A stretch of 42,500 nucleotides of DNA from Thermoflexales bacterium. Lineage in GTDB: Bacteria; Chloroflexota; Anaerolineae; J036; Brachytrichaceae. A model generated the notes under the pieces. It worked only from the letters and a program-made list of their open reading frames with translations. It was not told the DNA's origin and did not search any database. Positions 1 through 42,500 of the stretch are shown here, piece after piece (the stretch's first letter is position 1; each line of letters begins with the position of its first letter). A program made the position numbers and the translations under genes. The DNA is taken from contig JANWUW010000086.1 in NCBI GenBank assembly GCA_025057935.1, forward strand, positions 1 to 42,500. The letters run 5' to 3'.

Positions 1-3000
1 TTCATCCTGAGCTCGCTGGCGCAGGGCGAGCTGCCGCTGTGGAACCCCTACCTCTTCGCTGGGGTGCCCTTCCTTGCCGCTGGGCAACATTCGGCGCTGT
101 ATCCGCTGAGCGTGCTGTATTACCTGCTGCCGCTGGAGAAGGCGTACGGTTGGTTCACAGTGATCCAGCTCGGCTTGGCGGGGGTGTTCATGTTTGTCTT
201 CATGCGCACGCTGGGCTTGCGCCCAGTCAGCAGCTTGTTCGCAGGCGTGGCTTGGCAGCTCAGCGGCTTCATGCTGGTCTCGGTGGTGTTCCCGATGATC
301 ATCGCGGCGGCGGCTTGGTTGCCGCTGATCTTGGCGATGGTCGAGCGCGTGGTGCAGCAGGCGCCGGGGTTGGGCAATCGTCCGTCCAGTTTGCCGTGGG
401 CGGCAATCGGCGCTCTAGCGATCGCAATGACGGCGCTCGCAGGGCACGTAGAGATGTTGATCTACACCGCGCTGGTCACTGCCTTCTACGCTGTGTGGCG
501 TATCAGCACAGTGATCGGCTTCCGCAATCTACGCGTGGATGGGCGCTTCTTGCTCACGCGCGTCGCGTGGTTAGCCGCGATGGGGATCTTCGGCGTGGCG
601 CTTGCTGCAGTGCAGCTCGTGCCGATGTATGAGCTGGTGACGCGCAACTTTCGCGGGGCAGGGCGATCTACGTTTGAGCAAGTGCTGAGCTACGGCTTCC
701 CGCTGCGCAACGTGTTGCTGTGGCTGATGCCCAACATCTTCGGCAACCCGGCGCATCACACATACTTTGACCTGTTCGCGCTCAGCGTGCGCCCAGTCGA
801 GGGACCGAGCGGCAACACGTGGTGGGGGGTCAAAGATCACGTTGAGGGTGGGGTGTACGTAGGGGTGATCACGTTGCTGCTGGCTGGGATGAGCGTTGCG
901 AATGCGGTGCGCAATGCGCTGCAGCGCACGCGCGCGGCAGGCAAGCGCGCGCTCTTCCCCGCTTGGTTCTTCATCGTCCTCGCTTTGATGTGTGTGCTGT
1001 TCATCTTTGGCACGCCTGCCTACGCTGTGCTCTACTACGGCTTGCCAGGCATTGACCAACTGCACTCGCCGTTCCGCTGGAAATTCCCGCTCACGTTGGC
1101 GCTTGCAGCGCTAGCGGCGCATGCGCTGGACGATCTACTGGTCGAGTCTAAAGCGCTCCGCGGTCGGCTTTCGGGGATGCGGCTGCCTGGAGCAGCGGCG
1201 CGCTTCTCGCCGATCACGCTCGCTGCGCCGTGGGTCGGTGTCGGCGTGGGCGTTGCGATCGTCCTCGCGGTGTTGGGCGCGCGGCTAGCGTGGTCGAGCG
1301 TGAAGCCAGTGTTCGCGGATTTGCTGAAGGATGCGCTCGTGCAGCGTGGGTTTCGCACGCCCGAGGCTTTCTTCAGCTACACAGCGATCAACCTGCTCGC
1401 GTTTGGCGCGGTGCTCATCGTGTCCAGCCTAGTCTGGCGCTTGCTCATCGCGCACCGCTGCAACACGCGCGAGGACGCGTCGCTGCTGGTGCGCCATGCG
1501 CCGCTGTTGAGCGTTGGGCTGCTCGCGCTGGATCTCAACCTCGGCTACGTGGGCTTTAACCCAGCAGTGGATCCAGCTCTGCTGCGCTACACGCCGCCCG
1601 CAATCGCGTTCCTGCAGCAAGACCGCGATCTTTGGCGCTTCACGGCGTACGAACCGGCTGGGAGTGCGGCGTTCAAGCCCATGAACATGAACATGGCGTG
1701 GTCGTTTGGCTTGCAGGACGCGCGCGGCTACGACTCAATTATCCCGCGCCAGTATGCCGACTACATGCGTGCTATCGAGCCGCAAGGCGACTTGCTCTAC
1801 AACCGCATCGGACCGATCCGCGACCCGCGCAGCTTGGATTCGCCGCTGCTCGATTTGCTGGGTGTGCGCTACGTCGTCGCTGAGGCGATCACGCCGATTG
1901 ACAACCCGGCCTACGAGAAAGTGTTTGACGATGGCGCGACGCTGATCTACCGCAACACACGCGCGCTGCCACGCGCGTTTACCCTCCCGCTCACTAGCAC
2001 AGTGCGTGCTGCGGACTTCGCCGCGGCTGCTCGCATGTTCGACCCGCGCCGACATGTGATCGTCGCGCCAGAGGACTGGCAAGGCGAAGCACCACAACGA
2101 CCTGCGACGCCACAAGCGGCAACAGTGACGGTATATCGCAACAACGAAGTTTGGGTGGATGTCTCCGTGCGGGGCGCGCAGTGGTTGGTGCTGGCGGACA
2201 GTTTCTTCCCCGGTTGGCGTGCGTTTGTGCGCCCGCGCGGCGGCTCAGCAGAAGAGGATCGCGAATTGCCCATCGTGCGCGTGAACGGCAACTTTCGCGG
2301 CGTGGTGCTCGACCCGAGCACGCTCCCTTGGAGGGCGGAGGCGCTCACTGTGCGCTTCCGCTACACACCTGATTCGTTCCGCATTGGCGCGTTCGTCTCC
2401 TTTCTTGCGGTAGTGGGGCTGGTGTTTGCGAGCGGTGTGTATGCGTGGCGCAACATGCCGCGCAGCGAGCGACGCGAGGTGGGCGTGCGGCGCGTGGCGC
2501 GCAACAGTGCCCTGCTCATGCTGTTCAACCTCGGCGCGCGGCTGATTGACTTCGCCTTCGCGCTCGTGATGCTGCGCGTGTTGGGGCCAGAGGGCGCGGG
2601 CAACTTCTACTTCGCCGTGGTGGTCGTTGGTTGGTTCGAGATCGTGATGAACTTTGGTCTCAACACTTATCTCACGCGCGAAGCCAGCCGCGACCGCGCA
2701 CATGCGTGGGCATACCTAGCGCGCACCAGCAAGCTACGCCTGATGATCGGCGCTGGCGTGGCGCCAGCGGTAGTGCTGCTGGTGCTGATCTGGCGTTCGC
2801 TCTTCAACCTTGCCCCTGAGGCGGAGACCGCCATCCTGCTGCTTGCGTTAGCGCAATTGCCGGCGAGCCTCTCCACTGGCTTGAGCGCGCTCTTCTTCGC
2901 CCACGAGCGCGCTGAGACGCCCGCCGCGCTCACCATTGTCACTGCGCTCATCAAAGCAAGTGTGGGTTTGGTGCTGCTGTTGCTTGGCTGGGGAGTGGTT

Positions 3001-3930
3001 GGCTTGGCGATCACCTCGCTGATCGCGAACGTCTTCACGCTGCTGCTGCTGTGGGCGCTCGCGCGGCGCTCGCTGCACGCCCCAGCCGCGCCAGATGCAG
3101 CGCAAGTGCCCATCTCCACGCGCGCTGTGGTCCGCGAGTCGTTCCCGCTCATGATCAACCATCTGCTCGCCACGCTGTTCTTCAAGGTGGACGTGCCGAT
3201 GTTGCAGGCGCTGCGCGGCGCGGCGGTGGTGGGCGTGTACTCGTCAGCTTACAAGTTCATTGATGCTTTCAACATCATCCCGGCGTTTTTCACGCAGTCG
3301 CTGTTCCCGGTGATGTCGCGCCTTGCAGCACAGGATGAGCGCGCGCTTTGGCGCAGCTACGTGTTGGCGGTGAAGGTGTTGGTGATGGCGGCGCTGCCGT
3401 TGGCGGTGGCGACGTCGTTCCTATGCGTGCCGATGGTTGGCGTGCTGGGCGGCGCGCAGTTCTTGCCCGATGGCGCCATCGCGCTCGCTGTGATGGCTTG
3501 GAGCATGCCGATTGGTTGGATCAACAGCGTCACCAACTACGCGCTGATTGCTGCGAATCAGCAGCGTGCCCTCACGCGCGCCTTTATCATTGGCTTGTTG
3601 TTCAATGTCGTCACCAACGCGCTCTTCATCCCGCTATTCTCTTACATCGCAGCAGCGGTGACAACGATCTTCAGCGAGATCGTTGAAGGTGCAGCGTTTT
3701 ACTACTACGTGCGGCGCTACATTGGCGCGGTGGATTGGGTGGAGGTGTTGGCGCGTCCATTCTTGGCGGCTGGCGCAATGGCGGCTGTGAGCGGTGCGTT
3801 TTATGCCCAAGGCTTAGTGGTGGTTGGGCTCGGGCTTGGGCTGCTGGTCTATCTCGGCTTGCTGTGGGGCTTGCGTGCCCTCAACGCTCAAGAACGCGCT
3901 ATCCTTAAGCCGCTGCTGCAGCGCGCGTGA
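1..3930 (+). CDS. YfhO-family membrane protein fused to polysaccharide flippase (5' partial)
   Basis: The reading frame is open from base 1, so the start lies outside the window; 1309 residues are visible. Visible residues 1 to about 815 look like the YfhO family of large GT-C-like membrane proteins. The family hallmark GELPLWNPYLFAG is at the very start, followed by many membrane segments, a soluble region (about 525-765) and a closing membrane helix. From about residue 830 to the end the protein is a second module of about 470 residues with 12 or more hydrophobic segments, typical of Wzx/MOP-type polysaccharide flippases (for example LRVLGPEGAGNFYF, then NFGLNTYLTREASR). No stop separates the two modules. 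In Firmicutes YfhO proteins transfer sugars from a polyprenyl-phosphate donor outside the membrane, so a fusion to a flippase suggests a combined flip-and-transfer machine; this is inference. The acidic GT-C residues expected near the N-terminus are outside the window. Confidence 0.85.
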   Translation, partial: FILSSLAQGELPLWNPYLFAGVPFLAAGQHSALYPLSVLYYLLPLEKAYGWFTVIQLGLAGVFMFVFMRTLGLRPVSSLFAGVAWQLSGFMLVSVVFPMIIAAAAWLPLILAMVERVVQQAPGLGNRPSSLPWAAIGALAIAMTALAGHVEMLIYTALVTAFYAVWRISTVIGFRNLRVDGRFLLTRVAWLAAMGIFGVALAAVQLVPMYELVTRNFRGAGRSTFEQVLSYGFPLRNVLLWLMPNIFGNPAHHTYFDLFALSVRPVEGPSGNTWWGVKDHVEGGVYVGVITLLLAGMSVANAVRNALQRTRAAGKRALFPAWFFIVLALMCVLFIFGTPAYAVLYYGLPGIDQLHSPFRWKFPLTLALAALAAHALDDLLVESKALRGRLSGMRLPGAAARFSPITLAAPWVGVGVGVAIVLAVLGARLAWSSVKPVFADLLKDALVQRGFRTPEAFFSYTAINLLAFGAVLIVSSLVWRLLIAHRCNTREDASLLVRHAPLLSVGLLALDLNLGYVGFNPAVDPALLRYTPPAIAFLQQDRDLWRFTAYEPAGSAAFKPMNMNMAWSFGLQDARGYDSIIPRQYADYMRAIEPQGDLLYNRIGPIRDPRSLDSPLLDLLGVRYVVAEAITPIDNPAYEKVFDDGATLIYRNTRALPRAFTLPLTSTVRAADFAAAARMFDPRRHVIVAPEDWQGEAPQRPATPQAATVTVYRNNEVWVDVSVRGAQWLVLADSFFPGWRAFVRPRGGSAEEDRELPIVRVNGNFRGVVLDPSTLPWRAEALTVRFRYTPDSFRIGAFVSFLAVVGLVFASGVYAWRNMPRSERREVGVRRVARNSALLMLFNLGARLIDFAFALVMLRVLGPEGAGNFYFAVVVVGWFEIVMNFGLNTYLTREASRDRAHAWAYLARTSKLRLMIGAGVAPAVVLLVLIWRSLFNLAPEAETAILLLALAQLPASLSTGLSALFFAHERAETPAALTIVTALIKASVGLVLLLLGWGVVGLAITSLIANVFTLLLLWALARRSLHAPAAPDAAQVPISTRAVVRESFPLMINHLLATLFFKVDVPMLQALRGAAVVGVYSSAYKFIDAFNIIPAFFTQSLFPVMSRLAAQDERALWRSYVLAVKVLVMAALPLAVATSFLCVPMVGVLGGAQFLPDGAIALAVMAWSMPIGWINSVTNYALIAANQQRALTRAFIIGLLFNVVTNALFIPLFSYIAAAVTTIFSEIVEGAAFYYYVRRYIGAVDWVEVLARPFLAAGAMAAVSGAFYAQGLVVVGLGLGLLVYLGLLWGLRALNAQERAILKPLLQRA

Positions 3931-4430
3931 GCGCCTAGGCAGGGCCTGCTGTGCACTGGACACCCTGCCCACGCGAACATGGCTAGCCTAGCACGCTGGC
4001 GTCGGGGAATGGCTAGTCAGGTGTGTCGGTCGCGGCGCAGAAGAGCAGGGATGAGGTGTTCCTCACTGTCACACCCTACTCAGGCGGACGCCTAGGGATG
4101 CGCTCTGGATTCCCACCCTCGCCGTGATGACGTGTTCCTGACTGTTGACGTCTCAGCAGCAGAGCAAACGGTGTGTCCACTGGGAACTAAGCGCTCTGCG
4201 AACGACGCGCAGGCGATCATCCCCGCGCGAGCGAGAGCCCCGGCGCTGATCGCGTGCTTACGCAGGCGGTGGGACGCAATACATGGGCAAATGCGGTGCA
4301 AGAGGTCTGCGGGTAGGCGTCCAGGAGTTGCGCTCAAGATTACCCGTGCAGGTCGGCGAAGTCGCTTGCCAACAGCACTTAGAAAAGTTACAATGCAGGA
4401 TACCAAACTCTGACTGGGGAGAAGCGTGCA
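3931..4430. other. 500-bp intergenic region, no gene recognised
   Basis: No convincing coding region. A 7-bp inverted repeat (GGCAGGG 3938-3944, CCCTGCC 3963-3969) lies just after the preceding stop but has no T tract, so it is at best a weak termination signal. An imperfect direct repeat sits at 4050-4071 and 4126-4148. A clear promoter for the next gene is at 4366-4394. Short ORFs here overlap in several frames and lack ribosome binding sites or family features. Confidence 0.5.
4366..4394 (+). promoter_or_regulatory. Sigma70-type promoter upstream of SH3 lipoprotein
   Basis: TTGCCA (4366-4371) and TACAAT (4389-4394) are separated by exactly 17 bases. They lie 36 bases before the GTG start at 4431, leaving room for the GGGGAG ribosome binding site at about 4416-4421. 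Confidence 0.6.
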
Positions 4431-5780
4431 GTGAAGAAGCAGCAGAAATGGCTAGGTGGGTTGGCGAAGCAGCTCTTCGGATTGCTCGTGGTGTTAGCAA
4501 GCGGTTGCATCCCTGTCATGCGCACACCCCAACCGCTGCTGCTCTACGTGATTGAGCCTGTGGCAGGAGCTTCTGTCCGTGTAGGGGATTCGGTCCGCGT
4601 TCGTGGGTTCTGGTCAGGCGAGGAAGTGAAGGCGGTGTTGCTGCGGGTGAACGGCAAGGTGCAAACAGCCGCCCAGCTCGAAGCGCCGCTGCTCACGGTG
4701 GAGTGGACGCCCACCCAGGCAGGCACTCAGGTGCTTTTCCTTGAGGCACTTGACGCTAGTGGGCGCGTCATTGCGCGCTCGGATGTGCTAGTCTTGCAGG
4801 CTGTAGCCGTCCCCTCGGCTTCACCACCGACACCTACGCTCTCTGCGCCTGCTGAGGCGTCTCCTCAATCCACTGCGCAAGTGATGATAGGGATGCCAAC
4901 GGAGACGCCCGCGCCTGCTCCTACCGACATCCCGATGGCTTCACCCACGCCTACTGGTGCAGTGAGCACGAGTGAAGTAGTGCTGATCTCGCTTATCACC
5001 CCCTCGCCATCTCCAACCCCAATGCCCACATCGGCGGCTGCACTCTTGAAAGCGACACCTGCGCTCGATGAGCGCGTGCCTCAACTTGTGGTCACCTACA
5101 CCTTCGCCAATCTGCGTGCTGGACCAGGGACGTTCTACCCCAAGCTGGGTCAGCTCAACCAAGGGGATGTCGCTACGGTCACGGGTCGCACAGCCGATTC
5201 TCAGTGGTGGCGCATCCTTCACGGTGGAACCGAAGCCTGGGTTTTTGGGGCGCTGGTTGCGCCGAACCAAGCGGCCGCGAGCGTGGCGGTAGTGAAGCCT
5301 GCAGCGGTACCCACGCCGCCTCCACTGCCGTCCGTGAGCGAGATGCCGCACGCTTCTCCCGCGCCTGCCACCCCTACTCCCGAGATGTCCCCTACGCCGA
5401 CGCCAACTCCGAGATGGGTGTGCACGCCCGAAAGCCCCCAGTGGGCAGCTCGGCTGAATCCAACGTCGCCTCAATGGACTTTCTGTGTGGCGCACCCTCT
5501 GGAATTCATGCCGAGCGGGCACCCTGATGAGATGGCGCTCATTTGGCATGTGTACGGCGACATTAGACAGGTTGAATTGCTGGTGGAGTCCGCCGAGCTT
5601 GGGTGTGGAGTTGGACCCACAAGCGAGCAGAAGCGCTGGATAGTCCCCAATGCCATGGCAGGTTTCGTGCTTAACCGTGCCACTTTTGCGCCTGGCGGCT
5701 ACAAGATCTCTCTTGCAATCACTCTCCAAGATGGTCGTACTGAGCGCTTTGGCGCGCTGAACTTCTGCGGCACGCGCTAG
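4431..5780 (+). CDS. Lipoprotein with Ig-like N-terminal region and bacterial SH3 domain
   Basis: 449 residues from a GTG start, with GGGGAG about 9 bases upstream. The N-terminus is a lipoprotein signal: basic KKQQKW, hydrophobic LFGLLVVLAS, then the lipid-attachment Cys at residue 26 (ASGC). Residues about 34-125 resemble an Ig-like or filamin-like fold, and about 219-280 form a bacterial SH3 domain (NLRAGPGTFYPKLGQL, then AEAWVF-like sequence GTEAWVFGAL). Long Pro/Thr/Ser/Ala-rich linkers (about 128-205 and 287-335) separate the domains. The last 115 residues form a compact region with several Cys (CTPESPQW, FCVAHP, ELGCGVG, NFCGTR) that I do not recognise. SH3 modules of this type commonly bind cell-wall peptides, so a surface-anchored wall-binding or sensing role is inferred. 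It has its own promoter and no operon partner. Confidence 0.8.
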   Translation: MKKQQKWLGGLAKQLFGLLVVLASGCIPVMRTPQPLLLYVIEPVAGASVRVGDSVRVRGFWSGEEVKAVLLRVNGKVQTAAQLEAPLLTVEWTPTQAGTQVLFLEALDASGRVIARSDVLVLQAVAVPSASPPTPTLSAPAEASPQSTAQVMIGMPTETPAPAPTDIPMASPTPTGAVSTSEVVLISLITPSPSPTPMPTSAAALLKATPALDERVPQLVVTYTFANLRAGPGTFYPKLGQLNQGDVATVTGRTADSQWWRILHGGTEAWVFGALVAPNQAAASVAVVKPAAVPTPPPLPSVSEMPHASPAPATPTPEMSPTPTPTPRWVCTPESPQWAARLNPTSPQWTFCVAHPLEFMPSGHPDEMALIWHVYGDIRQVELLVESAELGCGVGPTSEQKRWIVPNAMAGFVLNRATFAPGGYKISLAITLQDGRTERFGALNFCGTR

Positions 5781-5800
5781 CCCTCATCTGCGAAAAGGAT

Positions 5801-5828
5801 TTGACAAATCTGCGAACTGCACTATATT
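5801..5828 (+). promoter_or_regulatory. Promoter of the peptide ABC transporter operon
   Basis: A perfect TTGACA (5801-5806) is followed after 16 bases by TATATT (5823-5828). The first gene starts at 6006, giving a leader of about 170 bases. A second -10-like TACAAT at 5858-5863 lacks a -35 partner. The leader contains AAAGGAGGTGAG (5896-5907) that is not followed by a credible gene. Confidence 0.6.
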
Positions 5829-6005
5829 TGCAAACCGATTTACGTGCTCGATCGGACTACAATGTTCGATGGCGCGTCAATCAAGGTCGAACCAAAAGGA
5901 GGTGAGCGCCTCAAGCGCTTGGACGAACGAGTTGCACACCGTACTAGGTGAGTTTCCCATACAGCTCACATACCCTAAGAAGCCAACTCTGTTAGGAGAC
6001 CCGAT

Positions 6006-6932
6006 ATGGAGAGGTTTACCATGATGCGAACAACCAAGCTGGTTTCGATTCTCACAGGCAGTTTGTTCGTCTTGGCAGCCTGTGGTCCGCAAGCGACCCC
6101 AGCGCCAACCCAGCCCCCGCAACCGACGGCGCCGATGGGCGCGATCCAAGTCACCGAAGCCACTCCGATGCCCGCACCAACGCTGGCTCCCGAGACCAAG
6201 TTCAAGGAGGCACCTGAGCTGGCGAAGCTGGTCGCAGAGGGCAAGCTGCCACCCGTTGACCAGCGTCTGCCCGAGCAGCCTGTAGTGACGCCAGTGCGTG
6301 AGGCAATCGGCAAGTATGGCGGCACGCTGCGCACCGCAAGTTGGTGGCCCGAGGTGGGCAACGTGCTGCTCTACATCTCCGAGCCGCCCATCAAGTGGAA
6401 AGCTGACCTCACTGGCTACGAGCCTGGCCTGGCGGAAAGCTACGAGTGGTCGGAGGACGGCAAGACCTTCACTCTGCGCTTGCGCAAAGGTTTGAAGTGG
6501 TCCGACGGTCAGCCCTACACCACCGCCGACTGGAAGTTCTGGTGGGAAGACATGGTGAAGGATGAAAACTACAAGGGCTCGGTCAGCCGCCCAGCGTGGC
6601 TGCGCAAGTCGGACGGCTCGCTCATTGATATGGAATTTCCCGACGACTACACCGTCGTGTGGAAGTCGGATCGCCCGATGTGGGTGGACCCGTTCTACAT
6701 GGCGCAGGGCTACTGGGAGTTCGCCAACCCGATGATGAAGCCGGCGCACTACCTCAAGAAGTTCCACCCCAAGTACAACCCGAGCGCGACCTACGACGAT
6801 CTGCAGAAGGCAGACCGCTGGATGCAGAACCCTGAGTTCCCGTGCCTGTTCGCGTGGTGCTTGGGCGAGCTTTCCGCGGACGGCAAGCGCTACGTCTTCA
6901 AGCGCAATCCTTTACTACTGGCGCGTGGATGA
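6006..6932 (+). CDS. ABC transporter substrate-binding lipoprotein, family 5, N-terminal part (frameshifted)
   Basis: This is the N-terminal 308 residues of a solute-binding protein of the peptide/nickel family 5 (DppA/OppA type). A lipoprotein signal ends in LAAC with the lipid-attachment Cys at residue 26, followed by a Pro/Thr-rich tether. The start at ATG 6006 is favoured by TAGGAG at 5993-5998; ATG 6021 is an alternative. The family region begins at about residue 95 (GKYGGTLRTASWWPEVGN). At 6909-6915 the expected family motif N-P-Y-Y-W is disrupted: AAT CCT is followed by one extra T before TAC TAC TGG. The frame then ends at 6932 after the aberrant tail LLLARG. Removing one T joins this fragment to the one from 6925 and gives a 699-residue protein, a normal length. 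The operon downstream is intact, so this is either a recent mutation or an assembly error. Confidence 0.85.
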   Translation: MERFTMMRTTKLVSILTGSLFVLAACGPQATPAPTQPPQPTAPMGAIQVTEATPMPAPTLAPETKFKEAPELAKLVAEGKLPPVDQRLPEQPVVTPVREAIGKYGGTLRTASWWPEVGNVLLYISEPPIKWKADLTGYEPGLAESYEWSEDGKTFTLRLRKGLKWSDGQPYTTADWKFWWEDMVKDENYKGSVSRPAWLRKSDGSLIDMEFPDDYTVVWKSDRPMWVDPFYMAQGYWEFANPMMKPAHYLKKFHPKYNPSATYDDLQKADRWMQNPEFPCLFAWCLGELSADGKRYVFKRNPLLLARG

Positions 6933-8106
6933 GCAAGGTCAGCAGTTGCCTTACATCGATGCCATTGAGGTAGAGATCGTCGAGGACGAGCAGGTGCGCA
7001 TCTTGAACTGCCAGCAGGGTCGCTACGACACAGCGTTCCGCATCTGCGGCGGCCCGAACGAGATCCCGCTTCTCCGCGAGCGTGCTGAGGCAGTAGGGTA
7101 TCGCTTCTTGGAGAACTACCTGAACGGCGCTGGTGCCTGGCCCGGCTACATGGTGAACCAGGACTACGTTGAAGGCGGCAAAAACTACGAGGACGACACT
7201 CCGGAGCGCGCTGCCGAGATCCGCGCCTTGCTGCGCGACAAGCGCTTCCGCCAGGCGCTCTCACACGGCCTTGACCGCGAGCGCATGGTTGAAGTGACCT
7301 GGGGCGGCATCGGTGAGCCGAAGGGCTTCACTATCAGCCCGCAGTCGTGGCACTTCGCCAGCCCTGAGGGGCAAGAGGTTTACAAGCGCTGGGCAAGCGC
7401 TTACACTGAGTTCGACGTGGAAAAGGCGAACAAGCTCCTCGACGAGATCGGCATGAAGAAAGGCGCGGACGGCTTCCGCACACTACCCAGCGGTGCGCCC
7501 TTCGAGCTGGTCATTGATGTGACCGACTGGGGCGGCAGCCTGAAGGCACAAGTGGACGCTGCAGCCGAAGCCAAGGCGCAGTGGGAGCAAAACCTCGGCA
7601 TCAAAGTTCGCGTGAACAACCTGCAGGGGCAACCCGAGGTTGACATTCGCGCCAGCGAGGGGCGCTACATGGTGCGCGCTGTGCATGTCGCCGAGGTGGA
7701 CATCTGGACCTACCCAGACTGGGTGTTCCCGATCGTCAACCGCTATTACTTCCCGCTGCAAGGGCGCTGGTACGCCAGCGGCAAAGACAAGTGCAAGCCC
7801 GTCGAGGGTCAGCCATACTCGTGCGGTCTTAAGCCCGAGCCGAATAGCCCGGCTGCGAAGCTGCAAGCGCTGTACGAGAAGGGCTTGAACACCCGCAGCA
7901 TCGAGGATCGCCACAAGGTGGTGTGGGAGGCGATCCAGGTGCACATTGACGAAGGTCCCTTCGTCATCGGCGTCTCTGGCGATCAGCCCATGCCGATTGT
8001 GGTGAAGAAGTACATGCGCAACGTGCTCGACTACGGCGTGGTCGGGCCGTGGGCGCCCGCGACGCCCGGCAACCAGATCCCAGCGACGTGGTGGATGGAT
8101 CGTTAA
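6925..8106 (+). CDS. ABC transporter substrate-binding protein, C-terminal part (frameshifted)
   Basis: This is the C-terminal 393 residues of the family 5 binding protein begun at 6006. The GTG at 6925 is only the first start-like codon in the frame. The true frame continues upstream through TAC TAC TGG CGC (YYWR) to the break at 6912, so there is no real start and no ribosome binding site here. Typical family features follow: QLPYIDAIEVEIVEDEQ, RFRQALSHGLDRERM, which is the usual recruited hinge segment, and a C-terminal region with GVSGDQPMPIVVKKYMRN. The binding protein would capture a peptide or similar solute outside the membrane and deliver it to the permeases encoded at 8285 and 9297. 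Without frame repair, the lipid anchor and half the fold are lost. Confidence 0.85.
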   Translation: MDEQGQQLPYIDAIEVEIVEDEQVRILNCQQGRYDTAFRICGGPNEIPLLRERAEAVGYRFLENYLNGAGAWPGYMVNQDYVEGGKNYEDDTPERAAEIRALLRDKRFRQALSHGLDRERMVEVTWGGIGEPKGFTISPQSWHFASPEGQEVYKRWASAYTEFDVEKANKLLDEIGMKKGADGFRTLPSGAPFELVIDVTDWGGSLKAQVDAAAEAKAQWEQNLGIKVRVNNLQGQPEVDIRASEGRYMVRAVHVAEVDIWTYPDWVFPIVNRYYFPLQGRWYASGKDKCKPVEGQPYSCGLKPEPNSPAAKLQALYEKGLNTRSIEDRHKVVWEAIQVHIDEGPFVIGVSGDQPMPIVVKKYMRNVLDYGVVGPWAPATPGNQIPATWWMDR

Positions 8107-8163
8107 TGCGCGAGGGTGGCGCTCACGCGCGTGCGTTGAGTTGCGGCTATCGCTAAGCGGTGC

Positions 8164-8199
8164 ACATGGCGGGCGGAGGGTAAGCTTCGCCCGCCATGT
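8164..8199 (+). terminator. Hairpin between binding-protein and permease genes
   Basis: A perfect 12-bp inverted repeat, ACATGGCGGGCG (8164-8175) and CGCCCGCCATGT (8188-8199), extends inward by three further pairs including one G-U. It is followed by TTTATCAT, a poor T tract. Such hairpins after the binding-protein gene usually act as partial terminators or 3'-end stabilisers that keep binding-protein mRNA above permease mRNA. Confidence 0.6.
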
Positions 8200-8284
8200 T
8201 TATCATGGGCTGCGATGCACTTCTGAAGCGTTGTGATTTACTTAGTATCACCCTGAAAATCCAATTCGGAGCGAAGAGACGCCT

Positions 8285-9271
8285 ATGGTGAACTACATCA
8301 TTCGTCGGATAGGGTATGCGTTGATCTTGCTGGTGCTGGTGTCGTTCGTCAGCTTTGCGATCATCGAACTCCCTCCTGGCGACTATCTCACTCAGAAGAT
8401 TGAACAACTGCGCGCGCGCGGCGACCGCAGCGCCGAGCAACAAGTGGAGCGGCTGCGCAAGCGCTATGGCTTAGATAAGCCCTTCCTAGAGCGCTACGTC
8501 AACTGGGCGACGAATTTCCTGCGCGGTGACTTCGGCGAATCGTTTGAGTATGAGCGACCCGTCAGCGAGATCCTCGGCGCGCGCCTCGGCTACACCGTGA
8601 TCCTCGCCATCGCCACAACGGTCTTCACGTGGGCACTGGCGATCCCGCTCGGCGTGTATTCTGCGGTCAAGCAGTACTCGCTGGGCGATCAGATCATCTC
8701 TGTGATCAGCTTCATCGGCTTGGGCATGCCCGGCTTCTTGTTGGCGCTGATCGTGCTCTACTTTGCTGTGATCTTGTTCAACATGGAGGTCGTGGGGCTG
8801 TTTTCGCCAGAGTATGAGCGCGCTCCATGGAGCCTGGGCAAAGTGCTCGACCTGCTGAACCACCTATGGTTGCCAGCGTTGATCAGCGCCATCACCGGCA
8901 TTGGCGGGCTGGTGCGCATCATGCGTGGCAATTTGCTCGACACACTGGGTCAGCCCTTCGTCGAGGCTGCGCGCGCGCGCGGCTTGAAGAACCGCACCGT
9001 GATCTGGAAGCACGCTGTGCGCATCGCCATCAATCCGCTGATCACCATCCTCGGCTCAGACGTGTTCCCCAGCATTGTGGTTGGCTCATCGTTGGTAGCA
9101 ATTGTGCTCAATCTGCCCACCATCGGGCCTGTGTTTGTGGACTCGCTGCGCAAGCTAGACATGTATTTGGCTGGCACGTGCATCGTGTTCCTCACGTTCA
9201 TGCTGCTCGTGGGCAACCTGGTTGCCGACCTGTTGCTGGCGTGGGTCGATCCGCGTATCCGCCTTGACTAA
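8285..9271 (+). CDS. Peptide-type ABC transporter permease (DppB/OppB family)
   Basis: 328 residues from ATG 8285, with an imperfect ribosome site (GGAG about 13 bases upstream, AGAG nearer). The N-terminus MVNYIIRRIGYALILLVLV is the classic first helix of DppB-type permeases. It is followed by an extracytoplasmic segment with RYGLDKPFLERYVNW, the family's docking region, and five more hydrophobic helices. The cytoplasmic EAA loop is visible as EAARARGLKNRTVIWKH at about residues 226-242; it contacts the ATPases. The C-terminus WVDPRIRLD is typical. It forms the transmembrane channel with the product of 9297. It is separated from the binding-protein gene by 178 bases with a hairpin and is followed after 25 bases by the second permease. 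Confidence 0.93.
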   Translation: MVNYIIRRIGYALILLVLVSFVSFAIIELPPGDYLTQKIEQLRARGDRSAEQQVERLRKRYGLDKPFLERYVNWATNFLRGDFGESFEYERPVSEILGARLGYTVILAIATTVFTWALAIPLGVYSAVKQYSLGDQIISVISFIGLGMPGFLLALIVLYFAVILFNMEVVGLFSPEYERAPWSLGKVLDLLNHLWLPALISAITGIGGLVRIMRGNLLDTLGQPFVEAARARGLKNRTVIWKHAVRIAINPLITILGSDVFPSIVVGSSLVAIVLNLPTIGPVFVDSLRKLDMYLAGTCIVFLTFMLLVGNLVADLLLAWVDPRIRLD

Positions 9272-9296
9272 CTTTAGCTTAAGGAGGTGAGTCACG

Positions 9297-10430
9297 ATGG
9301 CTGTTGCTGCTGCGCCTGCTGTTCCTGCTAAGCGCAAGGAGCTAAGTCAGAGCTACTGGAGTCTGGTCTGGTATCGCTTCAAGAAGAACAAGCTTGGTGT
9401 GCTGGGGGGGATTGTGCTGATCGTGCTCTACATCAGTTTCGCGCTTATCCCTGAGTTCCTCGCGCCCTACGCGCTGGAGAACCGCAGCCAGTTCGTCGAA
9501 GCGCCGCCGACTGCGATTCAGCTCTTCGATGAGCAGGGACGTTTTCAGGCGCCATTCGTGTATGGCTTGGAGCGCCGCGTGGATGTGGCGAAGCGCCTGC
9601 GCACTTGGGTGCCCGACACCGACCGCAAGTATCCAGTGCGCCTGTTCGTGCAAGGCGATGAGTATCAACTGCTCGGCTTGATCCCAATGAACATCCACCT
9701 GTTTGGCATTGACGCCGACCCACGCGAGGCGCGCATCTTTCTGCTCGGTGCCGACGCGCTTGGGCGCGATTACCTCACGCGCATTCTCTACGGCGGGCGG
9801 CTCTCGCTGCTGATTGGCTTGATCGGGCAGTTCCTCACCATCGTGCTCGGCATGACGCTGGGGGTGATCTCCGGCTACTATGGCGGGCCAGTGGACATGT
9901 TCGTGCAGCGGTTCACCGAGTTCCTCGCTGCGTTCCCGAACATCCCGCTCTTCATGGCGCTCTCGGCGGCGATCCCCAACTACTGGTCGCCGATCGCGGT
10001 GTACTTCATGCTCACCATCATCCTTGCGTTTTTGGGCTGGGGCGGGCTGGCGCGCCAGGTGCGCGGGTTGGTGCTTTCGCTTCGTGAGCGCGAATATGCG
10101 CTTGCAGCCAAGAGCTTCGGCGCAAGCGACTTACGCATCATGTTCCGTCACTTGCTGCCCGGCACCACTAGCCACGTGATTGTGATCGCCACGCTCTCGA
10201 TCCCCGGCATGATCCTTGCCGAGACGGCGTTGAGCTGGCTTGGGTTGGGCTTGCGTCCGCCGCTCACCAGTTGGGGGACCTTGTTGCAAGATGCCGCCAC
10301 CATCCGCGCCATCCGCTTCACGCCTTGGCTGCTGTGGGTGGTGCCGCCGATCCTGATCACGATCTTCGCCTACAACATGCTCGGCGACGGCTTGCGCGAC
10401 GCAATGGATCCCTACAGCGGGCGCGGATGA
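9297..10430 (+). CDS. Peptide-type ABC transporter permease (DppC/OppC family)
   Basis: 377 residues from ATG 9297, with a near-perfect AAGGAGGTGAG ribosome site at 9281-9291. The first membrane helix is at about residues 33-53. An extracytoplasmic insert of about 100 residues (about 60-150) contains FVYGLERRVDVAKRLRTW and FLLGADALGRDYLTR. The rest is a standard five-helix DppC core. The EAA loop appears as AAKSFGASDLRIMFRHLLPG. The ending LGDGLRDAMDP is the family signature. The large insert makes it longer than E. coli DppC (about 300 residues); comparable inserts occur in OppC relatives of some other phyla. It works with the 8285 product as the membrane channel. Confidence 0.93.
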   Translation: MAVAAAPAVPAKRKELSQSYWSLVWYRFKKNKLGVLGGIVLIVLYISFALIPEFLAPYALENRSQFVEAPPTAIQLFDEQGRFQAPFVYGLERRVDVAKRLRTWVPDTDRKYPVRLFVQGDEYQLLGLIPMNIHLFGIDADPREARIFLLGADALGRDYLTRILYGGRLSLLIGLIGQFLTIVLGMTLGVISGYYGGPVDMFVQRFTEFLAAFPNIPLFMALSAAIPNYWSPIAVYFMLTIILAFLGWGGLARQVRGLVLSLREREYALAAKSFGASDLRIMFRHLLPGTTSHVIVIATLSIPGMILAETALSWLGLGLRPPLTSWGTLLQDAATIRAIRFTPWLLWVVPPILITIFAYNMLGDGLRDAMDPYSGRG

Positions 10431-10452
10431 ACCCCATCAGCGGAGGGAACCC

Positions 10453-11583
10453 ATGACGACAACGCTTGAGACCCAGGAGGCAAAGCGCTCCCACTCCGAC
10501 ACACGCCCTTTGCTCCTTGAGGTGCAAGACCTCAAGGTGGAGTTCAACATCCGGGGCGGAGTGGTGAAGGCGGTGGATGGCTTGACGTTTGACGTTAAGC
10601 GCGGGCAGACAATGGGAATCATCGGTGAGAGCGGCTGCGGCAAGTCGGTGACTGCTCGCGCCATCCTGCGCATGATCCCAAAGCCCGGCAAGATCACGGG
10701 CGGCCGCATCCTCTACTACCGCCGCCCACGGCACCCCAAGCCCGGCGAGGAGGACAAGGTCGAAGTCATTGACGTGACCAAGCTAGACCCAGACGGCGAG
10801 GTGATTCGGCAAATCCGCGGCGGCGAGATCGCCATGATCTTCCAAGAGCCGATGAGTTCGCTCACGCCGGTGTACACCGCAGGCACGCACATCAACGAGG
10901 CCGTCACCCTGCACCGCCTGTTGCCGATCAAAAAGCTCGGCGAGCAAATGGCTGAGCACATCATGGCGTATCGGCACGTCACGAAAGAAGAGGCGCGCGC
11001 GATCGCCGTCGAGATGCTGCGCCGCGTGGGCATTCCCAAGCCCGAGCAGCGCGTGGACAGCTACCCGCATCAGCTCTCGGGCGGGCAGCGCCAGCGCGTG
11101 ATGATCGCCATCGCGCTCTCCACTGAGCCAGCCATGCTGATCGCCGACGAGCCGACCACCGCGCTTGACGTCTCCATTGAGGCCCAGATCCTCGACCTGA
11201 TGCGCGACCTACAGCGCACTACGAACATGGCGATCATGTTCATCACGCACAACCTCGGCGTGATCGCCAGCATGGCGGACGAGATCGTCGTGATGTACAT
11301 GGGCAAACAGGTGGAGCGCGCCAAGGTGGTTGACCTGTTTTACAACCCCAAACACCCTTACACGAAAGCGCTCTTGCAGTCAGTGCCGCGGCTAGGACCG
11401 AAAACGGGTCAACGTCTTGCCTCTATCGAGGGCATGGTGCCGGATCCGCTCAACCTGCCCACAGGTTGCGTCTTCCATCCGCGTTGTCCGGCGTTCATGG
11501 CAGGCAAGTGCGACAAGATCGTGCCGAGGTGGACGCAGGTAGGAGAGAACCATTGGGTGCGCTGTTTGTTGTATGAGGAGTGA
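10453..11583 (+). CDS. Peptide-type ABC transporter ATPase (DppD/OppD family)
   Basis: 376 residues from ATG 10453, preceded by CGGAGGG at about 10440-10446. All nucleotide-binding motifs are intact: Walker A GESGCGKS at residues 59-66, Q-loop in [14 protein letters not shown], signature LSGGQRQR at about 208, Walker B LIADEP with Asp near 232, and the H-loop in MFITHNLG. The C-terminal oligopeptide/dipeptide extension is present ([15 protein letters not shown], then GCVFHPRCP with Cys residues that bind an iron-sulfur cluster in relatives). It hydrolyses ATP in the cytoplasm to drive uptake, paired with the next ATPase. An insert between Walker A and the Q-loop ([15 protein letters not shown]) is somewhat long. 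Confidence 0.94.
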
Positions 11584-11586
11584 AGC

Positions 11587-12669
11587 ATGAGCAGCACAAC
11601 TGCGCAGGGCACCAAAGCCACAACCTCCACGAAGGACGGACGCATCGGTGACATTTTGCTTGATGTGAAGGGGCTGAAGAAGTACTTCCCCATTCAGCGC
11701 GGTTTCTTGCGCCGCACGGTGGGCTACGTCAAAGCTGTGGACGATGTGAGCCTCTACGTGCGTTCGGGGGAGACCTTAGGGCTGGTGGGCGAAAGCGGCT
11801 GCGGCAAGACTACCGCAAGCCGCTGCATCATCCGACTCTACGAGCCGACCGCTGGGCAAGTGTTCTTCAAGACGCGCGCGCTTTCCCCAGACGGCACACC
11901 CAAGATGGTGAACTTGCTAGAGCTGAGCCGCGAGGAGATGAACCGCGTGCGCCAAGAGATCGCCATGATCTTCCAAGACCCGATCAACTCGCTCAACCCG
12001 CGCATGACGGTTGCCGACATCATCGCTGAGCCGATGGTGATCCACGGCAAGTATGTGAAGGGCGAAAGCGAGGAACGCATCGTGGAGCTGCTGCGGCGCG
12101 TTGGTCTGCGCCCCGATCATCTGCGGCGCTACCCTCATGAGTTCTCTGGTGGGCAGCGTCAGCGCATCGGCATTGCGCGCGCGTTGGCGCTCAACCCGAG
12201 CCTTGTGTTGTGCGACGAGCCTGTCTCGGCACTAGACGTGTCCATTCAAGCGCAAACGCTGAACCTGCTGCAGGATCTGCAAGAAGAATTCAAGCTTTCC
12301 TACATCTTCGTTGCCCACGATCTCAGCGTGGTGCAGCACATCTCCGATCGCATCGCAGTGATGTACGTCGGCAAAGTGGTGGAGATGGCAAGCTCGGAGG
12401 AACTCTACACTAACCCCATGCATCCATACACCGAGGCGCTGCTCTCTGCCGTGCCCAAGCCCGACCCGCTTTACAAGTCTGATCGCATCATCATGCAGGG
12501 CGATGTTGCTGACCCGTCAAACCCGCCCAGCGGATGTTACTTTCACCCGCGTTGCCAATATGCCGTGGATCTGTGCAAGCAGAAAGCGCCTGAATTCCGC
12601 GAGGTGAAGCCCGATCACTGGGTGGCTTGTCATCGCGCGGAGGAGCTGAAGCTGCGCGGGGTTTACTGA
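11587..12669 (+). CDS. Peptide-type ABC transporter ATPase (DppF/OppF family)
   Basis: 360 residues, starting only three bases after the previous stop. Walker [10 protein letters not shown] is at about residues 68-76. The Q-loop lies in [15 protein letters not shown], a DppF/OppF hallmark. Signature [15 protein letters not shown], Walker [13 protein letters not shown] and the H-loop in FVAHDLSVV follow. The C-terminal oligopeptide extension ([24 protein letters not shown]) is complete. With the 10453 product it forms the heterodimeric ATPase of the importer. It is the last gene of the operon and is followed by a strong inverted repeat shared with the convergent gene. Confidence 0.94.
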
Positions 12670-12688
12670 CTTGCCTGTGGAGAGAAAA

Positions 12689-12729
12689 AACAACGGGGCG
12701 CGCTCCAACCTTGGGCGCGCCCCGTTGTT
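12689..12729 (-). terminator. Intrinsic terminator between convergent operons
   Basis: A perfect 13-bp inverted repeat, CAACGGGGCGCGC (12691-12703) and GCGCGCCCCGTTG (12715-12727), extends by two A-T pairs to 15 bp. On the minus strand the stem is followed directly by a TTTTTT run (plus-strand A run 12685-12690), making it a canonical terminator for the persulfide dioxygenase operon. On the plus strand it is followed only by TTGATA, so termination of the ABC operon would be weaker. Confidence 0.8.
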
Positions 12730-12748
12730 GATAGGAGGATCGCACACG

Positions 12749-14212
12749 TTAAACCAGCGCCTTCTCGAGGCGTGTGGTGGGGTAGCGTTTGGCGTAATCG
12801 CTCACGCCCTCGGGGGCGATGATCTCGAGATCGGTGAAGCCCTTCTGGCGGAGCCAGCTTGCTGCTGCGCTGGCGCGCGTGCCGCTCTCGCATACGATCA
12901 CGATGTGGCGGTCGCGCGGCAGCTCGTGCCAGCGATCGCGTAGCTCACCGAGCGCAATGAGGCGCACGTCCACGGAGCCGTTGGGGATGGTTTGCTTCTC
13001 CCACTCGAACGGGTCACGCACGTCGAGGATCACAGCATCGGCTTTCAGCACGTGCTGATACAGTCCCTCAAGGTTGTTCACAGCAACCTGCTCGGTGGGC
13101 AAGCCTGCCGCCATCCATGCCTCCACCGACTCGTTGAGATAGCCGATCACGTTCATCCCTGCCTCGGCAAGCAGCTCGGCGGCGTGTTGTGCCACTGTGG
13201 GCACATCCCCCAGCACTACGATCTTCTGAGCCGGCTCGATCAGCATCTTGGCGCGCTTCACGAGGTTGCTCTGGTTGAACGTGATGTTCAGTGCGCCAGC
13301 GGGGTGTGCTTGTGCAAAGGCAAGCTGGGTGCGCACATCGAGCAACACCGCGCCTTGGTGCTGGAGCGTCTGCACCTGGTCGAGGGTGAGCGCCTGAAGT
13401 GTGGCAGCGGGCGCGTGGCGCATGGCGCTCTGCTGATAGTAGTCGGGCGGCAGCGGCAGCACGCCACGGTTGGTGTTGCGGTGGATCAGCACCGACTCCA
13501 CCACTTCGCGCACGATTGATTGCATGAGGTTCTCGAACTCCTCGGGCGTCTTCGATTGAAGCACCCAGTTGAAGCGCCGCTCAAAGCCGATTGTGCTGAC
13601 GGGCTTTCCACTCATTTGCTTGCCGCCGCATGCCGAGCCGCCATAGTGCGCTGGGTAGACCTCGCAGTAGTCTGGCAGCGTCATGAGCTTTTGCATGCTC
13701 TCGAAGATCACGCGCGGGCCGCACAGCGGCAGGTCCACAAGGTCTGTACGCGCCACATCGTTGACGAACAACGAGTCCCCAGTGAGCACCATCCACGGCT
13801 CGTTGCTGCGCGGCGTGTCAATGACGAGATACGCCATGTGCTCTGGGGTGTGCCCAGGCGTGTGCAGAGCGCGGATGACCACGTTGCCGATGCGAATCTC
13901 GTCGCCGTCACGCACGCGGATGTGTGGGTAGTGCACTGAGGCGCCGGTGATGTCGTTCTCGATGTCGTCGCGGCTCGGCGCGTAGATCACGGCGCCGGTT
14001 TGCGCCGCCAGCGCGCGCCCCGTGGAGATGTAGTCTGCGTGGAAGTGCGTCTCAATGACAGTCGTGATGCGCAGACCCTTGTCAGCCGCTGCCATGAGGT
14101 AAACGTCGGGAGGCAGGCTTGGGTCAACCACTGCTGCGACGCCCTTCTGCGCACAGCCAATCAGGTAGGACGCAGCGGAGATTGACTCGTTCAAAAACTG
14201 GCGAAAGATCAT
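12749..14212 (-). CDS. Persulfide dioxygenase-rhodanese fusion, CstB-like
   Basis: 487 residues, ATG preceded by AAGGAGAGG. Residues about 1-250 are a metallo-beta-lactamase fold of the ETHE1/persulfide dioxygenase type: HFHADY at 56-61, His121 in PGHTPEH, Asp146 in TGDSLFV. In ETHE1 the iron is held by the equivalents of His56, His121 and Asp146, so the Tyr at 61 in place of the second-site His fits a mononuclear iron enzyme. Residues about 275-375 are a rhodanese-like domain lacking the active Cys ([10 protein letters not shown]). Residues about 385-480 are a rhodanese with Cys441 in CESGTRA. This order (dioxygenase, pseudo-rhodanese, active rhodanese) is that of staphylococcal CstB, which turns low-molecular-weight persulfides into sulfite and thiosulfate. 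It is last in the operon after the sulfide:quinone oxidoreductase. Confidence 0.88.
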
Positions 14213-14240
14213 GGCTTATCCTCTCCTTGTCTCCTGTTGC

Positions 14241-15431
14241 TTAGATGCGACCGCGGAGCATTCCGTTCCAGTACATCGCGGGCAACCCATACGCTTTCAG
14301 CGCGTACATGCTGTAGCGCTCTTTCGACTGGTCGAAGGGGAAAGACTCCTTCGGCGTGTGGGTGTAGTCAAACTCCGCCAGCACCAAGCTGCCGTAGCCT
14401 GTGACCAGCGGGCATGATGTGTAGCCGTCATATGTGGCGTGCAGCGGGCGACCCTCCAAAGCAGCGAGCAAGTTCTCCACGAGGACAGGAGCCTGTTTGC
14501 GGATAGCAGCGCCCGTCTTGGAGGTCGGCAGGCTGCTGCAATCGCCGAGGGAGAAGACGTTTGGATAGCGCACGTGCTGCAAGGTGTGCTTGTCCACCTC
14601 CACCCAGCCCGCCTCGGATGCTAACTTGCTGCGCTTGATCACGTCGGGCGCGCTCATGGGCGGGGTTGCGTGCAGCATGTCGTAGTGCACCGTCACCTGC
14701 TCACCAGTGTTAAGGTTCTTAAACACAGCTTCTTTACGATGAGGATCCACAGCGACGAGGTCATGTCGGAAATAGGTCTCGATGCCCTTACGTTGGCACA
14801 CTTGGCGCAGTGTGTTGGCGTACTTCTCCACCGAGAAGATGCTGGCTTGACCTGAGAAGAACTTGATGGTGATGTTGTCGCGCACGCCTGCGCGGCGGAA
14901 GTAGTCATCAGCGAGATAGGCGATCTTTTGCGGGGCGCCACCGCACTTGATCGGCGTCGAGGGCTGTGTGAAGACCGCCACGCCGCGCTTCAAGGAGCGG
15001 ATGTTCTCCCATGTGCGCTCCACCGTCTCGTAGGCATAGTTGCTGCACACGCCGTTGCGCATGGCGAGCGCCTCTTTCAATCCGGGAATCTTGTCCCAAT
15101 CAATCTGAATGCCCAAGGCAACAATGAGGTAGTCATAGGTGAGCACTGTGCCGTTGCGCAACACGACGCGGTTATTGTCTGGGTCGAATTCAGCTACGTA
15201 TTCCTGAATCCAATCCACGCCCGGAGGAATAAATTCGGCTTCATCGCGCACGGAGTCCTCTTTGGGGAAGACGCCGCCGCCGACCAGCGTCCAAAGGGGC
15301 TGGTAATAGTGCTTGGTGCTTGGCTCGATGATCGCCATCTGAGGCGGGTTGGGATGATTTGCGAGCTGAGCGGCGACCGTGATGCCCGCTGTGCCGCCGC
15401 CAGCGATGAGCACTGGATAGTGAGTCTTCAT
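14241..15431 (-). CDS. sqr: Sulfide:quinone oxidoreductase, type II-like
   Basis: 396 residues from the ATG at 15431, chosen because AGGAGGA stands seven bases upstream; a longer frame from 15455 would swallow that site. The N-terminal FAD-binding motif [10 protein letters not shown] starts at residue 11, and a second flavin motif [10 protein letters not shown] is at 291-300. Cys163 in [13 protein letters not shown] and Cys340 in SCPLVTGY match the two redox cysteines of the mitochondrial (SQOR, type II) group; Cys129 is an additional one. The enzyme sits on the membrane, takes electrons from sulfide to quinone and produces a persulfide or polysulfide. It is second in the operon, 36 bases after the DUF1641 gene and 28 before the persulfide dioxygenase that would use its product. 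Confidence 0.92.
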
Positions 15432-15467
15432 GACGCTTCCTCCTGGGAAGAGCAACTCTGAATTTGG

Positions 15468-16163
15468 TTAAGCTTGTTCATGAGCAAGGCGGTTGAGCTT
15501 GGCGCCGAAGGCTCTGGCGAAAGCGAGCAAGAACCCCAAGGCGCGCTGCGTTTCGGGATCGCCCAATGCCCGCAGCAGGCTCAGGGGCGAGGCAGGGCGA
15601 GCACTGGCAGCGCTTTCTGCGAGCGCCTGAGCGGCGCTGCTCACCACAGCGACGGGTTGCTCGTCGAGCACATGCGAGTCCAGCAGCGCCCTCGCCATGC
15701 GCAACAGGCGCCGCGCCACGTCTTCCACATCTACGCCCTGTGCGCGCAAGTGAGCGATGGTCTCGTCGAATGTGTCCACGGCTGTGGCGATCAGGCCAGG
15801 CGCGGCGTGTGCGGCTTCGCTGAGCAGGGGTAACTGCTCCACCAGCGCGCGCAGCGCCTGAACATGCTCAGGCGCTGTGAGCCGCTCGAGCAAGCCGAGC
15901 ACCTCGCGCCCACGTGCGTCAAGGTCGATCCCGCGCCGATTGAGAGCAGCCACCCATTCATCAACGGTATCGCCGACCATGCCGAGCATGGGATGAGCTT
16001 GCTCGATGAGCGATTCATAGTGCGCTAAGCGGGTTTCAATCCGCTCGAGGCGCTCGAGGATCTTCTCGAGCAACTCTTCTGCGTGGATGGCGCCCTCATG
16101 CGGAAGCCCATCTTGGGGCTCTCGAGCTTCGAGCGCAAGCGCTTCGATAGAAAGTGACCTCAC
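15468..16163 (-). CDS. DUF1641 family protein
   Basis: 231 residues from GTG 16163, with AGGAGGAA eight bases upstream. It is mostly alpha-helical: an N-terminal coiled-coil-like stretch (LLEKILERLERIETRL, about 32-47) followed by amphipathic helices. The C-terminal segment ALGDPETQRALGFLLAFARA is the recognisable DUF1641 signature. It has no membrane helix or catalytic motif that I can see. DUF1641 genes are often next to sulfide:quinone oxidoreductase or related flavoprotein and formate dehydrogenase genes, and here it is first in the sulfide operon. A role as a helper, docking or membrane-association factor for SQR is inference only. It is Ala-, Leu- and Arg-rich, fitting the host's composition, so there is no sign of recent transfer. 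Confidence 0.75.
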   Translation of the reverse strand: MRSLSIEALALEAREPQDGLPHEGAIHAEELLEKILERLERIETRLAHYESLIEQAHPMLGMVGDTVDEWVAALNRRGIDLDARGREVLGLLERLTAPEHVQALRALVEQLPLLSEAAHAAPGLIATAVDTFDETIAHLRAQGVDVEDVARRLLRMARALLDSHVLDEQPVAVVSSAAQALAESAASARPASPLSLLRALGDPETQRALGFLLAFARAFGAKLNRLAHEQA

Positions 16164-16195
16164 GGAAGTTCCTCCTCATCTCGGGTTCTAAATGG

Positions 16196-16217
16196 CGTTG
16201 CGCGCGGATGCGCAACG
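16196..16217. promoter_or_regulatory. Palindrome in LysR-sulfide operon intergenic region
   Basis: Perfect 8-bp arms CGTTGCGC (16196-16203) and GCGCAACG (16210-16217) with a 6-base centre. It is 33 bases upstream of the DUF1641 start in the 275-bp gap after the regulator gene. It could be an operator or a hairpin in the transcript leader. I see no convincing -10/-35 pair to decide which. Confidence 0.4.
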
Positions 16218-16438
16218 TTCAGTCCAAACCCAATGTGCTTTGCCTATCTGTTTGATTTGCAAAGGAGTGTAGTGAGCGGCGCGCAGCACGGCGCTTCCGA
16301 TTCACTTATCCAATCCATAAGCACCGTTTATAGATGTCCGATCGATCAGAAAACTCAGAGCAATCGGATCGAGCTGAACGATTGGAGGATGGAGAAATGG
16401 AAGATGGATGATGAGGACTTAGGGCAGCGAATCGGCTT

Positions 16439-17380
16439 TCAAGTGGGGTTGGGTGGCGGGGAAACGCTCAGCTCGCTGAGCGTAAGCAAGCTCAGGATGT
16501 GGCGCAGCAGGGCTTGGGCATGAGGCGATAGCGGCTGCGCGCGCGACCACACCGCGCGAATGGCGCGCCGCAAGGGCGGGCGCAGCTCTAAGGCGCGCAG
16601 CTTTCCTGCAGCTACTTCTTCACGCACCGCATAGCCGGGCAAGATGCTGGCTACGTTGCTGGTCATCACAAGGCGCTTGATGGATTCGGGGCTGTCGAAC
16701 TCGGCGACGATGCGTGGCGAGACGCCATGCATGAGCATGGCTTGATCGAGCCAGATGCGCGTCTGGCTGCCGGGCTGGCGCGTGACGAAGGGCAGATCGT
16801 GAAGCGCTTCCCAGGACACCTCCGCGTGTGCAGCCAAGGGATGGGCAGGGCTGACGATGAGATACTGCGCTGCTTCGCCCAGCAATTGCACGCTGAGCGA
16901 TGCGTCGGTTTCGTCGAGCTCGCCCTCGATGATGCCAAGGTCCACTTGGCGACCTTGCACTTGCGCCGTGATCTCTGGTGTGGTCGCGGTCTGCGTGCAT
17001 ATCATCACCTCGGTGTGGTGCTCGCGGAAAGCTGCCAACCAACCAGGGAGCAGATACGTGCTGATGCCCGGCGTTGCTGCCAATTTCAGCATGAGGCGGT
17101 CGCCGCTTGAAAATGCCGCGATGGCTTGATTTGCTTCTGCGGCTAGCGCCAGCAAGCGCTGCGCGTAGCGGTAGAAGACTTGACCCGCCTCGGTCAATGT
17201 CACCCCGCGATGGCTGCGCGTGAGCAGCACTGTACCTAGGGTGTTCTCCAGCTCATGGATGTGCTGGCTCACCGCCGGCTGAGACATGAAGAGCCGCTCT
17301 GCTGCCGCGCTCAAACTGCCGCTTTCCACTGCGGTGACGAAGATGCGCAGCTTATAAAGGTCGAACGAGGGATAAGTCAA
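16439..17380 (-). CDS. LysR-family transcriptional regulator
   Basis: 313 residues. The N-terminal winged helix-turn-helix is unmistakable (FVTAVESGSLSAAAERLFMSQPAVSQHIHELE, positions about 14-45), and a periplasmic-binding-like effector domain follows from about residue 95. The start is TTG at 17380; no later Met could serve without cutting the DNA-binding domain. There is only one Cys (Cys128, in MICTQTATT), so a dithiol persulfide switch like that of CstR is not available inside one subunit. The effector domain resembles those of the CysB/CbbR group in general layout, so a sulfur anion ligand is possible but unproven. A TATAAT lies 11 bases upstream of the start. The gene is divergent from the rhodanese/TauE pair and upstream of the SQR operon, so it probably controls both. 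Confidence 0.88.
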   Translation of the reverse strand: MTYPSFDLYKLRIFVTAVESGSLSAAAERLFMSQPAVSQHIHELENTLGTVLLTRSHRGVTLTEAGQVFYRYAQRLLALAAEANQAIAAFSSGDRLMLKLAATPGISTYLLPGWLAAFREHHTEVMICTQTATTPEITAQVQGRQVDLGIIEGELDETDASLSVQLLGEAAQYLIVSPAHPLAAHAEVSWEALHDLPFVTRQPGSQTRIWLDQAMLMHGVSPRIVAEFDSPESIKRLVMTSNVASILPGYAVREEVAAGKLRALELRPPLRRAIRAVWSRAQPLSPHAQALLRHILSLLTLSELSVSPPPNPT

Positions 17381-17391
17381 CTCTTTTGGCG

Positions 17392-17397
17392 ATTATA
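17392..17397 (-). promoter_or_regulatory. -10 element (TATAAT) of LysR gene
   Basis: On the minus strand a perfect TATAAT ends 11 bases before the TTG start at 17380. No -35 match stands 17 bases upstream and no Shine-Dalgarno sequence intervenes, so the transcript would have a leader of only a few bases. Confidence 0.45.
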
Positions 17398-17483
17398 AGC
17401 AACGTGTGCAGGGTTGATGATTGCTGCTCAAGGTAGGATTGCATCAGATACGTTGAGACACGAGCAAGAGGGTGAAGATCGCT

Positions 17484-17828
17484 ATGTTCCAGTTTCTCAA
17501 GCGCTTCGGCTTCAGCAACAACGTGCTAACGCCGCAGCAGTACCAGCAGGAGTTCAAGCTTGCCAATCGGCCCCATGTGTTGATCGACGTGCGCACGCCG
17601 GAGGAGTTCCGCATGGGCCATATCCCCGGCGCGAAGAATATCGACGTGCAGGTGATCGGCCAGCGCCTGAAAGACATCCCTCAAGATAAGCCTGTGGTGC
17701 TCTACTGCCGCAGCGGCAGCCGCAGCGCAATCGCCGCCAGCATCTTGCGCAGCGCCGGTTACACCGAAGTTTACGATCTCGGCGGCATCGGCGACTGGCA
17801 AGCTGCGGGTTTCCCCATCGAGCGCTGA
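17484..17828 (+). CDS. Single-domain rhodanese sulfurtransferase
   Basis: 114 residues from ATG 17484, favoured over the in-frame GTG at 17472 because GAGGGTGAAG overlaps that GTG and is correctly spaced for the ATG. The single rhodanese domain has the typical LIDVRTPEEFRMGHIPGA (33-50) and an active loop CRSGSRS with Cys75. It moves sulfane sulfur between thiols, for example from SQR-derived persulfide to thiosulfate or to protein acceptors in the cytoplasm. The first helix, MFQFLKRFGF, is hydrophobic but short and I do not call it a signal peptide. It is divergent from the LysR gene and 16 bases ahead of the TauE/SafE gene, forming a two-gene unit. Confidence 0.92.
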   Translation: MFQFLKRFGFSNNVLTPQQYQQEFKLANRPHVLIDVRTPEEFRMGHIPGAKNIDVQVIGQRLKDIPQDKPVVLYCRSGSRSAIAASILRSAGYTEVYDLGGIGDWQAAGFPIER

Positions 17829-17844
17829 ACGCGCCTAGTATGGC

Positions 17845-18606
17845 ATGACGCTGTCATCGCTGCTGGTCGACCTTGCGCTGGGCTTCGCCATCGGCATCAC
17901 GTTGGGCTTGCTGGGCGGCGGCGGCTCGATTCTTACGGTGCCCGCGCTGGTATACGTCGTGGGCATCACCCCGCAGGCAGCGGTGACAGCGTCTTTGGTG
18001 ATCGTGGGGCTGAACAGCGCGCTCGGCGCACTGATGCATCGCAGCCAAGGAACGCTGAACTGGCGCGTGGCGTTGGTGTTTGGCGGAGTAGGAATGCTGG
18101 CTTCGTTCTTGGCTGCGAATGCTTCGCGCAGCGTCTCGCCTCATGTGCTGCTTACGCTGTTCGCGCTGCTCATGCTTGTAATCGGGGGGTGGATGCTCTT
18201 CGTCCGCTTGCCTGCAGACGCCGAGGGCACGCCGCGCGGGTGGCTTGCTGTGCTCGGAGGCGGCGCAGCCGTGGGCGCGCTGACTGGCTTTCTCGGCGTG
18301 GGGGGCGGGTTTCTCATCGTGCCGGCGCTGGTGTTGCTCGTCGGCTTGCCGATGAAGCAAGCCGTCGGCACCTCGCTGATCGTGATCACCATGAACAGCG
18401 CAGCAGGCTTTCTGGGGCATCTTGCCAGCGCCAATCTCGATGTCGTGACAACGGGAGTGTTTGTCGTTGCTGGGTTTGTCGGTGCGTTTGTGGGCGCGCG
18501 TCTAGTGCAGCGGCTTTCTGCGCACACGCTGCGCCAAGTGTTTGCCCTCTTCGTGGTGGGGCTGGGGTTGTTCTTGCTGGGCGACAACGTGCGCCACTTG
18601 CTCTGA
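17845..18606 (+). CDS. TauE/SafE family sulfite exporter-like permease
   Basis: 253 residues with about eight hydrophobic segments in two related halves. Each half carries the family's Gly-rich signature: GLLGGGGSILTVPALVYVVG (about 20-39) and GFLGVGGGFLIVPALVLLVG (about 148-167). This inverted-repeat layout is diagnostic of TauE/SafE (DUF81) permeases, which export sulfite, sulfoacetate or other anions. Placement directly after a rhodanese and beside the persulfide-oxidising operon makes sulfite or thiosulfate export the likeliest role; substrate cannot be read from the sequence. The stop is seven bases from the stop of the convergent hisG, leaving no room for a terminator. Confidence 0.9.
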   Translation: MTLSSLLVDLALGFAIGITLGLLGGGGSILTVPALVYVVGITPQAAVTASLVIVGLNSALGALMHRSQGTLNWRVALVFGGVGMLASFLAANASRSVSPHVLLTLFALLMLVIGGWMLFVRLPADAEGTPRGWLAVLGGGAAVGALTGFLGVGGGFLIVPALVLLVGLPMKQAVGTSLIVITMNSAAGFLGHLASANLDVVTTGVFVVAGFVGAFVGARLVQRLSAHTLRQVFALFVVGLGLFLLGDNVRHLL

Positions 18607-18613
18607 GCCTGCC

Positions 18614-19636
18614 TTACGCGGGGCGCAGCGTCTGATGCAACGCGCGCAGCGCCGCGACACGACTGGGCTGCTCCTCAAAGATGTAGGTCGTCGGCGTAAC
18701 CACCACACCACTGCCGCCGATGGCGCGCAGTTGCTCGATGGCTTCAGTGAGGTGATGTCGCCCAACAACGACGTTCACGGCAAACCAGCGCGTGTGCGGG
18801 TGGGCGGCTGCGCTGGTGGGGTTGGGGTAGATCGGCGCAATTGTTGGTCCCTGCAAGCCTCCTAGGGTGGTTTGCTCGGTGATCAAACGTCCCACCGATT
18901 CCAGTGATTCGCCGCGCACGTTTGCCCAAACCATGAAATAGCCCTCAGCGCGCTGGTGTGCCTCGATGTACTCCAGCAGCTCAATTGCCACCGCCATCAC
19001 CTCAGGACGGCGCAGCGACGCGCGGTTCGCCACAAGGCTTGCCTGCGAGTGCAAGATCACCCCACCCTGCGGAACGCGCAGACGATTTTGCTGCAAGGTC
19101 GCGCCTGTTTCGGCGACGTCCACAATCACATCCGCGTAGCCGATCTCGGGCACGACCTCCAGCGACCCTTCCGCGTCCACAAGCGCGAAGGGCTGCACGC
19201 CGTTGGTCTCGAGGAAGCGTTGGGTTAAGTAGCGATACTTGGTGACCACGCGCAAGGGGTGTGGCATCTGGCTTGCCTTCACGCGCAGGTCGTGCATGTT
19301 TTGCACGTCTTCCCACTGCTCCGGAACGGCGAGCACAAGGCGGCACTTGCCGTAGCCGAGGGCGTCGTGCAGCACGTAGATGTGTTCATCGGCTTGCGCC
19401 TCAGCGATTACGTCGAAGCCTGTAATGCCGAAGTCCACACCGCCGCCGGCGACGCTCACGATGATGTCGCGTGGACGCTGGAAGAGCACAGTGAGCTGGG
19501 GCAGCGCGGGGATGCTGCCGATATAGCCGCGCGTTGCAGAGGGTTTCACCTCAAAGCCGCAGCGCGCTAGGAACTCCAATGTGGGCTGTTGCAGGCGCCC
19601 TTTGGAGGGCAGCGCGAGACGGATGTCGGTGCGCAT
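18614..19636 (-). CDS. hisG: ATP phosphoribosyltransferase, long form (histidine biosynthesis step 1)
   Basis: 340 residues from ATG 19636, which begins the canonical MRTDIRLALPSKGRL; a longer open frame upstream overlaps sucC and is not credible. The enzyme condenses ATP with PRPP. The catalytic domain includes YADVIVDVAETGATLQQN, which holds the PRPP-binding loop (DVAETGATL). The C-terminal ACT-like regulatory domain is present (GLQGPTIAPIY, then VVVTPTTYIFEEQ), so this is the long HisG form that is feedback-inhibited by histidine and does not need HisZ. It is somewhat longer than usual (about 285-300). It follows sucC by 13 bases on the same strand without an evident Shine-Dalgarno site; no other his gene is in the window. 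Confidence 0.92.
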   Translation of the reverse strand: MRTDIRLALPSKGRLQQPTLEFLARCGFEVKPSATRGYIGSIPALPQLTVLFQRPRDIIVSVAGGGVDFGITGFDVIAEAQADEHIYVLHDALGYGKCRLVLAVPEQWEDVQNMHDLRVKASQMPHPLRVVTKYRYLTQRFLETNGVQPFALVDAEGSLEVVPEIGYADVIVDVAETGATLQQNRLRVPQGGVILHSQASLVANRASLRRPEVMAVAIELLEYIEAHQRAEGYFMVWANVRGESLESVGRLITEQTTLGGLQGPTIAPIYPNPTSAAAHPHTRWFAVNVVVGRHHLTEAIEQLRAIGGSGVVVTPTTYIFEEQPSRVAALRALHQTLRPA

Positions 19637-19649
19637 GAGTCGAGCAGTT

Positions 19650-20798
19650 TTAAGCGGCAGCGCGCGCGAGCGCGATGGCTTTCTGCGCTGCCTCGGCGGC
19701 GCTCTCAGCGGTGATGAGGTTAGCGCTGGCGAGAATGCGATCGCCTTCCTCCTTGTTGGTGCCGGTGATGCGCGCCACCATTGGCACGCTGGGCTTGATC
19801 TCCTCAATGGCTTGCACGATGCCGCGCGCCACTTCGTCACAGCGCGTGATGCCGCCAAAGATGTTGAACAGCACCACCTTCACCTTCGGATCGGCGAGGA
19901 GGATGCGCAGCGCGGCAGCGACCTTGTCCGCTTTGGCGCCGCCCGCCACATCGAGGAAGTTGGCTGGGCGTCCGCCGAAGTGCTGGATGATGTCCAACGT
20001 CGCCATGGCGAGCCCGGCGCCGTTCACCAAGCAGCCAATGTCGCCATCGAGCGAGACGTAGTTCAGATCTGCAGCGCGCGCTTTGCGCTCGGCTTCGCTC
20101 TCCTCGTCGGGATCGCGCATGGCAGCGAGCTCAGGGTGACGGAAGAGGGCGTTGTCGTCTATCACCATCTTGCCGTCGAGCGCGAGCAAGCGCAGGTGAC
20201 CATCCGCAGCGACAAGGGCAAGCGGGTTGATCTCGGCGAGCGAGGCGTCGTAGGCGTGGAACGCCTCCACCAGCCCGCGCGCGATCTTGATGAACTCAGA
20301 CCAGTGCTCGCGTGGCAGCCCGATCGCGACCGCTACATCGCGCGCCAAATACTCAGGCAGCCCGATGAAGGGATCGACGGCGACGCGCACGATCTTCTCA
20401 GGTGTTTTCGCCGCCACTTCTTCGATGTCCACGCCGCCGGCGCTGCTCGCCATGAGCACCACGCGCCGCAGCGCGCGGTCAATCACCGCGCCGAGGTAGA
20501 TCTCGCCGCGAATGTCGGCAGCCGAATCCACCAGCACGCGACGCACCGGCAAGCCCTTGATGCTCATGCTGAGGATGCGATCGGCGAGTTCTTCTGCCTC
20601 ATCGAGCGTGTGCGCGAGCTTGACGCCGCCGGCTTTGCCGCGCCCGCCGACCAGCACCTGCGCTTTGATCACCACAGGCAGCCCGAGCGCGCGCGCTGCC
20701 TCACGTGCTGCCGCTGCGTTCTCGACGACGATGCCTTGGGGAACAGGAATGCCGTGACGGGCGAAGAGTTGCTTGGACTGGTACTCGTGAAGCTTCAT
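19650..20798 (-). CDS. sucC: Succinyl-CoA synthetase (ADP-forming) beta subunit
   Basis: 382 residues from ATG 20798, starting with the family hallmark [20 protein letters not shown]; the frame runs open far upstream but that overlaps the divergent gene. The ATP-grasp domain is intact ([20 protein letters not shown] at about 42-61, [10 protein letters not shown] near 195). The C-terminal CoA-ligase-like domain has [15 protein letters not shown] and [14 protein letters not shown]. Length matches the family (about 385). It binds nucleotide and succinate in the TCA-cycle enzyme. The alpha subunit gene sucD, usually adjacent, is not here; hisG follows instead. A GGAG stands 11 bases upstream, and a TACAAT -10 is at 20824-20819. 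Confidence 0.93.
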
Positions 20799-20818
20799 CG
20801 TCCGCGCTCCGACGCGCG

Positions 20819-20824
20819 ATTGTA
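20819..20824 (-). promoter_or_regulatory. -10 element (TACAAT) for sucC-hisG
   Basis: TACAAT on the minus strand ends 20 bases before the sucC ATG, giving a short leader that contains GGAG. It lies inside the 54-bp divergent gap, only 15 bases from the opposing -10 for the glycosyltransferase. No clear -35 is seen. Confidence 0.4.
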
Positions 20825-20839
20825 GCGCGCAGCGCCTGC

Positions 20840-20845
20840 TACACT
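20840..20845 (+). promoter_or_regulatory. -10 element (TACACT), probably leaderless start of GT4 gene
   Basis: TACACT is followed by seven bases and then the GTG start at 20853. No ribosome binding site fits between, so transcription would begin at or next to the start codon. Confidence 0.45.
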
Positions 20846-20852
20846 CGCGCGC

Positions 20853-21944
20853 GTGCTGATCGGCATAGACGCCAGCCGTGTGTTGGCACCGCGCCTCACC
20901 GGCACCGAGCGTTATGCGCGCGCGGTGATCGAAGCATTGGTGCCTCTGCTCAGCGCGCATCGTGTGCGGCTCTACTTCCGCGACGACCCTGAGGGCTGGC
21001 GTGTCTGCGCGCCGCATGTGGAGCAGTGTTGGATTCGCCAACCGCGGCTGTGGACGCATTGGGGGCTTTGGCGCGAGTTGCGCGCGCGCCCGCCGCAGGC
21101 GCTGTTCGTGCCAGCACATGTGCTGCCCTTCGTGCCGCTGCCGCCGATGCGCCGCGTGGTGGTAGTTCATGATGTGGGTTACCGCTACTTCCCGCGCGCG
21201 CACCTGCTCGGGCAGCGGCTTTACCTCGAGCTGGGCACATGGCTGTCGGTGCGGCTGGCAGACGTGGTGATTGCCGATTCGCACGCCACGCGCGCCGATG
21301 TGCTGCGCTTCTACCGCGTACCGCTAGACAAAGTGCGCGTGGCGCATCCTGGCGTGCCGCCGCTGGCTGCCGTGAACGAAGCCACAGCGGATGCCGTGCT
21401 CTCGCGCTACGGGCTGCGCCCGCGCAGTTACGTGTTGCACGTCGGCACGCTGCAACCGCGGAAGAACCTACATCGACTAGTGGCAGCGTGGGCGCGGCTC
21501 AGCGAAGCGGCTGCCCTGGAGCTTGTGCTGGCGGGCGCGCAGGGATGGGGCGCAGTGGATCGCGCGTTGTGTCGAGCGCCGCGCGTGCGCTGCTTAGGCT
21601 ACGTGAGCGACGTCGAGAAAAGCGCTTTGCTTCGGAACGCCTTAGCCGTGGTGATCCCCTCGTTGCATGAGGGCTTCGGCTTTCCCGTGCTCGAAGCTCA
21701 TGCTGCCGGGACGCCGCTCGCCTGTAGCCGGCGCGCTGCTTTGCCAGAAGTTGCCGGCGACGCCGCGCTTTACTTCGACCCAGAAGACGTGGAGGCGATG
21801 CGCGCTGCGCTCGCACGGCTCGTGACGGATGCCGCGTTGCGCGCGCAGCTCGTTGCCGCAGGTCGGGCGAACCTGCAGCGTTTCTCGTGGCAGCGCTGCG
21901 CCGCAGTGATTGCGGAGGCACTGTTGGGCGGCGCTGCGCCATAA
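20853..21944 (+). CDS. GT4-family glycosyltransferase
   Basis: 363 residues from GTG 20853, beginning [10 protein letters not shown] as usual for GT4 mannosyl- or rhamnosyltransferase relatives. The N-terminal Rossmann domain includes [16 protein letters not shown] and [16 protein letters not shown]; the C-terminal domain starts at about residue 190 ([21 protein letters not shown]). The retaining GT4 E-x7-E motif is present as EGFGFPVLE (Glu273 and Glu281). It is predicted to be cytosolic and to use a nucleotide sugar; donor and acceptor cannot be read. The next gene (PBP) starts ten bases after its stop and a cell-envelope role is likely. No Shine-Dalgarno site; a -10 hexamer stands seven bases before the start. 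Confidence 0.9.
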
Positions 21945-21945
21945 T
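21940..21945 (+). promoter_or_regulatory. -10-like element (CATAAT) before PBP gene
   Basis: CATAAT overlaps the stop codon of the preceding gene and is followed by eight bases and the ATG at 21954. No Shine-Dalgarno sequence is present, fitting a leaderless internal promoter. Confidence 0.4.
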
Positions 21946-21953
21946 CGTTGGCG

Positions 21954-24419
21954 ATGCGCTGGCGCCGAGCAGCCGTTTTCGTGGGCTTCGCACTGCTTGC
22001 TTTGCCGATTGGGGCGTGTGCAGCGCTGTGGCTCAGCCTGCCTTCAGTGACGCGCCTGTATGAGCGCGCGCCAGCGCCGAGCACCAAGATCCTCGACCGC
22101 CACGGGCGGCTGCTGTTCGAGATTTTCGACCCGCGCGCTGCAGGGCGACACGCGCCGCTTTCAGCCGACCAGCTCCCGCGTTGTCTGCGGTTGGCAACTC
22201 TCGCCATAGAGGATGCGCGCTTCTACGAGCATCCTGGCGTGGATGTGATAGGCGTGCTGCGCGCGCTTTGGACCAATCTGCGCAGCGGCGAGGTCGTGGC
22301 AGGCGGCAGCACTATCACGCAGCAAGTGGCGCGCATGTTGCTGCTCGAGCCAGAGGCGCGCGCCGAACGCACGCTGTGGCGCAAGACGCGCGAAGCCTTG
22401 CTTGCTTGGCAGATCACGCAGCGCTATACGAAGGATGAAGTTCTGGCGCTTTACCTCAACGCGGTTTACTACGGCAACCTCGCCTATGGCGCTGAAGCAG
22501 CGGCACAGGCGTACTTCGGCAAGCCGGCGCGCGCGCTGAGCCTTGGAGAGTGCGCCTTGCTCGCAGGGCTGACGCAAGCGCCAGCATCCTACGACCCATT
22601 CACATACCCCGAGCGCGCGCTAGCGCGACAGCGAATTGTGCTCCAGCGCATGGCGCAGCTTGGCTACGTGAGCGCGCAGGAAGCCGAGGAAGCGGCGCGC
22701 ACACCGCTGCGCTTTGCGCCAGCGCCGTTTGCCATTCGCGCGCCGCACTTTGTGAACCTCGTCCGACAGCAGCTCGAGGAGCAACTGGGCACTGAGGCGC
22801 TGCTGCGCGAAGGATTGATCGTCACCACCACGCTCGACCTTGCACTCAATGAGGCAGTGGTTGCCATCATCCGCACGCACCTCGAGCAGCTCAACGACAG
22901 GCGCCTCCATCCTGCTGGTCACAACGTGCGCAACGCGGCGGTGGTCGTGCTCGACGTGAGCAGCGGCGAAATTCTGGCGCTCGTCGGGAGCCCGAACTAC
23001 TTCGATGCGTCGATCAGCGGCGCAGTGAACGCGGCATTGGCACTGCGCCAGCCGGGCAGTGCGATCAAGCCGATTGTGTATGCCGCGGCGTTTGCGCACT
23101 TGCCTCGCTTCACAGCGGCGACGCCGCTCTTCGACGTGCGCACGGCGTTCCCCACGCGCGAGGGCTTGCCCTACGTGCCCATCAACTACGACGGTCAGCA
23201 CCGCGGACCGATCAGCGCGCGCGAAGCGCTTGCGACCTCGAACAACGTTGCTGCTGTGAGCGTGCTTCAGCAGGTTGGCGTGGAGCGCGTAGTGGCATTG
23301 GCGCACGCGCTTGGCATTGCCTCGCTGCGCAGCGCTGAGCACTACGGCTTAGCGCTGGCGCTCGGCAGCGGCGAGGTGCGCCTGCTGGAGCTAACGGCTG
23401 CCTACGCTGCCTTCGCTAACGCAGGCCGCCGCGTGACGCCCGTCGCCATCCGTGAGGTGCGCGATGCGCAGGGGCGCTTGCGCTGGCAAGCGCGCCCTGC
23501 GGATGCGCCCCAAGTGGTGGACGCGCGCATTGCATGGTTGATCTCCGACATTCTTGCTGACCCGTTGGCGCGCGCGCCCACCTTTGGCGAGTTCAGCGTG
23601 CTGCGTCTCGCGCGCCCAGCAGCCGTCAAAACCGGCACCACTACTGATTTCCGCGACAACTGGACAGTAGGCTACACGCCGCGCTTTGCCGTGGGGGTGT
23701 GGGTGGGCAACGCCGACGGTGAGCCGATGCGCAATGTGAGCGGGGTCAGCGGTGCTGCCCCCATCTGGCGGCAGGTGATGCAAGCGGTGCATCAGGGCGT
23801 GCCTGCGCGCGAGTTCCCGCGCCCGCTGGGGCTTGTGCAGGCTGAAGTTTGTGTGCCGTCGGGGCTGTTGCCCACGCCCGAATGCCCGTATCGCCGTAGA
23901 GAGTGGTTCATTGCGGGCACAGTGCCGACTCAATCTGACACTTGGCATCGGCGCGTGAAGCTGGATGCGCGCACTGGGCGCCTTGCCGACGTAACCACCC
24001 CGCCCGCTTACGTGATTGAGCGCGTGGCGCTGGACGTGCCTCCAGCGTTGCGCGCCTGGGCGCGAGCACAGGGCTGGCTGCTATTCGACGAACTCGCTGC
24101 GCACGCAAGCGGCGCTGATGCGCAGCAGACGCTGCCGCTAGTACGCCTGTTGCGCCCAGACAACGGCGCGACGTATCGCCTTGCCTCGGAGTTGCCTGAG
24201 GCGGCGCAGCGTGTGCCGGTGGAAGCGTTGGCTGATTCAACGCTCGTCGCCTCTGTGCGCGTGCTTCTGGGTGATGGCTCGCTGGTTGCGCAAGCGGAGG
24301 GAAGGCACTTGCGTGCCACTTGGCAACTGCGCCGTGGAGAGCATTGGTTTGTTGCTGAGGCGCGCCTGCGCGATGGGCGCATCGTGCGTTCTGCGCCCGC
24401 GCGCGTGGTGGTGCGCTGA
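21954..24419 (+). CDS. Bifunctional penicillin-binding protein (transglycosylase/transpeptidase), PBP1C-like
   Basis: 821 residues from ATG 21954; an in-frame TTG two codons earlier is possible. A single N-terminal membrane anchor (about 5-29) is followed by the GT51 transglycosylase domain: catalytic Glu86 in EDARFYEHPG, GGSTITQQVAR, and YLNAVYYGNLAYGAEAAAQ. The transpeptidase domain has all three active-site motifs: SAIK with Ser369, SNN at 429-431 and KTGT at 559. After it come VPSGLLPTPECP and, from about residue 725, a beta-rich C-terminal domain like that of PBP1C (LLRPDNGATYRL). The enzyme polymerises and cross-links peptidoglycan outside the membrane. Presence of a full GT51/transpeptidase protein implies this cell makes a murein wall. 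Confidence 0.93.
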   Translation: MRWRRAAVFVGFALLALPIGACAALWLSLPSVTRLYERAPAPSTKILDRHGRLLFEIFDPRAAGRHAPLSADQLPRCLRLATLAIEDARFYEHPGVDVIGVLRALWTNLRSGEVVAGGSTITQQVARMLLLEPEARAERTLWRKTREALLAWQITQRYTKDEVLALYLNAVYYGNLAYGAEAAAQAYFGKPARALSLGECALLAGLTQAPASYDPFTYPERALARQRIVLQRMAQLGYVSAQEAEEAARTPLRFAPAPFAIRAPHFVNLVRQQLEEQLGTEALLREGLIVTTTLDLALNEAVVAIIRTHLEQLNDRRLHPAGHNVRNAAVVVLDVSSGEILALVGSPNYFDASISGAVNAALALRQPGSAIKPIVYAAAFAHLPRFTAATPLFDVRTAFPTREGLPYVPINYDGQHRGPISAREALATSNNVAAVSVLQQVGVERVVALAHALGIASLRSAEHYGLALALGSGEVRLLELTAAYAAFANAGRRVTPVAIREVRDAQGRLRWQARPADAPQVVDARIAWLISDILADPLARAPTFGEFSVLRLARPAAVKTGTTTDFRDNWTVGYTPRFAVGVWVGNADGEPMRNVSGVSGAAPIWRQVMQAVHQGVPAREFPRPLGLVQAEVCVPSGLLPTPECPYRRREWFIAGTVPTQSDTWHRRVKLDARTGRLADVTTPPAYVIERVALDVPPALRAWARAQGWLLFDELAAHASGADAQQTLPLVRLLRPDNGATYRLASELPEAAQRVPVEALADSTLVASVRVLLGDGSLVAQAEGRHLRATWQLRRGEHWFVAEARLRDGRIVRSAPARVVVR

Positions 24420-24431
24420 GAGGGGCATCAG

Positions 24432-24836
24432 CTATGGAATCTGAAGCAGATTGCAGAGCCAGGCTTCCAGCCTTTGGACAACATTAGCTCGTCCGCCGCC
24501 TGCACCGGCAGCCAAGGGGGCTTGTACACCTGCGCTAGCAGCTGGGTTGAAGGGTTGCAGCTTCAGGTACTCGATGCGATCCTTCGGGATAGCCAATACA
24601 GATTTCTTGGGCAGGCCTCCTTTCTTATCCCACCGCGTGAAGTATAGGATGTTGTTCTGCTCAACTATTAGCAATAAGTTGCGAGGACGTCTCTTAGGTC
24701 GATTTTCTATTTTTATACTCAAGACTCGCTGTAGACCTTCTTTGAGATCATTATAGGCAACAAAGAACATACTTCCTCGGAATGCTAGTAGAGCAGTGAT
24801 GAGGATAAGAAATAGAGAAGCTGCATAAATCAGCAC
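24432..24836 (-). CDS. Unrecognised small membrane-anchored protein
   Basis: 134 residues from GTG 24836. Residues about 1-27 are one hydrophobic helix; the remainder is cytoplasmic or extracytoplasmic with a beta-rich stretch (NLLLIVEQNNILYFTRW, then KDRIEYLKLQPF) that vaguely recalls PH-like membrane-protein tails, and a Gly/Ala-rich linker. I do not recognise a family. The region is clearly AT-richer than the rest of the window and uses AT-ending codons, unlike its neighbours, which suggests transfer. It follows the frameshifted membrane gene by 23 bases on the same strand, probably in one operon. The ribosome site is weak. It converges with the PBP gene, 12 bases apart, with no terminator visible. 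Confidence 0.55.
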   Translation of the reverse strand: MLIYAASLFLILITALLAFRGSMFFVAYNDLKEGLQRVLSIKIENRPKRRPRNLLLIVEQNNILYFTRWDKKGGLPKKSVLAIPKDRIEYLKLQPFNPAASAGVQAPLAAGAGGGRANVVQRLEAWLCNLLQIP

Positions 24837-24859
24837 TCTATCTTGTTTTAGACATTCAG

Positions 24860-25297
24860 CTACTTGAAATAGAAGTATGCCAACGAGAGTGATAGAGCCA
24901 GAGAGAGCAAGAAGAGATAAGAAGCAAACATAGCAGCCGATTCTCCTTTTGCAAGTCCCTTCGCAAGCGCTTGTCCGTAACTACGCTGGGGCGAAATTTG
25001 CAGCCAAGCGTATAACTGAACTATGAAGATTAGAACAGATACAAATATAATCGCCCACGGTGGTGTGTTCAACACACCTATAAGCAGCTCTCCATCTCGC
25101 CATAGCAGTGCCAACCCTACGATCGATATCACTGCTAATAAAGGCACGAGTGCCGGTGCTCGTTTTAGCTTACCTGATCTAGCCGGATATGAGAGTGACA
25201 GAAGTGCAAAGATCCCACTCAGTGCGTGTACAGTGAATGCAGGTAAATACCCACGCTCTTGGGTCTTCTGCGAGGGCAGGGCAAGCAGGATGGGCAA
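24860..25297 (-). CDS. Unrecognised polytopic membrane protein, C-terminal part (frameshifted)
   Basis: 145 codons read as a continuation of the frame begun at 25499. The ATG at 25297 has no ribosome binding site, and the frame is open upstream of it (S-F-L-P-I-L-L-A). Four hydrophobic segments are visible: AFTVHALSGIFALLSLSY, LVPLLAVISIVGLALLW, AIIFVSVLIFIVQLYAWL and MFASYLFLLSLALSLSLAY. Joining it to the N-terminal part needs removal of one T from the coding-strand T5 run near 25299-25303. The joined gene would be 639 bases (212 residues, about six membrane helices). No family recognised; composition is AT-rich like the neighbouring ORF. Confidence 0.55.
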   Translation of the reverse strand: MPILLALPSQKTQERGYLPAFTVHALSGIFALLSLSYPARSGKLKRAPALVPLLAVISIVGLALLWRDGELLIGVLNTPPWAIIFVSVLIFIVQLYAWLQISPQRSYGQALAKGLAKGESAAMFASYLFLLSLALSLSLAYFYFK

Positions 25298-25499
25298 AAA
25301 TGAGGCAGAGGATTATGAGAGAGGAAAATAAGAATTTGATGGCTGCTCTCAGAGCATCTGCAGCATTCGACAGGCTGAGTGTAGCAGAAGGGATCGCGTA
25401 ATACCGCAGTTTCTCCGCAAATGCTAGAACCCCGCCGAACAGGCAGACGCTAACAAAAGCCCCGCCAAATGCCAACATTAGTTGCAGAAGTGAGTCCAT
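25179..25499 (-). CDS. Unrecognised membrane protein, N-terminal part (frameshifted)
   Basis: The frame starts at ATG 25499 with a first hydrophobic helix (LLQLMLAFGGAFVSVCLF) and a second (AAIKFLFSSLIILCLIF). It then leaves the hydrophobic pattern at a T5 run and reads into Cys/Trp-rich nonsense (PRAWVFTCIHCTRTEW) to 25179. The natural continuation is the overlapping frame ending at 24860. Loss of one T restores L-I-L-P-I-L-L-A-L across the junction, completing the second helix, which supports a single broken gene rather than two. A possible promoter is TTACTG (25548-25543) and TACACT (25525-25520), 17 bases apart. Confidence 0.5.
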   Translation of the reverse strand: MDSLLQLMLAFGGAFVSVCLFGGVLAFAEKLRYYAIPSATLSLSNAADALRAAIKFLFSSLIILCLIFAHPACPALAEDPRAWVFTCIHCTRTEWDLCTSVTLISG

Positions 25500-25519
25500 G
25501 GCTCGTCAGCTGACAGCGT

Positions 25520-25548
25520 AGTGTATTGCGCCAACTCAATTTCAGTAA
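25520..25548 (-). promoter_or_regulatory. Possible promoter of the AT-rich membrane-protein pair
   Basis: On the minus strand TTACTG (25548-25543) and TACACT (25525-25520) are 17 bases apart and 20 bases precede the ATG at 25499. Both hexamers match the consensus at four of six positions. Confidence 0.35.
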
Positions 25549-25553
25549 TGCGG

Positions 25554-25703
25554 GAGTGGCTAGCTCCAGTTGATGCTTCGCCGCTCAGCCTCGCCGCAGA
25601 CCGGTTTTCAGCGTTGCTACCAACTCTCGGCTAGACTCCACGACGCTGAAAAGCAGTTTACAGCAAGGCAAAGTAGCAACGCGCCAACTGAAGCTAGCCA
25701 CTC
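25554..25703. repeat. 150-bp element with 19-bp terminal inverted repeats (MITE-like)
   Basis: GAGTGGCTAGCTCCAGTTG (25554-25572) and CAACTGAAGCTAGCCACTC (25685-25703) are inverted copies with one mismatch in 19. Inside are two further 10-bp inverted pairs that compete: TTTTCAGCGT (25605-25614) with ACGCTGAAAA (25643-25652), and GCGTTGCTAC (25611-25620) with GTAGCAACGC (25673-25682). TAATGC occurs just outside both ends (25546-25551 and 25708-25713), though at unequal distances (2 and 4 bases), so it is not a clean target duplication. There is no coding capacity. The element fills most of the 354-bp gap between the AT-rich genes and rplY. Confidence 0.6.
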
Positions 25704-25733
25704 ATGGTAATGCCTCCTCGCCGCCCTTCCGGC

Positions 25734-25739
25734 TATAAT
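25734..25739 (+). promoter_or_regulatory. -10 element (TATAAT) upstream of rplY
   Basis: A consensus TATAAT lies 114 bases ahead of the L25 start, just outside the inverted-repeat element. The -35 region at the usual distance (TGCCTC) is poor. The leader between has no obvious structure that I can support. Confidence 0.4.
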
Positions 25740-25853
25740 CCATGTGCCTTCTCAGCCGCAGCACGTGCTCCGTGACATTGCAGTCACATCCGTGAGTAGG
25801 GCGACAGGCCTGATGGGCGGCTGAATTGCAGGACAAAAGGAGTTGAACGTCAC

Positions 25854-26507
25854 ATGGCAGAGACGATTTCGCTTGCGGCAGAGGTTCGCACTGCTGTGGG
25901 GCGCGGTGTCAAAGCACTGCGGCGCAGCGGCAAAACGCCCGCGATCATCTACGGTCGCCACACTGCCCCCCTGCCTATCCAAGTCGAGACGCGCGTCCTC
26001 GCCAACACGTTGCGCAAGGCGGGGCGCAATACGCTGATCTCTTTGCAGGTTGATGGTGAGGCGCAGCCGCGCATGGTGCTCACGCGCGAAGTGCAGCGCG
26101 ACCCAATCAAGCGCAGCTTGTTGCACGTGGACTTCTACGAGGTCTCGCTCACCGAGACCATCACCGCGAGCCTGCGCATCATCGTCGTCGGCGAGCCAGA
26201 GGACGTGAAAAGCGGCGCCGGCGTGCTGATCCAGGAGCGCGACACGCTTGAGATCGAGTGCCTGCCACAGGACTTGATCGAGTCCGTCACGATTGACGTG
26301 AGCAAGATGAAGATTGACGACGCAGTGCGCGTGAAAGACATCATCGTGCCGCCAGGCATTCGCTTCCTCGAAGACCCAGAGCTTGAGGTGTTGCGCGTCA
26401 CGCGCTTCACCGAGGCAGCGGTCGAGGAAGCAGCTGCCGTGGAACCCGGCGAGGTCGAGGTGATCGAGCGCGGCAAGAAGGAGGAAGCCGAAGAAGAGGA
26501 AGGTTGA
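25854..26507 (+). CDS. rplY: 50S ribosomal protein L25/general stress protein Ctc
   Basis: 217 residues from ATG 25854, with AAAGGAG at 25836-25842. The N-terminal L25 domain binds 5S rRNA (RTAVGRGVKALRRSGKTPAIIYG and VQRDPIKRSLLHVDFYEV regions). The C-terminal TL5-type beta domain follows (LRIIVVGEPEDVKSGAGVL, VTIDVSKMKIDDAVRVKDI), so this is the long Ctc form rather than the 94-residue E. coli type. The tail is highly acidic (KKEEAEEEEG), as often in this family. It acts in the large ribosomal subunit. It is a single gene followed by a terminator at 26532-26556. Confidence 0.92.
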   Translation: MAETISLAAEVRTAVGRGVKALRRSGKTPAIIYGRHTAPLPIQVETRVLANTLRKAGRNTLISLQVDGEAQPRMVLTREVQRDPIKRSLLHVDFYEVSLTETITASLRIIVVGEPEDVKSGAGVLIQERDTLEIECLPQDLIESVTIDVSKMKIDDAVRVKDIIVPPGIRFLEDPELEVLRVTRFTEAAVEEAAAVEPGEVEVIERGKKEEAEEEEG

Positions 26508-26531
26508 GCGTAGACTCGCCCCTGAGCAGAG

Positions 26532-26556
26532 AACGGCGGCTCACGAAGCCGCCGTT
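26532..26556 (+). terminator. Intrinsic terminator after rplY
   Basis: AACGGCGGCT (26532-26541) and AGCCGCCGTT (26547-26556) form a perfect 10-bp stem with a 5-base loop, followed by TCGTTTC. It lies between convergent genes. On the minus strand it is followed by CTCTGCTC, so it mainly serves rplY. Confidence 0.7.
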
Positions 26557-26561
26557 TCGTT

Positions 26562-27938
26562 TCAAGCGGCTACAAGCGGCAGCAGTGGCGCTGCCATGTC
26601 TGGCTCAAAGTGCAATGCGCTTTGTCCCGTGAGCGCGTCCACGACGTCGCCCATTGTGTCGGCAAGCGCGATTGGCTTGCCCAGCGCGCGCGCGACATCC
26701 AGTGGCGAGAGGTCATCCAGCGCGATGCAGTCGGGGTGGTCGAACATGAGGCGGGGCAGGATGATCAACTCGCTCTCCGCTTGTGTGAATGGATGCGTGC
26801 TGAGCTGAGCGATCACGTCTTGACCATGTAGCAAGCCGGCAACAGTGATCGTCTCGCCGAGAGCGTTGTTCACGATTGGCACTACGTCGAGCATCACGTT
26901 GGTTTCGCGCATCATCTGGTGAGCGACGCGCCTCAGCAGCGGCGCGAAGAGCGTGGCGGTGACTAGCGTCGCTCTGCGGTATCGCGGGTGCTGCAAGGCG
27001 CTTGCGCGCACCTCGCGCCGTAGCACGCGCCGCCACTCGTCGAGGAAGTCGCGCACCATGCCCAGACCGTTAGCCTGAAGATTCAAGCCATCGTAGGCGC
27101 GTTTTGGCGGGACGGGACGACCCGTGAGCAGGTACCACTCGTCTGTGGCATACACGAAGCGCACGCCAAAGCGCGCGACAAACGCATCTTGCCACCGTGC
27201 GATTTGCGCGAGCATCTGCTCGGCTTCTGCGCGCGTGTGCGTGCGGTGACCGTAGCGGTGATACTTGGTCAAGCCCACGGGCACCACGCTCACCGAGCGC
27301 ACGGCAGGGTAAAGCGTGGCGAGGTCGCGCACGCTGCGCTCGAGGTGGACTCCATCGTTGAGCCCGGGCGTGATCACGAGCTGTGTGTGCGTCTCGATGC
27401 CGTGTTCGGCAAGCCAACGCAGTTGCGCCATGATGTCTGGCGCGTTGGGATTGCGCAAGCAGCGGCGGCGTACTTCTGGATCGGTGGCGTGCACGCTCAC
27501 GTAGAGCGGCGTTAGGCGTTGCTCGGCGATGCGCGCCCAATCCTCCTCGCTCAAATTGGTGAGCGTGACGAAGTGCCCGAAGAGGAACGAGTAGCGGTAG
27601 TCGTCATCCTTGATATAGAGCGAGCGCCGCATGCGTGGCGCGTTTTGCAGCACGAAGCAGAACGGACACAGGTTGTTGCAGCGCCGTATGTCAACGTCGA
27701 AGGTCGGGTGCGCGAAGGTGATGCCTAGCGCTTGGTTGTAGGCGCGCCGCACAGTGACGCTGTGGTCATGCCCCGCGCGCACGAAGTGCAGCGTGAGCAC
27801 CTCGTCGGCAGCGTAAAACTGCGCGTCGATCACGTCGCGCAGACGATGACCGTTGATGGACACGAGCACATCGCCTGGCTGAAGCCCCGCCTGCGCCGCG
27901 ACGCTTCCCGCTTCCACGCTCCGGATCAGCCCCGCCAT
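26562..27938 (-). CDS. PDZ, radical SAM and DUF512 domain protein
   Basis: 458 residues from ATG 27938. Residues about 1-65 form a PDZ-like domain (AGLQPGDVLVSINGHRLRDV). A radical-SAM-type cluster motif C-x3-C-x2-C follows at CNNLCPFC (near residue 87), and the barrel continues with VSVHATDPEVRRRCL and THTQLVITPGLNDG. The C-terminal third is the DUF512 domain (ATLFAPLLRR, LDVVPIVNNALGETITVAGLL, ALDDLSPLDVARALGKPI). This architecture is known from cyanobacteria and Clostridia; its function is not established, so no reaction is given. The gene is divergent from nadE across 57 bases. A minus-strand TATGCT 13 bases before the start could be its -10. Confidence 0.88.
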   Translation of the reverse strand: MAGLIRSVEAGSVAAQAGLQPGDVLVSINGHRLRDVIDAQFYAADEVLTLHFVRAGHDHSVTVRRAYNQALGITFAHPTFDVDIRRCNNLCPFCFVLQNAPRMRRSLYIKDDDYRYSFLFGHFVTLTNLSEEDWARIAEQRLTPLYVSVHATDPEVRRRCLRNPNAPDIMAQLRWLAEHGIETHTQLVITPGLNDGVHLERSVRDLATLYPAVRSVSVVPVGLTKYHRYGHRTHTRAEAEQMLAQIARWQDAFVARFGVRFVYATDEWYLLTGRPVPPKRAYDGLNLQANGLGMVRDFLDEWRRVLRREVRASALQHPRYRRATLVTATLFAPLLRRVAHQMMRETNVMLDVVPIVNNALGETITVAGLLHGQDVIAQLSTHPFTQAESELIILPRLMFDHPDCIALDDLSPLDVARALGKPIALADTMGDVVDALTGQSALHFEPDMAAPLLPLVAA

Positions 27939-27982
27939 GTGTCAAAGCACAAGCATACACCCCTTCAGATATGCTATCGCTG

Positions 27983-27988
27983 AATAAT
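27983..27988 (+). promoter_or_regulatory. -10-like element (AATAAT) before nadE
   Basis: AATAAT is followed by seven bases and the ATG at 27996, with no Shine-Dalgarno site between. Same geometry as at 20840, 21940, 36990 and 37047. Confidence 0.35.
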
Positions 27989-27995
27989 TCACAGC

Positions 27996-29975
27996 ATGAC
28001 AGGTTCGTTGTTCTCCGCGCCCGCGCTCGGCTTTGTGCGTGTGGCAGCAGTGGCGCCTGAGCTGCGCGTAGCAGATGTGGACTTCAACCAGCGCGCGATT
28101 CGCACGGCGATGGAGCAGGCGCGCGAGCGTGGATGCGCGTTGGCGCTCTTCCCTGAGCTGTGTCTGACCGGCTACACCTGCGGCGATCTCTTCCGCCAGT
28201 TCGCGCTCCTTAATGCCGCCCAGGAGGCGTTGCTGCTGCTCGCCGAAGCCACGCGCGAGCTGGACATCGCTGCAGTGGTCGGGCTGCCGCTCGCCGTGGA
28301 GGGGCGATTGTTCAACTGCGCTGCGCTGCTCGGCGAAGGGCGCGTGCTCGGCATCGTGCCCAAGACATACCTGCCGAACTACGCCGAGTTTTACGAGCAG
28401 CGTCATTTCACCTCAGCGCTCCGCGCCCCCACCGATTGTGTGCGCGTGGGCGATCTCGATGTGCCCTTCGGCAACGCGCTGATCTTCCGCGACGCGACAC
28501 ACCCCGGCTGCGTGCTCGGCATTGAGATCTGCGAGGACCTCTGGGTGGTGGAGCCGCCGAGCGGGCGCTTGGCGTTGGGCGGCGCCACTGTGCTGCTCAA
28601 CCTCTCCGCCAGCCCAGCGAAGCTTGGTCAAGCTGCCTACCGGCGTGATCTTGTGCGGCAGCAGTCGGCGCGCTGCTTAGCTGCCTACGTCTACAGCGGC
28701 GCAGGTCCTGGCGAAAGCAGCAGCGACTTGGTGTTCGACGGTCACGCGCTGATCGCGGAGAACGGGCAACTCCTTGCCGAGAGCCAGCGCTTCGTGTTTG
28801 AGACGCACATGGTGATCGCCGATGTGGATGTGCAGAAGATCGCGCATGAGCGCGCCTTGAACGTGTCGTTTGCTCAGGCAGCGCCGCCTCGTGTGACGAG
28901 TATCGAAATACGTTTGCCCGAGAGCAAGCTGCATGGCGCGCTGCTGCGCCCTGTGCCGGCGCGTCCCTTCGTGCCGAGCGATCCTGCGGCGCGCGCGCAG
29001 CACTGCCGCGAGGTGTTTGCCATTCAGAGCACTGGCTTGGCGCGCCGCCTGCGCCACACCGGCGTGCAGCGCGTCACCCTCGGCATCAGCGGCGGCTTGG
29101 ACTCGACGCTTGCCTTGCTGGTGACGGCGCGCGCCTTCGATATGCTCAACTTGCCGCGCGAGGGCATCTTGGCGGTGACCATGCCCGGCTTTGGCACGAC
29201 CGAGCGCACTTACCACAACGCCCTCGCGCTGATGCGCGCGCTCGGCGTGAGCGTGCGCGAGATCCCCATTCGCAACGCCGTCCTGCAGCACTTCGCCGAC
29301 ATCGGTCACGACCCCAACGTGCACGACGTGACGTTCGAGAACGCTCAGGCGCGCGAGCGCACACAAATTTTGATGGACCTTGCGAACCAGATCGGCGGGC
29401 TGGTGATCGGCACAGGCGACCTCAGCGAGTTGGCGCTCGGCTGGGCGACTTACAACGGCGATCACATGAGCATGTATCACGTCAACGCCGGCGTGCCGAA
29501 GACGCTGGTGCGCTACCTCGTCGAGTGGAGCGCCGACGAAGTCTTCAGCGGCGAGACTGCGCGCGTGCTGCGCGACATCTTAGCCACGCCAATCACGCCT
29601 GAGCTGCTGCCCCCGAAGGACAATCAGCTTCAGCAGAAGACCGAGGAAGTGATTGGTCCCTATGTGCTGCATGACTTCTTCCTCTTCCAGCATGTGCGCA
29701 ACGGCTTCCCGCCGCACAAGGTGTTCTTCTTGGCGCGCCACGCCTTCGCCGATGAGTTCGACGCCGAGACCATTCTGAAGTGGCTGGGTGTCTTCTATGA
29801 GCGTTTCTTCTCGCAGCAGTTCAAACGCAACGCCATGCCGGATGGTCCCAAAGTCGGCTCCGTAGCGCTTTCGCCGCGCGGCGATTGGCGCATGCCGAGT
29901 GATGCGCATGCCACGCTGTGGCGCACAGCGCTGGAGACGTTGAAGGCGCAGGCGCATCTGGTCGCTGCGTCCTGA
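27996..29975 (+). CDS. nadE: Glutamine-dependent NAD+ synthetase
   Basis: 659 residues. The N-terminal nitrilase-type glutaminase domain has the full Glu-Lys-Cys triad: Glu54 in [10 protein letters not shown], Lys123 in [15 protein letters not shown] and Cys179 in GIEICEDLW. The C-terminal synthetase domain carries the PP-loop [12 protein letters not shown] at about residue 366 and the NAD-adenylate region [19 protein letters not shown]. It converts deamido-NAD+ to NAD+ with ammonia from glutamine, the last step of NAD synthesis, in the cytoplasm. Length and motifs match the long two-domain form. Start: ATG 27996 has no ribosome site but a -10-like hexamer seven bases upstream. A nicotinamidase-like gene is 8 kb downstream. 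Confidence 0.95.
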
Positions 29976-30102
29976 GCGATTCGCTCGCGCAGGCGTGTGC
30001 CGCGCTGTCATGCTGGCGCAGGCAGGCAACTCGTGCTGAGCTGTGGCGCGTTCGCGCTTGCCCAGTGTGCTTTTGTCTGTGCCCAACGCTGTTGCATGCC
30101 GA

Positions 30103-30108
30103 TACAAT
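30103..30108 (+). promoter_or_regulatory. -10 element (TACAAT) upstream of molybdenum hydroxylase gene
   Basis: TACAAT is 11 bases before the ATG at 30120. It lies inside the longer open frame that begins at 29997, which argues for the later start. The -35 position (TGCCCA) is weak. Confidence 0.4.
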
Positions 30109-30119
30109 CCTTGCTCAAC

Positions 30120-32333
30120 ATGCTAGGTCAGTCGCTTACGCGCGTTGACGCGCTCGCCAAGGTAACCGGCAAAGCGCTCTATCCCGGCGACCTCTCCATG
30201 CCAGGGATGCTGCACGCCAAGGTGCTGTTTGCCCGTCATCCTCATGCGCGCCTGAAAGCGCTCGATCTGCGCGACGCCTTACGCGTGCCGGGCGTGGTGG
30301 CGATCTTCACAGGCGCAGATGTGCCCAACAATGAGTATGGTCTCGTGCTCTTCGATGCGCCGGTCATGGTGACCCCTGAGGTGTTGCGCTTGCCCGACGG
30401 CGATCGCCGCTGCGCGATGCGCAAACCCTTCGATGGCGTCATCCGCCACGTGGGCGAGAAGCTGGCGCTGATCATCGCGGAAAGCGAGGCGATTGCTGAG
30501 CGCGCGCGTGACCTGATCCGCGTCGAGCTGGAACCGCTGCCGCCGCTGGTGGACATTCACCGCGCGATTCAGCCCGACGCGCCGCAGCTTCACCCGCACT
30601 ATCCGGGCAATGTGATGCAGCGCTACCGCGTGCGCAAGGGCGATGTGGAAGCCGCGTTTGCGCAGTGCGATGTGATCATCGAGGACATCTACACCACTGG
30701 CGCGCAAGAGCACGCCTACTTGCAGCCTGAAGCCGGCTTGGCTTACATTGATGAAGCTGGGCGCGTCACGATGGTCGTCGCCGGGCAGTGGGCGCACGAA
30801 GACCAGCATCAGATCGCGCATGCGCTCATGCTGCCGCCCGAGCAGGTGCGCGTGATCTACCCCGCGATCGGCGGCGCGTTCGGCGGGCGCGAGGACATGA
30901 GCATCCAGATCATCATGGCGTTGGCGGCTTGGAAGCTGCGCCGACCCGTGAAGATCATCTGGACGCGCGAGGAGAGCATCATTGGTCACCACAAACGCCA
31001 CCCGATGTGGTTCCATGCCAAGCTCGGCGCCACGCGCGATGGGCGCTTGCTTGCCGCAAAAGTGGAGATTCGCTCCGATGCTGGTCCCTACGCATACACC
31101 TCCACCAAGGTCATGGGCAACGCAGTGATGACCTGCGTCGGCCCCTACGAGATTCCCAACGTGTGGATTGACGCCTCGGTGGTGGTGACCAACAACGTGC
31201 CAAGCGGCGCGTTTCGCGGCTTCGGCGCTCCTCAGGCGTTGTTCGTCGCCGAGACGCAAATGAACAAGCTCGCCGCTGCGCTCGGCATGGACCCTGTGGT
31301 GCTGCGCTTGAAGAACGCGCTGCGCGAGGGCAGCCTGACGGTAGCGCAGACGCCTATCACGCCCGGTTGCACTATCGTGGACGTGATCGAGCAATGCGCA
31401 GCGAAGACCGGCGAAGCGCCGCTCCCGCAGCCGCAAGCTGCGCACGAAGTGGTTGGGCGCGGGTTCGCTTGTGGATTCAAGAACGTGGGATATTCGTTTG
31501 GCTTCCCTGAGCGCTCTGAGGCAACCGTGGAGCTGCACGGCGCAGCGGAGATCGAGCGCGCGGTGATCAAGTATGCCGGGGCGGATTGCGGTCAGGGCGC
31601 ACACACAGCGTTTCTCCAAATTGCTGCCGAAGCGCTCCAGCTCCCCCCCGAGAAGATCGAGCTGGTGCTAAGCGACACAGCGACAAGCGGCAGCAGCGGC
31701 AGCGCCTCAGCCTCGCGCCTCACTTTCATGGCGGCCCACAGCATCAAGGGCGCGGCTGAGGAAGCGCTGCGGCGTTGGCGCGATGAAGAGCGCCCCGCCG
31801 TTGCGCATCACATCTACCGCCCGCGCGCGACCACACCAATGGACGAGGAAACCGGCTATTGCGACCCGAACATCACCTACGGCTACGTGGCGCAATCTGC
31901 TGATGTTGTGGTGGACACAGAGACGGGTCAAATCCGCGTGCATCGTATCGTCTGCGCCGACGACGTCGGTCGCGCCGTCAACCCGCAATTGGTGATCGGG
32001 CAGATCGAGGGCGGCGTGGTGCAGGCGCTGGGGTGGACGGCGCTGGAAAACTTCGTCACTCGCGATGGCTACGTGCTCACGGCGCACTTCAGCACTTACT
32101 TGATTCCCTCGGTGCTCGACGTGCCTGAGCATCTCGACTCTGTGATCGTCGAGAACCCCGATCCGCAGGGCGCGTGGGGCATCCGCGGCATGGCGGAGAT
32201 GCCGTTTCTGGTCACGGCGCCGGCGGTCGTGGCGGCGATCCACGCCGCCACCGGGGTGTGGATCAACGACCTGCCCGTGACGCCTGAGCGGCTTTACGCT
32301 GCGCTACAGCGCGCGCGTCGTGTGGCTGCCTGA
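30120..32333 (+). CDS. Molybdenum hydroxylase large subunit (xanthine dehydrogenase family)
   Basis: 737 residues from ATG 30120. This start gives the family N-terminus VDALAKVTGKALYPGDLSMP; an in-frame start 41 codons earlier adds unrelated sequence and contains the -10 element. It has the a/b hammerhead domain (about 10-125) and then the molybdopterin-cytosine-dinucleotide-binding domains: GGAFGGRED, GAFRGFGAPQ, and near the end GMAEMPFLVTAPAVVAAI, where the Glu is the expected catalytic base. Such enzymes hydroxylate purines, nicotinate, aldehydes or CO using FAD and [2Fe-2S] partner subunits. No partner subunit gene is in the window, so substrate is open. The stop overlaps the amidase start by 14 bases, implying a shared transcript. 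Confidence 0.9.
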   Translation: MLGQSLTRVDALAKVTGKALYPGDLSMPGMLHAKVLFARHPHARLKALDLRDALRVPGVVAIFTGADVPNNEYGLVLFDAPVMVTPEVLRLPDGDRRCAMRKPFDGVIRHVGEKLALIIAESEAIAERARDLIRVELEPLPPLVDIHRAIQPDAPQLHPHYPGNVMQRYRVRKGDVEAAFAQCDVIIEDIYTTGAQEHAYLQPEAGLAYIDEAGRVTMVVAGQWAHEDQHQIAHALMLPPEQVRVIYPAIGGAFGGREDMSIQIIMALAAWKLRRPVKIIWTREESIIGHHKRHPMWFHAKLGATRDGRLLAAKVEIRSDAGPYAYTSTKVMGNAVMTCVGPYEIPNVWIDASVVVTNNVPSGAFRGFGAPQALFVAETQMNKLAAALGMDPVVLRLKNALREGSLTVAQTPITPGCTIVDVIEQCAAKTGEAPLPQPQAAHEVVGRGFACGFKNVGYSFGFPERSEATVELHGAAEIERAVIKYAGADCGQGAHTAFLQIAAEALQLPPEKIELVLSDTATSGSSGSASASRLTFMAAHSIKGAAEEALRRWRDEERPAVAHHIYRPRATTPMDEETGYCDPNITYGYVAQSADVVVDTETGQIRVHRIVCADDVGRAVNPQLVIGQIEGGVVQALGWTALENFVTRDGYVLTAHFSTYLIPSVLDVPEHLDSVIVENPDPQGAWGIRGMAEMPFLVTAPAVVAAIHAATGVWINDLPVTPERLYAALQRARRVAA

Positions 32334-33642
32334 GACGCTGGTCGAAGCCGCGCGCGCCGTGCGCGAAGGCGCGATTACATCCGCCGCGCTCGTGCGCGCT
32401 GCCCTTGATCAAGCCCAAGCGCATCACGCGCTCAACGCGCTGGCTTGGCTCGACGCTGAGTCAGCGCTAGCCGAGGCGGCTGCGCTCGACGCCGAAGCGC
32501 GCGCTGGTCATTGGCGCGGTCCGCTGCACGGCGTGCCGATCACCGTGAAGGACTTGTTCAACGTGCGCGGCGCTCCGACGCGCGCCGGCACGCGTGCCCC
32601 GCTGCCGCGCATCGCGCCCGAAGAAGCGTCTGCTGCCGCGCGGCTGCGCGCCGCCGGCGCAGTGATCGTGGCGAAGACCAATCTGCAAGAGATCGCGCTC
32701 GGGTTGACTGGCGAAAACCCTTGGACTGGAGACGTGAAAAACCCCCATCGCCCAGCTCATCAAGCGGGCGGGTCGTCTTCTGGCGCAGCGGTGGCGGTCG
32801 CAGTGGGCATTGGCTATGGTGCGCTCGGCAGCGACACGGCCGGCTCAATTCGGTTGCCGGCGGCGTTCTGCGGCGTGGTCGGCTTTAAGCCTTCATTCGG
32901 CAAAGTGCCGCTCGACGGCGCGCTGCCGCTTGTGCCGAGCTGCGATCACGCTGGGGTGCTAGCGCGCACCGTTGCTGACGCGGCGTTGCTGTTCGCGGTG
33001 CTTGCTCAAGCGCCCGTGAACGCGGCACCTCTTGAGTTGCCGCCCACGCTCGCTGTGCCGTTCGAGCACATGCGTGGTTGGCTTACGCGCGAAGTGCGCG
33101 CGGCTTTCGAAGCGTGGCTCGATCGCCTGCAGCAACGCGGCGCGCGCATCGCCAACGCTGATATGCCGCTCGAGCTCGCTGAGGCGCACTTCCCAGCGCT
33201 GCGTGCTGAGTCGGCGCTCGTGCACCACGAGGCGCTTGCGCGAGCGCCAGACCTGTTCTCTGCGTTTGTGCGCGCCGCGCTGCAGCAGGGCTACGCCGTG
33301 CGCGCAGTGGACTACCTGCGCGCTCGTGAGGCGCAACTCGTCCTTCGTCAAGCCGTGGCTGAGGCGCTGCATCGCGTTGGCGCGCAGGCGCTGCTCATGC
33401 CCACAGCGCCGTGCGCAGCGCCGCTGCGCGGCACAACTGTGATCGCGCTTGAGCGCGGTCCGATGCCGCTGCGCCAAGCCATCCTTCACTTCACGCTGCC
33501 CGCGGCATTCGCTGGCTTGCCTGCGCTCTCGATCCCATTTGCGTGGTCAGAGGGATTGCCGCTAGGGGCGCAGGTGGTCGCGCCGTTCGGCGAGGACGAA
33601 GCTGCTGTGCGTGTAGCAGCGTGGCTCGAGCGCGCGTTGTAG
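32320..33642 (+). CDS. Amidase signature family hydrolase
   Basis: 440 residues from GTG 32320, overlapping the end of the preceding gene by 14 bases. The amidase-signature Ser-cisSer-Lys triad is visible: Lys77 in HGVPITVKDLF, cis-Ser 152/153 in AGGSSSGAAVAV and Ser176 in DTAGSIRLPAAFCG. The C-terminus PLGAQVVAPFGEDEAAVRVAAWLE is typical. It hydrolyses a C-N amide bond; GatA, which is related, normally sits with gatB and gatC and has about 480 residues, so a catabolic amidase is more likely. Coupling to a molybdenum hydroxylase suggests a shared pathway for an N-containing aromatic or amide, which is inference. Confidence 0.88.
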   Translation: MWLPETLVEAARAVREGAITSAALVRAALDQAQAHHALNALAWLDAESALAEAAALDAEARAGHWRGPLHGVPITVKDLFNVRGAPTRAGTRAPLPRIAPEEASAAARLRAAGAVIVAKTNLQEIALGLTGENPWTGDVKNPHRPAHQAGGSSSGAAVAVAVGIGYGALGSDTAGSIRLPAAFCGVVGFKPSFGKVPLDGALPLVPSCDHAGVLARTVADAALLFAVLAQAPVNAAPLELPPTLAVPFEHMRGWLTREVRAAFEAWLDRLQQRGARIANADMPLELAEAHFPALRAESALVHHEALARAPDLFSAFVRAALQQGYAVRAVDYLRAREAQLVLRQAVAEALHRVGAQALLMPTAPCAAPLRGTTVIALERGPMPLRQAILHFTLPAAFAGLPALSIPFAWSEGLPLGAQVVAPFGEDEAAVRVAAWLERAL

Positions 33643-33663
33643 CCGAAGCCTTGCGAGAAGTGC

Positions 33664-35130
33664 ATGTTGGAAAGCACGCTGATCCTCATCGCGCTGCTCC
33701 TGTTGCTCAGCGCGCTGGCGAGCAAAGCCTCTGGTCGGCTTGGCGTGCCGGCGCTGGTGTTCTTCCTCATGCTCGGCATGTTGATGGGGCCGGGCGTCAC
33801 CGGCTGGGCTGCGCTCACCGATCTCGCGCTCGTGCAGGGCGTCAGCGTGGTAGCGCTGGTGGTGATCTTGTTCTCGGGTGGCTTGGACACCGAGTGGCGC
33901 AGCGTGCGCCCTGTGCTCGGCGTGGGCGTTGCTCTCGCAACGCTTGGCGTCCTGCTCACCGCATTGCTCACGGCGGCTTTCGCAATTGTCGTGCTGAAGC
34001 TGGAGCCGCTAAAAGGTTTCCTGCTCGGCGCGATCGTTTCCTCCACTGATGCTGCAGCGGTGTTCAGCATCTTGCGCTCAAAAGATGTGCGCCTAAAGCC
34101 GCCGCTCGAACCAGCCCTAGAGCTGGAGTCGGGGAGCAACGACCCGCTTGCGGTGTTGCTCACGCTGGGGACGTTGCGCTTGCTCACTGCGCCGCCCTCT
34201 GCGGAGATGCTGCTGCTGTGGCTGGCGGCTCAGTTTGTGCTCGGTGGCGCGCTCGGAGTGGGCATTGGCTACGCCGCCGTGCACTTCATCAACCATGTGC
34301 GCCTGCGTTACGACGGGTTGTATTCGGTGATCTCGGTTGCTGTGCCGCTGCTCACCTATGGACTCACCACGCTTCTCAACGGCAATGGCTTTCTCGCCGT
34401 GTATCTCGCTGGGCTGGTGATGAACCGCTTTGACTTCGTGCACAAGAACACGGTGAAGCGCTTCCACGACAGCCTCGCATGGCTGATGCAAATCACCATG
34501 TTCCTCACGCTAGGGTTGCTGGTGGCGCCGCTGCGCCTCGTTGAGGTGGTGGGTGTAGGCTTGGCAGTCGCAGCCTACCTCATGCTCGTGGCGCGACCGC
34601 TCAGCGTATGGCTGGCGTTGTGGCGTTCCTCGCTCGACGCGCGCGAGAAGTTGTTGATCGGCTGGGTGGGCTTGCGCGGCGCAGCGCCGATCATCCTCGC
34701 CACCTTCCCGCTCGCCGCTGGCGTCGAGAGCGCGACGCTGATCTTCGACGTGGTGTTCTTCGTCGTGGTGGTGTCGGTGTTGTTGCAGGGTATGACCATC
34801 GTGCCGTTGGCGCGCAAATTGAAACTCGAAGCGAAGCCGGCTGTCGGCGCTGAGGCTCACCGCAGACATCTTGACTTGCTGAGGCGACGCTTCATTGAGG
34901 TCGCCATCCCGCGTGGAGGTGTGGCTGCTGGTCAGCAAGTGGTGGACTTGCGCTTGCCGCCAGCGGTGTTGATCGCGCAAGTGGTGCGCGGCGAAGAGGC
35001 GTTTGTGCCCAACGGCAGCACAGTGCTCGAAGAAGGTGACGTGCTGCTGATCATCACCGAGCCGGCGCTGGAGACCGTGGTGCGTGAGAAGCTCGAGACG
35101 CGCCGCGCCAACCCGTTCTTCGCCGACTGA
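33664..35130 (+). CDS. Cation/proton antiporter (CPA1, NhaP2/CvrA-like) with TrkA-C domain
   Basis: 488 residues from ATG 33664, 21 bases after the amidase. About 12 membrane helices occupy residues 1-390. Ion-binding motifs are present: SSTDAAAVFSILR (near 122-134) and ESGSNDPLAVLLT (near 155-167), with the family's second half RGAAPIILATFPLAAGV. A cytoplasmic RCK_C/TrkA-C domain covers about 405-480 (AAGQQVVDLRLPPAVLIAQVVRG as its core), as in E. coli CvrA/NhaP2. It exchanges K+ or Na+ for H+ in the inner membrane; the ion cannot be read from sequence. Its stop lies one base from the stop of the convergent gene. Confidence 0.9.
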   Translation: MLESTLILIALLLLLSALASKASGRLGVPALVFFLMLGMLMGPGVTGWAALTDLALVQGVSVVALVVILFSGGLDTEWRSVRPVLGVGVALATLGVLLTALLTAAFAIVVLKLEPLKGFLLGAIVSSTDAAAVFSILRSKDVRLKPPLEPALELESGSNDPLAVLLTLGTLRLLTAPPSAEMLLLWLAAQFVLGGALGVGIGYAAVHFINHVRLRYDGLYSVISVAVPLLTYGLTTLLNGNGFLAVYLAGLVMNRFDFVHKNTVKRFHDSLAWLMQITMFLTLGLLVAPLRLVEVVGVGLAVAAYLMLVARPLSVWLALWRSSLDAREKLLIGWVGLRGAAPIILATFPLAAGVESATLIFDVVFFVVVVSVLLQGMTIVPLARKLKLEAKPAVGAEAHRRHLDLLRRRFIEVAIPRGGVAAGQQVVDLRLPPAVLIAQVVRGEEAFVPNGSTVLEEGDVLLIITEPALETVVREKLETRRANPFFAD

Positions 35131-35131
35131 G

Positions 35132-35914
35132 CTACGTGCCGAGGATCCATCCCTCGACGTCCGCGAGCGCGCGTGTTTCGGCGTCGAGCGATGGCTCGAG
35201 CCACGCTTGCAGCTCGCCGCTGCGCAGCGCTTGCCACAGCCGCGCGGCGACGACGAACGCGTCATGCTGGTCAGCGCTGCGCGCCTCGCGCGGAAAACGT
35301 GCGCGCCACAGCGAAGGGTAAACCTCGGCGATCACACTCGCGTCTTCTGGCACACGCCAGCCGTCAAACGGCCAAATGTGCACGCGCGCGCCGAGCTGTT
35401 CGCGCAAGAAGCGCAGCCACGGCAGCCCCGCGTGCGTTGATTTCGCAACCGAGCCAGTCACGTCGAAGTGAAACACGGATTTTGCGCCGGTGCGTCGGTC
35501 GGTCAGCCGCCGCCAACGTGCATCGCCAGTGCGCAACACGCCGCGCCCAACCCGCCCACGGCGCACATCTTCAACCCGCACGCCGAGTGCGTCGGTTTGC
35601 CAGTGGTCGCAGAAGTCCGCGAGAAACGCGTGCCAGCACAGCGGCAAACGGTGCGCTTGAAAGTACGCCAACGGGAACGAAAAGGCATGGTCAATGCCGA
35701 CCAGCGCGGGTGGCGCGTCGCGGAGCTGTTCGAGCAGCCAGTGCGCGAGGCGTCGGCGCGTCCAGTGGTGGCGCGGGTTAGGTGCAGGGCGCACTTCGCA
35801 AGGCGGCGCATCGCTCTGCGCGAGGTACACGCGGATGCCTGGCAGCGGATCGTCGGCGGTGGCAGCGCCGGAGTAGTCAATCCCGATCACGCGCGTGAAG
35901 GGCAGCGCGCTCAT
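35132..35914 (-). CDS. DUF429 family protein (predicted RNase H-like fold)
   Basis: 260 residues from the ATG at 35914, which overlaps the upstream stop as ATGA; a longer frame to 35947 is not needed. Family features: VIGIDYSGA at 9-17 with Asp13, ALVGIDHAFSFP near 75-86, VIAEVYPSLWR and DQHDAFVVAARL near 225-237. These acidic residues (Asp13, Asp near 79, Glu in AEVYPS, Asp in HDAF) have the spacing of an RNase H-like active site, and DUF429 has been predicted to be a nuclease fold. No substrate is known. Translational coupling to the C45 hydrolase gene suggests a shared role, and none is obvious. Confidence 0.75.
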   Translation of the reverse strand: MSALPFTRVIGIDYSGAATADDPLPGIRVYLAQSDAPPCEVRPAPNPRHHWTRRRLAHWLLEQLRDAPPALVGIDHAFSFPLAYFQAHRLPLCWHAFLADFCDHWQTDALGVRVEDVRRGRVGRGVLRTGDARWRRLTDRRTGAKSVFHFDVTGSVAKSTHAGLPWLRFLREQLGARVHIWPFDGWRVPEDASVIAEVYPSLWRARFPREARSADQHDAFVVAARLWQALRSGELQAWLEPSLDAETRALADVEGWILGT

Positions 35915-36981
35915 GGTGCGGGCAGTTCCTCGAAGGGCGTGCGGCAAGGCGCGCCGGGCGCGTAACGGATGCGCCGCGTGCCTAGCTCAGCGACGCAAGA
36001 CCACAGCGTGGTGAGCGAGCCCTGCGTGCCGCACATCGGCACACTGCGATCTGCCATGATGCGCTGCGCGCGCGCAAGCGCGTCATCCGCTGAGGCGATC
36101 GGCGCGGCGCTGGATGCACGCAGCAGAAACGCCAAGCGACACGCCGAATGCTCCACGCTGCGCGCGCCCATGAGCGGCGTCATCTCGGGATGGCGGAAGT
36201 GGTTGGTCGCAGCGACCACGTCGCCCTCGCGCGGCAGGACGCGCACACGGCGCGGGTCGGCTTCGATCACGAACGCCTCGCGTGCATCGGCGACGAGGTA
36301 GTTCAGGCTGCTGAGATGAGGGATGCGGCTGATCAGGTCGGCCGCCTCGCGCGCCGAGTCGCACAACTCGAGCGCCAGCCGCACTACAAGGTGGAACGGC
36401 ACGCCAGGACGGATCGCCTCCAAAGGCGGAGTGTCCGTCATCACGACGTGCAGCGCGGCGAACACGCCGTGGCGATTGATCCCATCGTAGCGCCCGCAAG
36501 GCACGCTGCCGCGCGCGCCGAGCGAGGGCAGGGCGCAGCAATCGGGCGTGAAACGAATGCGCTGCCGGCGCGCCTGCTGCGGAAGGTAATCGTAGTTGCG
36601 CCCCACCACGACGTAGCCTTGCGGAGTGAACCACGCGAACGACGAACATCCTTCGCCCATCTCGACGGCGGGCGCATGAGGCGAGCGCAGGCGCGCCTTG
36701 AGGTTCACGCGGCACGTCTGCTGCCAGAAGCGCTGCTTCGGGATGCGCTGCGCATCGGCGTAGGCGTCGCACTCGTCGATCAGGTGCGGATGAAGCTCGC
36801 GCACCACATCTCGGCAAGCCCATGCGAACGCTAGCGGCGGTGGCGGCCACCACCAGAACTGCATTCGGAACGGAGGATCAGCTTGACCCAGCGCGAAGCC
36901 GAGCGCTGCGTGGCTGCCGAATATGTCGAAGTAACGGTAGTCCGGCTGTTCATTCGCAAGCGCTGCCGAAGCCGCGCTCAT
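35911..36981 (-). CDS. C45-type N-terminal-nucleophile acyltransferase/hydrolase
   Basis: 356 residues from ATG 36981. The presumed autoprocessing and catalytic Cys is Cys112 in MGEGCSSFAWF, followed by VVVGRNYDYLP, both typical of the peptidase C45/acyl-CoA:6-aminopenicillanate acyltransferase and choloylglycine-related Ntn fold. Conserved downstream features include GRYDGINRHGVFAALHVV and SSLNYLVADAREAFVIE. The preceding 111 residues would be a propeptide or alpha chain. Members hydrolyse or form linear amides; the substrate here is unknown. No signal peptide is apparent. A GATAAT lies eight bases before the start with no Shine-Dalgarno site. Confidence 0.8.
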   Translation of the reverse strand: MSAASAALANEQPDYRYFDIFGSHAALGFALGQADPPFRMQFWWWPPPPLAFAWACRDVVRELHPHLIDECDAYADAQRIPKQRFWQQTCRVNLKARLRSPHAPAVEMGEGCSSFAWFTPQGYVVVGRNYDYLPQQARRQRIRFTPDCCALPSLGARGSVPCGRYDGINRHGVFAALHVVMTDTPPLEAIRPGVPFHLVVRLALELCDSAREAADLISRIPHLSSLNYLVADAREAFVIEADPRRVRVLPREGDVVAATNHFRHPEMTPLMGARSVEHSACRLAFLLRASSAAPIASADDALARAQRIMADRSVPMCGTQGSLTTLWSCVAELGTRRIRYAPGAPCRTPFEELPAP

Positions 36982-36989
36982 CGAGCCAA

Positions 36990-36995
36990 ATTATC
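36990..36995 (-). promoter_or_regulatory. -10 element (GATAAT), probably leaderless start of C45 hydrolase gene
   Basis: On the minus strand GATAAT is followed by eight bases and the ATG at 36981; there is no ribosome binding site. Confidence 0.45.
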
Positions 36996-37046
36996 CGGCG
37001 AATAAGCGTTGAGCTAACGCCTATGAAGCTGACGTTCCTTAGCCGC

Positions 37047-37052
37047 TATCAT
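37047..37052 (+). promoter_or_regulatory. -10 element (TATCAT), probably leaderless start of alpha/beta hydrolase gene
   Basis: TATCAT is followed by eight bases and the ATG at 37061, with no Shine-Dalgarno sequence. It lies 51 bases from the opposing GATAAT in the 79-bp divergent gap. Confidence 0.45.
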
Positions 37053-37060
37053 GCCCAGCG

Positions 37061-38020
37061 ATGCGACTGCGACTCCGAATTCCTGCGCTTGCGCTGAGCG
37101 TGGCGTTGGCGGTCGGCGCTTTGCCATGTCCCGCGCAGGCGCAAGCCGCGCCGCACTACGAAGCGCTGACCATCCCTGCTTTGCGCGCGCGAACTTACGG
37201 CGACGGCGCGCTGCGCGTCGAGCGCACGCTGCAAGTGACAGCAGCGTTCACGCGCACGTTGATCAGCTACGATAGCGACGGGCTGCGCGTGTACGGCTTC
37301 ATGAACACGCCGCGCGGCAAAGGGCCGTTTCCAGTGGTGATCGTGCTCCATGGCTACGTCAACCCGCGCACGTACCGCACGCCTTACGCGTACACGCAGC
37401 CATACGCCGATGCGCTGGCACGCGCCGGCTTCCTCGTCGTCCATCCTGATTACCGTGGGCACGGGCGCAGCGAGGGGACTGCCGAGGGCGAGGCAAACCT
37501 CTTCCGCGTCGGCTATGCAGTGGACGTGCTCAACCTGATTGCGCATGTGCGCAAGCTGCCGCAAGCGGACGCCGACGCGATCGGCTTGTTTGGGCACTCG
37601 ATGGGCGGCGGGATCGCCCAGCGCGTGATCAGCGTGGATCGCGGCGTGAAGGCTGTCGTGCTTTACGGCTCGATGAGCGCCGACGAGCGCCTGAACGTCG
37701 CGCGCATCCGCGACGTCTTTCGGCGCGTGCCGCGCATGCCTGAGGATGGTGTGCCCGAGGCGCTCTGGGCGCGCATTTCACCCGTCACTTACATCGCCGA
37801 TTGGGAAGCTGCCGTCGAGATTCACCATGGCGCGCGCGACGCCCAGGTGCCCATCGAGTGGTCTCGCGATTTGCACCGCAGGCTCACTGAGCTCGGCAAG
37901 CCCAGCGCGCTGTTCGAGTACCCCGAAGGAGGACACGTGCTGCGCGGGCGCGATGGCGAGCGCATGATGCAGCGCGTGGTCGCGTTCTTTCGCCGTGCGT
38001 TGACTACTGCTGCGCCCTAG
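37061..38020 (+). CDS. Secreted alpha/beta hydrolase (S9/dienelactone hydrolase-like)
   Basis: 319 residues from ATG 37061. A Sec signal peptide is clear: RLRLR, hydrophobic core IPALALSVALAVGALP, and probable cleavage after AQAQA (about residue 29). The catalytic triad of the alpha/beta hydrolase fold is visible: Ser180 in GHSMGG, Asp260 in GARDAQVP and His292 in GGHVLRG. The oxyanion region IVLHGYVNPRTY and HPDYRGHGRSEG precede. It resembles prolyl oligopeptidase C-terminal domains and acylaminoacyl-peptidase-like esterases, so it may cleave peptides or esters outside the membrane. Its stop shares the CTAG palindrome with the stop of the convergent gene. Confidence 0.88.
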   Translation: MRLRLRIPALALSVALAVGALPCPAQAQAAPHYEALTIPALRARTYGDGALRVERTLQVTAAFTRTLISYDSDGLRVYGFMNTPRGKGPFPVVIVLHGYVNPRTYRTPYAYTQPYADALARAGFLVVHPDYRGHGRSEGTAEGEANLFRVGYAVDVLNLIAHVRKLPQADADAIGLFGHSMGGGIAQRVISVDRGVKAVVLYGSMSADERLNVARIRDVFRRVPRMPEDGVPEALWARISPVTYIADWEAAVEIHHGARDAQVPIEWSRDLHRRLTELGKPSALFEYPEGGHVLRGRDGERMMQRVVAFFRRALTTAAP

Positions 38021-38727
38021 CGCGTGATCTTCTTGACCACTTCAACCCCGTTGCACGCCATGTTGTACAAGAAGATGGCATGCAACAGATCGCCGTCATG
38101 CGCTGGGATGCCGTGTTTCTGCGCCACTTTGACAGGCGTGTCGTAGGTCTGCACGCAGTTTTCCGGCACGATCACGCGCACCTCGGGGATTTGCAAGGCG
38201 TTGGCGCGCAGCCGCAGATGCATGGCGAGCTGGTAAGTGCACAGGTCAGTGCAGTCGCCGACCACGATGAAGGTCTTGACCTCAGGATGCGCCTCCAGCC
38301 ATGGATCGAGCTGCGTGCCGATCGATGAGGAGATCGAGTTCTTCTCGATGATCACGAACTCCGAGGCGAATGGCAGGCGCGTCAGCTCAGGCACTGTTTG
38401 CGCTTCCTCGTGACCGCGCACGCAGTGCGGCGGATACTGGGCGAACTCAACCGCGTTTGGGTCGTGCGCGTCTTGTGTGAGCACGAAGTGGCGCACGCCA
38501 GCCGCGTAAGCGTCTTTGAACAGCTTCACAATTGGGCGCACGATGCTCTGCACGCGCGGGCTAGCGAGCGGGCCGATCGTGCAAAAGCCTTTGATCACGT
38601 CCACGCACATGATCGCCACGCGGCTGGGATCATCGCCAACGATCTTCGAGAGCTTTGCCGTCGGGCGGTTGGCGAGCCACGCCTCGACGTAGTTGATGAA
38701 TGGACGGGCACGCGTTGCTAGAGTCAT
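38017..38727 (-). CDS. Nicotinamidase/isochorismatase-like cysteine hydrolase
   Basis: 236 residues from ATG 38727, with AAGGAGGAA eight bases upstream. The isochorismatase-superfamily triad is Asp43 (MCVDVIKGFC), Lys129 (IIEKNSISS) and Cys163 (GDCTDLCTYQLAMH). Metal-site residues typical of nicotinamidases are present: Asp86 and His88 in TQDAHDP and His101 in YPPHCVRG, the last being a strong nicotinamidase signature. It probably converts nicotinamide to nicotinate for NAD recycling, which fits nadE in the same window, but other amidases of this fold remain possible. Promoter at 38760-38789. It shares a 4-base stop overlap with the convergent hydrolase. Confidence 0.85.
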   Translation of the reverse strand: MTLATRARPFINYVEAWLANRPTAKLSKIVGDDPSRVAIMCVDVIKGFCTIGPLASPRVQSIVRPIVKLFKDAYAAGVRHFVLTQDAHDPNAVEFAQYPPHCVRGHEEAQTVPELTRLPFASEFVIIEKNSISSSIGTQLDPWLEAHPEVKTFIVVGDCTDLCTYQLAMHLRLRANALQIPEVRVIVPENCVQTYDTPVKVAQKHGIPAHDGDLLHAIFLYNMACNGVEVVKKITR

Positions 38728-38759
38728 GGCGCTTCCTCCTTGCTGTGTTGCTGATGGCG

Positions 38760-38789
38760 ATTATCGCCCAGAGACACAGCAGTTCACAA
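38760..38789 (-). promoter_or_regulatory. Promoter and palindrome upstream of nicotinamidase-like gene
   Basis: On the minus strand TTGTGA (38789-38784) and GATAAT (38765-38760) are 18 bases apart, about 32 bases before the ATG. The -10 is embedded in a perfect odd palindrome, GGCGATTATCGCC (38756-38768), which could be a repressor site. Confidence 0.5.
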
Positions 38790-39014
38790 GGCTTGCTGGT
38801 CTGCTTCCAAGGGTCAGGTCAGTGCCTGAAGAACACCAGACCGATCTCTAACGCTCACTCGTCATGCGCAGCACTTGTTGACGCGGCTGCAATGGATTGC
38901 CGATGCCTCGCGCGCTTATCGGTTGGGTTGGAGGTGGCGTAGGCAACGCGATAGAGGCGACTCTGGGAAAGTCGAGGTCTGTTGACGGAATGAGTCGCCG
39001 CATCATGAAAATAT

Positions 39015-39023
39015 TGGTATAAT
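39015..39023 (+). promoter_or_regulatory. Extended -10 promoter of the str operon
   Basis: TGGTATAAT (TG at 39015-39016, TATAAT 39018-39023) is a perfect extended -10. The -35 position at 17 bases (TCGCCG) is not conserved; a TTGACG at 38982-38987 is too far away. Transcription from about 39030 gives a leader of about 165 bases before rpsL. Confidence 0.6.
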
Positions 39024-39038
39024 CTGCGCGCTTAATTG

Positions 39039-39066
39039 CCTGAAGGTAGCCGTAGCTGCCTTCGGG
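39039..39066 (+). promoter_or_regulatory. First leader hairpin (candidate antiterminator) of str operon
   Basis: GAAGGTAGC (39042-39050) pairs with GCTGCCTTC (39055-39063), one G-U included, around a CGTA tetraloop, and extends outward to 39039 and 39066. Within it GTAGCC (39046-39051) is identical to the 3' arm of the downstream terminator (39110-39115). It can therefore pair instead with the terminator's 5' arm GGCTAC (39090-39095). Confidence 0.45.
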
Positions 39067-39086
39067 AGGGCGCCAATTGAGCACCA

Positions 39087-39118
39087 AAAGGCTACTGCTG
39101 CGTGAAGCAGTAGCCTTT
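39087..39118 (+). terminator. Intrinsic terminator in the rpsL leader (attenuator)
   Basis: AAAGGCTACTGCT (39087-39099) and AGCAGTAGCCTTT (39106-39118) form a perfect 13-bp stem with a 6-base loop, followed by CTTG; the T run is within and just after the stem. No plus-strand gene lies between 38020 and this point, so it cannot serve an upstream gene and must end the leader transcript from 39018. Confidence 0.65.
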
Positions 39119-39194
39119 CTTGCCGCCTAGGGTTGGAGCGGCGAGAACAACGAAGGCGCAAGCCCAAACAAGTTAACTTTTAGAGAACGCAATC

Positions 39195-39665
39195 ATGCCG
39201 ACCATCAACCAGTTGGTTCGCAAGGGACGCAAACCGAAAGAGAGGAAGAGCAAAGCGCCGCAGCTTCAGTTCACAACGAACTCGCTGAAGGGCGGCAAGA
39301 AGGTGCCTTTGCCAAAGGGCGCGCCGATGCTGCGCGGGGTGTGCACTGTGGTGCGCACGCAGACACCGAAGAAGCCAAACTCGGCGCTGCGCAAGGTGGC
39401 GCGCGTGCGCCTGAGCAACGGCGCTGAGGTCACCGCTTACATCCCGGGCGAAGGTCACAACTTGCAGGAGCACTCGGTGGTGCTGGTGCGTGGCGGGCGC
39501 GTCAAGGACTTGCCCGGCGTGCGCTATCACATCATCCGCGGCGCGCTTGACGCCAAGGGCGTGGAAAAGCGCATGCAAGGGCGCTCCAAGTATGGTGCTA
39601 AACGCCCGAAGGCGGGCGCAGCCCAGAAGGGCGCTGCGCCTGCTGCAAAGGGCGGCAAGAAGTGA
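39195..39665 (+). CDS. rpsL: 30S ribosomal protein S12
   Basis: 156 residues, beginning [15 protein letters not shown]. The invariant core [20 protein letters not shown] and [20 protein letters not shown] is intact, including the Lys of KKPNS that is altered in streptomycin resistance. It also has [13 protein letters not shown] and [12 protein letters not shown]. It is longer than the usual 124-135 residues for two reasons. About 17 extra residues ([18 protein letters not shown]) sit between the KSKAP and KGAP segments that are nearly adjacent in, for example, Thermus. The C-terminus also has an Ala/Gly/Lys-rich tail of about 16 residues. S12 forms the decoding centre of the small subunit. 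Only a weak ribosome site (AGAGAA) precedes the ATG; the leader carries an attenuator-like structure. Confidence 0.96.
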
Positions 39666-39692
39666 ACGCACAACGAGAGTGTCGGGTGAGCT

Positions 39693-40163
39693 ATGCCAAG
39701 ACGAAATTCGCCACCGAAGCGTGAGGTGCCACCAGATATTCGCTACGGCAGCGTGCAGGTGCAGCGCTTGATCAACCGCTTAATGCGCAACGGCAAGAAG
39801 AGCGTGGCGCAGCGCATCGTCTACACCAGCTTCAAGATCGCCGAGGAAAAGTCTGGCAAGCCAGCGCTGCAAATTCTTGAAGAGGCGCTGAAGAACCTTT
39901 ACCCCAGCGTCGAGGTCAAGCCGCGGCGCGTGGGCGGCGCCACCCTGCAGGTGCCGGTGGAGGTCAATCCTTTCCGCCAGGAGAGCCTTGCCATGCGCTG
40001 GTTGATCCAAGCAGCGCGCCAGCGACCCGGCAAATCCATGGCGGAGAAACTGGCAGCGGAGTTGCTCGACGCAATGAACAACACCGGCGCTGCAGTGAAG
40101 AAGCGCGAGGAAACGCACAAGGCCGCTGAGGCAAACCGTGCCTTTGCGCACTTCCGCTGGTGA
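39693..40163 (+). CDS. rpsG: 30S ribosomal protein S7
   Basis: 156 residues, exactly the normal bacterial length, starting MPRRNSPPKREVPPDIRYGS. Conserved features include LINRLMRNGKKSVAQRIVY, VEVKPRRVGGATLQVPVEV and RWLIQAARQRPGKSMAEKLA; the C-terminus ends NRAFAHFRW. S7 nucleates the head of the 30S subunit by binding 16S rRNA, and in E. coli it also represses the str mRNA. The gene follows rpsL by 27 bases with GGTGAG before the ATG, in the standard order rpsL-rpsG-fusA-tuf. Confidence 0.97.
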   Translation: MPRRNSPPKREVPPDIRYGSVQVQRLINRLMRNGKKSVAQRIVYTSFKIAEEKSGKPALQILEEALKNLYPSVEVKPRRVGGATLQVPVEVNPFRQESLAMRWLIQAARQRPGKSMAEKLAAELLDAMNNTGAAVKKREETHKAAEANRAFAHFRW

Positions 40164-40214
40164 TTGAGGTGAGGTTGGTTTGAAGCGCGCTTGTGAGAAT
40201 CGGTTGGAGGAGCC

Positions 40215-42311
40215 ATGACGAAGGAATATCCTTTGGAGAAAATCCGCAACATCGGCATCATCGCGCACATTGACGCTGGCAAAACCACCACCTCTGAGCG
40301 CATTCTTTACTACACTGGCCGCACTTACAAGATCGGCGAGGTGCACGAGGGCACTGCGACCATGGACTACATGGAGCAGGAGCAAGAACGCGGCATCACC
40401 ATCACTGCGGCAGCCACGGTGTGCTATTGGAAAGACATTCAGATCAACTTGATCGACACGCCAGGGCATATCGACTTCACCGCAGAGGTGCAGCGCAGCT
40501 TGCGCGTGCTTGATGGCGGCATCGTGATCTTCGACGGCGTGGCAGGCGTCGAGCCGCAATCGGAAACCGTGTGGCGCCAAGCCGACAAATACGGCGTGCC
40601 GCGCATCTGCTTTGTAAATAAGCTCGACCGCATTGGCGCCAGCCTCGAGCGCTGTGTCGAGATGATCAAGGACCGCCTCGGCGCGAAGCCGCTCGTCATG
40701 CAGCTCAACGTCGGCATCGAGTCCGACTTCAGCGGCGTAATTGACCTGCTCACCATGAAGTACTACACCTTCGAGGGCGAAAAAGGCGAGCGTGTGGTCG
40801 AGCACGAAATCCCAGCCGATTACCGCGAGCGAGCGCAGAAAGCGCGCGAGCAGCTCGTCGAGATCGTCTCTGAGACCGACGACGCGCTGCTGGAGAAGTA
40901 CCTCGCTGGCGAGATGCCAACGGTCGAAGAATTGCGCGCCGCAATCCGCAAGGGCACGATCGAGCGCAAGTTCTTCCCTGTGTTCTGCGGCTCGGCATTG
41001 AAAAACAAAGGTGTGCAGCTCCTGCTCGACGCGGTGGCGTATTACTTGCCCTCGCCGCTGGACATTCCGCCCCAGAAAGGCACCGACCCGAAGACAGGTG
41101 AGGAGATCGAATGCTCACCCGATCCCAACGCGCCATTTGCCGCGCTGGTGTTCAAGGTGATCACCGATCCCACCGGCATGGGCAAGCTCTCGTTCTTCCG
41201 CGTGTACAGCGGTCGCATCACGCAGGGCGAGACGGTGCTGAACAGCACCAAAGGCAAGACCGAGCGCATGGCGCGTCTGTATCGCATGCACGCTAACAAG
41301 CGCGAGCCGATCACTGAAGTCTCCGCGGGCAACATCGGCGTCTCGCAGGGGCTGAAGGAGGCGATCACGGGCGACACGCTGTGCGATCCCAAGCGCCCTG
41401 TGCTGCTCGAGCCGATCTCCTTCCCCGAGCCGGTGGTCAAGCTGGCGATCGAGCCGAAGACCACTGCCGACCAAGACCGCATGAGCCGTGCGCTCAAGGC
41501 GCTCGCTGATGAGGACCCAACCCTGCGCGTCGCAGTGGACGAGGAGACCGGACAGACCACGCTCGCCGGCATGGGTGAGCTGCACCTCGAGGTGATCGTG
41601 GACCGCATGAAGCGCGAATACAACGTGGATGTGCGTGTGGGCAAGCCCATGGTGGCGTATCGCGAGACGATTACTCGCCCAGCGCGCGCCCGCGGTATGT
41701 TCAAGCGCCAGTCTGGCGGCAAAGGTCAGTATGGCGACGTAGAGATCGAGATTGAGCCAGCGGAGAAAGGGAAGGGGTTTGTCTTTATCAACCAGATCGT
41801 CGGTGGCGTGATCCCGAAGGAGTTCATCCCTGCTGTTGAGAAGGGGATCAAAGAAGCCCTCGACGCCGGCATCATCGCCGGCTACCCCATGGTGGACGTG
41901 GTGGTGCGTCTGGTGGACGGCTCCTATCACGAAGTGGACTCCTCGGAGATGGCGTTCAAGATCGCAGGCTCGATTGCGATCAAGGAGGCTGTGGCAAAAG
42001 CCGGCGGCATCATCCTTGAGCCGATGATGCGCGTGGAAGTCGTTGTGCCAGAAGAGTTCACCGGCACGGTGGTCGGTGACCTTAACGCGCGGCGCGGGCA
42101 AATTCAATCGCTGGAGCAGCGCGGCAACGCCCAAGCCATCCGCGCCTTCGTGCCGCTTAGCGAGATGTTCGGTTACGCCACCGACCTGCGCGGCATGACC
42201 CAAGGGCGCGGCACGTTCGTCATGGAGTTCGACCACTATGCTGAGCTCCCCAAACAACTCGCTGATGAATTGATCCACGGCAAAGCTGCTGCCAAAGATG
42301 GCAAGCGATGA
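40215..42311 (+). CDS. fusA: Translation elongation factor G
   Basis: 698 residues from ATG 40215, with TTGGAGGAG just upstream. The GTPase domain motifs are complete: [15 protein letters not shown] (from residue 17), switch [18 protein letters not shown] and NKLDRIGAS. Domain II contains [21 protein letters not shown], domain [21 protein letters not shown], and the C-terminus [16 protein letters not shown] is canonical. Length and order match EF-G1, the translocation factor, not the EF-G2 paralogue. It follows rpsG by 51 bases and precedes tuf by 50, in the same transcription unit. A TTGACA in the gap (42321-42326) has no matching -10. Confidence 0.97.
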
Positions 42312-42361
42312 CACTTCTGCTTGACACAACTGCGCTGATTCACCAAAAGGAGTGATTGACC

Positions 42362-42500
42362 ATGTCGAAAGAGAAGTTTGTGCGCACGAAGCCGCACGTG
42401 AACGTAGGGACGATGGGTCACATTGACCATGGGAAGACGACGCTGACGGCAGCGATCACGAAGGTGCTGTCGTTGAAGGGTTTGGCGAACTTCACGGCGT
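42362..42500 (+). CDS. tuf: Translation elongation factor Tu (3' truncated by window end)
   Basis: Only the first 46 codons are visible. AAAAGGAG (42345-42352) precedes the ATG at 42362. The start [20 protein letters not shown] and the GTP-binding loop [15 protein letters not shown] identify EF-Tu beyond doubt. Its codon choice differs from fusA just upstream: every Thr codon in the visible part is ACG, and GGG is used for Gly, whereas fusA prefers ACC and GGC. EF-Tu delivers aminoacyl-tRNA to the ribosome. Confidence 0.95.

Follow-up and report, generated by a model that had tools for sequence, protein, structure and literature searches.

The stretch of DNA analysed here, referred to as the window, comprises positions 1-42,500 of contig JANWUW010000086.1 from a Thermoflexales bacterium (Chloroflexota; Brachytrichaceae, hereafter the family). 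Towards its right-hand end it carries the str operon in the order rpsL-rpsG-fusA, preceded by a structured leader. The S12 protein encoded by rpsL is 74-79% identical to its best matches in Chloroflexi metagenome-assembled genomes, as judged by tblastn. The features of the locus are as follows.

39015-39023, forward strand: extended -10 element, TGGTATAAT, read from the window sequence
39030-39082, forward strand: 5' leader domain, an outer helix around hairpin 1, present in the minimum free energy (MFE) and centroid folds
39039-39066, forward strand: hairpin 1, CCTGAAGGTAGC/GCTGCCTTCGGG, with 12 pairs and a CGTA loop, from sequence and fold
39087-39118, forward strand: terminator-like hairpin, AAAGGCTACTGCT-gcgtga-AGCAGTAGCCTTT, with 13 bp and a 6-nt loop, from sequence and family covariation
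39118-39144, forward strand: third hairpin, CTTGCCGC/GCGGCGAG, from the fold, holding a conserved CGCCT(A/G) block
39195-39665, forward strand: rpsL (ribosomal protein S12), from the open reading frame and tblastn against Chloroflexota S12
39693-40163, forward strand: rpsG (ribosomal protein S7), starting 27 nt past the rpsL stop codon
40215-42311, forward strand: fusA (elongation factor G), from the open reading frame, with the gene order kept in relatives

The nearest open reading frame upstream of the leader (38017-38727) lies on the opposite strand and is divergent, so that the leader needs a promoter of its own and cannot be the tail of an upstream transcript. The perfect extended -10 described in the first-pass annotation is present at 39015-39023; the window promoter has no good -35 element and relies on this extended -10, from which transcription would start at about 39030. 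For comparison, 28 genomes of the family were searched, and rpsL was found in 26 of them, spanning all eight genera. A -10 box occurs in each of the 26 rpsL leaders, 130-240 nt upstream of the start codon, and a perfect TTGACA stands at a 16-nt spacing from it in 19 of the 25 leaders with enough upstream sequence. The operon thus has its own promoter upstream of both the terminator-like hairpin and rpsL, and this conserved promoter places the start of rpsL transcription before the hairpin that ends at 39118 rather than after it.

The leader is predicted to be highly structured, the segment from 39029 to 39197 having an MFE of -73 kcal/mol against -52.5 +/- 3.8 for shuffled sequences (z -5.45). 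The outer helix GCTTAATTG/CAATTGAGC pairs 39030-39038 with 39074-39082 and encloses hairpin 1; this hairpin and the 13-bp hairpin that follows it both lie ahead of rpsL where the first-pass annotation had placed them. The terminator-like hairpin, whose sequence occurs once in the 2.27-Mb genome, is followed directly on its 3' side by CTTGCC. The third hairpin begins on the final bases of the terminator stem, so that in read-through RNA the bases of the would-be U-tract lie in a stable stem; relatives keep TCGC...GYGA at this place, with a variable length.

The terminator-like hairpin is found in the same leader position in all 26 rpsL leaders of the family, where it takes the form RAGAGGCTACTG/CAGTAGCCTCTY. 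After the promoter, the leaders share an order of elements: the transcript opens with a GCTNRA block, which is followed by a GC-rich hairpin domain that varies among leaders, in most cases by an AAYTGAATNA-like block, and then by the long hairpin and CGCCT(A/G) just past it (24 of 26); like the GCTNRA block, the AATTGAAT block of the window leader recurs in relatives. Among 25 aligned leaders, 94.5% of the cells of the hairpin stem are paired, and changes on both sides are seen at 9 of its 15 pairs. Double-change cells number 35, compared with 9.9 +/- 2.8 in shuffles, and shifting the partner by one to three columns brings the covariation score below half. The proposed attenuator-like hairpin, lying past the rpsL promoter and ahead of the start codon, is borne out in this respect, as it both covaries and is kept throughout the family. 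Hairpin 1 is also maintained in the closest congener (L082, whose S12 is 99% identical), where two compensatory changes, A-U to G-C and then G-C to A-U, preserve its stem. In the rpsL leader of another relative (L095, genome G012), the terminator region is partially duplicated in tandem, and the hairpin loop and 5' arm of the second copy look flipped (CTTGA for TCAAG), as if inverted through the hairpin.

A covariance model gave a single strong site, located at rpsL, in each of 26 of the 28 family genomes, which are all those where rpsL was found; as 25 of these 26 sequences had been used to build the model, this result is partly circular. The weaker second sites that were examined are ordinary gene-end terminators. 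Among the loci inspected, the family model matched no rpsL leaders outside the family, and its inspected matches at the level of the class were gene-end terminators, the S12 gene being present in none of those loci. With its promoter and its covarying hairpin, a leader of the premature-terminator type before rpsL is well supported. In other families of the class (L117, L122, L131, L134, L142, L109), a different terminator-like stem, GAGGCCATC/GATGGCCTC, is found before rpsL; it is common to several unrelated families, and its tail is sometimes C-rich or T-poor.

The tail of the hairpin bears on whether it terminates transcription. The U-tract of the window is weak, TTTCTTGC following the G-C core with about 5 U in 8, and the family leaders have 5-6 T in the 8 nucleotides after the GGC core; in two genera the tail reads TTCTGTCG. 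Under a strict U-tract rule, counted from the last G-C pair, 8 of the 26 leaders pass, against 1% of shuffles; seven do so at the terminator-like hairpin itself, and the eighth through a different hairpin. With so U-poor a tail, termination would be leaky. Hairpins of like build and with similar tails occur at gene ends in the class and in the family. Checked against the open reading frames, one of them (L180, GAGAGGC...GCCTCTCTTGCC, also given as GAGAGGC...GCCTCTCTTGCCG) lies between convergent genes, and two others (L185, AAGAGGC...GCCTCTTCTTATG, and L204) follow gene ends. The T run is often longer at gene-end terminators than at the rpsL-leader hairpin. Strong intergenic hairpins proved scarce when 400 kb of one relative were surveyed, and some of those present have such longer runs. 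On the basis of this comparison, the leader hairpin is read as a leaky terminator, which is a reading rather than proof of termination.

Alternatively, the hairpin might be the structure of an RNA-protein site, a stabiliser of the mRNA end or a processing site, with control being exerted through translation or mRNA stability. The poor U-tract of most relatives speaks for this possibility, as does the fact that the stem sequence GGCTAC, the AATTGAAT block and the downstream CGCCT(A/G) block are conserved more than pairing requires, which protein recognition would predict. It has to contend, however, with the match in build and tails to the gene-end hairpins of the class and with the position of the hairpin, which in the leaders measured ends some 40-112 nt upstream of the start codon and leaves it uncovered; we consider it rather unlikely. 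In the same genome, a strong hairpin (GCGCCTCAACC/GGTTGAGGCGC, then TTGCGTTTTTCTTG) sits between the promoter-like TGGTAGAAT and rplJ (L257, G000:C22) and is likely to be an L10-type attenuator; the Rfam search did not call an L10 leader at this place. The presence of a terminator-like hairpin before rplJ as well makes r-protein leader attenuation plausible in this genome.

How read-through might be controlled was considered in terms of RNA structure. According to the first-pass annotation, GTAGCC in hairpin 1 (39046-39051) repeats the 3' arm of the terminator and can pair with GGCTAC in its 5' arm (39090-39095), giving two mutually exclusive folds in which this pairing would act as an antiterminator that excludes both hairpin 1 and the terminator. 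The complementarity does exist in the window, where the alternative duplex would have about 7 bp (-11.7 kcal/mol, z -2.4). It is lost, however, in L082, which has GGTGACC in place of GTAGCC (pairing z +0.3) and, as described above, nevertheless keeps hairpin 1. In addition, a duplex of this size would have to outcompete the local 12-pair and 13-bp hairpins. Over the 26 leaders, pairing between upstream RNA and the 5' arm of the terminator is no better than in shuffled sequences (mean z +0.6), which removes the support for two exclusive folds. The other combinations gave mean z values of -0.3 (upstream RNA, 3' arm), +0.2 (downstream RNA, 3' arm) and -0.4 (downstream RNA, 5' arm); a paired antiterminator formed by RNA on either side of the terminator with one of its arms is thus not conserved in these leaders. 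A closing helix pairing AGGC, the first bases of the transcript, with GCCT downstream of the terminator was similarly rejected, as a hand check found it in about 15 of the 26 leaders, while in the others it is disrupted although its 3' side has not changed. Of the two folds for which covariation had been proposed as a check, the terminator-like hairpin covaries, and the alternative fold is not conserved. As judged from these comparisons, there is no conserved exchange between the first hairpin and the terminator-like hairpin, though both are conserved, and we regard the switch as refuted as a conserved mechanism and as extremely improbable.

Candidate ligands were approached in several ways. 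Sequence mimicry of rRNA was considered since AATTGA resembled the GGAATTGACGG region of 16S rRNA, but the 16S of this organism reads GGAATTGGCGG, and the idea was discarded; none of the three conserved blocks scored against the 16S of the same genome exceeded shuffles (p 0.2-0.7). Control by a leader peptide was also rejected, as the window leader contains no ATG between +1 and the terminator-like hairpin. The search of RNA families suggested in the first-pass annotation yielded no Rfam match to the leader at the gathering score, the only hits being unrelated chance matches up to an E value of 5. The covariance models for rpsL leaders in Rfam that are derived from the work of Naville and Gautheret (RF01773 and RF01774) did not match the window leader either. 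In the window, rpsL and rpsG are separated by 27 nt (15-123 nt across the family), which leaves little room there for an S7 site like that of E. coli, and an operator of this type, which would consist of a structured target in a lengthy intercistronic gap, was not found in the window.

The explanation that we favor, with a probability of roughly 0.6, is that of a lineage-specific attenuation leader of the str operon, in which a leaky terminator is combined with read-through that is probably set by a protein, without a base-paired antiterminator. The promoter, the hairpins with their conservation and covariation, the specificity to rpsL and the absence of a conserved paired antiterminator are seen in the data, whereas termination itself, its regulation and the regulator are inferred. 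Transcription would begin at about 39030, and the nascent RNA would fold its 5' domain and then the long hairpin, which would act as a leaky intrinsic terminator. Part of the RNA polymerases would stop near 39120, and the remainder would continue into rpsL-rpsG-fusA. The fraction that reads through would probably depend on a protein recognising the conserved blocks that flank the hairpin, rather than on a base-paired antiterminator. This role might fall to one of the operon's r-proteins (S12 or S7, for instance) or else to a general elongation factor. In a more specific version, which we hold to be unlikely, S12 (or S7) would bind the conserved single-stranded blocks beside the intrinsic terminator and directly set read-through, making this leader a one-family class of r-protein leaders that uses neither an RNA antiterminator nor mimicry of rRNA sequence. 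Conversely, the terminator might be constitutive, with leader and full-length RNA made in a fixed proportion and no signal being sensed. That neither an alternative fold nor rRNA mimicry was found is in keeping with this idea, but the flanking blocks are conserved over a long range in eight genera, for which a fixed terminator by itself hardly accounts, and we therefore consider it very unlikely.

A strongly covarying leader from an uncultivated lineage provides a defined RNA with which S12 or S7 binding and factor-dependent read-through can be tested, and it could be developed into an Rfam family. The general picture, in which r-protein operons are often attenuated, is left unchanged. Control of the str operon outside of E. 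coli is almost unstudied, as has been stated for S7 (PMC10931766), and of 20 newer r-leader candidates, none concerns S12 or Chloroflexi, as judged by a term search of the paper that presents them (PMC7247131). In E. coli, S7 controls the operon translationally, at an intercistronic site at the rpsL-rpsG junction (PMC10931766). The gene order rpsL-rpsG-fusA is the same in the window, but the element is found instead in the leader and the junction is short, so that control from this leader would differ from that of E. coli, as had been anticipated. In enteropathogenic E. coli, northern blots have revealed short, growth-phase dependent rpsL transcripts in stationary phase (PMC10687069); they also have a premature 3' end, the cause of which may be termination or processing. 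The L10 leader of Bacillus rplJ likewise places an r-protein operon under an intrinsic terminator located in the leader, but it differs in possessing a kink-turn ligand site as well as an antiterminator; in the window rpsL leader, neither is seen. The rpsL motif of Candidatus Pelagibacter ubique, which is restricted to that organism and marine metagenomes (PMC2704228), is similarly a structured RNA before rpsL without an assigned ligand; it is a three-stem junction and is not described as a terminator, whereas the window leader consists of serial hairpins, the last of which is terminator-like. The closest parallels are the premature terminators before rpsL, which in 2010 ranked with the commonest predicted attenuators and were termed multiform for want of a common structure (PMC2965389). 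They were reported by Naville and Gautheret in Listeria, Xanthomonas, Pseudomonas, and Rickettsia, and rpsL attenuators had been predicted in 24 species by Merino and Yanofsky, as cited there (PMC2965389). A potential antiterminator was reported in each of the cases of Naville and Gautheret, in contrast with the family of the window, where none is conserved; the Rfam search with the window leader gave no similarity. Like them, the window leader has a premature terminator-like hairpin before rpsL that is lineage-specific and whose sequence and structure are not shared globally, and it is thus a further lineage-specific case of an already predicted type of control, that of rpsL by premature termination.
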